Part shown: positions 1 to 64,000 of the stretch, piece by piece
Position numbering within the stretch: the first letter of the stretch is position 1
Layout of the letters: each line of letters begins with the position of its first letter
Assembly: GCA_031292555.1 (NCBI GenBank)
Contig: JARLGV010000098.1
Coordinates: 62,001-126,000, forward strand
Direction: 5' to 3'
Length of the DNA: 64,000 nucleotides
DNA from: Fimbriimonas sp.
GTDB taxonomy: Bacteria; Armatimonadota; Fimbriimonadia; Fimbriimonadales; Fimbriimonadaceae
Position numbers and translations under genes: made by a program
The notes under the pieces: model-generated
The model's database searches: none
What the model was told of the DNA's origin: nothing
The model's input: only the letters and a program-made list of their open reading frames with translations

Positions 1-370
1 GTCAATAGGTACTCATGCATCGGCGCAGACAGGGATTCGCCGACGGCTCCTTGCCGTCCCGTGAATACCCAGCTTCGAGCCATCCCGCCAACCGGACAGA
101 CTTGGACGTCATACCCTTTCTGGCCGGTTGCCCTGGCGATCTTGGCCTCCAGCGCTTTCGCGGACAAAGCGAGGTCGGTTGCGCGAATCTGACTCAGGAC
201 CTTGTCCTTGATGTCCACCGGCGGATGAAGGTACGGCACCATGTAGCCCACTTTACTGGAAACGCGTTTCGGCGAGCCCATCCTGGCATTGCCCCCGTTC
301 GTAAGGACAGATTCGTCCCCTTCCCGATCCGGACTATAGATGCTCGTCCCGGCGAGCCAACGTTCAAATC
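1..370 (-). CDS. Unidentified open frame, cut by the left edge
   Basis: The minus-strand frame is open from a TGA just upstream of position 370 to the window edge and reads like real protein, with motifs such as VGYMVPYLHPP, ALEAKIARATGQKGY and PVGGMARSW. The first ATG in frame is at 281-279, so the stretch before it is either untranslated or the tail of a broken upstream frame. It directly follows the RHS remnant on the same strand, where an RHS toxin tip or immunity gene would lie. I do not recognise the family. It may be a decayed fragment. Confidence 0.4.
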
Positions 371-378
371 AAGACGAC

Positions 379-1066
379 TCACGAACGAGAGTTCCGATCG
401 TCCGACCTCAGACCCTCTCGAGTGTCGTTCAGCCGAGAATCAAGCTCGGACGCAATCAGGACGAAGTCTGTCTCATAGGAGCCGAAGCCTATCGTTAGGA
501 GGGATGCATTAATGGCAGACTCCAGCGACCAGAACAGCTTCAGGTCAGCATCTTGGTCCATTTTCACCCTCCCAGGGACGAACGCGCTCAACCCCTGGAC
601 CGCGCCGATGATAATGAAGCAATATTTTTTCCTTAGCGCCGGTGGGATCTTCGCAGCCGCCTTCCCAATGGAGGTCAGGGGATGGATTTCGAGAGGGCCC
701 TCGTGGGTGCCCTTCCAATCGATTCTGATTAGTGTAGGGCCACCGTTCGCTGGAGGAAAACGGCTGGTCAACCGCGGCCATCTCGCCAAGTGCCACATGC
801 CCCATGTCGCTGAAGTATTGGGACCAACTCCAGCCGTCGATCAGCCCACTCGGGTCGGCCCCCAACACCGGGTCGGCATCGCAGTACTCGCAAACGTTGA
901 CTCCGCCGTCAAGTCCTGACGGGTCGCGGGAGGTCCAGCGGCCGGGCTAGGTCGCGACCTTACGGGCAAGCGGCCCAAACGTGATCGTTTTTGGGTCAGC
1001 CGGCACATTCGTCGGGTTGTTGTTCACCCATGCTAGTTCGCGGGACGTGCATCCGCCAACTCGTGG
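379..1066 (-). pseudogene. RHS/YD-repeat protein C-terminal remnant
   Basis: Read on the minus strand from about 940, the frame gives GRWTSRDPSGLDGG, then EYCDADPVLGADPSGL. The second block fits the PxxxxDPxGL signature that ends RHS repeat-associated core domains and marks the autoproteolytic site before the variable C-terminal tip. The same frame continues upstream (SRELAWVNNNP, KTITFGPLARK) but is broken by TAG codons at 949-947 and 1069-1067. Downstream, coding character passes from this frame to the neighbouring one near 750-760, beside an AAAA run. From there it stays open through KAAAKIPPALRKKY and KLFWSLESAINASL to a TGA at 381-379. That tip of roughly 160 residues after DPSGL has a normal length for an RHS toxin domain, but I do not recognise its fold. 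Stop codons plus a frameshift make this a degenerating gene end without its repeat body. Confidence 0.75.
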
Positions 1067-1392
1067 CTACATGTAGTCCGTGCCTCTGTGTGGGAGTGAC
1101 TCACGTGAGAGCTTGTGGGCCCTGGCGCGGTCCACGATGGACTGATTTGTCGCCTTCTCGGAGTAGCGGTAGGCGACGGATGATCGTCCCGGCGCAAGAG
1201 ATCACTGGGTGCGGGCCTTGTGCATTGCGTGGGCTGCCATCCGGCAAGGGGAACGTAATTGATCGATGAGAACCCGCGTTTCTAAGTTGTCAACCTCTGC
1301 CAACAGGTCCGCCGGGACGATCATCCGGTATCTGCAGGTGATTAGGAGTTTGGGGCTCGGCCACGAGGTCCTTGACCTTGACTGGCGGTTGC

Positions 1393-1445
1393 GTCGGACA
1401 AGCCGACGGCTACACGGCTTCGCCGTGAGGCAGACTGTAACAGTC
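1393..1445. repeat. Three adjacent short hairpins
   Basis: Three perfect inverted repeats follow one another: GTCGG-acaag-CCGAC at 1393-1407, CACGGC-ttc-GCCGTG at 1413-1427 and GACTG-taa-CAGTC at 1433-1445. They sit in the gene-free stretch of about 1070-1494 between the RHS remnant and the ATPase. No coding signal is convincing in that stretch. The cluster could be a dispersed structured repeat or a terminator region; a copy elsewhere in the genome would decide. Confidence 0.35.
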
Positions 1446-1494
1446 AGGCCTGGCTTAGAGGCACGCCCTTAGCGTCTCCCTACAGACATATCTC

Positions 1495-1528
1495 ATACAA
1501 ATGTGGTTGTATTAAGTATAGTTGTATC
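1495..1528 (+). promoter_or_regulatory. Putative leaderless promoter/operator of the ATPase gene
   Basis: An inverted repeat ATACAA-N6-TTGTAT (1495-1512) is followed by a second TTGTAT (1522-1527). Between them lies TATAGT (1517-1522), a good -10 hexamer that ends 6 nt before the ATG at 1529. There is no Shine-Dalgarno sequence, so the transcript may begin at or next to the start codon. The -35 region is weak. The repeated TTGTAT could be a repressor site. Confidence 0.4.
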
Positions 1529-3004
1529 ATGCCCGAACCTGATCCTCGTATCATACGACCCGAGCCGTTCTTCAATCGCCGGAAGGAGTTGGCGGCGCTT
1601 GGGCGGGGTTGGGATGACGCGCCGAATGGGGCGCTGGCCATGGTGTACGGGCGTCGCAGGTTGGGTAAGACCTATTTGCTCCAGCGTTTCTTTACCGAGC
1701 CGGCAGATGTCAAGGTGAGGGTCGCCTATTATCTGGCGAGTCAGTCCACACCTGAGGGACAGCGCCTTGAGATGGCCGAACGTGTGATGGACGCGCTCTC
1801 GGACCCCTACACCTCGGTCGAGGACCTGGGTGTCTCGTGGATGGCGCTCTTGCGATACGCCTCGCGGCGCGCTCGTGAACTGGGCGACAGGGCGAGGGTG
1901 GCGCTCGTACTGGACGAGTTCCCCTACCTTGTCGATAAGTCGCCCGAACTCCCATCGATCGTCCAGGCGTGGTGGGACGCCGACGGAGTCCACTCTCCTA
2001 TCTATGCTGTGCTTTGCGGTTCGCAGCTCTCGGCGATGGCTTCCCTGGGCGAAGAAACGAAACCGCTCTATGGCCGCTTCAACGCGGGCAGGCACGTCGT
2101 CCAGCCCATGGCATTCGACGATGTGGGATGCTTCTACGACGGACGGCCTCACTATGGCGCGGCCGAAAAGCTCCTCATGTACGGCGCTCTCGGGGGAACG
2201 CCTCGTTACCATTCGATGGTCCGGACCGATCGGCCGTGGGACGAGCAGCTTGTGGACCTGCTGTTCCGGCCCGGATGTCCGCTTGAGGACGAGGTCCGCT
2301 TCCTTCTGTCGAGCGAGCAGATACGGGACGTCGCCAGTTACCAAGCGATCTTCGGGGCGGTGGCTTCCGGGAAGACCAAGCGCAGCGAGATCGCGAACGC
2401 GACGGGGGTCGGCGACAACCGCCTTTCCCATCCGCTCAACGTCTTGCAAGAACTCGGCTGGGTCGTGAAGGAGAAGCCCTTCGGCGAAACGAGTGACAGC
2501 CGTTCTTTCTATCGGGTCGCCGATCCGTTCCTCTCTTTCCACCACCGCTTCGTTAGTCGGTTAGCGAGCGCGGTCCAGTTCTCCGATCCGACCGCCGTCT
2601 TCAAGCGGGCCGTCCAGCCGCACATCGCCGACTACATGGGCCGGTTCGTCTTCGAATCGGTTTGTTCGCAGTGGATCCGGAAGCGGGCGTCCAGCGACCT
2701 CGGCCTGATCCCTACCGGCCTCGGGCGATGGTGGACCCGCGACGGCCAAGTGGAGATCGACATCGTGGCCCCGCTCGAAACCGGCGAAACCCTCTTCGGC
2801 GAGTGCAAATGGAGTGTCGACGCCCTGGTGGATTCCGACGCCCTGACTCGTCTCAAAGCAAATGCGTCTCGCGTCCCCGACCCCAAATGGCTTGCCGACC
2901 CGCGCTATGTGCTTTTCTCCGTGGGAGGCTTCACCGACCGCCTCCGCTCGATCGCCAAGAACGATCCGCGCGTCACGCTCGTCGACGGTTCGATGCTGTT
3001 TTGA
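1529..3004 (+). CDS. AAA ATPase with DUF234-type nuclease-like C-terminus
   Basis: This 491-residue protein belongs to the archaeal-type ATP-binding family (AAA_14/ATPase_2 plus DUF234). The N-terminus has a Walker A motif GRRRLGKT (41-48) and a Walker B VALVLDE (124-130), followed by a sensor-like LCGSQ. A winged-helix-like middle segment (about 290-335) is followed by a C-terminal region with E-I-D...GECKW, which resembles the E/D...ExK core of PD-(D/E)XK nucleases. Such proteins are common in archaea, scattered in bacteria, and of unproven role; mobile-element or defence functions have been suggested. The neighbours are RHS debris and a tRNA-Leu, which favours acquisition by transfer. The gene stands alone with its own promoter. 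The family call is firm, the function unknown. Confidence 0.85.
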   Translation: MPEPDPRIIRPEPFFNRRKELAALGRGWDDAPNGALAMVYGRRRLGKTYLLQRFFTEPADVKVRVAYYLASQSTPEGQRLEMAERVMDALSDPYTSVEDLGVSWMALLRYASRRARELGDRARVALVLDEFPYLVDKSPELPSIVQAWWDADGVHSPIYAVLCGSQLSAMASLGEETKPLYGRFNAGRHVVQPMAFDDVGCFYDGRPHYGAAEKLLMYGALGGTPRYHSMVRTDRPWDEQLVDLLFRPGCPLEDEVRFLLSSEQIRDVASYQAIFGAVASGKTKRSEIANATGVGDNRLSHPLNVLQELGWVVKEKPFGETSDSRSFYRVADPFLSFHHRFVSRLASAVQFSDPTAVFKRAVQPHIADYMGRFVFESVCSQWIRKRASSDLGLIPTGLGRWWTRDGQVEIDIVAPLETGETLFGECKWSVDALVDSDALTRLKANASRVPDPKWLADPRYVLFSVGGFTDRLRSIAKNDPRVTLVDGSMLF

Positions 3005-3351
3005 AGCCGTTTAGAGTCATTGCCGGATGCCGCTAGGCCCTTGCCCCCTCTCCGTGCCTTTGAGGGGTCGCGTAGCCTCCGCCTGGCATTGTAGACGGTC
3101 GAGTGGATCACCGACGCTTGGCATCGTCACAGGGGAAATTCTTCTCCCCCGCCCGTTCCGTTTCTATGCTAGGCGGTTGCGCCGGGACAAACATCCGGCG
3201 GCTACAGGACCTTGGGGGGTCGTGGCTCGCCTACGAGGGGCTGGCCTTGGTTGGCGGTTGGGCCGGGAATGGGCTCTGGCCATTACTCCACAACTCCGTC
3301 ACTCCAATGCTCCGGGGATGACGCAAGTTGCCGCTACGTAAGAGGGGGGGG
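3005..3351. other. Gene-free spacer between ATPase and tRNA-Leu
   Basis: About 350 nt without a convincing coding frame on either strand. It is G-rich on the plus strand towards the tRNA, with a run of eight G at 3344-3351 immediately next to the tRNA 3' end. I see no attachment-site duplicate of the tRNA 3' end here. Confidence 0.5.
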
Positions 3352-3437
3352 TGGTGCGCCGGAAAGGACTCGAACCTTCACGCCTTGTGAGCACATGCAC
3401 CTCAAGCATGCTTGTCTACCAATTCCAACACCGGCGC
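3352..3437 (-). tRNA. tRNA-Leu, anticodon GAG
   Basis: The minus strand folds as an 86-nt class II tRNA. The acceptor stem GCGCCGG pairs with CCGGCGC, followed by encoded ACCA. A D-arm with GGAATTGGTAGAC is followed by an anticodon stem CATGC/GCATG enclosing the loop TTGAGGT, giving anticodon GAG. A leucine-type variable arm precedes the T-arm GGTTCGAGTCC. It would decode CUC and CUU. Its 3' end faces the accessory patch at 1-3350, the side on which tRNA-integrated elements lie. Confidence 0.95.
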
Positions 3438-3481
3438 GCGAATGCCTATTTTACCATCAGCGGACGGGTGAATCTACGCAA

Positions 3482-4240
3482 TTACAATTTCCGCCGGCAG
3501 AGGTACATCGCCTCGATCTCGTCAAGACTCAAAAACCGGCGGGCCCAATGTCCGGCAGTGCCGCCGTAGACGTTATCGACCGTAAATCCTGCGTCGGTAA
3601 GCATCCTTACGACCTCGGGTGGAATGAAGAGGCGCTCGTGAACCGTCATCAACTTCTGGCCCTCGGGCAGGTCCCACTCGTCCTCGTAATTCGCTACCAT
3701 GGTTGCCGGATCGAATCGGCCGGCTTGGACATGCTCGTCCTTCATCTGGCGGATGATCGAATAGCCGTTAAGCGCGGTGAGTACGAATGGCGCGTTAGGC
3801 TTGAGACACTCTGCGATGCGCGCGAAGATCGCACCATCGTGCGCCTCCGCATCCTCTCCCCGCTCGATGAGTCCGACGCCGCCTTCGCACAAACAGATCG
3901 CCACATCGAACCGGTCTGCCAGCCGAAACGTCGTCGCATCCGCCTGGATCCATCGAACCTCCACACCGGCTGCAGCCGCCTTCCGCGTCGCTTCGGCGAG
4001 CATGCCGCTCGACAGGTCGACGCCCGTCACATTGAACCCTCGCTTCGCCAATTCGATGCTGTGGCGGCCGGTTCCGCATCCGACGTCAAGTATCGTTGCT
4101 CCGGGCAGGATTGGATAGAGAGTGAGGAGGAAGTCCACCTCGGCAAGGGTGTGCTGGGCGAACCCGTTCTGATCGTAGTGAGGCGCATGCGCGTCGAAGA
4201 ACCGCAGCCATTCACGGCTGCCGGCGGACGGGGAAGACAT
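3482..4240 (-). CDS. Class I SAM-dependent methyltransferase
   Basis: The 252-residue protein has a Rossmann methyltransferase core: motif I ILDVGCGTGRHS (about 50-61) for the SAM glycine loop, an acidic loop GVDLSSGML, a motif II region with QADATTF, and a post-core C-terminal strand pair ending GGTAGHWARRF. This layout matches the ubiquinone/menaquinone-type and Methyltransf_25 groups, but nothing fixes the substrate. It is transcribed divergently from the sugar ABC cassette with only 74 nt between the starts. Soluble, cytoplasmic. The start is an ATG at 4240. Confidence 0.85.
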   Translation of the reverse strand: MSSPSAGSREWLRFFDAHAPHYDQNGFAQHTLAEVDFLLTLYPILPGATILDVGCGTGRHSIELAKRGFNVTGVDLSSGMLAEATRKAAAAGVEVRWIQADATTFRLADRFDVAICLCEGGVGLIERGEDAEAHDGAIFARIAECLKPNAPFVLTALNGYSIIRQMKDEHVQAGRFDPATMVANYEDEWDLPEGQKLMTVHERLFIPPEVVRMLTDAGFTVDNVYGGTAGHWARRFLSLDEIEAMYLCRRKL

Positions 4241-4292
4241 GGTCTGAGGGTACCTCTCTCTGGAGCGGGTAGCGGGGTGGGCACAACTCCAT

Positions 4293-4316
4293 ACCGGAAG
4301 GCGCTACACTTCCGGT
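4293..4316 (+). promoter_or_regulatory. Inverted repeat over the -10 and start of the sugar-binding protein gene
   Basis: ACCGGAAG (4293-4300) and CTTCCGGT (4309-4316) are perfect 8-bp arms around an 8-nt spacer. The hexamer TACACT (4305-4310), a plausible -10 placed 7 nt before the second GTG (4318), lies inside the repeat. The first GTG (4315) overlaps the right arm. A repressor bound here would cover the promoter; alternatively the RNA would fold over the start codon. The gap is shared with the divergent methyltransferase gene. Confidence 0.5.
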
Positions 4317-5589
4317 GGTGAAGCGGTGCTACGTGGTTGTGGCGATCATGCTCGGTGTCTTACTTGCCGGGTGCGCGGGCAAAGGCAATCGGGGCGAAGT
4401 CACGCTGCACCTGTCCAACTGGGGCGGGGCGGACGACGACCCGGTCTACGCGCGCAAAATCGACGGTCTCTACCGTCAATTCGAACGAGAGAACCCGGGA
4501 ATAAGGCTGGAGATCGAGAGCGTGCCTGACGAATACGTTCAGAAGATGATCTTGAGCTTTGTGGCCGGTACCGCGCCGGACGTGCTTTCGCTCGACGCAT
4601 CGAGTGCCGGAGTCTTCATCAACAACGGGGTCCTCCAAGACCTTTCGCCGTTGGCTGCGGGCGACCCGACTTTCAAAGCTTCGGACTACTGGGCAAACGT
4701 GCTTGCGATCGATCAGCGCGGCAAGGCACTCTATGCGGTACCGGGCGACTTCACGCCGCTCGTGCTTTATTACAACAAGAAGCTGTTTGACCGCGCCCAT
4801 GTGCCGTATCCATCGGGAGTGTGGACGTTCCAGCAGTTCCTGGAAGTGGCCCGAAAGCTGACGCTGCGCGACTCGAGCGGACGGGTGATCCAGTACGGCT
4901 ACAACTTCACCAATTGGATGCCTGGCTGGATCGTCTGGCTATGGAACAACGGCGGCGACGTCCTGACGCCCGATGGGGGGCGCGCCAAGGGCGCCCTCGA
5001 TTCGCCCCAGAATGTGGCGTCGATCACGTTTCTCCGCGACCTCGTTCTCAAGGAGAAGGTGTCTCCCGACCTCAGCCAAACCGCCGCAACCGGCGTCGAC
5101 CCGTTCGGCAATGGCCAGACCGCGATGGAGATCAGCGGGCATTGGGAATTGACGAGTTTCAAGACCGCGCCGAAGCTGAAGCTGAGCGATGTCGGAGTGG
5201 CCCAGGCGCCGACCAACTTGCCCAAGGGGCGGACGGTGATGTACGAGGTTGGTTTTGCGATTCCGAAGCAGGCTCGCCACCCGAAGGAGTCGTGGAAGCT
5301 GATCAAATACCTCACCGGTCACCTGTATCAGCAAGCCTATCAGCAGACTGGGATCGCGGTATGTGGAAGGAAGGACGTCGCTAACGAGCGGGCGACCGAC
5401 CCGCGCGAACAGCAATTCCTGAACTTGGTCCCGACCGCAAGGGGCCCGTGGGGCGCCCAAGTGGTCGGCTATGATTTCGTCGAGCAGGAAGGCAAGAAGA
5501 TGATGGAGCGGGTCCTCGCCGGAACCGATCCCAAACAGGCGCTCTCGGAGATGGCGGACCGGATCGACAGCTACTTCAAGGTGAGATGA
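4315..5589 (+). CDS. Sugar ABC transporter substrate-binding lipoprotein
   Basis: This family 1 extracellular solute-binding protein (424 residues) has a short charged N-terminus, a hydrophobic segment and a lipobox LLAGC with the lipidated Cys at residue 20, so it is exported and membrane-anchored. The mature protein carries the usual cluster A features for sugar binding (LSNWGG, FVAGTAPDV, YYNKKLFD, GHWELTSF). Ligands in this family are oligosaccharides or sugar derivatives; the exact one cannot be read from sequence. Start choice: GTG GTG tandem at 4315/4318, and the -10 spacing favours 4318. It overlaps the following permease gene by 4 nt, so the three genes are translationally coupled. 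Confidence 0.92.
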   Translation: MVKRCYVVVAIMLGVLLAGCAGKGNRGEVTLHLSNWGGADDDPVYARKIDGLYRQFERENPGIRLEIESVPDEYVQKMILSFVAGTAPDVLSLDASSAGVFINNGVLQDLSPLAAGDPTFKASDYWANVLAIDQRGKALYAVPGDFTPLVLYYNKKLFDRAHVPYPSGVWTFQQFLEVARKLTLRDSSGRVIQYGYNFTNWMPGWIVWLWNNGGDVLTPDGGRAKGALDSPQNVASITFLRDLVLKEKVSPDLSQTAATGVDPFGNGQTAMEISGHWELTSFKTAPKLKLSDVGVAQAPTNLPKGRTVMYEVGFAIPKQARHPKESWKLIKYLTGHLYQQAYQQTGIAVCGRKDVANERATDPREQQFLNLVPTARGPWGAQVVGYDFVEQEGKKMMERVLAGTDPKQALSEMADRIDSYFKVR

Positions 5590-6467
5590 TGCGAAGAGGC
5601 AAACTCGGATACCTGTTCATCGCGCCGGCGACGTTTCATCTCGTCGTGTTCGCGATCTTTCCGATGGTGTTCAGCATCTTCCTCAGCTTCTACAAGTGGA
5701 ACCTGCTAACTTCGGAGCGCAGCTTCAACGGGTTATCGAACTACGTTTACGCATTCAAAGACCCGCTCTTTTGGAACGCGCTTTGGAATTCCACCAAGTA
5801 CGCGGCGTTAAGCGTTCCCCTCGGAATGATTGCAGGGCTTGCGGTCGCGCTGCTTGTGAACCAGAAGCTGCGCGGGGTCACGATCTTCCGCACTCTCTTC
5901 TACATTCCCGCGATCTCGTCCGGCGTCGCCATATCCATCCTCTGGATCTACATCTACATGCCGGAGACTGGGCTCATCAACTCGGTGCTCGGAATGCTCC
6001 ATATCAACAACAAGACCGACTTCCTAAAGAACGAGTCGCTGGCGATGTTTGCCCTTGTGTTCATGTCGATTTGGGTTGGGCTTGGCCCGAAAATGGTGCT
6101 CTTTCTTTCGGGATTGATCGGCATTCCGCCGTCGCTCTACGAAGCGGCAGAGCTTGACGGCGCCGGGAAGTTCCGCTCGTTTTGGAGCGTCACGTTGCCG
6201 ATGCTGATTCCCACGACGTTCTTCGTGCTCATCACGTCCACCATCGGGGCGCTTCAGGTCTTCACGCCGGTCTACATCATGACGCAGGGGGGGCCGAACG
6301 AGAAGACCGACGTTGTCGGCTACCACATCTACGTCGAGGCATGGTCGAAGTTCCTGATCGGCATCGCAAGCGCGAAGTCGTTTGTCCTGCTGCTCGTCAT
6401 TGTCCTTGTCAGCATCCTCCAGTTCCGAATCCTGCGTAACCAACTTGAGGGGTACAGCACGACGTGA
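5586..6467 (+). CDS. Sugar ABC transporter permease, MalF/UgpA type
   Basis: An inner-membrane permease of 293 residues with about six transmembrane segments and the binding-protein-dependent transport motif EAAELDGAG (186-194) followed by LP, the coupling loop that docks onto the ATPase. The first helix starts at about residue 8. The start ATG overlaps the TGA of the binding-protein gene (ATGA), and its stop overlaps the next permease, as in typical CUT1 importers. The ATPase partner is not in the window. Confidence 0.93.
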   Translation: MMRRGKLGYLFIAPATFHLVVFAIFPMVFSIFLSFYKWNLLTSERSFNGLSNYVYAFKDPLFWNALWNSTKYAALSVPLGMIAGLAVALLVNQKLRGVTIFRTLFYIPAISSGVAISILWIYIYMPETGLINSVLGMLHINNKTDFLKNESLAMFALVFMSIWVGLGPKMVLFLSGLIGIPPSLYEAAELDGAGKFRSFWSVTLPMLIPTTFFVLITSTIGALQVFTPVYIMTQGGPNEKTDVVGYHIYVEAWSKFLIGIASAKSFVLLLVIVLVSILQFRILRNQLEGYSTT

Positions 6468-7282
6468 AGAAGCTGCTTAGCTACCTGGCGATGTTGGCGC
6501 TTGCCGTGTTTCTGATGGCGCCGTTCGTGTGGATGGTGCTGGTTTCGCTGCAGCCAAACAAGGCGCCGATTCCCACTCTCGACCACGTGATTCCCGACCA
6601 CCCTGCTTGGAGCAACTATCGCCTGGTGCTCTTCGATCAGCCCAACCTGCCGGTGTGGCGCTTCTTCCTGAACTCAGCGATCGTGACGTTCTCGGTCGTC
6701 GTCGGTCAGTTGCTTGTCAGTTCGTTGGCTGCGTACGGTTTTGCCCGAATGCAGTTCAAAGGGCGGGACTGGATCTTCTACGTGTTCCTCGGTTCGCTGA
6801 TGTTCTCGGGGCCGGTGACGCAACTTCCCGTCTACCTTTTGGTGCGCAGCCTGGGCTGGCTCGACACCTACGCTGCCTTGATCGTGCCTGGCGTCAGTTC
6901 CGCATTTACCGTGTTCCTCTTGCGCCAGGCCTTCACCGCCATTCCCAACGAACTCGATGAGGCGGCGCGGATCGACGGGGCGGGAGACTTCCGAATCTAC
7001 GCCCGTGTCGTGATGCCTCTGAGTGGGGCGGCGCTTGCCACTTCGGCCGCGTTTAGCTTCTTTGCCGTTTGGACCGATTTCTTCTGGCCGCTGCTTTCCA
7101 CTAACACATCGAACATGCGCACGCTCGAAGTCGGATTATCTGTCTTCAAGACATCATATGGCAGCACGAATTGGCCGCTGCAGATGACGGCCACGGTGAT
7201 CGTGATGATCCCGTTGCTGGTTGGATTCCTTTTCAGCCAGCGTTATTTCACCAAGGGAATCATGATCGGCAGCATCAAGTAG
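6464..7282 (+). CDS. Sugar ABC transporter permease, MalG/UgpE type
   Basis: Second permease of the importer, 272 residues, with about six transmembrane segments and an EAA loop EAARIDGAG (166-174) ahead of VVMP. The 4-nt overlap with the upstream permease indicates coupled translation. The sequence ends with RYFTKGIMIGSIK, close to the conserved MalG-family end. No gene for the energising ATPase follows. A shared MsmK-like ATPase encoded elsewhere is the usual solution in such genomes. Confidence 0.93.
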   Translation: MKKLLSYLAMLALAVFLMAPFVWMVLVSLQPNKAPIPTLDHVIPDHPAWSNYRLVLFDQPNLPVWRFFLNSAIVTFSVVVGQLLVSSLAAYGFARMQFKGRDWIFYVFLGSLMFSGPVTQLPVYLLVRSLGWLDTYAALIVPGVSSAFTVFLLRQAFTAIPNELDEAARIDGAGDFRIYARVVMPLSGAALATSAAFSFFAVWTDFFWPLLSTNTSNMRTLEVGLSVFKTSYGSTNWPLQMTATVIVMIPLLVGFLFSQRYFTKGIMIGSIK

Positions 7283-7331
7283 AGAAAAGAAGGAATTGCG
7301 CGCATATGTGTCGCATAAATGGAGATGTCCC

Positions 7332-8114
7332 ATGCTGACTGACAAAGAGGTTCAACAATTCCACGCCGACGGCTACTTGCGCGGAGGTACCGTAGCTTCC
7401 GAAGAAGAGGTGGAGCTCCTTCGCTCCGAAGTTCTTCGCGTGATCGACAACCGCGACGCCCCCGGTTTTCAGCCGGTGCTGCTTCACAACATGGCGAGAG
7501 CGGAAGCGCCGGTCTGGCAGATCGTGAACATCTGGGAGGCGAGCGAAGCATTCCGCAAGCTGATCTATAACCAAAAGATCGCGGAAGAGATGTCCCAGCT
7601 GACCGGCGCGACATCGCTGCGCATTTTTCACGACCAGATCCAGTACAAGCCTGCAACTACCGGCGGCGTCAACATGTGGCATCAAGATGCGCCGCTGTGG
7701 CCGATCCTTGCCCCGATGACCGAGGTGACCGCTTGGGTCGCCCTCGACGACGTCGACGAGGAGAACGGCTGCATGAGCATGGTGCCCGGGTCGCATCGTT
7801 GGGGCAACCATATCGATTTCCTGAACACCTTCAAGACGTTCGACGACGTGCCAGCTGAGTTTGAGGGGCGGCCGATCGAAGTGCGAACCTGTCCGGTCAA
7901 GAAGGGGGAAGTGCATTTCCACCATGCCCTGACCTGGCATGGAAGCAACGCAAACCGGAGCGGACGACCCCGGCGCGCCATCGCGATCCATTTCATGACC
8001 CAAGACACGCGCTTTGTGGGGTCGGGCGACCACGTCATGAAACCGTTTGTCGAGGTCGGCGACGGCGAAGTTATGGCGGGAGAACATTTCCCGCTCGTCT
8101 ACTCGGCGACCTAG
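7332..8114 (+). CDS. Phytanoyl-CoA dioxygenase (PhyH) family protein
   Basis: An Fe(II)/2-oxoglutarate oxygenase of the PhyH family, about 260 residues. The iron-binding HxD is in WHQDAPLW and the distal His with the 2-oxoglutarate Arg region is in TWHGSNANRSGRPRR. I place the start at the ATG at 7332 because GGAG lies 7 nt upstream; a longer in-frame start at 7296 lacks a ribosome site. It sits 50 nt after the permease gene on the same strand, so it probably belongs to the importer operon and may oxidise the imported compound or a derivative. Family members hydroxylate very diverse substrates, so no substrate is claimed. Confidence 0.88.
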   Translation: MLTDKEVQQFHADGYLRGGTVASEEEVELLRSEVLRVIDNRDAPGFQPVLLHNMARAEAPVWQIVNIWEASEAFRKLIYNQKIAEEMSQLTGATSLRIFHDQIQYKPATTGGVNMWHQDAPLWPILAPMTEVTAWVALDDVDEENGCMSMVPGSHRWGNHIDFLNTFKTFDDVPAEFEGRPIEVRTCPVKKGEVHFHHALTWHGSNANRSGRPRRAIAIHFMTQDTRFVGSGDHVMKPFVEVGDGEVMAGEHFPLVYSAT

Positions 8115-8186
8115 AATTAGGTCCCAAAGCGGCAGGCCTGGGCGCAGGATTTTTCACCCGAAAGTAAACACGGGGGAACATCCTGC
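8108..8186 (+). terminator. Hairpins at the end of the importer operon
   Basis: GACCTA-gaat-TAGGTC (8108-8123) is a perfect 6-bp hairpin overlapping the PhyH stop codon. It is followed by GCAGGAT (8144-8150) paired with ATCCTGC (8180-8186), with an inner CCCG/CGGG pair, forming a nested stem. There is no long T-run. The second structure could instead be a leader element of the gene at 8210. Confidence 0.4.
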
Positions 8187-8209
8187 CCGGCTGGGTCATA
8201 ACTATAAGT

Positions 8210-8893
8210 ATGGTTACTACCGCGATACTTCTCTTGATGCTTCAGCAGTCCAAGCTGCCGGAGAACCCGAGCTTCGATTACTCGGGCCTTCCTCAGATAC
8301 GGACAGCAGAGAAGGTCGACATTCTCTCCCATAGCGTGAACCTGGATATCGACGCTACTCGGGAGGGTTTTGTCGACGTGAGCAGCACAACCGTCTTCAA
8401 GAACACGACGAACGGAATGGTCAAAGCCATGTTGATCGTGCCGCGAAGACGGTACGGCGACTCGATGTCCAGCTACCCGAACTTCGACATCAACGCAACT
8501 TGGGACAAAGTCCCGCTCAAACTCGCGCTTGCGTCGGACCACGGCTTCATGGAGTCGATCGGCAAGGTCGTCAAGTACTCCACTGATCTGGCCACCGAAG
8601 TCAAACTGGCGCCCGGATCGACATATGGGCTTCGCATCAACTTCACGATACCGATCGGTAAAGGTGGTTACGAGCAGCGGCAGAAACTGGTCGGATACCT
8701 GTTCGACGGTGATCGGACGATTGGGCAAGTGAACATCTCCTACCGGTACGGCGGCCACACCGTGTTCAGCCTGCCGGAGGCTCACCCGAATCTCGGCTGG
8801 CAAATTGGTGACAAGGGCGCCTTCGTTCGGCAGGAGAATTACTGGCCTGACAACCAGCTTACGTTCGTAGCCTTCTATCCGGGCGGGTTCTAA
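8210..8893 (+). CDS. Exported protein of unknown function
   Basis: A 227-residue protein with a short hydrophobic N-terminus (TTAILLLML) that could act as a signal segment, although it lacks the usual positive charge. The rest alternates short beta-type strands (VDILSHSVNLDID, VDVSSTTVFKN, YGLRINFTIPIG), suggesting a beta-sandwich. I do not recognise the family. The start at 8210 has no Shine-Dalgarno sequence; AT-rich sequence abuts the ATG. It converges on the DinB-fold gene with 16 nt between stops. Confidence 0.6.
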   Translation: MVTTAILLLMLQQSKLPENPSFDYSGLPQIRTAEKVDILSHSVNLDIDATREGFVDVSSTTVFKNTTNGMVKAMLIVPRRRYGDSMSSYPNFDINATWDKVPLKLALASDHGFMESIGKVVKYSTDLATEVKLAPGSTYGLRINFTIPIGKGGYEQRQKLVGYLFDGDRTIGQVNISYRYGGHTVFSLPEAHPNLGWQIGDKGAFVRQENYWPDNQLTFVAFYPGGF

Positions 8894-8909
8894 GCAAACG
8901 GGTGATCGA

Positions 8910-9365
8910 TCACGGCAGGAAGTGCAGAAGCTGTTCGATGTGGTAGGCGTCGTGCCCCAACTCGAGGTTGGCCATATCGTACAGCGTTTGCACGCCCCGT
9001 TCGGGGTGAACGACAGATTTCTCCCAATTCCCCGGACCGTTTTCTTCGAGGAACCGGATGGTGGCTTCGCGGAGCGATATCCATAGCGTCGCTTCGACCG
9101 TGGGGTCGGTCTCGCCGTAGCGAAGGTCGATGGCGCGCTGTCCTTCGTCGATTGGCGTAAGGATGCTTCCCGGGTTGTCGATTGTTTGCTTCATCCGGGA
9201 GAGCAGGATCGGTTCCCAATCGGCCATGTGGGCAACGATCTCGCGGAAGGTGAATCGGTCGGCATCGGTTTTCGTGTCGTATAGGTCGGCCGAAGCATGG
9301 TCGACGATCCACTTGATACTGGAGGGCCCCATCCGAAGGCCTGGAATGAGATAAACGTTTCCCAT
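8910..9365 (-). CDS. DinB/YfiT-fold putative metal-dependent protein
   Basis: A 151-residue four-helix-bundle protein of the DinB superfamily. The metal-binding histidine positions appear in VAHMADWE and in GHDAYHIEQLLHF near the C-terminus, the conserved layout of this family. Members act as thiol-dependent transferases or stress proteins; this one has no assignable substrate. The start at 9365 is preceded by CATAAT 5 nt upstream and no ribosome site, which suggests a leaderless message; an internal ATG at 9332 is an alternative. Single-gene unit. Confidence 0.85.
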   Translation of the reverse strand: MGNVYLIPGLRMGPSSIKWIVDHASADLYDTKTDADRFTFREIVAHMADWEPILLSRMKQTIDNPGSILTPIDEGQRAIDLRYGETDPTVEATLWISLREATIRFLEENGPGNWEKSVVHPERGVQTLYDMANLELGHDAYHIEQLLHFLP

Positions 9366-9423
9366 ACTGGATTATGAGCGCTCTCGGCTCCTCGGCGTCC
9401 GAATCAACCGGTACGAGCGGAAC

Positions 9424-10410
9424 TCAGGAGATGAATGCTCGAATGTGTTGGATGCACAACTGAGGGGCTTCCTCCGGCACGTAATTTCCAACTCCGGGCA
9501 GTACGACGGTCGCCGCGTACGGGATTATCGCCTGCATCCTTTGCAGTGCGTCTTCGCCGTAGGTGCGGTCATCTCCGCCCCACAGGATCAGACACGGCTT
9601 CTTCATCGCGGAGTATCCCTTGGCAACCGATTCGAACCACCCGTCCTTTGCCGTCATGGCACGCGCCAGAGCCTCGGGACAGTACGTCTCGAACTGGTTG
9701 TTGAACGCATGCTGAAACTGGTCCTGAACCCACTTCGGCAGGTTGTGCTCGTCGGCAAAGAGAATCGGCAGGTAGAACTTGGGCGACGGATTGAGTAGCC
9801 GGAACCAGTAGAGGTTGAGCGGACTCGTCGCCACTTGGGTGACGAATCGGATCACCATGCTCTTGTCAAGCGACCATACCCACGTGTTGAACAGGACCAA
9901 GTCGCGGAAGCGATCCGGATTGCGCGACGCCCAGTCCATACCGATTGAGCCACCGAAGTCGTGCCCGACGATGGTTACGTCGCGAAGATCCAGGTGCTCG
10001 ATCAGGGCCTCCAGGCGCCGAGTATGAGCGGCTGGGCGGTAATCGACCTTCTTCGGTTTTTGTGAGAGGCCAAGTCCGAGGTGGTCCACTCCAATACACC
10101 TGAAGTTCTTGGAAAGGTTGGCGATCAATTTGCGATAGAGGAATGACCACGTAGGCGAACCGTGCAGGAACACGATCGGCTTGCCTTGCCCCACGTCGAT
10201 GTAGTGCATCAGCCCATCGGGAGATTCAAACGACTTTGATGCGAATGGATACTCGACCGTGTTCAGCCAATGGGCAATCTCTGGGAGCGAAGGATGGATG
10301 TCTCGCGTGGGCTCTCGAGTCTGAAGCACAGGGCCGGGCCTCGACACGAATCTCCACCATCGAGACATACCGGTTCCAAAAAGTCGTAAAGCCACGGTTG
10401 CTGCCGGCAT
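9424..10410 (-). CDS. Haloalkane dehalogenase-like hydrolase with Asn at the catalytic His position
   Basis: An alpha/beta hydrolase (328 residues) of the haloalkane dehalogenase/epoxide hydrolase branch. It has the oxyanion block HGSPTWSFLYR (83-93), a nucleophile elbow GHDFGG with Asp151, a cap domain about 175-265, and an acid region WGGDD (277-281). The motif that normally reads GH-F-x-x-E-D/E near the C-terminus is GNYVPEEAP here, so the catalytic His position is Asn309 (codon AAT at 9486-9484; one base from CAT). The canonical dehalogenase halide-binding Asn and Trp are Ser85 and Phe152. Without the general base the covalent ester should not be hydrolysed normally, so this may be a non-turnover binder or an inactive relative. 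The frame is otherwise intact. The N-terminal 35 residues may be overextended. Confidence 0.85.
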   Translation of the reverse strand: MPAATVALRLFGTGMSRWWRFVSRPGPVLQTREPTRDIHPSLPEIAHWLNTVEYPFASKSFESPDGLMHYIDVGQGKPIVFLHGSPTWSFLYRKLIANLSKNFRCIGVDHLGLGLSQKPKKVDYRPAAHTRRLEALIEHLDLRDVTIVGHDFGGSIGMDWASRNPDRFRDLVLFNTWVWSLDKSMVIRFVTQVATSPLNLYWFRLLNPSPKFYLPILFADEHNLPKWVQDQFQHAFNNQFETYCPEALARAMTAKDGWFESVAKGYSAMKKPCLILWGGDDRTYGEDALQRMQAIIPYAATVVLPGVGNYVPEEAPQLCIQHIRAFIS

Positions 10411-10583
10411 GACCCACGGACGAACGTCGCCACGCAGACATGGCTGGAACGGAAGGGTTGGGACACTTTCCGAGGGAGATGCTTAACGTGATGTTACATC
10501 AACTCGCGCCAATCGGCCACGCAATAATCCGTGCTTGTTATCTCTGATAAGCCGGCCGATACACCGATAGGGTGGATCGGTGA

Positions 10584-11099
10584 CTAAGTTGAGAGGCTTT
10601 CTCTTTCCGATCTCAAAGCCCCGACCAAGTCTGGGATGCGGGTCAGGCCGCTGTTGTCTTCGGGATAGGCGATGTATGGCTTGGGGCCACCGTGAACTTC
10701 GCCCTCGCCCTGGTAGGTCGCCGAAGGAGATTCGAAGATGAATCTCAGCCTGCTGTCGCATTCGGCAAGAAGAGATTGAAATCGCTCGGTATCGGCTTTG
10801 GGGATCGTGAAGGCGATGCGCCAAGCAACGACGGGATGCTCTTCCGAGATTGGGCGCAAGTAGATGAGCGGCCGAAGAACGGTGAATTCGATCTTCGATT
10901 CCCCTGGCCGGCAGATCCACATAACCTTATTCTTGAACTCCTGCGCTCCGGGAAACATATACTTACTATATCCCCTCCAGGGTGTCCACAATTCCTCAAG
11001 CGGCCCTAGGATGCGAAATGTGAGCAACTTCGGGGTCTGATTGAACGGAATTCGGACATATCTCACGAATTGCGGGCTTTTGGTCCCCGTAAGGTCCAA
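10584..11099 (-). CDS. Hypothetical protein
   Basis: A 171-residue soluble protein without signal peptide or membrane segment, mixed alpha/beta by composition. I recognise no family. The only early start in frame is TTG at 11099; the next ATG is about 47 residues in, so the start is uncertain. The coding character is good (RIPFNQTPKLLTFRI, VVAWRIAFTIPKADTERF). It is divergent from the YbjN-like gene across about 145 nt. The gap from 10411 to 10583 on its other side holds nothing I can name. Confidence 0.55.
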   Translation of the reverse strand: MDLTGTKSPQFVRYVRIPFNQTPKLLTFRILGPLEELWTPWRGYSKYMFPGAQEFKNKVMWICRPGESKIEFTVLRPLIYLRPISEEHPVVAWRIAFTIPKADTERFQSLLAECDSRLRFIFESPSATYQGEGEVHGGPKPYIAYPEDNSGLTRIPDLVGALRSERESLST

Positions 11100-11243
11100 G
11101 TTGAGCGAAGGGCCCCTTTCGGCAGAACGAGCCGTGGGAACCGATGTAAACTAACCCAGCCGCATGAAACGGCACACTGTTTTGCGTGTTTTTCTTTGGC
11201 CAAAAGGAAGAGCGGGTCCGCCCGGACCTCGCACCCGGCGAAT

Positions 11244-11681
11244 ATGAGGCAAGAGACTTCCCATTCTAGAGCCGATTCTCGGCTGATCACTAAACAGAAT
11301 CACTCGATCGAAGCGGTCCGTGAAGTCTTCGAAGCCGCGTTCTTCGAATGTCACGTGGACCAAGACGACGATTTGATCGTCATTGGCGAATACCGAGTGA
11401 TCGTCAAGTGCAACCCTACGATGGTTCAGTTGAATGCGATCTTTCCTGCCCAGAAGGGAGCGTCGTGGCTGACGGTACTTGAGTCGATCAACAAGATGAA
11501 CACCGAGTTGAGTGTTCCCCGCGCGTACGCCATCACCGACAGCTTCGAACATGCCTTGGTATTCGACTTTCCGGTAACGATCGGAGAGAGTCTTTCGCCT
11601 CGAACGCTGGTGGAAGCCTATCGCTTCTTTGAGGCCTCGCTCAGGAGGGCGGTCACCTTCTACGACGGGCTTTTGCGATGA
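11244..11681 (+). CDS. YbjN-domain protein
   Basis: A protein of about 145 residues matching the YbjN/type III secretion chaperone-like fold: an N-terminal helix (HSIEAVREVFEAAFFE), a beta sheet with DDDLIVIGEYRVIVKC and LNAIFPAQ, then helices (WLTVLESINKMNTE) and the terminal FDFPV and YRFFEASLRRAVTFYDGLL. YbjN proteins are small, usually of unknown function, and behave as chaperones or regulators. The start is placed at the ATG at 11244, where similarity begins; the open frame extends further upstream without conserved features. Confidence 0.75.
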   Translation: MRQETSHSRADSRLITKQNHSIEAVREVFEAAFFECHVDQDDDLIVIGEYRVIVKCNPTMVQLNAIFPAQKGASWLTVLESINKMNTELSVPRAYAITDSFEHALVFDFPVTIGESLSPRTLVEAYRFFEASLRRAVTFYDGLLR

Positions 11682-11687
11682 GCATCG

Positions 11688-12488
11688 CTAGCGCCGCAAA
11701 AAGCCTTGGCCTTGCAGCCATTTCATCAGGACCTCGCGTCCGGTGAGCTTCTTGGTGCCGACCCGGCGTCCGGAACGCATCGACCATGTCGCTTCGCCTT
11801 TCATGTGTTGCGAAACGTAGAAGTCCCGCATGCGGTTGTCATATTCGGCAAATTTGGGTTCGTCTGCATAACGCTCCTGAAACCAGATCGCCTCCTGGGC
11901 CAAGCGCGGCTTGATTTCTGCCGTGACCGGTGGGGAGGGCCACCCTAGGCAAAGACCAAAGACGCCGAAAGTTCCTTCCGGCAGCCCGAGCAATTGTTTG
12001 ACCCCCTCCGGATCGTTCCGCAGACCCCCAATGTAGCAGATGCCAAGGCCAAGGCTCTCCGCTGCGCATACCATCCGTTCACAAGCGAGGGCGGCGTCGA
12101 TGACTGCCATCGTGAAGAACTCGGTGTAGTCAAGTCCGTCCCCTGGTTCGTTGGCCAAATGGGCGGCGGTACGAACCCGGTGAACATCGGCGAGGAAGGC
12201 AAAGAAATGGCCGCAAGTGCGGACATGGTCCTGGTTGCCGCAAAGCTCGGCGATCTTCGCTCGATTGTCGGCGTCCTGCACGCTGACGATCGACCAGAGC
12301 TGAAGGTTGCTGCTCGTGGCCGCACTCTGGGCTGCGGCTACAAGTCCGCGAATGATCGAATCGGGAATCGGCCGATCCTCATAGTGGCGGACGCTGCGAT
12401 GGGAGAGAAACGCACTGAGATCGGGAAGATCCGGCGGAATGGACCCGTAGCGAATATGCCATGCCTCAGAGGGGGATTCGTCAAACAT
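11688..12488 (-). CDS. NADPH-dependent nitroreductase/flavin reductase (NfsA-like)
   Basis: A nitroreductase-family FMN enzyme of about 266 residues. The phosphate-binding RSVRHYED block (about 31-38) and PxP are followed by AAAQSAATSSNLQLWS, then the dimer/FMN regions, and GLGICYIGGLRNDPE with LCLGWP, typical of the NfsA/FRP branch. It probably reduces quinones, nitro compounds or flavins with NAD(P)H in the cytoplasm. The ATG at 12488 is preferred over a TTG at 12527. It ends 6 nt from the YbjN-like gene, convergently. Confidence 0.88.
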   Translation of the reverse strand: MFDESPSEAWHIRYGSIPPDLPDLSAFLSHRSVRHYEDRPIPDSIIRGLVAAAQSAATSSNLQLWSIVSVQDADNRAKIAELCGNQDHVRTCGHFFAFLADVHRVRTAAHLANEPGDGLDYTEFFTMAVIDAALACERMVCAAESLGLGICYIGGLRNDPEGVKQLLGLPEGTFGVFGLCLGWPSPPVTAEIKPRLAQEAIWFQERYADEPKFAEYDNRMRDFYVSQHMKGEATWSMRSGRRVGTKKLTGREVLMKWLQGQGFLRR

Positions 12489-12537
12489 GCCTTCATTCTG
12501 CGAGGCGAGCCCGTCGCAAATCGGCAAGATGGCTTGC

Positions 12538-12741
12538 TTAAGGTCGCTTTTGCGGAGAATCGAGCCCGGCAGTACTCGCGTGTTTCGTCCTAGACTCGTT
12601 CTTCTCCAACATGGGCGTCATCTTGTTGGCCAGCCAGTAGGTGCCGAAGCCCATGATGACGGTGAATAGAATCGCCCCCAATCCAAGCGCCCAGATCAGC
12701 CTTTTGCCGTTGACAATTCTCCCCGGATCAGCATTCGCCAT
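12538..12741 (-). CDS. Small single-pass membrane protein
   Basis: A 67-residue protein from the ATG at 12741, with one clear hydrophobic helix (LIWALGLGAILFTVIMGFGTYWLA trimmed here to its core LGAILFTVIMGFG) after a positively charged KR, then a polar tail. That arrangement suggests an inner-membrane protein with the C-terminus outside. No family is recognised. It lies between the histidine phosphatase and nitroreductase genes, all on the minus strand with short gaps, and may be co-transcribed. Confidence 0.55.
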   Translation of the reverse strand: MANADPGRIVNGKRLIWALGLGAILFTVIMGFGTYWLANKMTPMLEKNESRTKHASTAGLDSPQKRP

Positions 12742-12787
12742 GTCAGCTACATGATGACCGATTTGGTCGCGCAAGCCCTAGGCGCCT

Positions 12788-13513
12788 TCAGCCCGTTGCG
12801 ATCGGCTGCCAGTCGGAGACGGGAACATCGGGCGTGGTTGGAGAGGCAAATCTCACCTCACCTTTCCATCCGGTGTCCGTTTCGTCGAATTCGGAGAGCC
12901 GGTAGTGGAGAACGCTGCAATTCGTCAGGTGCCGTTCTGCGAGTCGAGACGATTCATCGATCTCCAGCCGTTCGATAATCAGTTCCAGGGACTTCATGGT
13001 GCCACCGTGGGTGACCAGCACCACTTGCCCGCTGGTGGCGCGGCGGAAGAGGTCGTCGAGGAAAGACCGACAGCGTGGAATCATGTCGGCGACGCTTTCG
13101 GCGTCGGGGAATTCTCGCTTCCACGTCACGTTTCCGCAAAGCGAGAGGTCCTGCAGATACTGCTCGACAGAGTACATCGGCATCCCGGGCGCGGAGTAGT
13201 CACCCCAGTCCCGTTCACGAAGGCGCTCGTCGATCGCCCAATCGATGCCGGGCAATTCCAAACATGCCGCCGTCTGGCGGGTTCGCTTGAACGGAGAGAC
13301 GTACTGCAAATCGAAGTTGGGTCCGATATTCTCCCGAATCCACCGTCCGGCGGTTCGGGCCTGCTCGATCCCCCTTTGCGTGAGGTCCCACGAAGACTCG
13401 TCTCGTTCGAACCGGAGTTGATACTCCAGAAGGGTGGTATCCCCATGATGGGCGAGGTCGGACGCATGGTTGCGCACCGACTCTCCATGTCGAACGATGA
13501 CGAGTTCCAGCAT
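12788..13513 (-). CDS. Histidine phosphatase superfamily protein
   Basis: A phosphoglycerate-mutase-like phosphatase of 241 residues. The phosphohistidine motif is VRHGES (7-12), the second phosphate pocket Arg is in SPFKRTRQTA, the acid/base region follows in LRERDWGDY, and the second catalytic His is in VTHGGTM. Substrates of such short cytosolic members range from sugar phosphates to nucleotides; none can be named. The next gene upstream on this strand is xylA, 10 nt away, so the two are probably in one transcript, compatible with but not proof of a sugar phosphate role. Confidence 0.9.
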   Translation of the reverse strand: MLELVIVRHGESVRNHASDLAHHGDTTLLEYQLRFERDESSWDLTQRGIEQARTAGRWIRENIGPNFDLQYVSPFKRTRQTAACLELPGIDWAIDERLRERDWGDYSAPGMPMYSVEQYLQDLSLCGNVTWKREFPDAESVADMIPRCRSFLDDLFRRATSGQVVLVTHGGTMKSLELIIERLEIDESSRLAERHLTNCSVLHYRLSEFDETDTGWKGEVRFASPTTPDVPVSDWQPIATG

Positions 13514-13523
13514 GGGGCGCGAT

Positions 13524-14837
13524 TTACAGCACGAACTCGTTGATCAAGTTCTCTAACGCCTCTTGACGCCCAGATTTACGAGTCGGTTCCCCGTGCCTCA
13601 GGACGTGGTCTTCGCAGTCGGCAAGCGTCTTGGTGCCTTCGAGAATCTTGTGGCCGAACCGATCGTTCCAGCCTGCATACCGTTCGTCGACCTGCTTCTG
13701 CAGCCGTCCGTCGTCGACGATCGCCTGGGCGATTTCCAGTCCGCGGGCAAAGGCGTCCATTCCGCCGATATGTGCATGGAACAGGTCCACCGTATCCATT
13801 GACTGACGCCGGACCTTCGCATCGAAATTGAGTCCACCCGTCTTGAATCCGTCCATCGCGAGAATTTCCAGCATGATCTGAGTGGTCAGGTACACGTTGG
13901 TCGGGAATTGGTCGGTGTCCCAGCCGATCAGTTCGTCGCCGGTGTTCGCATCCACCGAACCGAGAATGCCCGACTCGCGCGCGGCGCGCAATTCGTGCTG
14001 CATCGTGTGGCCAGCCAGCGTCGCGTGATTCGTCTCCAAGTTGAGCTTGAGGTGATCCATGAGGTCGAACTCTCTAAGGAAGTTCAAGCACGCCTCCGTG
14101 TCGGAATCGTATTGGTGCTTGGTCGGTTCCATCGGTTTCGGTTCGATGTAGAACTGACCCGTGAAGCCGATCTCCTTCTTGTAGGCGACTGCCATATGAA
14201 GCAGCTTCGCGAACTGCTCCCGCTCCTGCTTCATCTTGGTGTTCCAAAGCGTGTCGTACCCTTCGCGACCTCCCCAGAACGTATAGCCCAAACCGCCGAG
14301 GCGGAGGGTTGCGTCAATCGCGTGCTTGACCTGGGCCGCCGCATAGGCGAACACGTTCGGATCCGGGTTGGTGGCGGCCCCTGCCTGGTATCGAGGGTGG
14401 CTGAACAGGTTCGCGGTTCCCCACAACAACTTGACTCCGGTTTCCTTCTGCTTCTTCTCGGCGTAGTCGGTCAGCGTGTGGAGATTCTTGCAGGACTCGA
14501 CAAAATCGGCGCCTTCCGGCGCGATGTCTCGATCATGGAAGCACCAGTAGTCGACGCCGAGTTTGGTGAAGAATTCGAACGCGGCATCCATCGTGTCCAG
14601 CGCGCGTTGAATCGGATCGGTCGATACGTCCCATGGGCGATCCATCGTCGGCAACCCGAATGGGTCCATGCCCGCAGCTTTGAAAGTGTGCCAGTAGCAG
14701 ACAGCAAAGCGAAGGTGCTCCCGCATCGTTTTGCCCCCCACGACCTTCTCTGCGTCGTACCGCTTGAATGACAGCGGGTTCTTACTGCCAGGGCCCTCGT
14801 AGGCCACCTTGCTCGAGACTTCTGGGAAGTAAACCAT
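13524..14837 (-). CDS. xylA: Xylose isomerase
   Basis: D-xylose isomerase (interconverts D-xylose and D-xylulose, also glucose/fructose), 437 residues, the length of the class II enzymes with an N-terminal extension. Visible family blocks are CFHDRDIAPEG (catalytic His), WGTANLFSHPRY, FWGGREGYDTLWNT, YIEPKPMEPTKHQYD (metal Glu), LETNHATLAGHT, and the metal-binding SVDANTGDELIGWDTDQFP and NFDAKVRRQS. Cytoplasmic, Mg/Mn dependent. No xylulokinase gene is adjacent, and the transporter at 4.3-7.3 kb is not in the same unit. Confidence 0.97.
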   Translation of the reverse strand: MVYFPEVSSKVAYEGPGSKNPLSFKRYDAEKVVGGKTMREHLRFAVCYWHTFKAAGMDPFGLPTMDRPWDVSTDPIQRALDTMDAAFEFFTKLGVDYWCFHDRDIAPEGADFVESCKNLHTLTDYAEKKQKETGVKLLWGTANLFSHPRYQAGAATNPDPNVFAYAAAQVKHAIDATLRLGGLGYTFWGGREGYDTLWNTKMKQEREQFAKLLHMAVAYKKEIGFTGQFYIEPKPMEPTKHQYDSDTEACLNFLREFDLMDHLKLNLETNHATLAGHTMQHELRAARESGILGSVDANTGDELIGWDTDQFPTNVYLTTQIMLEILAMDGFKTGGLNFDAKVRRQSMDTVDLFHAHIGGMDAFARGLEIAQAIVDDGRLQKQVDERYAGWNDRFGHKILEGTKTLADCEDHVLRHGEPTRKSGRQEALENLINEFVL

Positions 14838-14858
14838 ATGGCGCTAAGACTACCTTTT

Positions 14859-14967
14859 GCGGGGCGAGGGGCGAGGGGAGCAGAGGAGAATTGGAGTGCC
14901 GGGGTAATGCCGGAACGGTGCATCCCAGACCCCAGAACCCCACTCCACGCCCCGACCCCCGACCCCC
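14859..14967. repeat. Intergenic heptanucleotide repeats
   Basis: The gap between xylA and the AIM24-like gene holds GCGGGGC-GAGGGGC-GAGGGGA (14859-14879) and, on the same strand, two GACCCCC units (14954-14967) within C-rich sequence. Unit length is 7 nt in both. Similar heptamers occur in other gaps of the window (4265-4278, 17429-17456, 53349-53376, about 53510-53580). Confidence 0.5.
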
Positions 14968-15007
14968 GAAAGAAGGGAACCCGCCCGCAGGCGTCGAAGC
15001 TTGGACC

Positions 15008-15703
15008 ATGCCTATTCCTGTACTCAAACCGACCTCGGTGCACGACGAAGCCTATGCGGGCGTGGTCTATCACGTTGAAGGCGAACTGGTGCCGGTACTC
15101 CATGTCGAGCTCGGCCAAATGCCGATCTACTTCGAACACTACATCCTGCTCTGGAAGGATCCGTCGGTCCAAATCGGACTCAAGAAGTTGGCGGGGGCCT
15201 TCAAGCGAGTGATCTCGGGAATGCCGATCGTGATGGTAGGCGCGATGGGACCCGGTCAAATCGGTTTCAGCCGCGATGGCGCCGGACACGTGTTCGGCAT
15301 CCACCTGCAACGAGGTCAATCGATCGACGTGCGTGAGCATCAGTGGCTCGCCGCCACCGAGTCGCTGGACTACACGTTCAACCGGGTCAAGGGTTTCGCG
15401 AACATCATGTTCTCGGGCACCGGCCTGTTCATCGACACGTTCACCTGCACGGGGCCGGAGGGAATCCTCTGGATCCATGGCTACGGCAACGTTTTTGAGG
15501 TCATCCTCGGCCCCGGTCAGATGATCGACATCGAGCCGGGTGGCTGGGTCTATAAAGACCCGAGCGTTCGTCTCGACACGATTGTCCAGCCCCTATCGAC
15601 CGGCATCTTCGCAAGCGCCGGTCAATTGGTGTTCAACCGATTCACCGGCCCTGGAAGAGTCGGCATGCAGTCGATGTACGTACACATGGTCGAAGGCAAC
15701 TGA
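15008..15703 (+). CDS. AIM24 family protein
   Basis: A 231-residue protein of the AIM24/TIGR00266-type beta-rich family, built of repeated short strands with glycine turns (FSRDGAGHVFGIHL, IMFSGTGLFIDTF, VILGPGQMIDIEPGGWV, FNRFTGPGRVGMQS). The fold is a trimeric TRAP-like beta barrel; bacterial members have no agreed function. No signal peptide. The start is the ATG at 15008, since upstream sequence in the same frame is low-complexity repeat DNA. Single gene. Confidence 0.85.
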   Translation: MPIPVLKPTSVHDEAYAGVVYHVEGELVPVLHVELGQMPIYFEHYILLWKDPSVQIGLKKLAGAFKRVISGMPIVMVGAMGPGQIGFSRDGAGHVFGIHLQRGQSIDVREHQWLAATESLDYTFNRVKGFANIMFSGTGLFIDTFTCTGPEGILWIHGYGNVFEVILGPGQMIDIEPGGWVYKDPSVRLDTIVQPLSTGIFASAGQLVFNRFTGPGRVGMQSMYVHMVEGN

Positions 15704-15760
15704 GTTCGCGGCCCTAAGTTTGATGCCAACCTGCCGGTCCGGCACAACCGGGCGATCACA

Positions 15761-15784
15761 TCTCCTTCCTTCTGAGGAAGGAGA
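15761..15784 (+). terminator. Perfect 10-bp hairpin after the AIM24-like gene
   Basis: TCTCCTTCCT (15761-15770), loop TCTG, AGGAAGGAGA (15775-15784). It lies 58 nt beyond the stop codon in a 238-nt gap. No T-run follows, so it may be an intrinsic terminator of weak type or a dispersed palindrome. Confidence 0.45.
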
Positions 15785-15941
15785 GTCTCGCCTATACCCA
15801 CATGTTGGTTGGGAGGTGCTGTGAACGGACGTTCGAGCTCACTCCTGCATCGCATCCAATCTTGCTTGTTTCATTGCCCGAGTTGCTGATCCAACCTTTC
15901 CTCACGTGAAAGTGGTCATACGATTGGTGCAGGAGCAAACA

Positions 15942-17420
15942 ATGAGGAAATTCGATTCGGCAGCAGTTTGGAGTATGCGTGCGGTGTTCGCGGCGGCGAT
16001 CGGGGGTTGGGGGATGGCGATGGCCCAGTCGGGACCAAGTCCGGAAAGGGCGATTTCGCTGACGATCTACAAGGACGATTTTGCGATGGTCGCGGAGCAG
16101 CGGGCGGTGAGCCTTGATTCGGGGCGGAGCCGCCTCGTAATCGACCGCATCAGCAAGCAACTCGACCCGAAGTCGGTGATGTTCGACTGGCTAGGGGGTG
16201 GAAACCATCCGACCATTGTGGGAACGAACTATGACTTGGGAGTTGGGAGCCTGCAGAACATGATGAGCCGGCTGAACGGCCAGCAAGTCGAGATGCTCTG
16301 GCCCTCCTCCGACGGTAAGCCGGGTGAAGCGATCAAGGGGAAGCTCGAAGCGTCCCAGGACGGCGGGACCTATTCGCTTCGAACCGAGACCAAGCTTTAC
16401 ATCAATCCAGGCGGCACGCTCGTCGCACCGGCCGATTCAGACGCATCATCGCAACCGACTCTCTCGGTTGAGCTGCAGAATCGAACCGGTTCGGAAGACC
16501 GCTTGGGGTTCTCCTATCTCACCCGGGGCATGTCTTGGTCTGCCGATTATGTGGCGCGACTAACCGCCAACTCCGACATCGCCGAACTCCAGTGCTGGGC
16601 GACCATCACGAACACTACCGGCATCCCATATCCAACCAGCCGGATCACTTTGATGGCTGGCTCGCCCAATCGACTCGCGGCATATGGGTTTGTCGCTCAA
16701 ACTGTCAGTGGCAGGGTGATGGCGGGCGACAATGGAATTGAGAAGCTTAGCTCCTCGGACTCGTCTGGCTTTACCGCGAACGCGATACGGATGCCGGTAG
16801 GTGAGATGTACGCCTACAAGATCCCGGCGCCCGCCACGATAGGTCAGGATCAGATGAACCGGGTCAGCGTGCTTGGAGTACGCCACGTCCCGTTTAAGCG
16901 GGACTATGCCATTCGCCTACCTGCCTTGGGTGTTTCGGGGTTCGAATCGGACGGGATGCATACGCAATCGCACATTCCGGCCTCGCTTTCGCTTCGATTC
17001 GTCAATGCAGCTGCCTCGCATCTTGGAGTGCCTCTTCCTGGTGGCGCGGTTCGAGTGTACGAGAAGGATCGTGATGGCCAGGAGCAGTTCATCGGCTCTG
17101 CGCCAATGGCTGATACTCCCCGCAAGGAACACGTTTCCCTCACTCTTACCGACTCCTTCGACCTCTATGGAGGCACGATGGTGCTCGACTCGAGGAAAGT
17201 CGCCCGCCATCTGTTCCGCAAGACCGTTCAAACCGTGATCCATAACGAGAAGGACCGTCCCGTCACCGTTCGTGTCGTCCAAGGGTTCGACTCTGGTTGG
17301 ACCCCGGTTTCCGAGTCGGCAAAGAGTCAGAAACTCGACAGCAACACGATCCAATGGACCCTCCGCATCGGCCCAGGCGAGGACAAGCAGATCAAGTACG
17401 TGGTGGAAGTGAAAGGGTAG
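15942..17420 (+). CDS. Exported DUF4139-domain protein
   Basis: A protein of 492 residues with a signal peptide (positively charged start, hydrophobic segment, cleavage near AMAQ-S). The body matches DUF4139: an N-terminal beta region (ISLTIYKDDFAMVAEQR), then the characteristic GFSYLTRGMSWSADYVARL block, and a C-terminal part ending in KQIKYVVEVKG. Such proteins are periplasmic or outer-surface, function unknown. The ATG at 15942 has AGGAG 6 nt upstream, which decides it against a frame start at 15906. Free-standing. Confidence 0.82.
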   Translation: MRKFDSAAVWSMRAVFAAAIGGWGMAMAQSGPSPERAISLTIYKDDFAMVAEQRAVSLDSGRSRLVIDRISKQLDPKSVMFDWLGGGNHPTIVGTNYDLGVGSLQNMMSRLNGQQVEMLWPSSDGKPGEAIKGKLEASQDGGTYSLRTETKLYINPGGTLVAPADSDASSQPTLSVELQNRTGSEDRLGFSYLTRGMSWSADYVARLTANSDIAELQCWATITNTTGIPYPTSRITLMAGSPNRLAAYGFVAQTVSGRVMAGDNGIEKLSSSDSSGFTANAIRMPVGEMYAYKIPAPATIGQDQMNRVSVLGVRHVPFKRDYAIRLPALGVSGFESDGMHTQSHIPASLSLRFVNAAASHLGVPLPGGAVRVYEKDRDGQEQFIGSAPMADTPRKEHVSLTLTDSFDLYGGTMVLDSRKVARHLFRKTVQTVIHNEKDRPVTVRVVQGFDSGWTPVSESAKSQKLDSNTIQWTLRIGPGEDKQIKYVVEVKG

Positions 17421-17428
17421 GGCAGGTC

Positions 17429-17456
17429 GCGGGTAGCGGGATGCGGGTGGGAGGGG
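17429..17456. repeat. Intergenic G-rich heptanucleotide repeat
   Basis: GCGGGTA-GCGGGAT-GCGGGTG-GGAGGGG, four degenerate 7-nt units directly after the DUF4139 gene. Confidence 0.5.
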
Positions 17457-17574
17457 GTGGCTGCTAGCCGGGAACCAAGTGCTAGATGGGCACGCCACTG
17501 ACACTGCACTTGATCCGGCCTACTCACTTCGCTCCGCCCCGCGATCAGCACGAACGCGGTACCCTCGATTGCAA

Positions 17575-18048
17575 ATGGCCCAGGCTCAGTTGGACTTCTG
17601 GAAGGACCTTGCGATCATTTTCGGCGGGGTCTTGGCGATGACCACGTTCTTGAGCGGAATGCTCGAGTTTATCCGGCAAGGGCGGCAGCATCGGGCGACT
17701 CATTTCGTGGAGATGAGGCGGCGATTCCTCGAGGATCCCCTATTTCGCGATATCCTGAACCTGCTCGCCAGCAACCCAGTCGGTCTGCCCGATACGCCGA
17801 TCCAGGATCGGCGGAACTTCGTCGGTTTCCTCGAGGAGGTGGCGGTCATGGTGAACTCCGGCCTGATCAAGCAGGAAGTCGCCCACTACATGTTCGGCTA
17901 TTACGTTCTTCTTACGGACCGGTGTGAACCGTTTTGGGAGGGACTGGACCGGGGAAGCCAGTACTGGAGCGTTTTCCGCCGCTTCGCCAAAGATATGGAC
18001 GCGTTAAGCCGGGCCGAACCATCGTCGCAGCCGGTGCTCCGATTCTGA
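17575..18048 (+). CDS. Small membrane-anchored protein (DUF4760-like)
   Basis: From the ATG at 17575 this is a 157-residue protein with one N-terminal transmembrane segment (LAIIFGGVLAMTTFLSG) and a helical cytosolic domain containing MRRRFLEDPLFRDILN, NFVGFLEEVAVMVNSGLI and a Trp/Tyr-rich end. The arrangement resembles DUF4760-type proteins, a tentative call. The last 137 nt overlap, tail to tail, the end of the gene on the opposite strand. Confidence 0.6.
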   Translation: MAQAQLDFWKDLAIIFGGVLAMTTFLSGMLEFIRQGRQHRATHFVEMRRRFLEDPLFRDILNLLASNPVGLPDTPIQDRRNFVGFLEEVAVMVNSGLIKQEVAHYMFGYYVLLTDRCEPFWEGLDRGSQYWSVFRRFAKDMDALSRAEPSSQPVLRF

Positions 18049-18505
18049 GCATCGGAGAATGGTCGATCGTCAAGTGAAACTCGTCAGGTCGTCCGGATAC
18101 AGACAGATGATAGGTCTGCCCCTTGAATTGGGCTTCCCATGATTCCGTAGGATAGGCAGTCCCCGACTTGGACCACGTGAAACCATTCAAAGAGGCGACG
18201 CGATCCGGAAAGACTTCGCCAGGCATGCCGCGCGGCGAGTTCAGATCGGCGTACACCGATTGGGCCGAACCGAACGCCATGTTCGTCTCGAATGAACGTA
18301 CGTTGCTTCCCGTCGGCAGCAGCAAGTACGGCTCGAGCATCTTGACCAAGTCCTTTCTCAAGATCTTTCCGTACAGACCGACGCCGCCGAAGTAGAGGAT
18401 TCCAACGAGAATAATGCCGAACATGAACCGCTGAAGCTTCAGCCCGGCCATGCCGTCGACTGCGGTGATGTTGGGGTTTCCCGGAGCCGGGGATGGAATG
18501 CTCAT
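17912..18505 (-). CDS. Single-pass membrane protein of unknown function
   Basis: From the ATG at 18505 it has a hydrophobic helix (FMFGIILVGILYFGG) after about 28 residues, then a periplasmic-type domain (LPTGSNVRSFETNMAFG, WEAQFKGQTYHLSVSG). The recognisable protein character fades after about FHLTIDHSPMLRIG. The remaining C-terminal 40 or so residues are Pro/Arg/Gly-rich and lie antisense to the neighbour's coding region, as if the original stop had been lost and translation runs on. No family recognised. Confidence 0.6.
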   Translation of the reverse strand: MSIPSPAPGNPNITAVDGMAGLKLQRFMFGIILVGILYFGGVGLYGKILRKDLVKMLEPYLLLPTGSNVRSFETNMAFGSAQSVYADLNSPRGMPGEVFPDRVASLNGFTWSKSGTAYPTESWEAQFKGQTYHLSVSGRPDEFHLTIDHSPMLRIGAPAATMVRPGLTRPYLWRSGGKRSSTGFPGPVPPKTVHTGP

Positions 18506-18625
18506 CTTATGTTTCTCGCAAACGCAGGGTACACCAGTCAAAGGGATGACGGGGTATCAACCTATTCGTGATCGTTCGATTGCTACCTCGAACGTTCAAT
18601 TGCGTCAAGGAGCTCAAGGAAATAC

Positions 18626-19567
18626 ATGGATCAAAGCCGAACAGTGGGGCTACTGACGGGCATTGCTTTAGGGGACAGCTTGGGCTTGCCGATGGAAGGC
18701 CTAAGTGCAACCCGGGCGCCCCGACTCTATCCTCCTCCGCTCCGGCAACGAATGGCGTTTGGCTGGGGCATTTTGAGCGATGACACGCTCATGGCGGTTG
18801 CGACGATCCAGGCCCTCTTTCGCGAGCCCGACGACCCGGATCGGTTTGCCATGGAGGTCGGTCGAAGACTCCGAAACTGGTTTTGGACTCTGCCGCCGGG
18901 CATCGGTCTCGCCACGCTTAAATCGTGTCTGAAACTTACGGTCGGGATTCCCGCCACCCGTTCGGGCGTGGCTTCGGCCGGTAACGGTCCAGCGGTTCGG
19001 GCCATCGTACTCGGCTGCTGCCTTGCTGACGATTCCCAACGAAGGGTGGGGCTCATCGAGGCGAGTACGTGCGTCACTCATACGCATCCGCTCGCGGTAT
19101 CTGGTTCGCAGATCGTCGGCTTGGCTGCCACGCTCGCGGTGAGCGGCAAGGTCGATCGGTTCGATGCTGAGGCGGCCATCGTGGCACCTACCTGGCCCAG
19201 GTCCGATCGGTGGCCGTCGTCCGGACCGACCGGATATATGGTCCATACGGTCAACGCGGCGATCGAGTGCTGGCGGAGCCATCCGCACGATATGGAGTCC
19301 GCCTTGAGGATGGCCGTTGCCTTGGGAGGCGATTCTGATTCGGTTGCCGCTCTTGTCGGTGGCTTGGTTGGAGCCTCCCCGCAAGCATCCTCGGCCCCTC
19401 AGGAATGGTTACGCTGGATGGGTTGGCCCGGCGCCCGGGAGATCGTCGAGATTGCCTCAGGAGGGCGTACGAACCTGCCGATGTTCCGGCTCTTGACACA
19501 GCATGCGTTGACTCTGGCGCTGATCCCATCGCACGTGCTACGCCGCGCCCTCCCTCCCTACTGCTGA
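18626..19567 (+). CDS. ADP-ribosylglycohydrolase family protein
   Basis: A 313-residue DraG/ARH-type hydrolase, which removes ADP-ribose from proteins or nucleic acids using two Mg ions. The metal ligands are in GIALGDSLG (12-20), SDDT (51-54) and the C-terminal GGDSDSVAAL. A His-containing block THTHPLAVSG is where the family has conserved substrate contacts. AAGGA lies about 6 nt before the ATG. Soluble. No ART or DarT-like partner is adjacent, so no toxin-antitoxin role is implied. Confidence 0.92.
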   Translation: MDQSRTVGLLTGIALGDSLGLPMEGLSATRAPRLYPPPLRQRMAFGWGILSDDTLMAVATIQALFREPDDPDRFAMEVGRRLRNWFWTLPPGIGLATLKSCLKLTVGIPATRSGVASAGNGPAVRAIVLGCCLADDSQRRVGLIEASTCVTHTHPLAVSGSQIVGLAATLAVSGKVDRFDAEAAIVAPTWPRSDRWPSSGPTGYMVHTVNAAIECWRSHPHDMESALRMAVALGGDSDSVAALVGGLVGASPQASSAPQEWLRWMGWPGAREIVEIASGGRTNLPMFRLLTQHALTLALIPSHVLRRALPPYC

Positions 19568-19604
19568 GTCATGGATGGGGATGTAGAATGGCGTAGGGGC
19601 GCGG

Positions 19605-20534
19605 ATGGAAACCAACGAGCGGACGATCGCGTGGTTGATGGAAGGGGATCCTTCCATCCGATGGCAGGTCATGAGGGACCTTCTGGATTTGCCGGCAGAC
19701 CGCTGGCAGTCGGTGCGTACGCGTTCCGCTGAGGACGGTTGGGTGCGGCGATTTCTAGACCTCCAAGACCCGGTGGGAACCTGGGGCGGGGGTATTTATT
19801 CGCCCAAATGGACCAGCACCACCTACACGCTCCTCACTCTGATCGATTGCGGAGTGGATGCATCGAACTCCGTCGCCAAACGTGGAGCCGAACAGATCCT
19901 TCTTCGCGGAATCGGTCGAGGCAACGTCGATGGCAAACTCGGCAGCCTGGTCAGCAACGACGTTTGCGTGTGGGGGTTCTATCTCAACATCGCCGCATAC
20001 TTCCGACTCGAGTCTCCAATGCTATCTGAGCTGTGTGCGCTACTGATAAGAGAACAGATGGGCGATGGTGGTTGGAACTGTCGCCGGCTTCGCGAAAAGT
20101 CGGTGCATCACAGTTCGTTCCACACGACCTTCAACGTGCTCGATGGGCTTCGTGAAGCGGCACGGGCCGAATGGATCGATTCCAAGACGTTCCTCGAATC
20201 GGAAGGCCGTGCGATGGAGTTTATGCTTCAACATCGGATGTATCGGTCGGACCGAACCGGCGAAATCGTGAACGCACACTTCACCGAGTTCTCGTATCCG
20301 CCCCGATGGCATTACGACGTGCTGCGCGGTCTCGATTACATTCGCTCGACCCCGTTCGCTCGAGACACCCGACTTGCCGACGCTATCGATTTGGTTAGGC
20401 AGCGGGGGCCGACCGGCATCTGGCCGGCCCAAAACCGTCACCCGGGGAAGTTCCATTTCGCCATGGAGGCGGCGCCTCGCCAAAGCCGTTGGAATACGTT
20501 GCGCGCACTTCGGGTGCTGAAAGCCTGCGGCTAA
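19605..20534 (+). CDS. Terpenoid-cyclase-fold protein (squalene cyclase-like)
   Basis: A 309-residue alpha/alpha-toroid protein. It has repeated Gln-Trp-like elements (LQDPVGTWGGGIYSPKWTSTTY, cut here as QDPVGTWGG, and MGDGGWNCRR, GPTGIWPAQN) as in prenyltransferase/squalene-oxidase repeat proteins. It is half the length of true hopene or squalene cyclases and lacks their DxDD motif, so it is probably not a cyclase. The function is unknown; such proteins are frequent in Gram-negative environmental bacteria. Starts 37 nt after the ADP-ribosylglycohydrolase gene and is likely co-transcribed. Confidence 0.78.
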   Translation: METNERTIAWLMEGDPSIRWQVMRDLLDLPADRWQSVRTRSAEDGWVRRFLDLQDPVGTWGGGIYSPKWTSTTYTLLTLIDCGVDASNSVAKRGAEQILLRGIGRGNVDGKLGSLVSNDVCVWGFYLNIAAYFRLESPMLSELCALLIREQMGDGGWNCRRLREKSVHHSSFHTTFNVLDGLREAARAEWIDSKTFLESEGRAMEFMLQHRMYRSDRTGEIVNAHFTEFSYPPRWHYDVLRGLDYIRSTPFARDTRLADAIDLVRQRGPTGIWPAQNRHPGKFHFAMEAAPRQSRWNTLRALRVLKACG

Positions 20535-20537
20535 GTG

Positions 20538-22532
20538 CTAGAACGCCCAGACGAACTTGAGGCTGAGAATGCGCGAGAAAGTCAACGCGTTGGGATCTCC
20601 CAGAATAACGTAGACCTCCATTCCGGTCCAACCTGCGCTTTCATAGGAGAGAAAGAAGTTCTGGAAGCCGTTGGTGTCGACGAATCGGCCGGTAACGGAA
20701 CGCCGGCTGTCGATCTGCCAACCCACTGTCGCGATCGTTTGACGGGCGTCGGGAGTGAATTGAAGGACCGACTGCGACAACCCGAGATCGAGGCGGTGGA
20801 AGACCCGGAGGCTGCCTCTCAGGTTGATGTAACGCGACGTCGCGCTGTTCTGCTGGCCGAAGAGGTACTCGATGCTCGCCTGCTTGAACCGGTTACTCGC
20901 ATTGTATGCGTAGGAGACGTCGTAGGTGTTGTCGCTGCCGGTCTGATAGTCGGTAATGCTCCGGTTGAACGAGATCGCCTGATCGTCTCGCGTCGTGAAG
21001 TTGACGCCCCCCTGCACACCGCGTTCCTGAATCGTGCCGTCTGATTGGTGGAAATTCGGGGTGTAAAGGTAGCAGTTCCAGTCGTGAAACGGCCCACGCG
21101 GAATCGTATCGTTAAAGTTCGTGTAGGTGTAGGCGCCCCGGCGATTCTGCCAGGGCACATACGCAAGCGGCGGATTGAAACTGGGATCGACCCAAATCTG
21201 CTGGATCTCGGAGAACAGCTTGGGCCCGGTGAAGCCGATCGCGTTGTTGCCGGCCGTCTCGGTTCCGTGACCGGTGTCTTCGACCGCCGTGGCGTTGTGT
21301 ACGAACCAGTTGCCCCACCGCTTGTTGAACGTCGTGCCCGCCAAGAGGTCGTGTTGGGGACCCAAATCGTAGGACGAGGCATAGAATGCCTGGGAAAACG
21401 TGGAGCCGATGTTGAGCGAGTAGTTGGTGAACGTAGCCGTCGATCCGTCGGTCTGGTTGACGGCCAGCGTCCCCAACTTGGCCGTTTGCGACAGCTGGCC
21501 GTAGAACTTGGTTCCGAAATTGATCGGGCCGATGCGCTGGCTGTAGAACGGGATTCCGTACTCGAATTGGGAGATGGGGTTGAAGTAATCGCCGCCTTCG
21601 GTAAAGAACGGGCGGGCGTCGGAGAGAAGGCGTTCGGTATGTACGAAATCCACCCCGGCGATCTGCTGCTCGATGTTGATGAAGTCCGGGTTCAGGCTTA
21701 ACAGCGCCGTCTGTTCGTTGGTGACTGCATATCGAGCATCGAGCCCGGCGCGGTTCGACAGAGATCCTTCATTGACTGCAGGAGCATCGTATGCAAGGAA
21801 CTGCCAGCGGGATCGCGAGTCCTGCTTGGGCGGTGTGACTCCCTTGAGTAGTCCGAGCAACTCGGGCTTGTAGGAAGGCGTGACGTAGGCCCATTGCGAG
21901 TTCGTCTTGGTGTGCGCCTGGTAACGATCGAAGTTCACGTCCATGTCGATCGGCTTGGACGACTTCGGATAATTCAGGATGCGCCATGGGATCCGCATTT
22001 CGACGACGTAACCGTCGGAGGTCCGCTTGGTCGTGCTCTGCCAAACACCCCTCCACTCCGCCTTGGAAGAGTGGCCGCCCGCAATTGTTTCGGTGCGCGT
22101 GTTGATCGCGTTGACGGTGAAGCGAGACATCGAACTGCCGTTTCGTCCGTTGTATGGATCGATCGATAGGGTGACAGTGTCCTCACCGTTGAACTGAGAC
22201 TCCGGGTTGATCTCTCGACCGACGATCTGATCCGGCTTGGAGTCGTGGCAGATAAAAAGCGCGTACAGCGCCTCTTCATCGAAGACGACCTTGCATTCGG
22301 TTTGGTCGGCAACCGGTTTGTCGGTGAATAGGTCGACGAATGCGCTTGCCGTCGGTGCGCCTCGCCAAGCTGGATCGTTCGGATTCGACGACATCGTGGG
22401 CGGGTGTTCGCATCGTCCAGCAGACAACTGGGGAGCTTGGGCCATTAACGAACCGGCAACGGCCAAACAACCGACGATGACCCCTAGTCTGAATCCGTGT
22501 CTTAAGCCGGAATGTCGTCTATTGCCGATCAT
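20538..22532 (-). CDS. DUF5916 outer-membrane barrel protein with CBM9-like N-terminus
   Basis: A 664-residue exported protein. The signal peptide ends near SLMAQA. An N-terminal CBM9-like carbohydrate-binding domain (about 45-200) includes DPAWRGAP, YALFICHDSKPDQI and DGYVVEMRIPWRIL. The remainder is DUF5916, beta-rich with alternating aromatic strands and a final ...LKFVWAF, the C-terminal Phe expected of an outer-membrane beta barrel recognised by the BAM machinery. Probably binds or passes a carbohydrate at the outer membrane. TAGGTT lies 6 nt before the ATG and no ribosome site is seen. Confidence 0.85.
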   Translation of the reverse strand: MIGNRRHSGLRHGFRLGVIVGCLAVAGSLMAQAPQLSAGRCEHPPTMSSNPNDPAWRGAPTASAFVDLFTDKPVADQTECKVVFDEEALYALFICHDSKPDQIVGREINPESQFNGEDTVTLSIDPYNGRNGSSMSRFTVNAINTRTETIAGGHSSKAEWRGVWQSTTKRTSDGYVVEMRIPWRILNYPKSSKPIDMDVNFDRYQAHTKTNSQWAYVTPSYKPELLGLLKGVTPPKQDSRSRWQFLAYDAPAVNEGSLSNRAGLDARYAVTNEQTALLSLNPDFINIEQQIAGVDFVHTERLLSDARPFFTEGGDYFNPISQFEYGIPFYSQRIGPINFGTKFYGQLSQTAKLGTLAVNQTDGSTATFTNYSLNIGSTFSQAFYASSYDLGPQHDLLAGTTFNKRWGNWFVHNATAVEDTGHGTETAGNNAIGFTGPKLFSEIQQIWVDPSFNPPLAYVPWQNRRGAYTYTNFNDTIPRGPFHDWNCYLYTPNFHQSDGTIQERGVQGGVNFTTRDDQAISFNRSITDYQTGSDNTYDVSYAYNASNRFKQASIEYLFGQQNSATSRYINLRGSLRVFHRLDLGLSQSVLQFTPDARQTIATVGWQIDSRRSVTGRFVDTNGFQNFFLSYESAGWTGMEVYVILGDPNALTFSRILSLKFVWAF

Positions 22533-22569
22533 CTCGTGAACCTAACGCCGCCGCGCCATTTTGGCACGG

Positions 22570-22611
22570 ATTCGCGTTAACCTCGCGAATTGGTGGCAAA
22601 CCGAGTTTGCC
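22570..22611. terminator. Two adjacent hairpins between TPR-sulfotransferase and DUF5916 genes
   Basis: ATTCGCG-N7-CGCGAAT (22570-22590) and GGCAAAC-cga-GTTTGCC (22595-22611) are perfect 7-bp stems. They lie within 70 nt downstream of the minus-strand TPR-sulfotransferase stop and upstream of the DUF5916 start, so one may terminate the first gene and the other regulate the second. Confidence 0.4.
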
Positions 22612-22639
22612 GCCAGAAATATCGAACCGATTGTCGGCT

Positions 22640-24481
22640 TTAGGAATCTTCCAGCAGTTCGGCGAACTCACCCAGCCACGGCTCGTACCTGCGCCAGCGT
22701 TCGACCGACGACGTATAGACCGGCTGCCTTACTTGCCACTTACTGAACGTGACGACGCGCCGATCGCTCTCCTCCGGCTTGAGGCACGCGTCCTCCCAAT
22801 CCAAGCCGCAATGACTAACGACTCGGCGCGTCATCTCGACCGGATGGCGCACCATCTCCTCATAATCCACGTCGAGAATTCGGCTGGGACCAAGGACCTC
22901 CCGCCAATGTTTCATGGCTTCGCGGTAGAGACGGTACGATTCGACGATCTCGTGCCGGGTCCTCCCAAGGCCTTGATTGGTGGAGAATGGCCGCATATAG
23001 ATCGATAGGCAGGTGTCGAGCGGATTCCGCCGCGCGTGGATAAAGATTGAGTTCGGGAACACGATGTGCAACAAGCCAAGGTAGGCGAAATTGCTGGGGA
23101 ATTTGTCGGTGACGTGTTCTTTGCCGGGTGCGAGCGAGCGAATCAGATCCAGGTAGTTGCAACCGGCCCTCTCAAGCAGTGGGGGAGCAATGGCGCCATC
23201 ATTGAGATGGATGATGCGGCGACAGTTGTCTCGCCAGAAGAAGAGTTCGCCTCCGGCGCCGACCGTGGAGTGTCGCGAGACGATCTGTTCGAGGAGGGTA
23301 GTACCCGATCGGGGCATGCCGAATATGAAGATCGGTTCTGCGCTTTCGAAGCCGCAAGATGCGTATTTCGCGATGGTTTCTTTGCGGAACAGGGAGACCA
23401 AGCGGTGGACACGTTTGGCATGTCCTCCTAACGAAGACTTGGGGCCTTCTTGTTCGTGAGCGAGATCGAAGTGCCGCATCGCGCGCTCGTAGTCTCCCAG
23501 ATCGTCGTACGCCTTACCCAGTCCGAAGTGAAGATATTGCCGCTCTTCGAGCAGGAGGTCGGCATTGCGAGGATCATGCTCGACCGACGCGAACAACTCC
23601 CGATCGTCTGGACTCATCTTGCGGTTGTTAGCCAAGACATAGTAGGCGAATCCCTGGATCGGCTGCAGTTCGATGGACTGCCGGAGGCTCTGCTCCGCTT
23701 CGGTGAACGATCCCTGTTCCTGAAGCCGGCTGCCCATCAGCGCATGAGGAAACGCCGAGCCAGGATCGTCTTCGACGAACTCACGAATGAGGTCCAGCCC
23801 ATTCGGCCCCAAGACGGCGACAAACCGGGCGTCTGCCAGTAGGCGCTTGGCATCGAGTGAGTCAGGTCGGAGGTCGATCGCCTTCCTTGCGCACGCCAGC
23901 GCCTCGTATCCTTGGTCTGTTGCCAGGTAACAGCGGCCAAGATGGATGTAGGATTCGAAGACCCACGGCGCGAGCTCGATGGCACTTCGAAATGCCCGAA
24001 TCGCCTCTTCGTAGCTGTCTTCTCGCTGAAAGGCGACACCGAGGTTATGGTAGGCCCCAGCCAGATCGGGTTGGATCTCGACCGCACGAGAGAAACTTTC
24101 GATCGTGAGAGTGCTGTCGCCGAGGCCCATCGCTGCCAGACCGAGGGCAACGTGAGCCTCGGCGGCGTCGGGCCGAAGCCGAACCGCGTGGTGACCGTAC
24201 TTGACGGCGTCGGCTCCGCCATGCTTGCCAATCAGCAACGTCGCAAGCCAACGTGCCGCGTCGTACGACTGCGGATCTAGTTCGAACGCCCTTCGAAGAG
24301 GCTGCTCGGCCTCTCCCGCCTGTCCATGGCGAGCGGCAAGCGATCCGAGGAGCAGAAGTGCCTCTACGCAGCGGTCGTCCAGACGAAGGGCTTCGTTGCA
24401 CAGAAGTACCGCCCTCTGAATTTGCCCGGCCGCATCGGCGGCCTGGGCGACCCGGATCAAGTTCTTTGCGTTCGCTTCCAA
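22640..24481 (-). CDS. TPR-repeat sulfotransferase
   Basis: A 613-residue two-part protein. Residues 1-290 or so are a string of TPR units (for example AEAHVALGLAAMGLGDS, AYHNLGVAFQREDSYEEA, PWVFESYIHLGRCYLA). The C-terminal half is a sulfotransferase with the 5'-phosphosulfate loop IFGMPRSGTTLLEQI, a 3'-phosphate block with HARRNPLDTCLSIY, and a DVDYEEMV motif; it would transfer sulfate from PAPS. Many bacterial members of this fusion have unknown acceptors, possibly glycans or proteins recruited by the TPRs. The only suitable start is TTG at 24481, with TATACT 12 nt upstream. Cytoplasmic. Confidence 0.9.
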   Translation of the reverse strand: MEANAKNLIRVAQAADAAGQIQRAVLLCNEALRLDDRCVEALLLLGSLAARHGQAGEAEQPLRRAFELDPQSYDAARWLATLLIGKHGGADAVKYGHHAVRLRPDAAEAHVALGLAAMGLGDSTLTIESFSRAVEIQPDLAGAYHNLGVAFQREDSYEEAIRAFRSAIELAPWVFESYIHLGRCYLATDQGYEALACARKAIDLRPDSLDAKRLLADARFVAVLGPNGLDLIREFVEDDPGSAFPHALMGSRLQEQGSFTEAEQSLRQSIELQPIQGFAYYVLANNRKMSPDDRELFASVEHDPRNADLLLEERQYLHFGLGKAYDDLGDYERAMRHFDLAHEQEGPKSSLGGHAKRVHRLVSLFRKETIAKYASCGFESAEPIFIFGMPRSGTTLLEQIVSRHSTVGAGGELFFWRDNCRRIIHLNDGAIAPPLLERAGCNYLDLIRSLAPGKEHVTDKFPSNFAYLGLLHIVFPNSIFIHARRNPLDTCLSIYMRPFSTNQGLGRTRHEIVESYRLYREAMKHWREVLGPSRILDVDYEEMVRHPVEMTRRVVSHCGLDWEDACLKPEESDRRVVTFSKWQVRQPVYTSSVERWRRYEPWLGEFAELLEDS

Positions 24482-24604
24482 GTTGGTGAGATGAGTATAG
24501 GCTCGGATTCATGGAGACTATTCGCCTATTGCTTGCGATGCGTTAAGCAAGGCAACTGCCGCAAATGGCGAGCCATACAATAGAAATGACCCAGAGAGGT
24601 TTGT

Positions 24605-27370
24605 ATGGCCATTAGCCGCTCAACTATCGTATTGGCACTTTCGATCGTCGCCGAAAGCCTAGCGGCTTCGCAAACGGGCCATCGGGGCCAGCCATCGGTT
24701 CCCCAGACAAAGATGAACGTGGTGTATGAAGGGCGCGTTTTGGTGAAGCTTCGCAGTCCCGAAGCTGCCGATGGTCCCCTCGCTCCGTTCGCCCGTGCCC
24801 AGATGGCACGGATCTCCGCGATGCTTCCCGATGGTCGGCTATTGGGTCAACTGAGTCACGGAGGGTGGACGGTCTGGGAGTTCGATCCGACCCACGAACC
24901 CCATGCTGTCGCCCACGCACTCGAAGCCGATCCCGATGTGATCTGTGCGGAGCCGGAGAACAAACTCTATCCGGTTTCTCTCCCGGTTCCCAACGAACCC
25001 GACTGGAGCGCCCTGGAGACCGATCCAACCTATTCGTTTCATAGCGGAAGCAGTGGATCAACGGGCGGCTTCGTCGGAAGCAGCGGCTCTGTCGGAGGCG
25101 GAGGATCGGGCGGTAGTTCCGGGACTCACGGCAGCGGTGGAAGCGGTGGGAGCGGAGGCAGTGGAGGAGGGAGCGGCGGCAGTAGTGGTAGCAGCAACGG
25201 AGGAAACGCAATCATGGGTCATCGCCCAGCATCCGCTACCGGCTTCCGACGGCTGTGGAACCTATGGGATACCAGCGCGGTGACCTCTGACTCCGGGAAG
25301 GCGCTTGCCGGCGGATGGGCTGTCTTTCCGGGAACCTGGTACACGGCAGCAAGCAAGCCCCAGGATTGTCCCATCATCGCGTTCGTCGATTCTGGCGCCG
25401 ATATGGACCATCCTGACTTCATCAACGCGGGAGGTTCCGGAACCGACATCGGTCAGGGCGGCCAGTTGATGAAGGGTGTGAGCACGTCGTTCAGCAACGG
25501 CGTAGCCGTACCGGGATCCGTTCCATCAGACTTGGATGGCCATGGCACCGCGGTTGCTGGCGCTGCGCTTGCTGCCGGCAACAACGGCGGTTTCAATGGC
25601 CATGGAACAATTGGGATCGGCTACAACTCGCGAGGCATGATCCTGAACGTGTTCGACTCGAAGGGCAATGCCACCGATGCCAACGTCGCGGCCGCGATCA
25701 TGTACGCCGCCGACCACAGCGCCGACATCATCAACGTATCCCTTGGCACGGAGAACTACTCCCAGATCCTGCAAGACGCCGTGACTTACGCATTTCAAAA
25801 GGGCAGCTTGGTGGTCGCCGCCGGAAACGAGCGGATGAAGGGGGGCGGGAACTTGGGGCCGATGTATCCGGCGGCATGTAGCGGCGTCCTGGGCGTAACC
25901 GCAAACGGCCCCGGGAGGATTTCGGCCGACAAGCATTACGCCGGCTACGGAAGCTATGTTGGGATCGCTGCCCCAGGAGGAGATGTCGTTCCGTACGCGC
26001 AGAACTCATACCACATTCAGTACGTCTACTCGACATCCAGCCGTTTTCCATGCACGCTGAGCCAAGCCGGGTACAAGCCACCCTACACTCTCAGCTATTC
26101 CTACTTCCTGAATGGGACGTCGATGGCGAGTCCGCAGGTCGCCGGCGCAGCCGGACTGTTTATGGGCCAGAACAAACTGCACCAATCGGATGGCAATGCA
26201 AACATCCGGACGTTTCAGGCTCTCGAAGAGAGTGCCGACGGAACGGCGCACGCAGCTGGCGCGGGATGGGAACAGACTCAGGGATACGGTTCATTGGACG
26301 TGCTCCACCTGCTCCAGCTTGGCCAGAATTCGAACCCCAGAGCAGCGACGTTAGGCGATGTAACTGGAATGGTCTATTTCTCTGGCAAGCCGATCGCGGG
26401 AGCCGTCCTGGTCGCCAAATTGGTGGCTACTCCCACCAAGGCATACCGCGCGACCTCAGCAACAGGCGGTTCCTATCGATTCCCACCGATGACCGGCGGG
26501 ATCTACGATGTCACCGCCTATGCGAATGGCCAGAGCAAGACGAAGCGGGTCCAAGTGTCGAACGGCTGCGATACGCCGGGAGTCGACTTCTTCCACGGAC
26601 TTCCGAGCTTTGACACGAGCCCTCCCGTAGTGGCTCGTTTCGAAGCCATCGGGTCGACGTCCACCACGCTGGATTTCGATCAGTGGGCGTTTGATCCAGA
26701 ATCGGAGATCGACTCTGCGATGGTGGAGATCGGAACAACGTCTGGTGGCAGCAACGTATTGGGCCCCCAGATCATCCTTCCCGGCACAACGAAGATTCAT
26801 CTGGCTCGTTTGCGCTTGCCAACCCAATACTTCACGACTTTCAGCTATACAAACGGTGTCGGGCGAGTCAGCCGGGCCGTCCATGCCGTCCAGCTGGATG
26901 CCCAAGACGCTTTCGTGAGCGATGCCCATCCAAACACGGACATGGCGCAAACACGGTTGAACGTTTCGAAGGGCTTGGTGGGATCGAACCAGGTTGCCTA
27001 CTTGGCTATCGATGTATCGGGGCTGAGGAATCGAATCGCCAAGGCTCAACTGTCCCTTACCGGCGGATCCATGGGGGTAGCGGTACCTATCGGAATCTAT
27101 GGCACGAGCAACCCAGCTTGGACAACTGGCAGCTTGACGTGGAACAATGCGCCGACTCCGATCGGCGACCCGGTGGATGAAAAGGCGATTTCATCCTACG
27201 GAAAATACACTTGGGATATCACCAGCTTGGTACAGAGCGCAAAGTCTTCCGGAGCCAAGACGCTGACGATTGCCGTTCTCTGCGATGCCAATTCGAAGTA
27301 CGGGGCTGGCTTCCTCAGTTGCCGCTCTTCGTTTGGAAGACCGCTCTTCACGGCGGATTCTAGCGACTGA
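24605..27370 (+). CDS. Secreted subtilisin-like serine protease, multidomain
   Basis: A 921-residue S8 peptidase. A signal peptide (about 1-21) is followed by an inhibitor-I9-like propeptide (about 40-120), a Gly/Ser linker of about 55 residues (145-200), then the catalytic domain with Asp262 (FVDSGADMDHPD), His313 (DGHGTAVAG) and Ser506 (NGTSMASPQVAG). The C-terminal part has a carboxypeptidase-regulatory-like beta domain (about 580-650) and a DNRLRE/CBM-type beta module (about 775-920) starting QDAFVSD. Exported and presumably surface-bound or released for protein degradation. The linker between propeptide and catalytic domain is unusual. GAGAGG lies just before the ATG. Confidence 0.93.
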   Translation: MAISRSTIVLALSIVAESLAASQTGHRGQPSVPQTKMNVVYEGRVLVKLRSPEAADGPLAPFARAQMARISAMLPDGRLLGQLSHGGWTVWEFDPTHEPHAVAHALEADPDVICAEPENKLYPVSLPVPNEPDWSALETDPTYSFHSGSSGSTGGFVGSSGSVGGGGSGGSSGTHGSGGSGGSGGSGGGSGGSSGSSNGGNAIMGHRPASATGFRRLWNLWDTSAVTSDSGKALAGGWAVFPGTWYTAASKPQDCPIIAFVDSGADMDHPDFINAGGSGTDIGQGGQLMKGVSTSFSNGVAVPGSVPSDLDGHGTAVAGAALAAGNNGGFNGHGTIGIGYNSRGMILNVFDSKGNATDANVAAAIMYAADHSADIINVSLGTENYSQILQDAVTYAFQKGSLVVAAGNERMKGGGNLGPMYPAACSGVLGVTANGPGRISADKHYAGYGSYVGIAAPGGDVVPYAQNSYHIQYVYSTSSRFPCTLSQAGYKPPYTLSYSYFLNGTSMASPQVAGAAGLFMGQNKLHQSDGNANIRTFQALEESADGTAHAAGAGWEQTQGYGSLDVLHLLQLGQNSNPRAATLGDVTGMVYFSGKPIAGAVLVAKLVATPTKAYRATSATGGSYRFPPMTGGIYDVTAYANGQSKTKRVQVSNGCDTPGVDFFHGLPSFDTSPPVVARFEAIGSTSTTLDFDQWAFDPESEIDSAMVEIGTTSGGSNVLGPQIILPGTTKIHLARLRLPTQYFTTFSYTNGVGRVSRAVHAVQLDAQDAFVSDAHPNTDMAQTRLNVSKGLVGSNQVAYLAIDVSGLRNRIAKAQLSLTGGSMGVAVPIGIYGTSNPAWTTGSLTWNNAPTPIGDPVDEKAISSYGKYTWDITSLVQSAKSSGAKTLTIAVLCDANSKYGAGFLSCRSSFGRPLFTADSSD

Positions 27371-27392
27371 GGCCACCCGTTTACGGGTGGCC
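27371..27392. terminator. Bidirectional terminator hairpin
   Basis: A perfect 9-bp stem GGCCACCCG/CGGGTGGCC with a TTTA loop, starting directly after the subtilase stop codon and 18 nt from the stop of the convergent lyase-like gene. It can serve both genes. Confidence 0.75.
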
Positions 27393-27409
27393 TCGTCGTG
27401 ATCGGTCGG

Positions 27410-30400
27410 CTAGATTCCGACCTTTAGGAGTCCCGCCGCATCGGAGACGTTACCGGTTCCGGCGGGGTTGAGCGTGATCGTCTTGCCGTTCGATCCCGTC
27501 TGCGTTGTCACGGAGAAGGAAGTATTGGCGGCAAGTCCTGCGATGTAGAGAGTCGTGACCGAACTCGGAACGACGAGCGTGGTCGCTGAGAGAGTCGGAT
27601 TCGCCTTGTTCGTAAAGAACACGGCGGTCGTACCGAACACCGCGCCATCGAATGCCGTTCCGGTCGTGCTCTTCACGTATGTCGCAGGAACCATTTTGGC
27701 GGAGCCGTTGGCTCCCTGCAGCACATGTAGGAATCGCGTGTCCGTCGGGTTCGATGCGTCTGTTACGGTAAGCACGTAGTTCATTGTTTCGAATTCGGCG
27801 ACCGGATTCAGGTCGCCAGATGCGAGCTTGCTCGTGATCGTCGGATTCTGCGGAAGCAGCGTCTGGACGAACAGGTTCTGGCCGCCCGGCGTCACATCCT
27901 GAACCGAGTTTCCAGTGATGGTTGGCGAGGTGGTGAGGCACATGTTGAACGTCTTGAACAGCCCGGCGTGAACCGAGGTTGCTCGATCGTATACGACAGT
28001 CACGTCAGGATTGATCCAGAGAATGGACCGGGTCGCTTGCGTGATGTCGGTGGCATTGTCTCCCGCCGTCCACTGATTCGGCCGGTTATACAGGTTGGTC
28101 ATATCGGTGCTCGCGAACGTGTATCCGGAGCCGTTGCTGCTGATCGTCGTCGGGTCGCCGGCGTTGGAGTCCAAGATCCACTGTCCGCCAAGGTTCCACA
28201 TCCCGGCTTCGTACCAGCCCAGTGAAGGAGTACCGTTCGAACACCAGTTCTTGAGACAGAGGGAGTTCAAGTAGTACGGCGTGAAGCCGACCTCGTTGTT
28301 GTCGTAGTTCGTCATCTCGCTTGTCAGCCATTCACCGTTGCGGTACAGGCCGAAGCTTCCGGCATCGCCGTGCTGGTGATTGATCGACTCCCAACTCGCC
28401 CGGTAGGTGAACCAATTGGGGTTGGCCGACCAGTCGGTGCGAGACATCACCCGACCCGTCAACGAGTCGAAGGAGTAGGTCGGGAAGCTGGGGCGAGGAT
28501 CCGTTGCTGCCGACGCGCTCGGGTCGAGGAGCATGTAGTAGAGGATCGATTGCATGCATCCCCACGTCCATGGTGTGCTTGTGTTGTATTGAAGCGTGCC
28601 CTGAACCGCATTGGTGGCAAACCACTTGCATGCGTTCAAGTTGGTCGTCTTGCCCTGCTTCTGCTGGAGGATGCCAAGCAGAGCAACGGGTTGCATGCAG
28701 TCCGGCGTGACGTACGTTTCAAGAACGTCGCCGAAGCACGCGAAGTAGTAGAGGGGGCCTAGGTAGCTGGCAGCCGGATTGACGGCGGCGACCGGAGTGA
28801 GCGATGACAGGTAGGCGGTGACGTAACGGTCCCAGACGGGGGCCGAGCTCAGCTTGGCTTGCGGACCGGTGATCGACGTGTCGTCGAAGCCTGCCGTATG
28901 CAGGGCCAACAGCTGTCCGAGCAGCGTCCCAAACGACTCGCCGTACATCATGCCTTCGGGAGGCAGTCCTCCGCTGGCCAGTCCAAACCCGGCGCCGTTA
29001 CCGGAGATTCCGTAGTCTTGGGCGACCTGAGACGGCTCGCCCATCATCGCATAAGTTTGATAGAGCCAAGCGCCGTTGGCGTCGAGGATGTAGCTGCGAA
29101 GCGAATTGCCGAGCACGGCGACCGACTTGGAAGGGTCGACCGCAGGATCGTCTGCTGGGTCAAGGCTCAGCGCGAGCATCGTCAGGTTGCGGGCGTGCCC
29201 CAGGTAATAGTTGTTTGATGCCATCCGGTAAGGGGCAGTGCCGTTATTGATCAGTGATAGATCGTTCGTTACTCCGATCGGTTCGGGATGGTCCCCGCCA
29301 GTCGTCGATGCAGTAAGACAAGTTCCTGCCCATAGCATGAAGGCGGTTCGAATCGTGGCCTTGTCGGCGGCGGTGAGGATCGGGTTGTTGCTTGCGTCCT
29401 TGGCGCTATAGATCCAGTCCACGATCAACGGCCACTGATGGCCGCATAGGTCACCGCGGTTGTACAGAATGAACGTTGGATCGCGGAACGGAGCGTTGGC
29501 TTGAAATCCCTGGGCAGTCTGACTAAGCGCATACATGATCAGATTTCGCGCGTACTTGGCGTATTTGATCCGATTGGCAGCCGCTGGGTCGATCAAGGAG
29601 TTGAACGCCAGGATCACGCCGACCTCTTCCGTTAACTGGCCCTGGTAGCCCTGGGTGTCGCCTAGATCGGGATAGTTGGGATTCGGCTGGCCGCCGGGGA
29701 AGAATTGGGTCTCGTAAATGTTCACGGCCTGGGCCAAAAGCGGAGCCATGCCCTGCTGGTAGACGGGGTTCGAACTAACCGCCCAGCTTTGCAGTTTGGG
29801 AAGGTCGGCCTGGGTGATCCAGATGCGAGGGTGGGTCGTAACCGGGAATGGGATCGTGCCGCCCGAACTGTAATTCGCCGTGACGGTCGTAATGGCGGCC
29901 GGCATGGTCAGAGTCGTGGTTGCGGAATTCGGATTGACGACGGTCGCGCCCGTCCAATTGGCGAAAGTCTCGCCCTGTGGCGGCGTATTGGCCGTGATAG
30001 TGACGACCGTTCCTGCGGCATAGGAACCGCTTCCAGATCCATTGTTGACGGTCAGTTGGTATTGGCTAGTTGAGTTCGTATAGTTAGCCGTAACAGACGT
30101 TGCGGCTGCCGGCATTGTCAGGGTGGTGGTGGAAGCCGTTGGATTGGCTACGATGGCGCCGGTCCAGTTCGAGAAGGTCTGTCCTTGAGGCGGTGCATTC
30201 GCCGTGATCGTCACGACTGCCCCCGCCGCGTATGAACCGCTTCCGGCGCCGCTGTTTACGGTCAGTTGGTATTTGGTCCCGGACGTTTGGTAGTTAGCCG
30301 TAACCGTCGCGTTGGCTGTCGGCATCGTCAACGTCGTGCTTTCGGAGTTCGGATTGGCGACGGTTGCTCCGGTCCAATTCTTGAATACTTTGCCGGCCGG

Positions 30401-31186
30401 TGGAGCATTCGATTTGATGGAAACCACCTTGCCCGGCGCATAGCTTCCGCTGCCAGTTCCGTTCTTAACGGTCAGCGTGTACTTCTTGATCGGAACGACA
30501 ATCGCATTGGAGGCGGCAACCCCGACGTTGACAACGGTGAAGCTCGCGGAGTCTGCCGTCACTTGAGTACCGGTGGCGACTATCTTCGTGGACGTCAGTG
30601 AGGAAATCGCAAACAGGCTGGCGTTGCCGTTGGACGTGTCGTAGACGCCTACTCCAGGTTGAAACCCGGATCCTACAAGAGTGACCTTGATGCTTCCGAC
30701 CGACAACGGGTTCGGAGTGACCGACGAGAGCTTGGCCACTGTCGGCACGATCTTGACCGAAACGCTTGCCGAGAGCGACGAAGATGCCTGGCTGACCGCC
30801 TTGATCGTCACCGGGTTCGTATCGGGCAGCGTCGCCGGCGCGGTGTAGAGCCCCGCCGGCGTGATCTTTCCGGCCGCTGTAGAGCCCCCCTTGACGCCTC
30901 CTGCATACCAGTTGACTTTAGTGTTAGTGATCCCCGTCACTTTGGCGCTGAACTGAACCTGCTTGCCGACCACGTCTGTCACGTTCGAGTTGGGAGTGAC
31001 GGTGATCGACTGGGCGGCAGCGACACTGATCGAGGCAGCGACCGTCACAGTCAGAATCTGATATAGCCGCCTGAGGGCGGCACTGAGTCTGCTTGGTTTT
31101 CGAATGATTGTGTGTGGCTCGGCCAGGCCACTATGTCCCTCTGGCGGCGCCTGGTTCCCACAGACCGAGTGTAGTTTCGTGCTCAA
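27410..31186 (-). CDS. Secreted heparinase II/III-like protein with Ig, IPT and InlB repeats
   Basis: About 1258 residues from a TTG at 31186, chosen because AGGAG (RC of 31194-31198) lies 7 nt upstream; the frame itself opens further up. A long N-terminal tail precedes a signal segment ending SVAAAQS. Then come a bacterial Ig-like domain, an IPT/TIG domain (VTPNPLSVGSIKVTLVGSGF), and three near-identical InlB B-repeat units of about 70 residues (each with FxNWTGA and TVTANY). A large alpha-helical region and a C-terminal beta part follow, containing NHQHGDAGSFGLYRNGEW, the signature of heparinase II/III-type polysaccharide lyases. Likely degrades an acidic polysaccharide outside the cell. 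Confidence 0.87.
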   Translation of the reverse strand: MSTKLHSVCGNQAPPEGHSGLAEPHTIIRKPSRLSAALRRLYQILTVTVAASISVAAAQSITVTPNSNVTDVVGKQVQFSAKVTGITNTKVNWYAGGVKGGSTAAGKITPAGLYTAPATLPDTNPVTIKAVSQASSSLSASVSVKIVPTVAKLSSVTPNPLSVGSIKVTLVGSGFQPGVGVYDTSNGNASLFAISSLTSTKIVATGTQVTADSASFTVVNVGVAASNAIVVPIKKYTLTVKNGTGSGSYAPGKVVSIKSNAPPAGKVFKNWTGATVANPNSESTTLTMPTANATVTANYQTSGTKYQLTVNSGAGSGSYAAGAVVTITANAPPQGQTFSNWTGAIVANPTASTTTLTMPAAATSVTANYTNSTSQYQLTVNNGSGSGSYAAGTVVTITANTPPQGETFANWTGATVVNPNSATTTLTMPAAITTVTANYSSGGTIPFPVTTHPRIWITQADLPKLQSWAVSSNPVYQQGMAPLLAQAVNIYETQFFPGGQPNPNYPDLGDTQGYQGQLTEEVGVILAFNSLIDPAAANRIKYAKYARNLIMYALSQTAQGFQANAPFRDPTFILYNRGDLCGHQWPLIVDWIYSAKDASNNPILTAADKATIRTAFMLWAGTCLTASTTGGDHPEPIGVTNDLSLINNGTAPYRMASNNYYLGHARNLTMLALSLDPADDPAVDPSKSVAVLGNSLRSYILDANGAWLYQTYAMMGEPSQVAQDYGISGNGAGFGLASGGLPPEGMMYGESFGTLLGQLLALHTAGFDDTSITGPQAKLSSAPVWDRYVTAYLSSLTPVAAVNPAASYLGPLYYFACFGDVLETYVTPDCMQPVALLGILQQKQGKTTNLNACKWFATNAVQGTLQYNTSTPWTWGCMQSILYYMLLDPSASAATDPRPSFPTYSFDSLTGRVMSRTDWSANPNWFTYRASWESINHQHGDAGSFGLYRNGEWLTSEMTNYDNNEVGFTPYYLNSLCLKNWCSNGTPSLGWYEAGMWNLGGQWILDSNAGDPTTISSNGSGYTFASTDMTNLYNRPNQWTAGDNATDITQATRSILWINPDVTVVYDRATSVHAGLFKTFNMCLTTSPTITGNSVQDVTPGGQNLFVQTLLPQNPTITSKLASGDLNPVAEFETMNYVLTVTDASNPTDTRFLHVLQGANGSAKMVPATYVKSTTGTAFDGAVFGTTAVFFTNKANPTLSATTLVVPSSVTTLYIAGLAANTSFSVTTQTGSNGKTITLNPAGTGNVSDAAGLLKVGI

Positions 31187-31397
31187 TGCTTGTCTCCTGT
31201 CGCGCCGGACAACATCGGTCAGCGCCATAGTGCCGAAGATGGCAGGGCGTCGTGCTGAATTCCGTGACAAAAGCGTGACAAAGAAAACTCGGGACTATTG
31301 GCCTGTGAAAAGTGCAATAGTTCGCAAGTAGCGTAGGTTGTCCTCCCGCCGCATTTTTCGTCTCGGCAAGACCCTCGAATCGTGGTAGGGTTCATCC

Positions 31398-32240
31398 ATG
31401 TTCGTGGCAATATGCGCTCTAGTAATGGCTTCATCCTATCGTGCATCAGATCCGGACGTGATCCCACTCTGGCCCAACGGGGCTCCCGGTTCGGAGGCGC
31501 GTCGCGGTGAGAAGGAGAATCGCGTTCATCCTTGGTCGATCGCGAACATCCAGAATCCCACTCTCACCGTCTATCGTCCCAAGCCCGGCCAAGGAAATGG
31601 TACAGCGGTTGTCATCTGCCCCGGCGGGGGGCATCGTGAGTTGGTGATCGACGAGGAAGGGACCAAGCCGGCAAAGTTTCTGACCGAGCTTGGAGTAACC
31701 GCGTTCGTCCTCAAGTACCGCCTCTTCCGTGAAGACGGATCGAAGCTGACGTTCGATCGAGATACCCGCGCCGATGTCTACCGCGCCATGAGGATGGTGC
31801 GTGCCCGTGCATCGGAGTTTGGCGTGCAGCCGAACCGAATTGGCGTCATGGGGTTCTCGGCGGGGGGTGAGAACGCCTCGATCGCGGCATTTGGAACCGA
31901 GACCGGCAACCCGAACGCGGTGGACCCGGTCGATCGAGTCGATCAGCACCCGAACTTTGCGATCTGGATCTATCCGGGACCTCTTGGAGTGCCTGAGACG
32001 ATTCCCGTCGATGCGCCGCCCGCCTTCATGGCGGTTGCCTCCGATGATGGCCTCTCTGCGGTTGTGCTCAGCCTTGCCGGAAAATATCACGCTGCTCACC
32101 GTCCCATGGAGGTTCACATCTTCGCATCCGGCGGTCACGGTTTCAACATGGGCGATCGGTTCCCGAAGAATCGCGCCGTGAATACGTGGCCGCAGCGGCT
32201 GGCCGATTGGCTGCACGACGCTGGCTGGCTTTCGCCGTAG
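31398..32240 (+). CDS. Alpha/beta hydrolase, acetyl-xylan esterase-like (BD-FAE type)
   Basis: A 280-residue esterase. The oxyanion region is VVICPGGGHRELV, the nucleophile elbow GFSAGGENAS, and the C-terminal His is in FASGGHGFNMG. This pattern matches bacterial xylan/pectin acetylesterase relatives. A weak hydrophobic N-terminus (MFVAICALVMASS) suggests export. TAGGGT ends 6 nt before the ATG without a ribosome site. Located beside the lyase-like and second esterase genes, consistent with processing decorated plant polysaccharides. Confidence 0.85.
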   Translation: MFVAICALVMASSYRASDPDVIPLWPNGAPGSEARRGEKENRVHPWSIANIQNPTLTVYRPKPGQGNGTAVVICPGGGHRELVIDEEGTKPAKFLTELGVTAFVLKYRLFREDGSKLTFDRDTRADVYRAMRMVRARASEFGVQPNRIGVMGFSAGGENASIAAFGTETGNPNAVDPVDRVDQHPNFAIWIYPGPLGVPETIPVDAPPAFMAVASDDGLSAVVLSLAGKYHAAHRPMEVHIFASGGHGFNMGDRFPKNRAVNTWPQRLADWLHDAGWLSP

Positions 32241-32332
32241 ACGAACGCCAAATGGATCCTCGATCCGGTCGCGATCCCCATATCGGTCGAGGTACGTGGC
32301 TTCGGTGATAAGCTTGGCCGGATCGACGGACG

Positions 32333-33190
32333 ATGATTATTTCAGTTCTCCTCTTCGCTTGTTGCGCACTTGCACAACAGAGGGTTTCATCCTTGGCCGG
32401 CAACATTCAGCACATCAAGAGCTTTCATTCAACCGTTCTGAGCAACGATCGGAACATTACGGTCTATCTCCCGCCCGGCTACGAGTCGAATCGAAAGACC
32501 CGGTATCCGGTGCTCTACATGCACGACGGACAGAACGTGTTTGACGGGACGACCTCGTTTCTGCCGAACAAGGAGTGGCGGGCCGACGAGACCGCAGAGG
32601 GGCTTATCCGGGCTCACCTGATCGAGCCCTTGATCATCGTGGCGATCGACAACGCGGGGGCCGACCGCGCCAATGAGTTCTTGCCGACTCGATCACCTTT
32701 CGGGAAGGCGATGGTCGGAGGGAATGCCGATCTGTACGGCAAGATGCTCTGCAAGGAGATCATGCCAATGATCGACAAGACCTACCGGACGAAGAAGGGC
32801 CCCCAGAACACAGGCGTCTGCGGTTCGTCGTTCGGCGGCGTGTTGTCGCTGCACCTTGGGATCACCCATCCCGAGATCTTCGGAAGGATCGGAGTGGTCT
32901 CACCTTCCGTTTGGTGGGACAATCGCGTACTTCTTAGGGAGGTCGGCGAGGTCGGACAGAAGCCTACACAGAAGATCTGGCTCGACATCGGGACGCACGA
33001 AGGCGACAACGACGCGGAAAATCGAGCAACCGTGGACGATACTACGGCACTCTTCGATCTGTTGGTCAAGAAGGGATGGAAGCCGGGAGCCGATCTCGCC
33101 TACTTCGTCGATCAGGATGCACGGCATAACGAAGATGCCTGGGCTCATCGCATGCCTATGATCCTGATGTTTCTGTTTCCGAGTCGTTAG
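32333..33190 (+). CDS. Exported esterase, enterochelin-esterase-like alpha/beta hydrolase
   Basis: A 285-residue esterase-D-type protein. Signal peptide MIISVLLFACCALAQ, then VYLPPGYESN, VLYMHDGQNVFDG, nucleophile elbow VCGSSFGGVLSL, and a terminal His in DARHNEDAW. This family includes IroE/Fes-like and cinnamoyl/acetyl esterases acting on small ester substrates in the periplasm. It follows the acetyl-xylan-esterase-like gene by 92 nt on the same strand. Confidence 0.88.
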   Translation: MIISVLLFACCALAQQRVSSLAGNIQHIKSFHSTVLSNDRNITVYLPPGYESNRKTRYPVLYMHDGQNVFDGTTSFLPNKEWRADETAEGLIRAHLIEPLIIVAIDNAGADRANEFLPTRSPFGKAMVGGNADLYGKMLCKEIMPMIDKTYRTKKGPQNTGVCGSSFGGVLSLHLGITHPEIFGRIGVVSPSVWWDNRVLLREVGEVGQKPTQKIWLDIGTHEGDNDAENRATVDDTTALFDLLVKKGWKPGADLAYFVDQDARHNEDAWAHRMPMILMFLFPSR

Positions 33191-33196
33191 GCGCGG

Positions 33197-33826
33197 CTAG
33201 AACGCCCGTCCGATGCCGACGATATGGCCAGTCAGGCTGTGCACGCCGGGCCAGAGCCGGAACGAATAGCAGGACTCAAGCTTGCTGTGAGCCGAGTCGA
33301 TGACGTCGAGTTCGGTATCCGTCTCTGTCTTGGAGGCGAGTTCAAGAATCTCGACCAGATCGTCGTTCGAGACAAGCTCGGAAATCTTGCAACCTGCCCG
33401 CACCGGCTTATTGGAGAAGACGATCTTGCCCGAATTATCGAGCAACAAGATCCAATCCGAAACGATCGCGAGAATGCTGTCGCCCAGCGAAAGGGATGGA
33501 GCGGAAGTCGGCGTATCTGTCGGCGAAGCCACCGGCGATCGGCCGGCATTCGCGATCATGTAGTCGGCAACAAGCTTCAGGCATTCGTTGACGTACTGGA
33601 GATTCTCGACGGCCGCCTTTGAGCGATCTTCGGCGTACTTGGCGACCACCTCGGTCCGGCTCGCTGCCTGGTACTTGGCGAGAATCCGACGCCAGTAGGT
33701 GCCCACAGTGTCCGGGCTGATTCCAAGTTTGATTGCGATCTCTTTGTCGGTCAGCCCTCCGGCGGCAAGCACCAAGACCTGTTCCTCTCTTTTTGGCGCC
33801 TCTCCGGTCGCAATGATGTCTGACAT
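33197..33826 (-). CDS. LuxR-type HTH regulator with N-terminal HTH and PAS-like C-terminus
   Basis: A 209-residue regulator. Residues 10-60 form the LuxR/GerE helix-turn-helix (EEQVLVLAAGGLTDKEIAIKLGIS in part: LTDKEIAIKLGIS, TVGTYWRRILAKY). A Ser/Thr/Pro linker (about 95-110) leads to a C-terminal domain (ILAIVSDWILLLDNSGKIVFSN... in part: LLLDNSGKIVFSN) resembling a PAS fold. In most LuxR-type regulators the HTH is C-terminal, so the order is reversed here. GATAAT/TAATCT lies 7-9 nt before the ATG, suggesting a short or absent leader. Confidence 0.78.
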   Translation of the reverse strand: MSDIIATGEAPKREEQVLVLAAGGLTDKEIAIKLGISPDTVGTYWRRILAKYQAASRTEVVAKYAEDRSKAAVENLQYVNECLKLVADYMIANAGRSPVASPTDTPTSAPSLSLGDSILAIVSDWILLLDNSGKIVFSNKPVRAGCKISELVSNDDLVEILELASKTETDTELDVIDSAHSKLESCYSFRLWPGVHSLTGHIVGIGRAF

Positions 33827-33926
33827 AGCAACTAGATTATCCGCCTAATGTCCTGTATGGACTAGTCAAAACCACCTAACTGTTAATTCCTGCGAATGGG
33901 TTGGCATAATCCGAATGCCTAGTGGC

Positions 33927-34430
33927 TCAAGGACACTCAGCCTTCCTTTCGAGGAAGCTCTGGACATCGTTCGGTGTCACGACGACGACGTTCGGATCGG
34001 AGAGACGGACGAACTCCTCAAACGACACGTCGGGAAGCTCTCCGGTTTGCCTAAACTCATCGTAAAGGGCGCGAAGCACCTGCACTTGGGTCGGCATCGT
34101 GGGGAAGGCATCGACCCAGACACCTGGAGTCGTTTCGCCGCTTCGGTAGCTCACCGCCGCGATGAACGCTTCGGCTTGCGGTTCGGCATGGAATTGACTA
34201 TCGACCGCGAGGGTCCAAGCGCCGTCGTATACGGTAAAACCGGCCGGCTCCAACTTCGCCTTTGTCGCCGCCGCAGTCTGATCCGTGCGCGACGCGACGA
34301 TGAACCCCTTTCCGACGTCGGCAGCCGAAACCAGGCATCCGGCGCCGGCCGCCGACACGTACGCCTCTTTGGTCTCGAGAACCCGCTGGACCGTCTCTGC
34401 GAACTGCTCGAATGGAACATTGAGTGTCAT
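33927..34430 (-). CDS. Hypothetical protein
   Basis: From the ATG at 34430, a 167-residue soluble protein with good coding character (FEQFAETVQRVLETKEAYVSAAGAG begins with FEQFAETVQRVLETKE; VDAFPTMPTQVQVLRALYDEF near the end). No signal peptide or membrane helix, no family recognised. It is on the same strand as the LuxR-HTH gene 100 nt away and divergent from acs. TAAAGT lies 13 nt before the ATG. Confidence 0.6.
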   Translation of the reverse strand: MTLNVPFEQFAETVQRVLETKEAYVSAAGAGCLVSAADVGKGFIVASRTDQTAAATKAKLEPAGFTVYDGAWTLAVDSQFHAEPQAEAFIAAVSYRSGETTPGVWVDAFPTMPTQVQVLRALYDEFRQTGELPDVSFEEFVRLSDPNVVVVTPNDVQSFLERKAECP

Positions 34431-34535
34431 GGGATTGAAGCCAACTTTAGCACGGGGGAGCACGCAGTTTGGTTTCACAGGAATAATCCCGGAGCGCTTG
34501 CGCTAAAATCGGAATCACTCCCCAGGTAGACCCAG

Positions 34536-36548
34536 ATGTCCGAAACGATCCAGACCCTCCTCCAAGAAAATCGTAGTTTCCCCCCTTCTCCTGAGTTCAT
34601 TGCCCAAGCGAACGTCAGCGACCCAGAAATATACGCCAAAGCCGCCGCCGATCCAGAGGCGTTCTGGGAATCCTGGGCAAAGCAACTGGACTGGTTCGAG
34701 CCATGGCACACCGTTTGCGAATTCACTCCACCGGACGCCAAGTGGTTCGTGGGCGGCAAGCTAAATGCCACTTATAACTGCGTCGACCGGCATGCGAACG
34801 GAGCTCGTAAGGACAAGCCGGCGATCATTTGGGAGGCGGAACCCGGAAACTCTCGGACGATCACATACGGGGAGTTGAAGGACGAAGTGTCGCGTCTTGC
34901 GAATGCGTTCAAGGCGCTCGGAGTGGGCAAAGGCGATCGGGTTAGCGTCTATATGCCGATGGTCCCCGAGTTGGCGTACGTCATGTTGGCGTGCGCGAGG
35001 ATTGGCGCGGCCCATAGCGTCGTGTTCGGTGGGTTCAGCGCTGAGTCGCTCGAAGAGCGCACGAACGACGCCGACTGCAAACTGATTGTAACCGCAGACG
35101 GCGGATGGCGTCGAGGACATATCGTGCCCCTCAAAGCGACTGTCGACGAAGCGATGGACCTGGGTTGTCCCTCCGTTTCGCACGTACTGGTCTTGAAACA
35201 TGTAGGCCCGGAAGGGACCCTCACGAATGGACTGGCAGCACCTAAATACAACGAAGGCGTCTGGCAGGAAGGTCGGGATGTGTGGTGGCATGAAATCGTG
35301 CCACAGCAGTCGACTGACTGTCCGTGCGAACCAATGGACAGTGAGGACCTCCTGTTCATTCTCTATACAAGCGGCTCGACGGGCAAGCCGAAGGGAATCG
35401 TCCACACGACGGGCGGTTACATGACCGGCACCTATGCCACCTCAAAATGGGTCTTCGACCTGAAAGACGAGGACATCCACTTCTGTACCGCCGACTGCGG
35501 ATGGGTCACCGGCCACAGTTACGTCGTCTATGGACCCATGGCGAATGGCGCCACCGTCCTCATGTACGAAGGGGCGCCCGACACGCCCGACAAAGACCGA
35601 CTGTGGAGAATTATCGAGAAGCACAAGGCGACAATTCTCTATACGGCGCCGACTGCCATACGCGCCTTTATGAAGTGGGGCACCCAATACCCGGACCGCT
35701 GCGACATGAGCTCGCTAAGGTTGCTGGGAAGCGTGGGCGAGCCGATCAACCCAGAGGCATGGATTTGGTATCACGAGACGATCGGCAAGGGGCGCTGCCC
35801 AGTCGTGGACACGTGGTGGCAGACCGAAACCGGCGCAATCATGATCACGGCACTGCCTGGGATCACCGCCACAAAGCCTGGCTCGGCAACTCAGCCGTTC
35901 CCCGGAATCAGCGTCAGTGTCTACAGCGAGTCTGGAGTTGGTAACCAGATAACCGGACCGGGCGTGACCGGCAAGGCGGGCGGCGGTTTCCTTGTCCTCA
36001 CCAAGCCCTGGCCTAGCATGACGCGCGGCATCTTCAACGACCCCGCCCGGTTCCAAAGGACGTACTGGTCCCGCTTCGAGAATGCCTACTTCGCGGGAGA
36101 CGGCGTCAAACTCGACGAGGAGGGCTATCTGTGGCTGCTGGGACGCGTCGACGACATCATGCTTGTATCCGGGCATAACATCAGCACCATGGAGGTCGAG
36201 AGCGCCCTTGTAGACCACCCATCGGTCGCGGAGGCGGCGGTCATTGGCAAGACCCACGACCTCAAGGGGCAGGCGATCTCTGCGTTCGTGATTTTGCGCG
36301 GAGGCCATGAGAACCATCCCGGTTTGGTGGACGAACTTAAAGGCCACGTCGCGCACAAAATCGGAGCGTTGGCCCGACCGGACGATATTTTCGTCTGTGC
36401 CGAGTTGCCCAAGACCCGAAGCGGCAAAATCATGCGCCGCCTGCTGCGAGACGTCGCCGAAGGCCGTGCGTTAGGCGACACCACGACCCTTGCCGATCCG
36501 GCGGTGGTCGCCTTGCTCAAGGACAAGTACGAGTCTAGCGAAAGCTAG
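34536..36548 (+). CDS. acs: Acetyl-CoA synthetase
   Basis: AMP-forming acetate-CoA ligase, 670 residues, the normal length. The P-loop-like adenylation motif is [15 protein letters not shown], the aromatic acetate-pocket region [11 protein letters not shown], the hinge [16 protein letters not shown], and the acetylation-site Lys is in TRSGKIMRR, where Pat/CobB-type control acts in other bacteria. Activates acetate for the TCA cycle or lipid synthesis. TAAAAT at 34504-34509 is a likely -10. The stop overlaps that of lspA by 4 nt (convergent). Confidence 0.97.
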
Positions 36549-37063
36549 AGGTCCGTTCCAGCGTTAGGCGACTCTGGAGCAATGGCCGCTTGGGGCTTTC
36601 CTTGTTTGGCGGTCTCGCCGAACCACGTCGCGATGAGAAGAATCGTTGCGACGGTTATGCACGAATCAGCCACGTTGAAGACCGGAAAGCGAATCGCCCG
36701 GAAATAGAACATGTCGGTTACCCGACCGTTCACGACTCGGTCATACAGGTTGCCAAGTGCTCCCGATGCAAGCAATCCCATCGAAAGATGGCTTAGGATC
36801 GAGTCGTTCGGGTGCTTGAAGCTGTACCATCCAGCGCCGCACGCGATAGCAATCGCCACCGGGGAAAGGAACAGGCCCTTTCCATCGAGGAAACCAAACG
36901 CGATTCCCTCGTTGTACTGGAGAGTGATTTCGAAAATGCCTGGAAATGGCAGGCCCCTAATAGATCCGTGTTGCGGAATGGCTCCGCGCACCCAAGCCTT
37001 CACGGCTTGGTCGACGACCAGCATCAGTAATGTGATCGTCACGAAGATGTAAGGCCGCTTCAA
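36545..37063 (-). CDS. lspA: Lipoprotein signal peptidase (signal peptidase II)
   Basis: A 172-residue inner-membrane aspartyl protease with four predicted transmembrane helices that cleaves prolipoproteins before the lipidated Cys. Family blocks: [36 protein letters not shown] with catalytic Asp117, and FPVFNVADS with catalytic Asp133. It starts with TTG inside TTGA overlapping the ileS stop codon, so its translation is coupled to ileS, the classical neighbour. Its substrate in this window includes the sugar-binding lipoprotein at 4315. Confidence 0.96.
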
Positions 37064-39810
37064 ATGCCGACCACCGCACGATCACGCCTTGTCAGGGGTA
37101 CTCCGTCAACCAACTCCACATCTTGCCTTCTCAAGCGGGATCGCTCGCACTTGAGGTAGGGACTCTTGCGGAAAGTGACACTCGTCTCGCCCTCTACCAA
37201 TTCCACCCCGCTCATCTTGAAGAGAATCGCCAACTCCTCGACTTCGAACGTTTTGAGTGTTCTCAGCGTTCCACCCAACTCGGAAATTGTGACGATTGCG
37301 TCTTGGGTGTCCTTGACCTCATCGGTCCCCTTCCACTGCTCGAAGGCGGCGAAGACGTCCTCGCGAACTCCCCATACGGCCGAGTATCGAGCTTGCAGAT
37401 CACTTCCCTCGATGTCTTCGAACCGCTCTTTGGCCGGGACGTCGAAGGTCGCGGTGTGTACCGTGCCGGTCATCCCCATCTTCGTCCAGGTTTCCTCGGC
37501 CGTGTGAGTGAGAATCGGCGCAAGGAGCTTGACCAATTGCGTCAACACATAGTTGCATGCGAATTGGGCCGACCAGCGGAGATCCGAATCGGTGGCCTCG
37601 CAGTACATTCGGTCCTTGATGGAGTCCATATACTGCTTCGAGAGTTCCTTGGCACAGAAGTTGTGGATTGAACTAAGGACTGCGCCGAAGTTGTACCGCT
37701 TGTACGAGTCGACGCAGAAAACCGAAAGCAGGTCCACCTGTTCGATGATCCAAGCGTCCAGGTCGAGCAACGGCGCCTTCCGGTCGGGCTGATAGCCGGC
37801 GAGATTTCCGAGCAGGAAGCGCAAGGTGTTGCGAACCGTGCGGTAGTTCTCGCCGAACTGGCGGAGCAAGTTATCGGAACACGGCACGTCGTTCGCGTAG
37901 TCGACGCTTGCCACCCAATAGCGGATCACGTCGGCGCCGTACTTCTGGCAGGCTTCCTCTGGGTCGACGGAGTTGCCCGCCCGCTTCGACATCTTGAGCC
38001 CCTTTTCGTCCAAGACGAATCCGTGCGTGAGCACCTGTTTGTACGGGGCCGAGTTATGGGTTGCCGCGCCGATGACCAGAGAGGACATGAACCAGCCGCG
38101 GTGCTGATCGGACCCCTCTAGATAGAGGTCGACCGGCCATCGTTCTCGCCACTGCGGCTCAAAGTCGCTTTGGATGACGCAGAGCGACGTGGAACCGCTA
38201 TCGAACCACACATCCAGCACGTCGGTTTCTTTCACGAATTCGGTTTCGCCCGTCTGCGGATGGGCATAACCTTGCGGCAATATATCGTCGGGACCCTTCT
38301 CAAACCAAGCGTCCGATCCTTCCGCCTCCACGAGTTTTGCGACCGCTTCGATCGCAATGGGATCCAGAACCGGCGTCCTTGTCTTGGCGCCGTAGAAGAT
38401 CGGGATGCCTACGCCCCACGGGCGCTGTCGGGAGATGCACCAATCCGGCCGACCCGACACCATCGCGTCGATTCGGTTACGGCCTTGCGGCGGAAACCAC
38501 TCGACGGTCTCGGTCTCGGCGAGCATGCGCTTGCGCAGGCCGGAGTGGTCGATACCCACGAACCATTGCTCGGTCGCTCGGAAGATGACGGGCTTGTCAT
38601 CTCGTTCTGCGTACGGATAGGAGTGAGAGAACGCATCCGATTTGAGCAAGGCTCCAACTTCTTTGAGGCGCTCGACAACGACCGTATCGCAATCCTTGTA
38701 GAAGGTCCCTGCGAATTCGCCGGTCTCCTCGGTCAAGACACCGCGTTCGTCGACCGTATTTGGCGTCGGCAACCCGTACTTGAGGCCGGTGTAAAAGTCG
38801 TCGCGACCATGCGATGGCGCGGTGTGTACAACACCGGTTCCGTCCTCGGTCGTGACGTATTCGGCCATGACGGCGATCGACGGCCGGTCGAAGATCGGGT
38901 GCTTGAACTTGGCGTGATCCAGATTGATCCCATCGAGCCGTTCGACCACCTTGTGGTCCTGCCACCCGAGCGTTTCGGCAAGTTTTGCGACAAGCGAGTC
39001 GAGGACCAGATAGTGGTCGTCGCCTACCTGCACCACCGCGTACACGAACGACGGATGGAAGGCGACGGCGAGGTTCGCCGGAATCGTCCACGGGGTCGTA
39101 GTCCAGATGATCGTGTAGAAGTTCTCGAACCTATCGAACAGCTTGTTCGGGTCTTCAAGTAGCGGGAATCGCACGTAGATCGAGGTTGAGACATGGTCCC
39201 GATAGACGATCTCGGTATCGGCGAGAGCCGTGCGCGAGGTCGGGCTCCAAAGCGTAGGCCTCAGGCCCTTGTATACGTACCCGCCCTCAACGAGTCGCTT
39301 GAACACTCGGATGATCTGGGCTTCGAACTGGAAGTCCATCGTGGCGTACGGTCGCTCCCAAAGCCCGAACACGCCGAGGCGCTTGAACTGAGCGGTTTGA
39401 ACCTGGATGTACTGCTTGGCATGCTCCCGGCAGGCTCGTCGGAGTTCGACCACCGTCGGAGTGATCTTCTTTTCGGCGAACTTCTTCATGACCGCCTGTT
39501 CGATCGGCAATCCGTGGTTGTCGTAACCAGGCACGTACGGCACGCGGAAGCCCATCATCGTGCGCGACTTCACCACGAAATCCTTGAGGATCTTGTTCAT
39601 GGCGGTGCCGATGTGGATGGGCGAGTTCGTATAGGGCGGGCCGTCGTGGAGCACGAACGATGGAGCGTCCTTTCGGCTGCTCTGAATCGTGTGGTAAATC
39701 TGATCTTCTTCCCATTTGGCTTGAATCGTTGGCTCAAGCCGAGGGAGGTCGGCTTTCATCGGAATGGTGAAAGCCGGATCAGGCAGGTTCAGAGTCTTCC
39801 TAAGGTCCAT
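37060..39810 (-). CDS. ileS: Isoleucyl-tRNA synthetase with degenerate C-terminal zinc knuckle
   Basis: Class I aminoacyl-tRNA synthetase of 916 residues. The HIGH motif reads HIGT (66-69), the editing domain spans about 200-400 with TTPWTIPANLAVA and GTGVVHTAPSHG, and KMSKR is at 606-610. After the anticodon-binding helices the C-terminus reads KCERSRLRR...[14 protein letters not shown]. Bacterial IleS normally ends with CxxC...CxxC zinc ligands; here only one of four Cys remains, the others apparently replaced by Ser, Thr and Asp/Arg. The rest is intact and it is the only ileS visible. No T-box leader fits in the 92 nt upstream. Confidence 0.97.
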   Translation of the reverse strand: MDLRKTLNLPDPAFTIPMKADLPRLEPTIQAKWEEDQIYHTIQSSRKDAPSFVLHDGPPYTNSPIHIGTAMNKILKDFVVKSRTMMGFRVPYVPGYDNHGLPIEQAVMKKFAEKKITPTVVELRRACREHAKQYIQVQTAQFKRLGVFGLWERPYATMDFQFEAQIIRVFKRLVEGGYVYKGLRPTLWSPTSRTALADTEIVYRDHVSTSIYVRFPLLEDPNKLFDRFENFYTIIWTTTPWTIPANLAVAFHPSFVYAVVQVGDDHYLVLDSLVAKLAETLGWQDHKVVERLDGINLDHAKFKHPIFDRPSIAVMAEYVTTEDGTGVVHTAPSHGRDDFYTGLKYGLPTPNTVDERGVLTEETGEFAGTFYKDCDTVVVERLKEVGALLKSDAFSHSYPYAERDDKPVIFRATEQWFVGIDHSGLRKRMLAETETVEWFPPQGRNRIDAMVSGRPDWCISRQRPWGVGIPIFYGAKTRTPVLDPIAIEAVAKLVEAEGSDAWFEKGPDDILPQGYAHPQTGETEFVKETDVLDVWFDSGSTSLCVIQSDFEPQWRERWPVDLYLEGSDQHRGWFMSSLVIGAATHNSAPYKQVLTHGFVLDEKGLKMSKRAGNSVDPEEACQKYGADVIRYWVASVDYANDVPCSDNLLRQFGENYRTVRNTLRFLLGNLAGYQPDRKAPLLDLDAWIIEQVDLLSVFCVDSYKRYNFGAVLSSIHNFCAKELSKQYMDSIKDRMYCEATDSDLRWSAQFACNYVLTQLVKLLAPILTHTAEETWTKMGMTGTVHTATFDVPAKERFEDIEGSDLQARYSAVWGVREDVFAAFEQWKGTDEVKDTQDAIVTISELGGTLRTLKTFEVEELAILFKMSGVELVEGETSVTFRKSPYLKCERSRLRRQDVELVDGVPLTRRDRAVVGI

Positions 39811-39902
39811 GTCGGACCTAGCAGTTTACCGCCTTGCTCCTCATAGCCCAGCAGAATGCCAGCGGCCCTCTTGTCTGGACCGCGACGGAACCGCTTTTGG
39901 TA

Positions 39903-41102
39903 TCACTCGGGCTGGTCGCCAAGTCTTAGGTAGATCGCGGCGCCGGTTCCGACAGAGGACTCCGCCCAGGCGGAGCCGTGGTGACGGGCGGCGATTCGGG
40001 CGACGTTGGCCAGGCCCATGCCAACGCCGGGATACTCTTCGTCCCGATGCAGACGTTCGAACGGCTCGAAGATCTTGGAGGCATATTGAGGCTCAAAGCC
40101 AATCCCATCGTCCTGAAATCTAACTGTCACACTGTTTCCGCAACGTTCGGTTGTCACGACGAGAGTGGGGATCTGATTTGGCTTTGAGTAGCGGATCGCA
40201 TTCGTTACGATCGCCTCGATCGCGAGCCTGAGTTGATGACGATCTCCGAATACCACGATCTGGTTGGGCTTCTCGAATCTTAGGCGGGCTCCCAGTGAGA
40301 CGGAGGCAGTTTGAGCCTCGAACGCCAGCAGTTCGCATAGATTGATCGATTCCATGACCAAGCCGGCTTTAGCCAGCCTTGCATACACAAGCAACGCATC
40401 CACCAGACGGCTCAGCTTAAGTGCCGCCCCGGAGATTCGCCCCAACTTCTCCCGCGCAGGCGCAGTCAATTCCTCGCCGAAGTCTTCTTCCAGAATGCGC
40501 GAGTTGCCGACGATCGCGCGTGCCGGAGTTCTCAGATCATGGGAAACGTTGTAGCAGAAGCCTTCCAGTTCTCGATTGGCGAATTCAAGTTCGCGCGTTC
40601 GGTCTCGGACCCGTTCCTCAAGCGATTGATTCAGGCGCTCCAACTCGGCTTGAGCTGCCTCTCGACTCAGCTTCTCTGTCCGTTCCCGGTGGGCTAGAGC
40701 TATGATTCCGAGCCCGACAAGGCCGTAAAGCAACAGGCTGATCTGGTCTGAACGCTCCCCAAAATTGATTGCGTCGACCGGGGGAATGAGTACCCAGGCC
40801 GCCATAAAGACGCCGAGGAGCAAGGCGAGCATACCGGGGCCCGATCCGCCATACCATGCGCTGACAAGAACGGCGGGAACGAAGAGCATCATGCGGCTTT
40901 TCTCCTCCAGGTCGTGGTTGATCCCGAACCGAACGAGAGTGGCAGCAAGAGTCGTTGCGATGGCGAGCAAATACCCGCCGGTTCGATCCAGCCTCTGGAG
41001 GAAACCCTTAGCCTGCATCTCCCTTGCCATTCGAAGGAGATTCTGACGGCTTTCGCGCTGGCTTCGATAGACGTTGGTGTCCCCCCGAACACCCTTCGGC
41101 AC
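39903..41102 (-). CDS. Membrane histidine kinase with KdpD-like DUF4118 sensor
   Basis: A 399-residue sensor kinase. An N-terminal DUF4118 membrane module (about 42-137, with MLFVPAVLVSAWYGGSGPG and four hydrophobic segments) is followed by a coiled coil, the HisKA domain with the phospho-acceptor His188 in NVSHDLRTP, and an HATPase domain with N-box NAIRYS, G1 DDGIGFE and G2 GMGLANV. No response regulator gene is adjacent, so the partner is unknown. GTG at 41102 or ATG at 41030 may be the start. Divergent from the Y-family polymerase gene across 92 nt. Confidence 0.92.
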   Translation of the reverse strand: MPKGVRGDTNVYRSQRESRQNLLRMAREMQAKGFLQRLDRTGGYLLAIATTLAATLVRFGINHDLEEKSRMMLFVPAVLVSAWYGGSGPGMLALLLGVFMAAWVLIPPVDAINFGERSDQISLLLYGLVGLGIIALAHRERTEKLSREAAQAELERLNQSLEERVRDRTRELEFANRELEGFCYNVSHDLRTPARAIVGNSRILEEDFGEELTAPAREKLGRISGAALKLSRLVDALLVYARLAKAGLVMESINLCELLAFEAQTASVSLGARLRFEKPNQIVVFGDRHQLRLAIEAIVTNAIRYSKPNQIPTLVVTTERCGNSVTVRFQDDGIGFEPQYASKIFEPFERLHRDEEYPGVGMGLANVARIAARHHGSAWAESSVGTGAAIYLRLGDQPE

Positions 41103-41158
41103 ATCCTATCTCCAAATCCGCAACGAGGAACAACATCGAAGTTCGTGAGCCGATCCCC

Positions 41159-41214
41159 TTGGATTTCCGGACAGATGTGGCGTATAGTGTCTGTATGGTA
41201 GACAACTTTCTACC
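41159..41214 (+). promoter_or_regulatory. Promoter and overlapping palindromes of the Y-family polymerase gene
   Basis: TTGGAT (41159-41164), 18-nt spacer, TATAGT (41183-41188), then 6 nt to the ATG at 41195, with no ribosome site: a clean leaderless-type promoter. TGTCT-N7-AGACA (41188-41204) overlaps the -10 end and the start codon, and GGTAGA-N6-TCTACC (41197-41214) follows. Such placement suits a repressor, possibly a DNA-damage regulator. Confidence 0.5.
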
Positions 41215-42478
41215 TATAACCCAACGAGATCGAGGACTGAGATACATGTTCCTCGATTTCAACGCGTATTTCGCCTCGGTCGAGCAACAAGAGCGGCCCG
41301 AATTGCGAGGAAAGCCGGTGGCGGTGGTGCCAATGGTGTCGGACTCGACCTCGTGCATTGCCGCCTCGTACGAGGCCAAACGGTACGGCATCCGTTGCGG
41401 CACGAATGTGGGTGATGCCAGGCGCATGTGTCCGGATCTCGAAGTCGTCGGCGCGCGGCCACGGATCTACGTCGCCTACCACGAAAAGCTAAAGCAGGTT
41501 GCGGAGAGAGTGCTCCCGATCGATCAGGTGCACAGCATCGATGAAGTCAGTTTCCGGCTCCTCGGCGAAGAACGTCAACGTGAGCAGGCCTGCAAGATCG
41601 CCGCCGAGATGAAACAGACGATGCGCAAGGCGGTCGGGGACTGCATCCGCTGTTCGATTGGAGTTGCCCCCAACCGCTTTCTCGCCAAGGTCGCGACCGA
41701 CATGCAGAAACCGGACGGTCTTGTGGTGCTGGAAACGCACGAACTTCCGCAGAAGCTCTACAGCCTGGGTTTGACCGAGTTCGTTGGGATCAACCGGGGG
41801 ATGGAGAAGCGGCTCAACGGATCGCTGATCTTCACCGCCGAGCAGCTATGCTCGGCATCTCGCGGCGACCTGATACGGGCGTTCGGTTCCATCGTCGGAG
41901 AGAAGTGGTGGTACATGCTCCGAGGCTTCGACATGGGCCCGGAGATACACCCTCGCCGATCGCTGGGGCATTCGAGCGTTTTGGCGCCCGAACTCCGCAC
42001 CGACAAAGGCTGTCGCGACGTGATGCTCCGCCTCATCCAGAAGGCGTCCGCGCGCCTTCGCTCGGAGGATCTATGGACCGAGTCGATGGATTTGAGCGTG
42101 AGCGGAAAGGCAAAGTCGTGGCAGACCCACGTCAGGTTGCCCCCGACTCAAGACACCGTCGCTCTGAATGAATACTTCCTATCGGCGTGGGCGGGCAGGG
42201 ATTTCCGGCTACCCATCAAAGTCGGCGTGACGTTTCACGGCCTCCGAAAGGCCGAACAGGTCACGCCATCCCTCTTCGACCCTCACTACGACCGGGCGCT
42301 TCTCAATCGGGCAGTTGACCGCGTCAACAACAAGTTCGGGAAGAACACGATCTACCTCGCCGGCATGCAACGCGCCCGCCACCAGGCCGACGAGAAGATC
42401 GCCTTCAACAAGACCTGGCTCTTTCAGGAGGGGAAAGGAGACAATGCCATTATCGACATCCCAGATCTCGCCCCGTAG
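41195..42478 (+). CDS. Y-family DNA polymerase (Pol IV/DinB-like)
   Basis: A 427-residue translesion polymerase. The palm begins MFLDFNAYFASVEQQE with the first metal Asp (Asp21); the second catalytic acidic pair is in VHSIDEVSF. A fingers-type YEAKRYGIRCG block and CSIGVAPNRFLAKVATDMQKPDG follow; thumb and little-finger regions complete it. The chain is longer than typical DinB and the little finger is divergent, so it may be a separate Y-family subgroup. It copies past damaged DNA with low fidelity. No imuA, lexA or dnaE2 gene is beside it. Confidence 0.93.
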   Translation: MVDNFLPITQRDRGLRYMFLDFNAYFASVEQQERPELRGKPVAVVPMVSDSTSCIAASYEAKRYGIRCGTNVGDARRMCPDLEVVGARPRIYVAYHEKLKQVAERVLPIDQVHSIDEVSFRLLGEERQREQACKIAAEMKQTMRKAVGDCIRCSIGVAPNRFLAKVATDMQKPDGLVVLETHELPQKLYSLGLTEFVGINRGMEKRLNGSLIFTAEQLCSASRGDLIRAFGSIVGEKWWYMLRGFDMGPEIHPRRSLGHSSVLAPELRTDKGCRDVMLRLIQKASARLRSEDLWTESMDLSVSGKAKSWQTHVRLPPTQDTVALNEYFLSAWAGRDFRLPIKVGVTFHGLRKAEQVTPSLFDPHYDRALLNRAVDRVNNKFGKNTIYLAGMQRARHQADEKIAFNKTWLFQEGKGDNAIIDIPDLAP

Positions 42479-42485
42479 TCGGGAT

Positions 42486-42998
42486 TCACCGCCGCGAGCC
42501 GGCTCTTGGCGAATCGACCCCGCCCTTGGACCGCTGCGCGACATACCAAATGCCGACTGCAATCGCATAGAACAGCCAAGGCGAACTGAGTCCGTGAATC
42601 ACCCGTTGGATCACCGACAGGTATCGCAAAATGGGGTCGGTCGGAAGGACATGGGTAAAGACCCAGTAAACGAATACAAGCAAACCGCTCATCGGGGCCA
42701 GGCGTACATAGGCCTCCATCAGGGTCGGCTGGCCCGAGGATGGCTGAATCGCTGCCGCTCGATATTCCTGATTCGGTTCGGTTTTTACCGGATTCCTGGT
42801 CCGGACCTCTTGAAGTAGTCGCTCCACATCCTGGGCTGAAAGCTGCGTCGCTTCGGCGACATCGTGGATGGTGACCATCGCTTGACGACTTGCTTCCTCT
42901 TGCTGGCGTTCGGCCCAAAGGTTCATCACTTCCTTGGCTTCGACTTGGCTCATATAGGTGGGCCGAACATCCTCAAACTCGTGCCGCGTGTTATTCAT
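42486..42998 (-). CDS. HTH-plus-membrane protein, paralog 1
   Basis: A 170-residue protein, tandem paralog of the gene at 43279-43770. A shared N-terminal domain of about 60 residues includes LWAERQQEEASRQ, then VTIHDVAEATQLSAQDVERLL, which looks like a helix-turn-helix. A variable Pro/Gln-rich linker is followed by two hydrophobic segments (MSGLLVFVYWVFTHVL, WLFYAIAVGIWYVA) and a basic end. I recognise no family. The arrangement suggests a membrane-tethered DNA- or protein-binding module. Confidence 0.65.
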   Translation of the reverse strand: MNNTRHEFEDVRPTYMSQVEAKEVMNLWAERQQEEASRQAMVTIHDVAEATQLSAQDVERLLQEVRTRNPVKTEPNQEYRAAAIQPSSGQPTLMEAYVRLAPMSGLLVFVYWVFTHVLPTDPILRYLSVIQRVIHGLSSPWLFYAIAVGIWYVAQRSKGGVDSPRAGSRR

Positions 42999-43278
42999 AC
43001 GAAGGGGGGAATTGTTGAAACAGAGCTAGTCGGTTCTCGCTCAGATAGCTGGCAGATGTCTGTTGCCATATTGATGGCCAACACCTATCATAAGCCGAAA
43101 CGTAGCGCAAGCCACAAGAGTTACGGGTAATCCTCGTCACACTTGCTCTGCCGGAGCATACCGCTCCAAAAGAAGGACGCCCCCAAACCCCACCCTTGAA
43201 TCATCGCGGTTTGGCGGGAGCGCTTCTTCTCGTTTGCGAACTGGTGCTCCATCAGCGCGAAGCCGGAGGGGCTGGGAT

Positions 43279-43770
43279 CTATCGCTTGGACGATCGAAAT
43301 TCCCTTTCAGCGAGAGCTCTCTTCACTTGGGTCGACACGATCGTTCGGTAGGCGTAGGAAAGTATGTATCCGGCGAAGACCAAGATCGCATAGAGAATAA
43401 GAAGTGTCGTCACTTCGTTCGAGCGGTACGGTCCTGCTCCCGTGTACAACCAGGCCACGAGCAGGGCCGCGCAGCCCGAAAGCGGTCCGACTTTGACGAT
43501 TGCGTCGAGGAGCCGTACGTCCGAAACATGGATCTCGGGTGAGGGAGGGTGGACCTGACTGGGTTGCGGAGTCCGAATCTCGCTCAGTAGGCGGACGACA
43601 TCCTGTTCGCTAAGCTGAGTTGCCTCGGCGACATCGTGTACGGTGATCAGCGACTGCCTTGATGCCTCCTCTCGCTGGCGGCGAGCCCATAACTCCATGA
43701 GTTCATTAGCCTCCGCCTGGGTCATGAAATGGGGGTCGATATGGGACGGCTTGGCTCCTGGGTCGCTCAT
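43279..43770 (-). CDS. HTH-plus-membrane protein, paralog 2
   Basis: A 163-residue protein whose first 65 residues closely match the neighbour (MTQAEANELMELWARRQ, EEASRQSLITVHDVAEATQL, SEQDVVRLLSEIRT). The linker and membrane part (PLSGCAALLVAWLY, LILYAILVFAGYILSYAY) have diverged, but the positions of the two hydrophobic segments are the same. The duplication is therefore old, with the HTH-like part under stronger constraint. The 280-nt gap between the paralogs (42999-43278) holds no gene that I can support. Confidence 0.65.
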   Translation of the reverse strand: MSDPGAKPSHIDPHFMTQAEANELMELWARRQREEASRQSLITVHDVAEATQLSEQDVVRLLSEIRTPQPSQVHPPSPEIHVSDVRLLDAIVKVGPLSGCAALLVAWLYTGAGPYRSNEVTTLLILYAILVFAGYILSYAYRTIVSTQVKRALAEREFRSSKR

Positions 43771-43863
43771 CGATCATCACCTAGCGCGCCAACGGTCTCG
43801 GCTGGCGTACTGACTCAGTATAGGGTACGTAGCGCCGACTCTTCAGGGTTCAGATTTTTGTGA

Positions 43864-46413
43864 TCATTCGCCCGCGATCATCGCGTTCAGTAGCATCTTG
43901 TGGAGGCCGGGCCATAAGGCACGGTCCGTTGGATCTTGGAAGAAGATCACCGCATGGCCCCGACCAACGGGAACATCCTGCAGCCACACCGTGCCGGCGA
44001 GATTCTTCTCGGTATCGTCCTCGTACTCCCATCCGCTTAGGAGCTTCTTCGCCTTTGGATCGGCATCCAAGGTGACAACGCTACCGCCCTCCTTGCGAGC
44101 TTGGTAGAACGTGTCGCCATCGAACGGCACTGCAATCTCGGTGTAGCCGTTCAGTCCTGCAGGGTAGCCATAGCTTAGGAAGCTCCGGTCGTCCAGTCGT
44201 GCCCTGAACAGAGAGCCGGGGAGCGATTGAGGATCGCCCTTGATCTTCGACAACTCTACGAGGTTGCTTGATCCGAGTGCCCAAGAGGGTCGCGACAATC
44301 CGACTGCAACGCCTCCACGGTTGATCCACTCGCGCAGGTTGGAGGTCAGAGAGATACCCGGCCCTTCTGGCAAAACGATACAGGTGAATCTCGACAGATC
44401 GCCGTTCAACGCGCCGGCGTTCAGAGGAGTGAAGGGAAGCTTGAAAACCCGGTCCATGAGGAACCACATCGCGCCAACCTGAGTCATCTCGGAACCTCGC
44501 CCAAACACGACGCCGATTGATGGTTTCCTCAATGCCATTACGCTTTCGCTTCCCGGACCCTGTCGGTCGTCATCTGGATAGCTCGTCGACAGCGGAACGA
44601 ACGAAACGTGCCGATCCTTGGCGATCTCGGTCAGTTTGGCCCGCAAATTGTCTTCGTTGTGGCTGTTCAGGAACAGGAACGTTCCACGGGCATACTTGCG
44701 GCCGGCCAACGTCATCGGCTTGGTCGTAACCGAACCGTGGACGTCCTTTGCCAGCGCATCGTAGACGGCGAGGATGTCGCTGATGTCGCTGTACTCCAAC
44801 GCGTAGCCGACCGGTGAAGCGGTGAATGCTCCGTCGGGGCGGCTTCGCCCGAAAACGTCGGAGGATGTCTCGATCATTGGGGCGCTCTCGCACCACCAGG
44901 CTCTTAAGTTGTGCGCGTATGGAAGCGACCAGCCCGTCATGTCGTAAAACTCTGCGCCGTCCGGTCCCGGATACGTTTCGCCGTCGGGCGCCGTGCTCTT
45001 CCTGCCCTGTTGTGCCTTGAAGAACTCGGGCTCGAAGTCTGATCCAGGTTCAAGAAGGGTCTTGGCCAAGGGCCCTTGGGACTGGGCAATGTCCACAACG
45101 AGCGAGTTGGCTGGGAAGGAGATCGTGCTTCGGCTGCCGGTCCAATAGTCGTTGGCATCGGGCTGCTTGAACGGCGCCTTGTTCCATCCCGATCGGATTC
45201 CTGCGCTCGCAAGCTGGGATTGGAGCCTCTTGAGAGGGCGCGAATCTTCGGAGACGACGACGACTCGCTTGAATTTTCCGGCCGATTCGCCGGTGACCGC
45301 CTTCTTCTTGAACTCGGCGTAGCTGTCCATCAAGTCGGTCCGATGCTCGGACGTTGCGTCAACAAGGGCCATGGCCGAGGTGAAGTGCTTCTCAATGCCG
45401 TTTCGAAGGGTGAGGGTGGACCCGTCCGACCGTAGCCGGTTTATCTCCTTGCCGCCGTCCGTCTCGTGAGTCATCCCGATCGCGCCCGAGAGACAGGTGA
45501 ATGAGTCGAGGTATCCCGGATAGAACAGGTCGAATTCGTCCTTGATGAAATAGCTGAAGCCGTGGGTGTCGAATGCCCTTCCGGTTGCTCGGCCGAAGAC
45601 ATCTGTCCAGTGGTTCAGCCGCTTGCGATCGACATTGGCGTTGACCGACATCGGATTTGGTGGGAAGAAATACGATTCGACCTGACCGTGCTGGTCGGCA
45701 TAGACCTGCGGATTCCAACGGAGAAACTCTGCGACTTCCTGGCGAGTTTCGGGCTGAGACATTGCGACCCGGTCTCGGTTCATGTCGAACCGATAGTGGT
45801 TCAATCGTCCGTGGATCGTGCTCGGCTCGATCGCTTCAAACGCCATCGGGTCGCTGGAGCCGGTGGCGAGCGAGTCGTAGTAGACCGCATACCTCTCATG
45901 GCCGTCCGGGTTGTAGACCGGGTTAATCATGACGACGATCTTCTTGAGAGCGTCCTCGACCCGTTGGCTGCGAGAGGCGGCGAGGTTGTAAAGCAGATAC
46001 ATGCCCGATTCAAATGAAGCCGGCTCGTCGCCGTGGATACACTCGTTGATCCACAGAATCGGCGGGGTTCGGCGGATTTCCGTCTTGTCGGCAGTTCCCT
46101 CGGCGATCTTCTGATGGCTGGACCGGATTGCATCGAGATTCCGGATGTTCTCCGGGCTTGAGACGGCGAAGATCCTGAGCGGTCGCCCTTCCACGCTCTG
46201 CCCGAATTCGATCTCGCGGACGCGGTTTTTGGCATTGTCCGCGATCGCCAAGAGCACTTCCTCCTGATCGCGGAACGTCGTGATCCGCTCTCCCGGTCCA
46301 CATCGGAGGATCGAGTCGGGTCGAGGGACCGAACGGTCGTACGGTCCGTCCGCATAGAAGTCCAACGGGGCCGACAGGGCCATCGACGCATATGCCACGA
46401 GCGAAAGAAGCAT
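43864..46413 (-). CDS. Exported M14-family zinc carboxypeptidase, large form
   Basis: About 849 residues from the ATG at 46413 (TACAAT lies 5 nt upstream; a TTG at 46440 is the alternative). Signal peptide MLLSLVAYASMALSA. Zinc ligands His127 and Glu130 are in ECIHGDEPASFE, the third His in YADQHGQVES, and the general-base Glu317 in MTHETDG. After the peptidase domain (about 40-350) come some 500 residues of additional sheet-rich sequence typical of long secreted M14 proteins in environmental bacteria, including a glutamine-amidotransferase-like stretch (VVFGRGSEMTQVGAMWFL). Degrades peptides outside the cytoplasm. Starts 30 nt after the ABC-F stop. Confidence 0.88.
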   Translation of the reverse strand: MLLSLVAYASMALSAPLDFYADGPYDRSVPRPDSILRCGPGERITTFRDQEEVLLAIADNAKNRVREIEFGQSVEGRPLRIFAVSSPENIRNLDAIRSSHQKIAEGTADKTEIRRTPPILWINECIHGDEPASFESGMYLLYNLAASRSQRVEDALKKIVVMINPVYNPDGHERYAVYYDSLATGSSDPMAFEAIEPSTIHGRLNHYRFDMNRDRVAMSQPETRQEVAEFLRWNPQVYADQHGQVESYFFPPNPMSVNANVDRKRLNHWTDVFGRATGRAFDTHGFSYFIKDEFDLFYPGYLDSFTCLSGAIGMTHETDGGKEINRLRSDGSTLTLRNGIEKHFTSAMALVDATSEHRTDLMDSYAEFKKKAVTGESAGKFKRVVVVSEDSRPLKRLQSQLASAGIRSGWNKAPFKQPDANDYWTGSRSTISFPANSLVVDIAQSQGPLAKTLLEPGSDFEPEFFKAQQGRKSTAPDGETYPGPDGAEFYDMTGWSLPYAHNLRAWWCESAPMIETSSDVFGRSRPDGAFTASPVGYALEYSDISDILAVYDALAKDVHGSVTTKPMTLAGRKYARGTFLFLNSHNEDNLRAKLTEIAKDRHVSFVPLSTSYPDDDRQGPGSESVMALRKPSIGVVFGRGSEMTQVGAMWFLMDRVFKLPFTPLNAGALNGDLSRFTCIVLPEGPGISLTSNLREWINRGGVAVGLSRPSWALGSSNLVELSKIKGDPQSLPGSLFRARLDDRSFLSYGYPAGLNGYTEIAVPFDGDTFYQARKEGGSVVTLDADPKAKKLLSGWEYEDDTEKNLAGTVWLQDVPVGRGHAVIFFQDPTDRALWPGLHKMLLNAMIAGE

Positions 46414-46442
46414 GGAGGATTGTAGCAAAGGGGCAGGCAAGA

Positions 46443-47933
46443 TTATCCGAGCCGGATCACCTCGGTTGCGAGCCGCTGAACAAACTCGCGGTCGTGCGAC
46501 GTGAAGAGGATGGCGCCGGGGAAGCTGGTTAACGCGCGCTCCAGAGCTACTACCGCCGCGAGATCGAGGTGGTTGGTCGGCTCGTCGAGTACAAGAACGT
46601 TCGCCCCCGAAAGCACCATCGCTACGATCTCGACCTTCGTTCGCTCGCCCACAGAGAGGACGCCAATCGGTCTGTCCGCCGTGTCCCCTCGCAGCCCAAG
46701 GCGCGCAAGCGCGGTTCGAGCGAACTTCTCGGCGCCCGCATCGGCGGGACCAAGTGCCTGGATCGCGGAATGGCCCGGGCTCAGCCGGTCTCTTGCTTGG
46801 CTAAGAGTTGCGATCCGCGCATCTGGTGACCACAGGATTTCCCCCGCGTCGGCAGCCTCGTCGCCAAGCAAGAGACGAAACAAGGTCGTCTTGCCCGATC
46901 CGTTTGCCCCGACCAGAGCAATCTTGGATCCTCTATCCAACGTGATATGCAATCCCTCGAAAAGTAGTTTGGAACCGTAGCTCTTCCGCAATTTTCGAGC
47001 AGTCATTACTTGGTGGGATCGCAAAGGGGACATCGGAAAGACCAATTCCGGCTCCATTTCCTCAAACGGCTTATCCGGAGCGTCTTCTCGGGCTTTCTCC
47101 ACCCGCATCAGGATGGCCTTGGCTTTCCGATCCATCCTTGCCTGCTTGGCGGCATAGAAAGGCTTGTGAAACGGGTCGTACGTCCCCTTTGTTGGCTTCC
47201 GGGATACTCGTCCGGCTCGCTGCAGCGACTCTTCGGCGGTGATTCGCAGCCGCCGATCCTCCTGCTGGTAGGCCTGCCACTCAATTCGCTGGCGGGCATC
47301 GCGCTGTGCCTTGTAGCGGACCATATCGTCATAGTCTCCGGTGAAGCTCGCGATGCCTCCCCGCTCGAGCTCAAGCAACCGCGTCGCAACCGAGTTGATG
47401 ACCGACCGGTCGTGGCAAGCGAACAAAACCCCCTCTGGGCATTGGCAGAGGAAGCGCTCGAGCCACTCCTTGGCCTCCACATCGAGGTGATTGGTAGGTT
47501 CGTCGAGCAGCAGGATGTCTGGTTCGGTCGCCAAGAGCATGGCGAGCGTTCCTCGCATTCGCTCGCCGAGACTAAGGGTCTGAAAGGGCTGATGAAGACG
47601 GTCAGGATCGAGTCCTAATCGATTCATCGCACGCGCGATCGCGTAGACCGGCAACTCCGGTGCGTCGCGCTCGAACAACTCCGATAGCGAACCGTCGAAC
47701 GCAAGATCGAAGTCTTGGGCAAGATAGGCGGCTCGGCAATTCGAGGCGTACACAACCTTGCCGGTCGATGGCTTCAGCCTTTCCGCCAGGATGCGCAGGA
47801 GCAAGCTCTTGCCTGCGCCATTGCGTCCGACGAGCGCCACCTTCTCACCGTCGCCGACGCTGATGTCGACATTTTCGAACAGGGACCCGGCACGCGGATC
47901 GGGACAAAATGAAAGGCCAAAAGCCTGTAACAT
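46443..47933 (-). CDS. ABC-F family ATPase
   Basis: A 496-residue soluble protein with two ATP-binding cassettes: Walker A GRNGAGKS, signature LSLGERMR and Walker B ILLLDEPTNHLD in the first half; GANGSGKT, LSVGERTK and VLVLDEPTNHLD in the second. A charged helical linker with many Arg and Lys joins them. There are no membrane domains. ABC-F proteins act on the ribosome E site to relieve stalling or give antibiotic protection; the subgroup is not clear. The 125-nt leader contains a 5-codon frame (MLDLN) and a palindrome, which could be attenuator parts. Confidence 0.93.
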   Translation of the reverse strand: MLQAFGLSFCPDPRAGSLFENVDISVGDGEKVALVGRNGAGKSLLLRILAERLKPSTGKVVYASNCRAAYLAQDFDLAFDGSLSELFERDAPELPVYAIARAMNRLGLDPDRLHQPFQTLSLGERMRGTLAMLLATEPDILLLDEPTNHLDVEAKEWLERFLCQCPEGVLFACHDRSVINSVATRLLELERGGIASFTGDYDDMVRYKAQRDARQRIEWQAYQQEDRRLRITAEESLQRAGRVSRKPTKGTYDPFHKPFYAAKQARMDRKAKAILMRVEKAREDAPDKPFEEMEPELVFPMSPLRSHQVMTARKLRKSYGSKLLFEGLHITLDRGSKIALVGANGSGKTTLFRLLLGDEAADAGEILWSPDARIATLSQARDRLSPGHSAIQALGPADAGAEKFARTALARLGLRGDTADRPIGVLSVGERTKVEIVAMVLSGANVLVLDEPTNHLDLAAVVALERALTSFPGAILFTSHDREFVQRLATEVIRLG

Positions 47934-48185
47934 GGAAACCTCTGAGTTCTCTAGAACGAGCCGCTTTGAGTGGGTCGCCGTTGAACGGGCCCGAGGGAAG
48001 CGGGAAACAAAAGACGCGGCAATTGCCGTCGATGGGTTCTAGTTGAGGTCCAGCATAACATCGCCCTAAGGCGACGCTTTATTATACCATTGCAGTTGCG
48101 AGAAGCACGGAGGGTCCGAAAACGGTGTCGCCTGGCGTATCGTAGAAAGGGCCATTCCTCTGGCGGCCGCTCGATAAGTCACCCT

Positions 48186-49547
48186 ATGCTTGGATTCAGA
48201 CTGTTCGTTGCGATACTCCTCAGCGCTTCGACTACGTGCGCAGTCGCAGCCAAGCAGGACCCTCACGATTCCCTCGTCTTCGCTCCCGGCAGCCCAGTTG
48301 GATCGCGTCTCCAATATGGCGAAAACGTCTATCCCTCCGACTGGTCGGTGGCCGGGCATATCACGGAATCGACCCGTGAAGAGGACGGTCTGGCCGGATT
48401 CAAGATCGTCACGCTTCAAGAGGCGAACGAGAAGCTTCGCAAGACGGCAGGGGATGAGTTTCGGGAGCTTCCGTGTGAGTTCATCGGCACGACACCGATC
48501 GTCACCGTGTTTGCTCAGAACGGGGAAAAGCACCGATTCCTCGTCGATTCTGGCGCTCTCCAAAGTTACGTGAAGCCGTCCGTCGCCGAGTCGCTCAATA
48601 ACGGGTTGGATGTTTCCTTTCCGATGGCGCTGCAACTGACCGACCACCGGTGGCTGCACTTCAAAGTCGGAGTCGATCGCAATGTTGCCGTGTTGTCCGG
48701 AGCAGATCCTACGTTTCCCGCCGATGGGATTCTCGGGATGAATGCGCTCGCCTGCCTCCAGTTGAAACTCGACTATCGGCACCGGAAGGCATGGACGAGG
48801 CTGTCGGCAAAGCCGCTTGTGTCGGCCGAGGTTTCCAAAGCCCTTGGCGCATCCACAAAGCCATCCGATGTCGGAAGCTTGGATACGATCGAAATGAAGC
48901 GCCAGGAATCGGGGCGGTACGCCATTTCCGTTACGCTTGCCGCCAAGACGGCACTGGTCGAAATCGATACCGGCGCAAACGTGATCGGTCTGAGTCCTCA
49001 AGCGATTGTCCGACTCGGGCTGACTCGGGTCGGAGAAGGTTCGGTATTGGTGGAGCATGGCACGCGGTCGCTCTCAATGTTTTATGCCCCGAGCGCCGAG
49101 ATCGGTGGGATACCTCTCTTTTGGCCGGTGGTGCGAGAGGGCGTTACCCAAGATCCCGAAGTCGGGGGAATCGGTCCTTCGGTTTTGCCTCATCAGGAGG
49201 CAGTGATCGACTACCCCGGTCGGACGTTCTATACACTCAAGCCATCGGCCGACGAGAAGGTCGAGCAGGCTGCCAGTCAGTTGTTGTCGGGAGTAGTGCG
49301 GCTGGAGGGAAAGGAGGTCGTGCTCGACGTCCCGGATATAGTAGGAAAGGCAAGAGCGGTATTAGTTAAGATCCAGGACGAGCCGGTCGATTCGGTGGTC
49401 AAAGAGATTCGAATGCTCGTCATGGGGGACGAGAAAGTGCGCCCCCGACTGCTTGGGGTGTTCAAGCGTCTCAACACGAACGGGCACATCGTCATCCGGC
49501 AGAACGGCGTCGAGAGAACCGTCCTTACTGCGGAGTCAGGCGGTTAG
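48186..49547 (+). CDS. Exported bilobed retropepsin-like aspartic protease
   Basis: A 453-residue protein from the ATG at 48186, with a signal peptide (FRLFVAILLSASTTCAVAA). Two aspartic-protease motifs are present: RFLVDSGALQSYV (Asp121) and ALVEIDTGANVIGLS (Asp261), plus GILGMNAL near residue 183 that matches the hydrophobic-hydrophobic-Gly block of such lobes. The C-terminal 80 residues resemble a PDZ domain (VDSVVKEIRMLVMGDEK, GHIVIRQNGVERTV). Single-lobe retropepsin-like proteins with PDZ are common in bacteria; two lobes in one chain are rarer. Function unproven. Confidence 0.75.
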   Translation: MLGFRLFVAILLSASTTCAVAAKQDPHDSLVFAPGSPVGSRLQYGENVYPSDWSVAGHITESTREEDGLAGFKIVTLQEANEKLRKTAGDEFRELPCEFIGTTPIVTVFAQNGEKHRFLVDSGALQSYVKPSVAESLNNGLDVSFPMALQLTDHRWLHFKVGVDRNVAVLSGADPTFPADGILGMNALACLQLKLDYRHRKAWTRLSAKPLVSAEVSKALGASTKPSDVGSLDTIEMKRQESGRYAISVTLAAKTALVEIDTGANVIGLSPQAIVRLGLTRVGEGSVLVEHGTRSLSMFYAPSAEIGGIPLFWPVVREGVTQDPEVGGIGPSVLPHQEAVIDYPGRTFYTLKPSADEKVEQAASQLLSGVVRLEGKEVVLDVPDIVGKARAVLVKIQDEPVDSVVKEIRMLVMGDEKVRPRLLGVFKRLNTNGHIVIRQNGVERTVLTAESGG

Positions 49548-49550
49548 GGC

Positions 49551-49991
49551 TTAGGACTCGACCCGTTTCTTGAACGCTTCGTTAATGTTCTCTAGGTTCT
49601 TCACGACAATGCTGTGGATGACCTTCTTGACGAGAGGACCGAGCGTCGGCACGTTGTATTCGTACTCCAGGTACTGGTCGAACCGGGTGCCTCCGTTCTC
49701 TTCCGTGAATTTCCAAGTGCCCTCAAGCTTGTCGTAGTCACCCTTGATCTGGCGGAAGCGACTGGAGTGGGACACGTCGTCCCAGATCTCCTCTTGGCGC
49801 CACCGGACTTTCAGCAGGAAGTTTGGGATGATCCCAACCCAGTCGGCAACGAATCGGTTTGCTTCGCGTTCGACAGGGGTCAACGAGTGAACGTCCTTCA
49901 TGTACTCCGGATATTTCTCGCTGTCTTTAGCGACCTCGTAGACTTTCTCCAGGGGAGCGTTGAACCAGGCAGTAGTTTCGACGATTGGCAT
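49551..49991 (-). CDS. SRPBCC (START-like) protein
   Basis: About 146 residues from the ATG at 49991. It begins TTAWFNAPLEKVYEVAKDSEKYPEYM, typical of polyketide cyclase/dehydrase and coenzyme-Q-binding (CoQ10-like) SRPBCC proteins, then beta strands (RFVADWVGIIPN, GTRFDQYLEYEYN) and a long C-terminal helix (VKKVIHSIVVKNLENINEAF) that closes a hydrophobic pocket. It probably binds a small lipid-like ligand. Convergent with the aspartic-protease-like gene; starts divergent from the dehydrogenase pair. Confidence 0.85.
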   Translation of the reverse strand: MPIVETTAWFNAPLEKVYEVAKDSEKYPEYMKDVHSLTPVEREANRFVADWVGIIPNFLLKVRWRQEEIWDDVSHSSRFRQIKGDYDKLEGTWKFTEENGGTRFDQYLEYEYNVPTLGPLVKKVIHSIVVKNLENINEAFKKRVES

Positions 49992-50109
49992 CTTCGTTCG
50001 GTCAGGGTCTAGAATCTGGAAGCAGTCTACCAGCCGGGGTATGGCCGTCCCTTCGGAAACCGGCAAGGTCGACGACTTCCCGCACGCGATGATGTCTATT
50101 CCCAATACG

Positions 50110-51108
50110 ATGAAAGCACTTGTCCTGAAGGCGCCCCAGGATCTTTTCCTACAGGAAGTGCCAATTCCTGAGCCGGGTCCGGGAGACCTGTTGATTCAGG
50201 TGAAAGCAGCGACGACGTGCGGCACCGATCTCAAGGCGTATCGCCGAGGACACCCGATGATTCCGATGCCGGGGCCCTTGGGTCACGAATACAGTGGAGT
50301 TGTCGCCGCCGCCGGAGATGGGGCGCCATTCGCGCCAGGAACGGCAGTAATGGGAGTGCATTCGGCGCCATGTCGAGAGTGCTACTGGTGCCTTCGCAAC
50401 CAGGAGAACCTCTGCGAGTCGATCATGTCCACGATCGCTTTGGGAAGCTACGCCGAGTACCTGCTGATTCCCTCAAGGATCGCCCGGGTGAACGTCTTTG
50501 AAAAGCCGAAAGGCCTGCCATTCGAGATTGCCAGCCTTTTGGAGCCCCTCGCCTGTGTGGCTCAAGGGACGTCGCTGCTGGATTTCACGCCGGAGTCGAG
50601 CGTGTTGGTGATCGGGCCCGGCGCCATCGGGCTGATGTTCGTGGCGGCGCTTCGGGCGGCGGGCGTTAAGGACGTGACTCTTGCTGGCCGCAACCCCGAT
50701 CGCTTGGCGGTCGGCGCCCAATGGGGAGCCTCTACGTGCCACGTGTCGGAGATCGTTCGGGGCGACCCGCGTCGTTTCGACATCGTTATCGAATGTACGG
50801 GTCAGGTCGAGATCTGGGAAAAGTCGGTGGACTTCGCTCGGCGGGGAGGCGTCGTAATGCTATTCGGCGGATGCCCCTCGGGTACACGTGCCTCGTTCGA
50901 CACGCGCCGGCTCCATTACGATCAGATCGCTTTGCTCAGTCCGTTCCATTTTGGAACCGGGGCGGTGAGGCAGGCTTACGAGTGGCTGGTTCATTCCCGC
51001 ATGGATCTCTTGCCGCTCCTGTCGGGTGCGCGGCGCTTGGATGAGAGCCGCCAGGTATTCGAGGATCTGGAAGCGGGCCGTGGGCTGAAGTACGTGTTCC
51101 AACCATGA
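50110..51108 (+). CDS. Zinc-dependent alcohol dehydrogenase, first of a coupled pair
   Basis: A 332-residue medium-chain dehydrogenase. The catalytic zinc site is built from Cys in TTCGTDLKAY and GHEYSGVV; the structural zinc Cys cluster is APCRECYWCLRNQENLC. A Rossmann domain begins VLVIGPGAIGLM. The family includes sorbitol, threonine and galactitol-phosphate dehydrogenases. The start is placed at MKALVL (50110); an ATG at 50089 is possible. Its stop overlaps the start of a second dehydrogenase (ATGA), so they are made together. Confidence 0.88.
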   Translation: MKALVLKAPQDLFLQEVPIPEPGPGDLLIQVKAATTCGTDLKAYRRGHPMIPMPGPLGHEYSGVVAAAGDGAPFAPGTAVMGVHSAPCRECYWCLRNQENLCESIMSTIALGSYAEYLLIPSRIARVNVFEKPKGLPFEIASLLEPLACVAQGTSLLDFTPESSVLVIGPGAIGLMFVAALRAAGVKDVTLAGRNPDRLAVGAQWGASTCHVSEIVRGDPRRFDIVIECTGQVEIWEKSVDFARRGGVVMLFGGCPSGTRASFDTRRLHYDQIALLSPFHFGTGAVRQAYEWLVHSRMDLLPLLSGARRLDESRQVFEDLEAGRGLKYVFQP

Positions 51109-52064
51109 AGGTCGCTCGCTATATCGGAAACGGCAAGGTGTCAATCGTCGACGAGCCTGTCCCGGAATGTCCGGATGGCGGACTCCTCGTCCAGACACTC
51201 GCATGCGGCCTCTGTTCGGGCGAACTCATGAGTTGGTACATGGACCGGAAGATCCCCCACGTTTTGGGTCACGAGGTCTGTGGCTGCGTCGTGGCATCCG
51301 ACAATGAGCGATTCAAGCCGGGTGACCGAGTGTTTCCCCACCATCACGCCCCGTGCCTGCGGTGCGAGTTCTGCGCGCAGGGCCTTTACGTCCATTGCGA
51401 GCAATGGAAGCGGACAAAGCTGGTTCCAGGTGGAATGGCGGATTTCTTTGCCGTCGCCGCCGAAAACCTAAACGATACGTTGGTCGTCGGCGATATGCGT
51501 CCTCGCGACGCTGCTCTAGTCGAACCGTTGGCATGCGTCATGAAGTCGCTGCGAATGGGTGCGCCCTCTCCCGTAGGCAACCGCAATGCGGTCGTTGGGC
51601 TTGGAGTGATGGGGCTCATGCATCTGCTGATGTTAGGGCCAGGCGCCATTGGTTACGATCTGAATCCGGATCGCGTCACCTGGGCAAAGAGCCTGGGCCT
51701 CGAAGCACGGCTGCCCGAACAAGCCTCGAAGGCGGACACGATCTACGTTTGTCCAGGATCGCAGGCGGCATTCGATTTCGCCAGGAATTCGATAAGGCCG
51801 GGCGCAACGATCGTTATGTTCGCCCCATTAGCGCCTTCACAGGAATTGAGACTGCCTCAGGACCTATACTTTGAGGACATCCGACTGGTGCACTCTTATT
51901 CGTGTGGGCCGGACGATACGGCGCGGGCTGTTGATGCGATTCGGGCCGGACGTCTAAGGGCGGAACAGGTGATCAGCGAGTTTATAGGCATCGATGAGTT
52001 GCCGGCGGCGTATGAAGACATGAAGGCAGGAAGGATTCTCAAGCCGATGGTGATCTTTGGGTGA
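51105..52064 (+). CDS. Zinc-dependent alcohol dehydrogenase, second of a coupled pair
   Basis: A 319-residue medium-chain dehydrogenase, shorter than its neighbour. Catalytic-zinc residues are in ACGLCSGELMSW and GHEVCGCVV; the structural Cys cluster is in PCLRCEFCAQGLYVHC. The nucleotide loop is GLGVMGLM. The catalytic and cofactor domains are both complete, and the two proteins differ enough to be different enzymes or subunits rather than a recent duplication. The 4-nt overlap with the first gene suggests equal expression, as for subunits or consecutive polyol/sugar oxidation steps. Confidence 0.88.
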   Translation: MKVARYIGNGKVSIVDEPVPECPDGGLLVQTLACGLCSGELMSWYMDRKIPHVLGHEVCGCVVASDNERFKPGDRVFPHHHAPCLRCEFCAQGLYVHCEQWKRTKLVPGGMADFFAVAAENLNDTLVVGDMRPRDAALVEPLACVMKSLRMGAPSPVGNRNAVVGLGVMGLMHLLMLGPGAIGYDLNPDRVTWAKSLGLEARLPEQASKADTIYVCPGSQAAFDFARNSIRPGATIVMFAPLAPSQELRLPQDLYFEDIRLVHSYSCGPDDTARAVDAIRAGRLRAEQVISEFIGIDELPAAYEDMKAGRILKPMVIFG

Positions 52065-52106
52065 TCGCCGGTACGAAAGCTTGAGTGGCGCGTCAGAGAG
52101 AAAGAT

Positions 52107-53333
52107 ATGGTCCCCGCACTTTTAGCAGTCATCCTGTCCCAGCCCATGCGTCCCCAGCCATCGGTCGACGAGTTGGTGAATCTCGCATGGCAACAGGCGG
52201 ATAAGGCCGATGCGAAGACGGTGTCGAAAACGGACGTCAAAGCGGAACTACAGCATCAGCAGGATCTTAAAGCCGACGTCGAGCTTGGGGCGAAGTACGC
52301 CATCCAAGTGGAAAAGCAGTCCAAGCTGTCCACCGATACGGTGATGATAAACCGGGTGCAGCGGGTCGGGGCCGAGATCGCCGATCTTGCCAATCAGACT
52401 CACTCGATCGCCACCTGGGGCGACAAGCGGTTCAACACGTTCAACTACACTTTCAAGGTAATCGAGAACGACGAACCGAACGCTTTTTCTTTGCCCGGCG
52501 GATACGTCTATGTTCAGACGGGGCTTCTTAAATTTATCGAAAGCGATGATGAGCTAGCCGGAGTCTTGGCCCACGAAGTCTCCCACGCGAAGTTCCGACA
52601 TATCGCGACCTTGCAGAAAGAGGAAAGCAAGATGAGCGCGATCACGCTTCCGCTGATCTTGGCATCGATCCTGACGGGCGGAGGGGAGAACGCGGGGGCG
52701 GCGATCACCGGTACTCAGATCCTTTCCACCGCGGTTGGTAACGGATGGAGCGTCAAGGCGGAAGAGGCGGCTGACTACGGCGGAATCCAGTTGATGGTTA
52801 AAAGCCATTACAACCCGACCGGGATGCTGACCGTGATGGAGCGACTTGCCCTCGTCGAGGACAGCCAACCTCAGTTCAGCGCCCATTTGGGGATCTTTCG
52901 AGACCACCCGCCGAGCAAAGAGCGCGCTGACTCGATGCAGAGCTATCTCAAGCAGTACAACATTCCCGTTGAGCGCAGCAAAGTCTCTATCAGCTTCCGC
53001 GCGATCGTCAAGCCGGACGACAAGATCGCGGGCGCCGTCGATATCTCGTTCGACGGGCACAATCTCGTGTCGTTCGCCGGTAACGATGCGCTGACCCGAG
53101 CAGACCTGGCAGCGGCCAAACTGAATACCTTCATCGACTCCACCCCAGCGACGTTCGAAGTTGGAACTGGCTTGGCAGGAGCCGTTCTGGGCGGCAATCA
53201 GGCACTATTCCAGTTTCAACCCGAGGATGCGACAGCGCAAGGCAAAAGCATCGCCGACCTTCAGAAACTAGCCGTCCTGAACATCCGTGGCGCCCTCTAC
53301 ACCGTGAACATCCGGATCTGGGAAACGCACTAG
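52107..53333 (+). CDS. M48-family metalloprotease
   Basis: A 408-residue protein with the zinc motif HEVSH (156-160) in LAGVLAHEVSHAKFRH and the third ligand in AEEAADYGG. A flexible pre-domain with Gln/Lys-rich helices precedes it, and the region FSLPGGYVYVQTGLL is typical of M48 BepA/LoiP-type proteases that maintain outer-membrane proteins. A hydrophobic N-terminus (VPALLAVILSQP) fits a signal peptide. The C-terminal 130 residues are an added beta-rich part. Single gene after the dehydrogenase pair. Confidence 0.88.
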   Translation: MVPALLAVILSQPMRPQPSVDELVNLAWQQADKADAKTVSKTDVKAELQHQQDLKADVELGAKYAIQVEKQSKLSTDTVMINRVQRVGAEIADLANQTHSIATWGDKRFNTFNYTFKVIENDEPNAFSLPGGYVYVQTGLLKFIESDDELAGVLAHEVSHAKFRHIATLQKEESKMSAITLPLILASILTGGGENAGAAITGTQILSTAVGNGWSVKAEEAADYGGIQLMVKSHYNPTGMLTVMERLALVEDSQPQFSAHLGIFRDHPPSKERADSMQSYLKQYNIPVERSKVSISFRAIVKPDDKIAGAVDISFDGHNLVSFAGNDALTRADLAAAKLNTFIDSTPATFEVGTGLAGAVLGGNQALFQFQPEDATAQGKSIADLQKLAVLNIRGALYTVNIRIWETH

Positions 53334-53348
53334 CTCTCGTGCGGGGGG

Positions 53349-53580
53349 CGGGAGCCTGGGTTCGGGAGCCTGGGTTTTAGGCTCAAATGTTGAGTTGCGC
53401 ATGTTTCCGCGTCAGATCTTTCTGAACCAGCAGTGCTTCGATCGATCGGGATAGCTCGCGCGATCCGTTTTTGGCCAACCTGAATCTACCGATCCACACG
53501 CCGAACCCAATACCCCGCACCCTGCACCCTGCAACCCTGCACCTGAACCCCGAACGCAATGCCCCGAACCCCCCTCCTCA
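53349..53580. repeat. Heptanucleotide-based repeats in the gap before prfA
   Basis: CGGGAGCCTGGGTT is present twice in direct tandem (53349-53376), a 14-nt unit equal to two heptamers. Further on, about 53510-53580 carries C-rich seven-nucleotide steps (ACCCTGC-type units, then AACCCCG-type). The 284-nt gap holds no gene that I can support. TATATA or TAAACT precedes the prfA ATG by 4-9 nt. Confidence 0.5.
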
Positions 53581-53617
53581 CGCGACCCTCTGGTCAACCC
53601 GGTAAACTATATATCGA

Positions 53618-54688
53618 ATGATCGACAAGCTCAAAGACATTGAAAGGCGGTTCGATGGGATCGAGGCGGAGTTTAACGACCCCGCGATCGTCACGAATCC
53701 CAAGGAGATGCAGCGGCTCGGCAAGCTTCGCGCCGAGTTGGAGCCGATCGTGATGAAGTATCGCGAATACGACAAGGCCCTGAGGGATTTGGCGGAGTCT
53801 CAAGAACTGCTGGGCGACCCGGAGATGAAGGAGATGGCTCAAGCAGAAGTTGAGAGCCTGACCGCGAAGATCGCCGCTGTCGAGGGCGAACTGAAGTCGA
53901 TGCTCGTCCCCAAGGACCCGCTCGACGACAAGCAGGTTATCATCGAGATCCGTCCCGCTGCCGGCGGGGACGAAGCCGGTCTCTTCGCAAACGAACTTTT
54001 CCGAATGTACCTGCGGTACGCCGAACGCAGGCGCTGGAAGGTCGAGGTTGTCGACCACGAAGAGAGCGGCATCGGCGGCCTTTCCCGCGTGGTGTTCAAC
54101 GTCGAGGCTCAGGGCGCTTACTCACAACTTAAGCACGAAAGCGGCGTTCACCGGGTTCAGCGTGTTCCCGCTACCGAAAGCCAGGGGCGCGTCCACACCT
54201 CGACGGTTACGGTGGCCGTTCTGCCGGAGGCCGAAGAGGTCGACCTCGATATCAAGAACGACGACCTTGAGATCTCCACCTTCTGCTCATCGTCGGCGGG
54301 CGGTCAGCACATGCAGAAGAACGAAACTGCGATCCGGATCATCCACAAGCCGACCGGTCTCGTCAGCACCTGCCAAGACGAACGAAGTCAGGCCCAGAAC
54401 AAACTCAAGGCGATGTCGGTCCTACGCGCAAAGCTGTACCAGATGGAGCGGGAGCGCCTCGATGCCGAGCGATCGGGAATCCGCAAGGACCAGATCGGCA
54501 AAGGGGACCGCAGCGAGAAGATTCGCACGTACAACTTCCCACAATCCCGAATCACGGACCATCGAATCGGCTACCAGGTCAACAACATGCAGGCATTTAT
54601 GGATGGCGACCTCCAGGCCCTGATCGATGCCCTCAATCATGACGAGCAAGCCCGACGCCTTGCCGATCAAGAGGAGCAAGCGGCGTGA
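53618..54688 (+). CDS. prfA: Peptide chain release factor 1
   Basis: A 356-residue class I release factor that terminates at UAA and UAG. The tripeptide decoding motif is PAT (184-186), the RF1 form, in RVPATESQGR. The peptidyl-tRNA hydrolysis motif GGQ is at 228-230 in SSAGGQHMQKN. The N-terminal coiled coil spans about 1-100 and the RF1 domain 2 blocks IRPAAGGDEAGLF are intact. No prmC follows directly. No ribosome site is visible. Confidence 0.97.
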   Translation: MIDKLKDIERRFDGIEAEFNDPAIVTNPKEMQRLGKLRAELEPIVMKYREYDKALRDLAESQELLGDPEMKEMAQAEVESLTAKIAAVEGELKSMLVPKDPLDDKQVIIEIRPAAGGDEAGLFANELFRMYLRYAERRRWKVEVVDHEESGIGGLSRVVFNVEAQGAYSQLKHESGVHRVQRVPATESQGRVHTSTVTVAVLPEAEEVDLDIKNDDLEISTFCSSSAGGQHMQKNETAIRIIHKPTGLVSTCQDERSQAQNKLKAMSVLRAKLYQMERERLDAERSGIRKDQIGKGDRSEKIRTYNFPQSRITDHRIGYQVNNMQAFMDGDLQALIDALNHDEQARRLADQEEQAA

Positions 54689-54698
54689 GCCGGCATCG

Positions 54699-55025
54699 AT
54701 GAGCGACGATCCGAACAAGGTGCGCAACGACCCGATGGTGCCCGAGTACTGGCAGCTCGGAGAGGACCTTCAAGACCGAATTCTATCTGCCGGTTACGAG
54801 TCGCCGACAGTGGAGGGAATCGCGGTCGACGTGCACGATCTGCTTCAAGCGTCCGCTCGAATCCAAGAAGTCTTGATACCGGGAATCTTGGCGGCAAAGA
54901 ACCCCGCCGAACAGCTTGAGCTCATCGATGAACTCCGCTATGAGTTCCGGCACATCGCCTGGCATTGCGGTTCAGCCGACACGTTCCTGACCGCCGTTCT
55001 CGATTTTCTGCCGGCGAAAGTCTGA
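54699..55025 (+). CDS. Hypothetical protein after prfA
   Basis: A 108-residue soluble protein from the ATG at 54699, ten nucleotides after the prfA stop, so probably co-transcribed. Mainly helical (VHDLLQASARIQEVLIPGIL, EQLELIDELRYEFRHIAWH). No family recognised. Converges on hisI with a 10-nt gap. Confidence 0.6.
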   Translation: MSDDPNKVRNDPMVPEYWQLGEDLQDRILSAGYESPTVEGIAVDVHDLLQASARIQEVLIPGILAAKNPAEQLELIDELRYEFRHIAWHCGSADTFLTAVLDFLPAKV

Positions 55026-55035
55026 GGGAAGCCGG

Positions 55036-55398
55036 TTACTCCTCCAGCCGGAGGGCGTTCGTAACCAGTTCGCCGTCGGCGACATCACGGAAAAAGCAGC
55101 TTCGGTAGTTCTCGTGGCAGGCGGCGCCGGTCTGCTCGACCTTGATCAGGAGGGCGTCTTGATCGCAATCGACGCTAATGCTCTTGACGTGCTGAAGATG
55201 ACCGCTTGTCTCTCCCTTCACCCAGAATTTCTGCCGAGACCGGCTCCAATAGGTGCAAAGCTGGGTCTCGATCGTCTTGAGGAGCGACTCCTTGTTCATC
55301 CAGGCCATCATCAGAACCTCCCCGTTCTCATGATCCTGAATGATCGCCGGGATCAGACCATTGGCATCGTATTTGAGGTTCTCGATAAAGGTGGGCAT
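55036..55398 (-). CDS. hisI: Phosphoribosyl-AMP cyclohydrolase
   Basis: A 120-residue monofunctional HisI that opens the adenine ring in step 3 of histidine biosynthesis. Diagnostic blocks: [30 protein letters not shown], and the Mg/Zn site [28 protein letters not shown]. It lacks the HisE domain fused in enterobacteria. It is not near other his genes in this window. Confidence 0.96.
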
Positions 55399-55461
55399 GG
55401 CAAGAGTTTACCGGGGGGAATTGGGCCGGTCGCGACAACACGCGCTGGTATCCTGGGCGGC

Positions 55462-56229
55462 ATGAGCGACCTTCCTGTCCACGTTCAAAAGAACCGCGAT
55501 ATGTGGAACCGGTACGCGACCGATTGGGTCGAAGCCGGGCGCCGCAGCTGGGAGACGGCCGAGATCACGTGGGGCATATGGAGCGTCAAGGAATCGGATG
55601 TTCACGCTCTTGGAGACCTAGGACGATGGAAGGGCAAGGACGCGGTCGAACTGGGATGCGGAACGGGTTACGTTTCCGCTTGGCTTTACCGGTTGGGGAT
55701 GCATCCGATCGGAGTAGACATTACTCCCAACCAGTTGGAGTCGGCCCGCAATTTCCAGAGCGAATTCGGGATGGAATACCCGTTGATCGAGGCGAGCGCC
55801 GAGACTGTTCCCCTTCCAGACGAGAGCTTCGACCTCGCGATCAGTGAGTACGGCGCCAGCATCTGGTGCGACCCATACGCATGGATCCCGGAGGCGGCCC
55901 GTCTATTGCGGCCGGCAGGCGAACTGGTTTTCCTGCGGAACAGCACGCTCTCGATCCTCACATCACCCGATATCGGGGCTTCAACCGAGTTGCTCGTCCG
56001 CGATCAGCGTGGTCTTCATCGGGTGGAGTACGACGAGAACTCGGTCGAATTTCACCTGCCCGCGGGCCCAATGATCCGTCTCTTGCGGGAATGCGGGTTT
56101 GAGGTTCTTGACTTGATCGAGATCTGGCCACCTGACGAAGCGCAGGAAACCCGATTCGACTACATTACGCTCGACTGGTCCAAACGCTGGCCCAGCGAAG
56201 AGATCTGGCGCGCGCGAAAGCGGGCCTAG
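55462..56229 (+). CDS. Class I SAM-dependent methyltransferase
   Basis: A 255-residue methyltransferase with motif I AVELGCGTGYVSAWL, an acidic loop GVDITPNQLESAR, motif II EASAETVPLPDESFDLAISE, then RLLRPAGELVFL. This is the Methyltransf_11/25 layout used on small molecules. The substrate is unknown. It ends in a 4-nt convergent overlap with the MBOAT gene. Start ATG at 55462. Confidence 0.88.
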   Translation: MSDLPVHVQKNRDMWNRYATDWVEAGRRSWETAEITWGIWSVKESDVHALGDLGRWKGKDAVELGCGTGYVSAWLYRLGMHPIGVDITPNQLESARNFQSEFGMEYPLIEASAETVPLPDESFDLAISEYGASIWCDPYAWIPEAARLLRPAGELVFLRNSTLSILTSPDIGASTELLVRDQRGLHRVEYDENSVEFHLPAGPMIRLLRECGFEVLDLIEIWPPDEAQETRFDYITLDWSKRWPSEEIWRARKRA

Positions 56230-57611
56230 AACTGGAAGTAGATGAATGCCCTCGGCGTGCCGGGGGCGACAATGCAGAGAGCAAGCAAGATGCCGTTACG
56301 GGCGGCGACCCATTGACTCGGCAATTGCCAAAGAGCGGCTGATTCCTGCCGATTCGAGAAGACCTTGGCTTCATAGGCGAGTCCGCCGATCAGGATCGCC
56401 AGCGCCGGCAAGTCGGACGGCAACTCGAAGAATCCATGCACCCAAGGACTTGCCATGGCCTGCAGCAGTTGAAACGCCCGAGGCAGCGTTTCGGCACGGA
56501 AGAAGACCCAACCGACGCAGACCAACAGGAAGGTGACGAGGCTCCCGGTCACGCGTCCCGCTCGGCTTATGCTCACGCGCTTCGGCCACTCGGTCAGGCG
56601 TTCGAAACTCAGGTAGAACGCGTGGAGAACCCCCCAAACCACGAAGGTCCAGTTCGCGCCATGCCAGAGTCCGGCCAATACCAGGCTGATCCAGAGGTTC
56701 CGATGGGTACGCCATGCTCCCGAGCGGTCTCCACCCAGGGGAATGTAAAGGTAGTCTCTCACCCAGGTGGAGAGCGAGATGTGCCACCGCGACCAGAATT
56801 CGCTCATGCCGATTGCCCCATATGGATGGTCGAAATTGATGCCGAAGTCCAGCCCGAGCCATTTGGCGAGTCCTCGCGCAATGTCCGTGTATCCGGCAAA
56901 GTCGTAGTAGATCTCAAAGGCAAATGCCATCGTCGCGAAGATGGCGGATAGACCTGAAGGCCTTGATTCGCGATAGACAATATCCACGAGTCCTCCCAAC
57001 CGGTCGGCGAGAACCATCTTCTTGAAGAAACCGACACAGATGAGATCGATGCCCGACCAGATCTCCTCGGATGTTGGCCGGCGAAGCTCCTGTACCTGAG
57101 GCAATATCTTCGAGACTCGGACAATCGGCCCCGCGATCAGGTGGGCGAAGAGCGATACGATTGCCAAGAACTCGAGCCACCTCTTGGTGGGCGCGGTCTT
57201 GCCGCGATAGACATCGAAGACGTAGGAAAGGGATTGAAAGGTATAGAAGCTGATCCCGATCGGCAGTAGCAGGTTTGGCGGTGAAACGGCAGTGCCGAGC
57301 ACCCCGTTGACGATGCCGGCGAAGAAGCCCATATACTTGAACATCCCGAGAGCGCTCAAGTTGGATAGGCACGAGGCCCACAAGAAGACGCGCTTACGGG
57401 TTGGCCACCGGTCCATTGCCAGCGCCATCCCCCAATCGACCGTCGCGGTGGTGACGAGGAGGGGCACGAACCACCACGTCTCGTAGCCGTAAAACAGCCA
57501 CGACGCAAGCACGACATAGACGAGGGCCAGGGGTTTGCGGCGCCCAAGCTGCGCCCAGCCCAGAAAGAACAGGCAAGCGAACTCGACGAAGACAAGCGAG
57601 TTGAACCTCAT
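56226..57611 (-). CDS. MBOAT-family O-acyltransferase (AlgI-like)
   Basis: A 461-residue polytopic membrane protein with about ten hydrophobic segments. The AlgI/DltB-type signatures are present: GISFYTFQSLSYVFDVYRG, FDHPYGAIGMSEFWSRWHISL, WVRDYLYIPLGG, and the catalytic His317 in LAGLWHGANW. It moves acyl (usually acetyl) groups across the inner membrane for transfer to an exopolysaccharide or other envelope glycan. Its start overlaps the stop of the upstream SGNH-like gene by 4 nt, so the two form one system. Confidence 0.93.
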   Translation of the reverse strand: MRFNSLVFVEFACLFFLGWAQLGRRKPLALVYVVLASWLFYGYETWWFVPLLVTTATVDWGMALAMDRWPTRKRVFLWASCLSNLSALGMFKYMGFFAGIVNGVLGTAVSPPNLLLPIGISFYTFQSLSYVFDVYRGKTAPTKRWLEFLAIVSLFAHLIAGPIVRVSKILPQVQELRRPTSEEIWSGIDLICVGFFKKMVLADRLGGLVDIVYRESRPSGLSAIFATMAFAFEIYYDFAGYTDIARGLAKWLGLDFGINFDHPYGAIGMSEFWSRWHISLSTWVRDYLYIPLGGDRSGAWRTHRNLWISLVLAGLWHGANWTFVVWGVLHAFYLSFERLTEWPKRVSISRAGRVTGSLVTFLLVCVGWVFFRAETLPRAFQLLQAMASPWVHGFFELPSDLPALAILIGGLAYEAKVFSNRQESAALWQLPSQWVAARNGILLALCIVAPGTPRAFIYFQF

Positions 57612-58495
57612 GGCCCGATCAGCCTTGCCGCAGCCCGGGAAACTACGGCAGATATGCGCTGGGATCCTGCCAACCCGAGATGGCTTCCGTCGTAGGAGTC
57701 GGTATCAGACGGTGGAAGGTCCAGCCAGGTCGCCCCCGCCTCAGTCAGCGCGCGGCGTACATGATCTGGCCGGTAGCCGATCAAGTCGCACTCCAAACGA
57801 TAGACGTCTCGGGAGGTCGGCATACGCAGCGCCAAGACTTGAATTCCTTGGGATCTCCACCGCCGAATGCGTTTGGCGACGGTTGAAAGGACGGCATCAG
57901 AGCATCGAGCGGTCCGGAATTGACGCGCGAAAATGTCCAGCGATTCGGAAGGATTGAACGGAATGCCGGTGACCGGAATCCACCCGTTGTCCGTGAATCG
58001 ATGCGGCCGTCGAATCGGATCGGGTTCCTTCCAGTTCGGTCCAACTAGACGCAATTGGAATCGTTCCAATGGCGTCATACGTGCAACGTCGGTGAACGCA
58101 TTATTTCCGGCCGACAGGTCAGTTAGGGCAGAAGCGTCGACCGCCAGGACAACTAGCGGGCGCGCGCTTCGGTGGCTGAGGATCTGTTCGACGCGGTCGA
58201 AATAGGCGTTGCTGTAGCCGAGGGCAGCAAATCCGAAATTTAGGCATTTTGCTGAGGGAATAGCCTCATCGAAAGCGCCAGGATCCAAGCCAACGAAGAC
58301 CCTTGAATCGCCAAGGAGGAGCACGTTGTAGGCAGACGGCTTCTCGTACTTATCCAGGAAGAAAAGCTGATCCGGATCGACGCGGGGAATATGCCGAAAT
58401 CCAACGGCAACCGTGGCGAGAAAGCAAACGGCCAGGACGCGTAACCGCGGTTTGAGGTCGAAGGCGGAAGGGGCGTTTACCGGACCATGTTCCAT
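57608..58495 (-). CDS. SGNH-hydrolase-like partner of the MBOAT acyltransferase
   Basis: A 295-residue protein with one N-terminal membrane segment (LRVLAVCFLATVAVGF) and a periplasmic domain. It carries a block I serine in LLLGDSRVFVG (Ser64) and a C-terminal D-x-x-H in YDGSHLG, the AlgJ/AlgX/DltD-like arrangement that receives acyl groups from an MBOAT partner and places them on a polymer. No AlgX carbohydrate-binding tail is visible. Translationally coupled to the MBOAT gene. A leader hairpin lies just upstream (58518-58556). Confidence 0.78.
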   Translation of the reverse strand: MEHGPVNAPSAFDLKPRLRVLAVCFLATVAVGFRHIPRVDPDQLFFLDKYEKPSAYNVLLLGDSRVFVGLDPGAFDEAIPSAKCLNFGFAALGYSNAYFDRVEQILSHRSARPLVVLAVDASALTDLSAGNNAFTDVARMTPLERFQLRLVGPNWKEPDPIRRPHRFTDNGWIPVTGIPFNPSESLDIFARQFRTARCSDAVLSTVAKRIRRWRSQGIQVLALRMPTSRDVYRLECDLIGYRPDHVRRALTEAGATWLDLPPSDTDSYDGSHLGLAGSQRISAVVSRAAARLIGP

Positions 58496-58517
58496 CTCGC
58501 CTTCTTGCCCTTATCGG

Positions 58518-58556
58518 ATGAGGATGCTTGCCGAAGCCGACTCCCGGCATCCTCAT
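58518..58556. terminator. 10-bp hairpin between kinase and acyltransferase genes
   Basis: ATGAGGATGC (58518-58527) pairs perfectly with GCATCCTCAT (58547-58556), loop 19 nt. It lies between the end of the kinase-like gene (58608) and the SGNH-like start (58495), both minus strand, so it may end the first transcript or fold in the leader of the second. Confidence 0.45.
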
Positions 58557-58607
58557 GCATCCAGTCCCCGCTATCTTACTACCTGGGACCGTGCGAGACG
58601 GCCCCTG

Positions 58608-59201
58608 TCAGGGCTCCGCCGTCATCTCACCGAACCGCACACGAACAGCCTCGCACCATTGGGCGCTATCTCCATCGGTCAAGATCAGATCGCAGTGCTC
58701 CACGAGCGCCAAGTGGTGCTCGTTAAACGAGGGCAGCACATCGTGCTCGAACCGGTCCCGACTCTCGTCGCGAGGTCGTGCGAGTACGGTGGCGTCGCGC
58801 TCGACGCGGCGTGCCAGGCAAATATGCCAATCCGGATCCAGTAGCACCGCCAGGTCAGCCACTTTGCGGATTTCGGGGTAGAGCGCCGCATACTGGCCTT
58901 CGACAACGATGACCGGCAATGGGCGAAGTGGGAGATAGCCGACGGTTTGGCATAGGGTGAAGTCGTAAATCGGGCCGTCGATCGTCTCGCCTTGGGTTAG
59001 TCTCCTGATGTCGTCGGCTGCCCTGGCCGCGTTTACCATCGCTGGATCATCGAAATTCGTCGAAGCGAAGCTACTCGGGTCGGTCGGAAAATAATAGTTG
59101 TCGAGGCAGATGCGCTCGCCACCGAGCGCTCGCGCTACCCGGACCGCCAACGTCGTCTTTCCAGCGCAACTCAACCCACAGATCGCAATCACAAACGCCA
59201 T
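58608..59201 (-). CDS. Uridine-kinase-like P-loop kinase
   Basis: A 197-residue protein from the ATG at 59201 with a Walker A motif GLSCAGKTT, an acidic residue pair region LDNYYFPTDPSSF as in uridine/phosphoribulokinase relatives, a lid region with CLARRVERDATVLARPRD, and VEGQYAALYPEI. It likely phosphorylates a nucleoside, pantothenate-like or sugar substrate. The family is confident, the substrate is not. Cytoplasmic. Confidence 0.85.
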   Translation of the reverse strand: MAFVIAICGLSCAGKTTLAVRVARALGGERICLDNYYFPTDPSSFASTNFDDPAMVNAARAADDIRRLTQGETIDGPIYDFTLCQTVGYLPLRPLPVIVVEGQYAALYPEIRKVADLAVLLDPDWHICLARRVERDATVLARPRDESRDRFEHDVLPSFNEHHLALVEHCDLILTDGDSAQWCEAVRVRFGEMTAEP

Positions 59202-59315
59202 GAATGGCACTCAACTCCGAATCAAAGCATGGCATGGTTCGGACAGTTCGTGGTTGGTAGGTCCGACAAGCCGCCGGGTACTAGGTGGCACTTTGGAGCG
59301 GTAGGATGATCAGCA

Positions 59316-60488
59316 ATGCTGGCTTTTGTATTGGCCGTACTCGTTGGACCTCGGCAGTTAACGATCGAAACGGTTCGCAACATGTCGTATGAGAGGAACG
59401 ACCGGCGCGTACGGCTTCGACGCATTGCCGGCACGACGCCCATGTTCTATCAGAGCAAACTGAGTTGCGACGTGGACGGATCTCCTAACGCCTACCATCC
59501 ACTCGACGACCGGCTTTCGCTCGACGTGATCGAATCAGCAGGCGGACGCCGCAAGGGCGGTTTGCCCGATGGCGCCCTCGAAGTCCAGCCATCCCCGGAC
59601 GTTGTCGTCTTTGTCAATGGCAAGGCTTATGTCCAGCCGGATGGCGAATTCAAGGGGTTCTACGTATCGGAAACGACCCTCCAAAACCAGTCGATGCCGG
59701 CGACCGATCCTGCCCGCTACCTGGATGCAAGACACACCCAGTACTTGGTGCTTCCCGATGGGATGGTTCCCGAGGCAGAGATAGGCGATTTGGCGATCGT
59801 GTACGATCCCTATGCAAAGAGCCTCGCCGCCGCGATTTATGGAGATATCGGGCCGTCGAGCGAGTCGGGCGAAGCCGCCCTCGCGACCCTGCGACGGCTT
59901 GGGATGGCCGTTACCGACGGCAAGTCGTCGCCAGGTCAAGCGCGGGACGACCTGTTCTTTCTGATCTTTCCCCATACCGGAGATCTTCTCGTGAAGTCAG
60001 GACCATGGCCGCACCCGCAGGCGGATATAGACAGGTGTGCTATCGAAGAATTCACCAAATGGGGTGGACAAGAACGGATTGACCAGATTCTGAAGCAGGA
60101 TCCCCAAGGAGGATCGATTCCCGACGATCCGTTGAATGGGTGGATCTACGCTGAACTCGCTTCTCTGAGGAAAGACGGATTGACGCAGTCGTACTCCTTT
60201 GTGCTGCCGACTCGTTTCGGGGATTCTCCGGGCCGTCTTCCTTGTGGACCGGAGATCGTGGTCGCGGCGCGAGCGGGGATTACATCCATTGAAGCTCGCG
60301 TAGGTGACGTTGAGTTGGGAAAGGCAAGTGCTACGACCTTGGCCATCCTCGGCGCCCATCTCACCCGACTTTCGGCATTATTCCGCCGATTTCCACTTGA
60401 GACCGCCGACGAACTTGAGTCGGTGCTGAGAGAAACCGCTCGCGCGGAAGCACTGAAGGACCGCATCGCGCAACTGATGCGGTCATGA
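59316..60488 (+). CDS. GH75-like chitosanase with an added C-terminal region
   Basis: A 390-residue protein. Residues about 43-200 match glycoside hydrolase family 75: CDVDGSPNAYHPLDD, FKGFYVSETTLQNQ, YLVLP, then YGDIGP with Asp177 and SGEAAL with Glu186, nine residues apart as in the family's catalytic pair. GH75 enzymes cleave chitosan. A short hydrophobic N-terminus (MLAFVLAVLVG) suggests export. Residues 200-390, helix-rich near the end (RFPLETADELESVLRE), are not part of GH75 and I do not recognise them. TAGGAT lies 8 nt before the ATG with no ribosome site. Confidence 0.78.
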   Translation: MLAFVLAVLVGPRQLTIETVRNMSYERNDRRVRLRRIAGTTPMFYQSKLSCDVDGSPNAYHPLDDRLSLDVIESAGGRRKGGLPDGALEVQPSPDVVVFVNGKAYVQPDGEFKGFYVSETTLQNQSMPATDPARYLDARHTQYLVLPDGMVPEAEIGDLAIVYDPYAKSLAAAIYGDIGPSSESGEAALATLRRLGMAVTDGKSSPGQARDDLFFLIFPHTGDLLVKSGPWPHPQADIDRCAIEEFTKWGGQERIDQILKQDPQGGSIPDDPLNGWIYAELASLRKDGLTQSYSFVLPTRFGDSPGRLPCGPEIVVAARAGITSIEARVGDVELGKASATTLAILGAHLTRLSALFRRFPLETADELESVLRETARAEALKDRIAQLMRS

Positions 60489-60537
60489 TCGTTTGATCGG
60501 TGATGACAGGTTAGGCTACGCGGCGTATTCGCTTTGC

Positions 60538-62115
60538 CTAACCGCCGTGCCGTCCTTTGCCGCCGCTATGCCCGCCGGATGAGCGTCCGCCTCCTGAGTG
60601 GCCGCCTCCCGAGTGGCCGCCGCCTCCGAAACTGTGACTGCCGCCGATGCTTCGGCTACCTCCTCCGAAGTGTCCGCCTCCCGAGTGGCCGCCGCCTCCG
60701 AAACTGTGACTGCCGCCGATGCTTCGGCTACCTCCTCCGAAGCGTCCGCCTCCCGAGCGTCCGCCTCCCGAGTGGCCGCCTCCCGATCTTCTTGCGCCTC
60801 CTCCGAAGCTAGAGCTACCTCCTCCGAAACCACGGCTCCCATTGAAGCTGTGCCCGGATGTCGATCGGTGGCTGTTCGCGCCGGAAGTCGATGAACTGCC
60901 AGACCGGCCCCGCATCGAACTGCTATAGCCCGATCCGCCTCGCTGCCTTCCCGTGGAACTGAAGCTGCCGCCGTGTCCAGCGGTTCGGTTGCCCGATCGG
61001 AACGAGCCGCCTATCGCGCTATGAGCGTAACCGCTAGCGCGAGGCGTGCCGGTTCGATGGGCAAAGCTGCCCGCTGTCGAACGAGACCCAGCTCCCATGG
61101 CACTGTGGGAAAGGCCTCCCACCGAGCCGGCACGCCGCCCGAAACTTCCCGCGCCGCCTCCCATTCGTGCGGCGCCAAAGCCGTGATTGTATCCTGCTCG
61201 AGCGGGGGCCATTCCACCGCGACCTGCGGCAGAAATGAACGTCGATCTCGCTCCAGCCCGGATGCCGCCCGCATATCCGGCGGCTCTTGCCGATCGGATC
61301 GCCGCTGCTCCGGCCATGTAGCCTGCTCTTCCCGCTGTGAATGCTCGCGGGTCCCGGTGGCTGGCAATGTACCCGCCTCGAAAGAGATCGTGGGCGAAGT
61401 AGCTCGGACCGCGATGGTAGTACCCGCCAAGGCCGGGATTGTAGTAGTAACCGCCGCCTCCGCCGCCGAACCCGATGTTGATCGAGAGACCCGCGCAAAC
61501 GATGGGTCCGCCAAAGCCGCAGAATCCGACGAAGGCAGGACTTCCAAATCCCACCCAACCGCCATACCAACCGTGATAGACGTTAATGAACACGCCTGGC
61601 GCATAGGCGACGCCGTAGCCCCAACCGTATGGCGTGGGACCTTCGCACACGTATCCCGGCCACGGGGCATAGCACACGCAGTCGTCCCATACGTCGACAT
61701 TGACATGCCGGTGATAGTCGACGGCGATGACCTGGTAGGGGCCGTCCACCGAGATATTAAAACAGGAATGCTCACTGCGGACCCAATCGCACTGCTCGTA
61801 GAGCGAACCAAGACGCCTTTCGCGTTCTAGTGCCAGATCATGCAGGGCAGATGACAATTGGTCGGATTCTGCCGCGGGGTCGGCCCCATGCGATATCTGA
61901 TATTGGTAGTGTGCATTGTCGGCCGACACTTCGTCGGCATAGTCTTGCTCGATTTGCCGTCGATCCGATGCGTGGTAGTACTTGTCCGCGCCGATTCGGT
62001 AAACATGCCGCATTCCAACCAAGTAGTAGATGCGCTCTGCGCTCGCGCTGGCTGCCAATCCAAGCATGCCCACCGCTATGATTGCGACTGCCGCAATCTT
62101 GGAGATGTGTGTCAT
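60538..62115 (-). CDS. Exported Gly/Ser/His-rich repeat protein
   Basis: A 525-residue protein. A signal peptide (AAVAIIAVGMLGLAASASA), a folded N-terminal part with Cys (DCVCYAPWPGYVC), then Gly/Tyr-rich segments and, from about residue 290, low-complexity Gly/Ser/Arg/His repeats ending GGKGRHGG. The 3' end contains a 72-bp tandem duplication. AGGAGG sits upstream of the ATG, the strongest ribosome site in the window. Probably a surface or matrix protein; the His-rich Gly repeats could bind metal or polysaccharide (inference). Confidence 0.75.
   Translation of the reverse strand: MTHISKIAAVAIIAVGMLGLAASASAERIYYLVGMRHVYRIGADKYYHASDRRQIEQDYADEVSADNAHYQYQISHGADPAAESDQLSSALHDLALERERRLGSLYEQCDWVRSEHSCFNISVDGPYQVIAVDYHRHVNVDVWDDCVCYAPWPGYVCEGPTPYGWGYGVAYAPGVFINVYHGWYGGWVGFGSPAFVGFCGFGGPIVCAGLSINIGFGGGGGGYYYNPGLGGYYHRGPSYFAHDLFRGGYIASHRDPRAFTAGRAGYMAGAAAIRSARAAGYAGGIRAGARSTFISAAGRGGMAPARAGYNHGFGAARMGGGAGSFGRRAGSVGGLSHSAMGAGSRSTAGSFAHRTGTPRASGYAHSAIGGSFRSGNRTAGHGGSFSSTGRQRGGSGYSSSMRGRSGSSSTSGANSHRSTSGHSFNGSRGFGGGSSSFGGGARRSGGGHSGGGRSGGGRFGGGSRSIGGSHSFGGGGHSGGGHFGGGSRSIGGSHSFGGGGHSGGGHSGGGRSSGGHSGGKGRHGG
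60602..60742. repeat. 72-bp tandem duplication inside the Gly-rich gene
   Basis: 69 nt are identical between 60602-60670 and 60674-60742, period 72 bp (24 codons), coding for GGSRSIGGSHSFGGGGHSGG-type units. The identity at DNA level indicates recent duplication and possible length variation by slippage. Confidence 0.85.
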
Positions 62116-62327
62116 GTTCTGCGATACCTCCTGCTGATAGGTTTACTAGGATTGTACGACGCCAGAAACAGGGTCTCTGTTGCTCGGAGGTTCAGAAGTC
62201 CTATGTACGAGGCAACCGTCGAGCGAACCCCTTTTTTCGGGTCCGCTGCGGTTGACCTATGCGAAACCGCTAGAATTCCTGCTCTTTGGTCACCATCCTT
62301 CTCCAGCCCGTATCGCGTGAAGAAGGG

Positions 62328-63023
62328 CTACTTGGCCTTTAGCGGGACGATCCAGATGTTGCGGAACTTAATCAAGGCGCCGTGATCCTGCAGTTCGATT
62401 GGGCCGGTCGCGGGCTGTTCGCCTGGCTGGCCGGTCGCGGTAGAGGCCACCTTGATCTCGACGTTGTCGTGGATCTTGATGCCGTTGTGAACCACCGTGA
62501 TTCGGGGAAACTCCGTCTCTTTGCCGGATGCGTCGAACCGGGGCGCACGGAACGTGATGTCGTACGTGTTCCAGTTCTCCGGCGGAATGATCGCGTTCTT
62601 GTCTGGATCCTTCTGGCTGTAGATGGATCCGCAGCCTCCCGCCTTGTACGTCGGATTGTTGTAGCTGTCGAGCACCTGGATCTCATATCGGCCTTGGTTG
62701 TAGACGCCGCTGTTCGCGCGTCCTTGGCTCGATTCGTTCGCCATGAGCGGAAGCCAGAACTCCACGTGGAGGCGATAGTCGCCGAATTCTTGCTTGGTGA
62801 TGATATCGCCCGTGCCAGGTTTGACCACGAGGCACCCGTCCGTGACGTCCCATTTGACGGCGTCGCTGTCGCCGTTTTGATGCCACTTGGACGTATCTTG
62901 CCCGTTGAAGAGGACGATCGCCCCTCTTGGAGGGCGGGCCATGAGCGTGGGCTTCTGCCCAGCCCAACCGATCACCGGAAGAATGGCCACGAGGCCGGCT
63001 GCAAGGAGGGTGCGCTTGATCAC
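62328..63023 (-). CDS. DUF1080 (3-keto-disaccharide hydrolase-type) protein
   Basis: A 231-residue exported protein (GTG start; signal peptide KRTLLAAGLVAILPVIGWAG). DUF1080 blocks: IVLFNGQDTSKWHQ, WDVTDGCLVVKPGTGDIITKQEFGDYRLHVEF cited in parts (KQEFGDYRLHVEF), ANSGVYNQGRYEIQVLDSY, and NTYDITFRAPRF. The fold is a concanavalin-like jelly roll; some members hydrolyse 3-keto-glycosides. Periplasmic. Confidence 0.9.
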   Translation of the reverse strand: MIKRTLLAAGLVAILPVIGWAGQKPTLMARPPRGAIVLFNGQDTSKWHQNGDSDAVKWDVTDGCLVVKPGTGDIITKQEFGDYRLHVEFWLPLMANESSQGRANSGVYNQGRYEIQVLDSYNNPTYKAGGCGSIYSQKDPDKNAIIPPENWNTYDITFRAPRFDASGKETEFPRITVVHNGIKIHDNVEIKVASTATGQPGEQPATGPIELQDHGALIKFRNIWIVPLKAK

Positions 63024-63058
63024 GCAGCGATTCTACCAAGACCGTCGAAAAGTGTCAC
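63021..63058 (-). promoter_or_regulatory. Leaderless-type promoter of the DUF1080 gene
   Basis: On the minus strand GTGACA (RC of 63053-63058), 17-nt spacer, TAGAAT (RC of 63030-63035), then 6 nt to the GTG start at 63023. The -35 matches TTGACA at five of six positions and the spacer is ideal. The start codon sits at the expected transcription start. Confidence 0.65.
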
Positions 63059-63079
63059 GAGTTTCTTATCGCGCCGTCG

Positions 63080-64000
63080 TCAGCCGTGTTTCGACGACGG
63101 CCGATATTGCTTCAACACCATTCGCGCCAACTCGGGCACGCCGGGGATCGTGCTGCTCTCCAGCCGCTTCATCGCCGGGCCGATGCGCTTGTCCCGCTTG
63201 CCGAATAGCGCGCCGGCTGCCTGGTTGCGTACCCACTCGTGAACGTCTTCCATCGCTTTCAGTAGCGGCTGGACGACTTCGGGATGTTTTGTGTCGTCGT
63301 AGTGGCACAGCATTCCGATCGCGAGGCGGCGCCTCTCCATGTCCGGATCGGCGGTCATGGCAAGAATCTGGGGGAGGGCTCGTGCGTCAGTCCAACCGGA
63401 TAAGGTGAATAGCGCCATTTCCCGGACCCGAGGATCGTCGACTTTCAGCACGTTAACCAACCTCGTGGCGGCGGAACGGTCGCGGATGTCCAGAAAGCTG
63501 TTGCTCGCCATTTCGCGCATGTTGGGGTCCTTGCCTTTGGCTGCCTCAAAAAGGGGATCGAGCGCATTGCCGCCAATTCGGGCGAGCGATTGAGCCGCAA
63601 TTCCTGCCGCGTTTCCACCTCCCGTACGCATCAGGCGAACCAATGTGCGTACGATGGGCGGATCGGACCACTGACCAAGGGCGTGCGCCGCTTCAAGCCG
63701 AATCATGTCCTCGGGGTCGTCGCACAGTCCTATCAACCTCGGGATCGCCCGCCGGTCCAAACATCGGCATAGAGCGGTCTTTGCGACCCTGGCCACGGCC
63801 GGGTTCTGGGATTCCAGTAGCGTGATTATCGCTGGGTAAGCCCTCGTGCCGATGGCACCCAACGCGTAGCCGGCCGATTCGGCCACGAAGGCGGGCGTAA
63901 TAACGGGAGCGATTGATGGATACGACTCGGCTGCATGACCGATCAGCTCGACGAGCCTGTCGATCGCCTCGGGTTGCGGGCTTTTCGCTAGCGTACGAAC
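63080..64000 (-). CDS. HEAT-repeat protein, cut by the right edge
   Basis: The minus-strand frame is open to the window end, so the true start lies outside. At least 306 residues of repeated about 31-residue helix pairs: LVELIGHAAES, TALCRCLDRRAIPRLIGLCDDPED, LVRLMRTGGGNAAGIAAQSLARIG, FLDIRDRSAATRLVNVLKVDDPRVREM and so on (quoted in short parts), with the Asp-Pro-x-x-Arg turns of PBS-lyase/HEAT repeats. Probably a protein-binding scaffold. A GTG at 63886 could be mistaken for the start. Confidence 0.88.
   Translation of the reverse strand, partial: VRTLAKSPQPEAIDRLVELIGHAAESYPSIAPVITPAFVAESAGYALGAIGTRAYPAIITLLESQNPAVARVAKTALCRCLDRRAIPRLIGLCDDPEDMIRLEAAHALGQWSDPPIVRTLVRLMRTGGGNAAGIAAQSLARIGGNALDPLFEAAKGKDPNMREMASNSFLDIRDRSAATRLVNVLKVDDPRVREMALFTLSGWTDARALPQILAMTADPDMERRRLAIGMLCHYDDTKHPEVVQPLLKAMEDVHEWVRNQAAGALFGKRDKRIGPAMKRLESSTIPGVPELARMVLKQYRPSSKHG

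Follow-up and report, generated by a model that had tools for sequence, protein, structure and literature searches.

What does a protein of the haloalkane dehalogenase (HLD) kind do when its nucleophile is in place and its catalytic histidine is not? The question is raised by a gene at positions 9424–10410 of the 64,000-nucleotide stretch of Fimbriimonas DNA analysed here (the window), for whose product a preliminary description had proposed either a covalent binder or a pseudoenzyme. In HLDs, an ester is formed between the nucleophilic Asp and the substrate, and a water molecule activated by the His frees the product; in HaloTag7, an engineered DhaA, the H272N exchange blocks this second step (PMC8388125). 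Loss of the triad in HLD relatives has so far been known mostly from engineering of this type, and no description of a natural His-less HLD relative was found in the literature searched, whose scope leaves most subscription papers outside; this negative does not prove that none exists.

Family placement and active-site residues

The gene encodes a protein of 328 amino acids that matches the α/β-hydrolase family PF00561 in Pfam with 95 bits. Three haloalkane dehalogenase models of NCBIfam give strong matches that nevertheless fall far short of their thresholds, namely PRK03204 (166 bits versus a cut-off of 466), PRK03592 (136 versus 241), and PRK00870 (112 versus 265). The nearest solved structures in a PDB search are those of DhmeA (8ooh/8ckp), an HLD-like enzyme of subfamily III from Haloferax mediterranei, which align over the full length. 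With the single protein as query, 8ooh is matched at an E-value of 9e-49 and HLD-I/II structures at 1e-31 or worse; a family profile matches the DhmeA structures at 7e-87. Being closest to subfamily-III members and carrying its acid after strand 7, the protein belongs by lineage to HLD subfamily III. A single-protein search of genome contigs returned one distant Ser-hydrolase only, a search of viral contigs returned one remote relative, and a search for near-identical plasmid DNA returned none.

The catalytic pentad of DhmeA consists of Asn63, Asp129, Trp130, Asp258, and His286 (PMC10503415), to which Ser85, Asp151, Phe152, Asp281, and Asn309 of the 328-residue protein align. The two proteins share the fold, the Asp nucleophile, the Asp acid after strand 7, the motif N-T-W-x-W, and the loop G-x-Y-V-P-E-E but differ at the remaining three pentad positions: the His base is replaced by Asn309, and both halide-stabilizing residues (Trp and Trp/Asn) are missing, with Ser85 and Phe152 in their stead. 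The nucleophile, located in the elbow, and the acid are present, as had been described beforehand, and the alignment assigns the acid to Asp281. The features of the gene are as follows.

9424–10410, minus strand: HLD-III-like α/β-hydrolase without the catalytic His (P0001), stop codon included; open reading frame and translation, 328 amino acids
9484–9486, minus strand: codon 309 (AAT, Asn), where HLDs have the catalytic His; aligned with DhmeA His286 and DhaA His272
9568–9570, minus strand: Asp281, position of the catalytic acid; aligned with DhmeA Asp258, present in 22/22 complete His-less orthologues
9745–9747, minus strand: His222, cap; His or Tyr in 22/23 of the clade, neither in His-bearing relatives
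9814–9816, minus strand: Asn199, cap; 23/23 of the clade, usually Gly in His-bearing relatives
9955–9957, minus strand: Phe152, site of the halide-binding Trp in HLDs; F, Y, V, A, S, C, Q, L, or I in the clade
9958–9960, minus strand: Asp151, position of the nucleophile; 23/23 orthologues
10156–10158, minus strand: Ser85, site of the halide-binding Asn in HLD-II/III; S, L, C, G, A, or N in the clade

Asn309 lies within LPGVGNYVPEEA, and its codon reads AAT at 9486–9484 of the minus strand (ATT on the plus strand), so that both the residue and the codon first reported at this position hold. Asp151 is found in VGHDFGGSI, immediately followed by Phe152, Ser85 in HGSPTWS, and Asp281 in WGGDD. Residues are numbered along the longest open reading frame; since the conserved domain starts near residue 45, the start codon of the gene is uncertain. 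An AlphaFold model computed from single-sequence input had a pLDDT of 41, too low to use.

Position 309 across the genus

Protein searches covered 85 genomes of the taxonomic family and 291 of the phylum. Exactly one His-less orthologue occurs in each of the genomes of the genus that were searched (20/20). Matches were also obtained in three genomes of a sister genus (g7) and in one of another (g44), both of the same taxonomic family, and a few more elsewhere among the 291 genomes of the phylum. In a maximum-likelihood tree, the 23 His-less orthologues constitute one clade (ultrafast bootstrap/SH-aLRT 100/96), within which the five sequences with Asn309 group together (95/87). Position 309 is occupied by Arg in 13 members of this clade, by Asn in five, by Lys in two, and by Gly in two, one sequence being truncated. 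The genus itself features Asn, Arg (13), or Lys (2), never His; both Gly residues belong to g7, whose third copy ends before that point. The four nearest relatives, at 72, 67, 63, and about 43% identity, all carry Asn encoded by AAT or AAC. Outside the taxonomic family, His is present in 11 of 11 relatives examined, comprising four from the phylum, six encoded by plasmids, and DhmeA, its retention beyond the phylum having been assessed in the six plasmid relatives and DhmeA.

The preliminary description had left room for a misread codon and for close homologues that all have His. Because all 20 orthologues of the genus lack His and the four nearest relatives have Asn throughout, the loss is real rather than due to chance or error. 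A sequencing error at codon 309 is ruled out by the orthologues from other genomes, which lack His as well. As judged from the orthologues, the loss of His is an old, maintained, and clade-wide change and neither an error nor an isolated mutation. Most economically, the ancestor would have lost its His once, and the site would later have become Arg, Asn, Lys, or Gly; the tree does not settle whether Arg or Asn came first. The codons for Asn309 (AAT, AAC, AAC, AAT, AAC) and for Arg309 (CGG/CGA/CGT/CGC/AGG) vary while the residue stays constant, which indicates purifying selection; in codon comparisons between orthologues, dN ranges from 0.02 to 0.33, with dS near or at saturation. That the gene is decaying or represents an artefact of sequencing is hardly credible, given the open frame, the occurrence of Asn in five independent genomes, the absence of His from all 23, and the purifying selection seen in the codons; apart from the unusual residue, nothing speaks for it.

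The branches of the clade sum to 10.4 substitutions per site. Across this distance, Asp151 (23/23), Asp281 (22/22), Trp179 (23/23), and Asn175 (22/23) are retained, and an unconstrained site evolving at the mean rate would stay unchanged with a probability of about exp(−10.4), or 3e-5. Since several positions of the clade are invariant, retention argues for constraint and not specifically for catalysis. The halide columns are free to vary, with six residues at position 85 and about nine at position 152. These columns show that the nucleophile and the acid have been retained, in contrast to the halide site. The free variation of the halide-site residues renders haloalkane dehalogenation very unlikely, which bears out the earlier suspicion that Ser85 and Phe152 speak against a normal dehalogenase. 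Annotations of clade genes as ‘haloalkane dehalogenase’ or ‘alpha/beta fold hydrolase’ are likely to be wrong with respect to function.

A pocket without its His base

A working hydrolase might persist if another residue substituted for the missing base. All columns of the clade were scanned for a compensating His, and the only new one is residue 222 of the cap, where the confinement of His/Tyr to the His-less clade speaks for such a role. However, about half of the clade has Tyr at this residue, which follows the DhaA tunnel-mouth segment 175–179 in the alignment, a position past the tunnel mouth at which His222 is no obvious stand-in base. By alignment rather than coordinates, it probably lies away from the nucleophile. 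The remaining conserved His residues (83, 110, 129, and 150) are shared with His-bearing relatives and thus not new to the clade. A hydrolase rescued in this manner is accordingly improbable. An α/β epoxide hydrolase would have two Tyr residues (or His/Tyr) in its cap to polarize the epoxide, together with a His-Asp relay; here the cap carries His/Tyr222, which may or may not be suitably placed, and the His base is absent.

Without this base, the water step that releases the Asp ester could presumably not run as it does in HLDs; since the His is missing, we infer that the protein does not act as an HLD-type turnover hydrolase. The reading favored here, at a probability of roughly one half, is that of a pseudo-hydrolase derived from HLD subfamily III, in which the Asp-bearing pocket has been kept, probably for the non-covalent binding of a ligand. 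The genus-wide orthologous group would descend from subfamily-III HLD-like hydrolases whose ancestor lost the His once. Residue 309 (Arg, Lys, or Asn) would probably contact Asp151 and Asp281 through an ion pair or hydrogen bonds, and the pocket beneath the cap would be kept as a non-covalent ligand site with a role in sensing, as a carrier, or as a scaffold. This reading is put first on two grounds, the loss of the halide residues and the presence, in most orthologues, of an Arg or Lys that could form a pair with Asp151 and Asp281. In agreement with it, an essential residue is lost across the orthologues in a clade of 23 without His, the pattern expected of a pseudoenzyme. Of the two proposals made at the outset, the pseudoenzyme thus fits better than a covalent haloalkane binder, a preference drawn from sequence comparison.

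The unbroken retention of Asp151 and of the acid exceeds what a purely scaffolding role would need, and altered chemistry would fit it as well. Asp-dependent catalysis that dispenses with the His base, such as an elimination, decarboxylation, or isomerization without ester hydrolysis, is tentatively considered as the main rival. Arg, Lys, or Asn309 might then bind an anionic group of the substrate with the participation of Asn199 and His/Tyr222, loosely in the manner of OleB. In its favor, Asp151, Asp281, Asn175, and Trp179 are practically invariant, and two cap features are specific to the clade, Asn199 (which is fixed in the aligned His-less sequences) and His/Tyr222. A precedent exists in OleB, which belongs to subfamily III and acts mainly as a β-lactone decarboxylase rather than as a dehalogenase (PMC10503415). 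In contrast to the clade, however, OleB retains the Asp-His-Asp triad, in keeping with the conservation of the pentad in subfamily III (PMC10503415), and it acts in the oleABCD pathway. No OleC scored above the cut-off in the genome containing the window (best match 63 bits versus 478), and no ole genes were recognized among the neighbours scanned. Membership in the Ole pathway was rejected on this search of the genome for OleC. A Gly at position 309 in the sister genus is also hard to reconcile with a catalytic part for this residue.

The other proposal of the preliminary description was drawn from HaloTag7, in which, as here, Asn replaces the catalytic His and the Asp nucleophile is kept (PMC8388125). 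On this reading, Asp151 would become alkylated by an electrophile, and the ester would persist because water cannot be activated by residue 309, making the protein a single-turnover scavenger or sensor. The retention of the nucleophile in all orthologues and the coincidence of Asn309 with the H272N site are in its favor. The parallel is sound at this one residue but does not extend further: HaloTag7 is engineered and retains the halide-binding Asn41 and Trp107, both of which are lost in the 328-residue protein, where the corresponding columns, needed for the leaving group, are unconserved. Moreover, Asn is only one of four residues found at position 309 of the natural clade, where Arg is commonest and where Arg, Lys, or Gly occupies the site in sister orthologues. 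Asn309 is hence not the conserved feature, and an Arg or Lys at this position could make Asp151 less nucleophilic by pairing with it. With position 309 varied and positions 85 and 152 highly variable, nothing positive supports a covalent haloalkane binder, which is regarded as unlikely. The three readings are judged to rank in the order of pseudo-hydrolase as the most likely, His-independent Asp chemistry as its main rival, and a covalent trap as a possibility.

If the pseudo-hydrolase reading is correct, the 23 orthologues would constitute a conserved pseudo-HLD clade. It is also conceivable, with lesser confidence, that the genus-wide clade harbors a reactive Asp whose chemistry ends without His, either in a durable adduct or as an Asp-dependent lyase or decarboxylase. 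The natural series of Asn, Arg, Lys, and Gly at position 309 provides a test set for an Asp nucleophile without His, and new scaffolds for self-labelling or ligand binding might be derived from the clade. Its specialist interest is moderate and would be greater should Asp151 prove reactive.

Neighbouring genes and other departures from the triad

Two genes flank the His-less gene on the same strand.

8910–9365, minus strand: DinB_2 family protein, 58 nt downstream
10584–11099, minus strand: 171-amino-acid protein without a Pfam match, upstream

The DinB_2 superfamily includes thiol S-transferases, and the downstream neighbour in the window genome could thus be taken to favor a covalent scavenger. 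However, no DinB_2 counterpart is found beside the orthologues in other genomes, so that the neighbour is not conserved and could be an operon partner in the window genome alone. The pairing of the 171-amino-acid protein with the His-less gene is common only to the nearest relative (G019). In seven genomes of the genus, a cystathionine gamma-synthase gene lies 59 to about 140 nt upstream of the orthologue, and in five an old-yellow-enzyme (OYE) gene adjoins it; altogether, 10 of 20 genomes have one or both genes directly beside the orthologue and in the same orientation. These neighbours hint at metabolism without a consistent pathway and, to that extent, favor altered catalysis. Against this stands the window genome, in which neither gene is located beside the orthologue and the cystathionine gamma-synthase homologues reside on other contigs. 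Elsewhere in the window, neighbouring open reading frames of 170 and 163 amino acids (42489–42998 and 43282–43770, minus strand) with MTQAEANELMELWA-like starts are apparent tandem duplicates.

In some genomes, a second HLD-like paralogue is located beside pyrG, the CTP synthase gene, and mostly also beside asnS (L061–L065, L067). This paralogue is intact in G008 and G061; Asp is replaced by Gly in G013 and G014, and His by Arg in G025 and by Ala in G062. Catalytic residues at the pyrG-asnS locus were thus lost repeatedly, independently, and in different ways. That this happened at a single conserved locus suggests uses of the fold in this lineage for which the triad is dispensable, and it counts in favor of the pseudo-hydrolase reading. 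The pyrG-asnS paralogues belong to the same lineage of relatives and the same taxonomic family as the His-less clade, and some of them similarly lack Asp or His, but they occupy a separate locus, have lost other catalytic residues, and carry Gly at cap position 199.

Further variants were encountered among HLD-like proteins. In three of them (L024, L026, L034), HGMGG replaces the HDxGG elbow, so that the nucleophile is gone and the His is retained, the mirror image of the present case; these proteins come from two genera and may represent one lineage or two losses. On a plasmid of Rhodococcus erythropolis (L099, about 4001–4807), the nucleophile Asp of an HLD-like protein is changed to Asn (GHNWGG), and the His is again retained.
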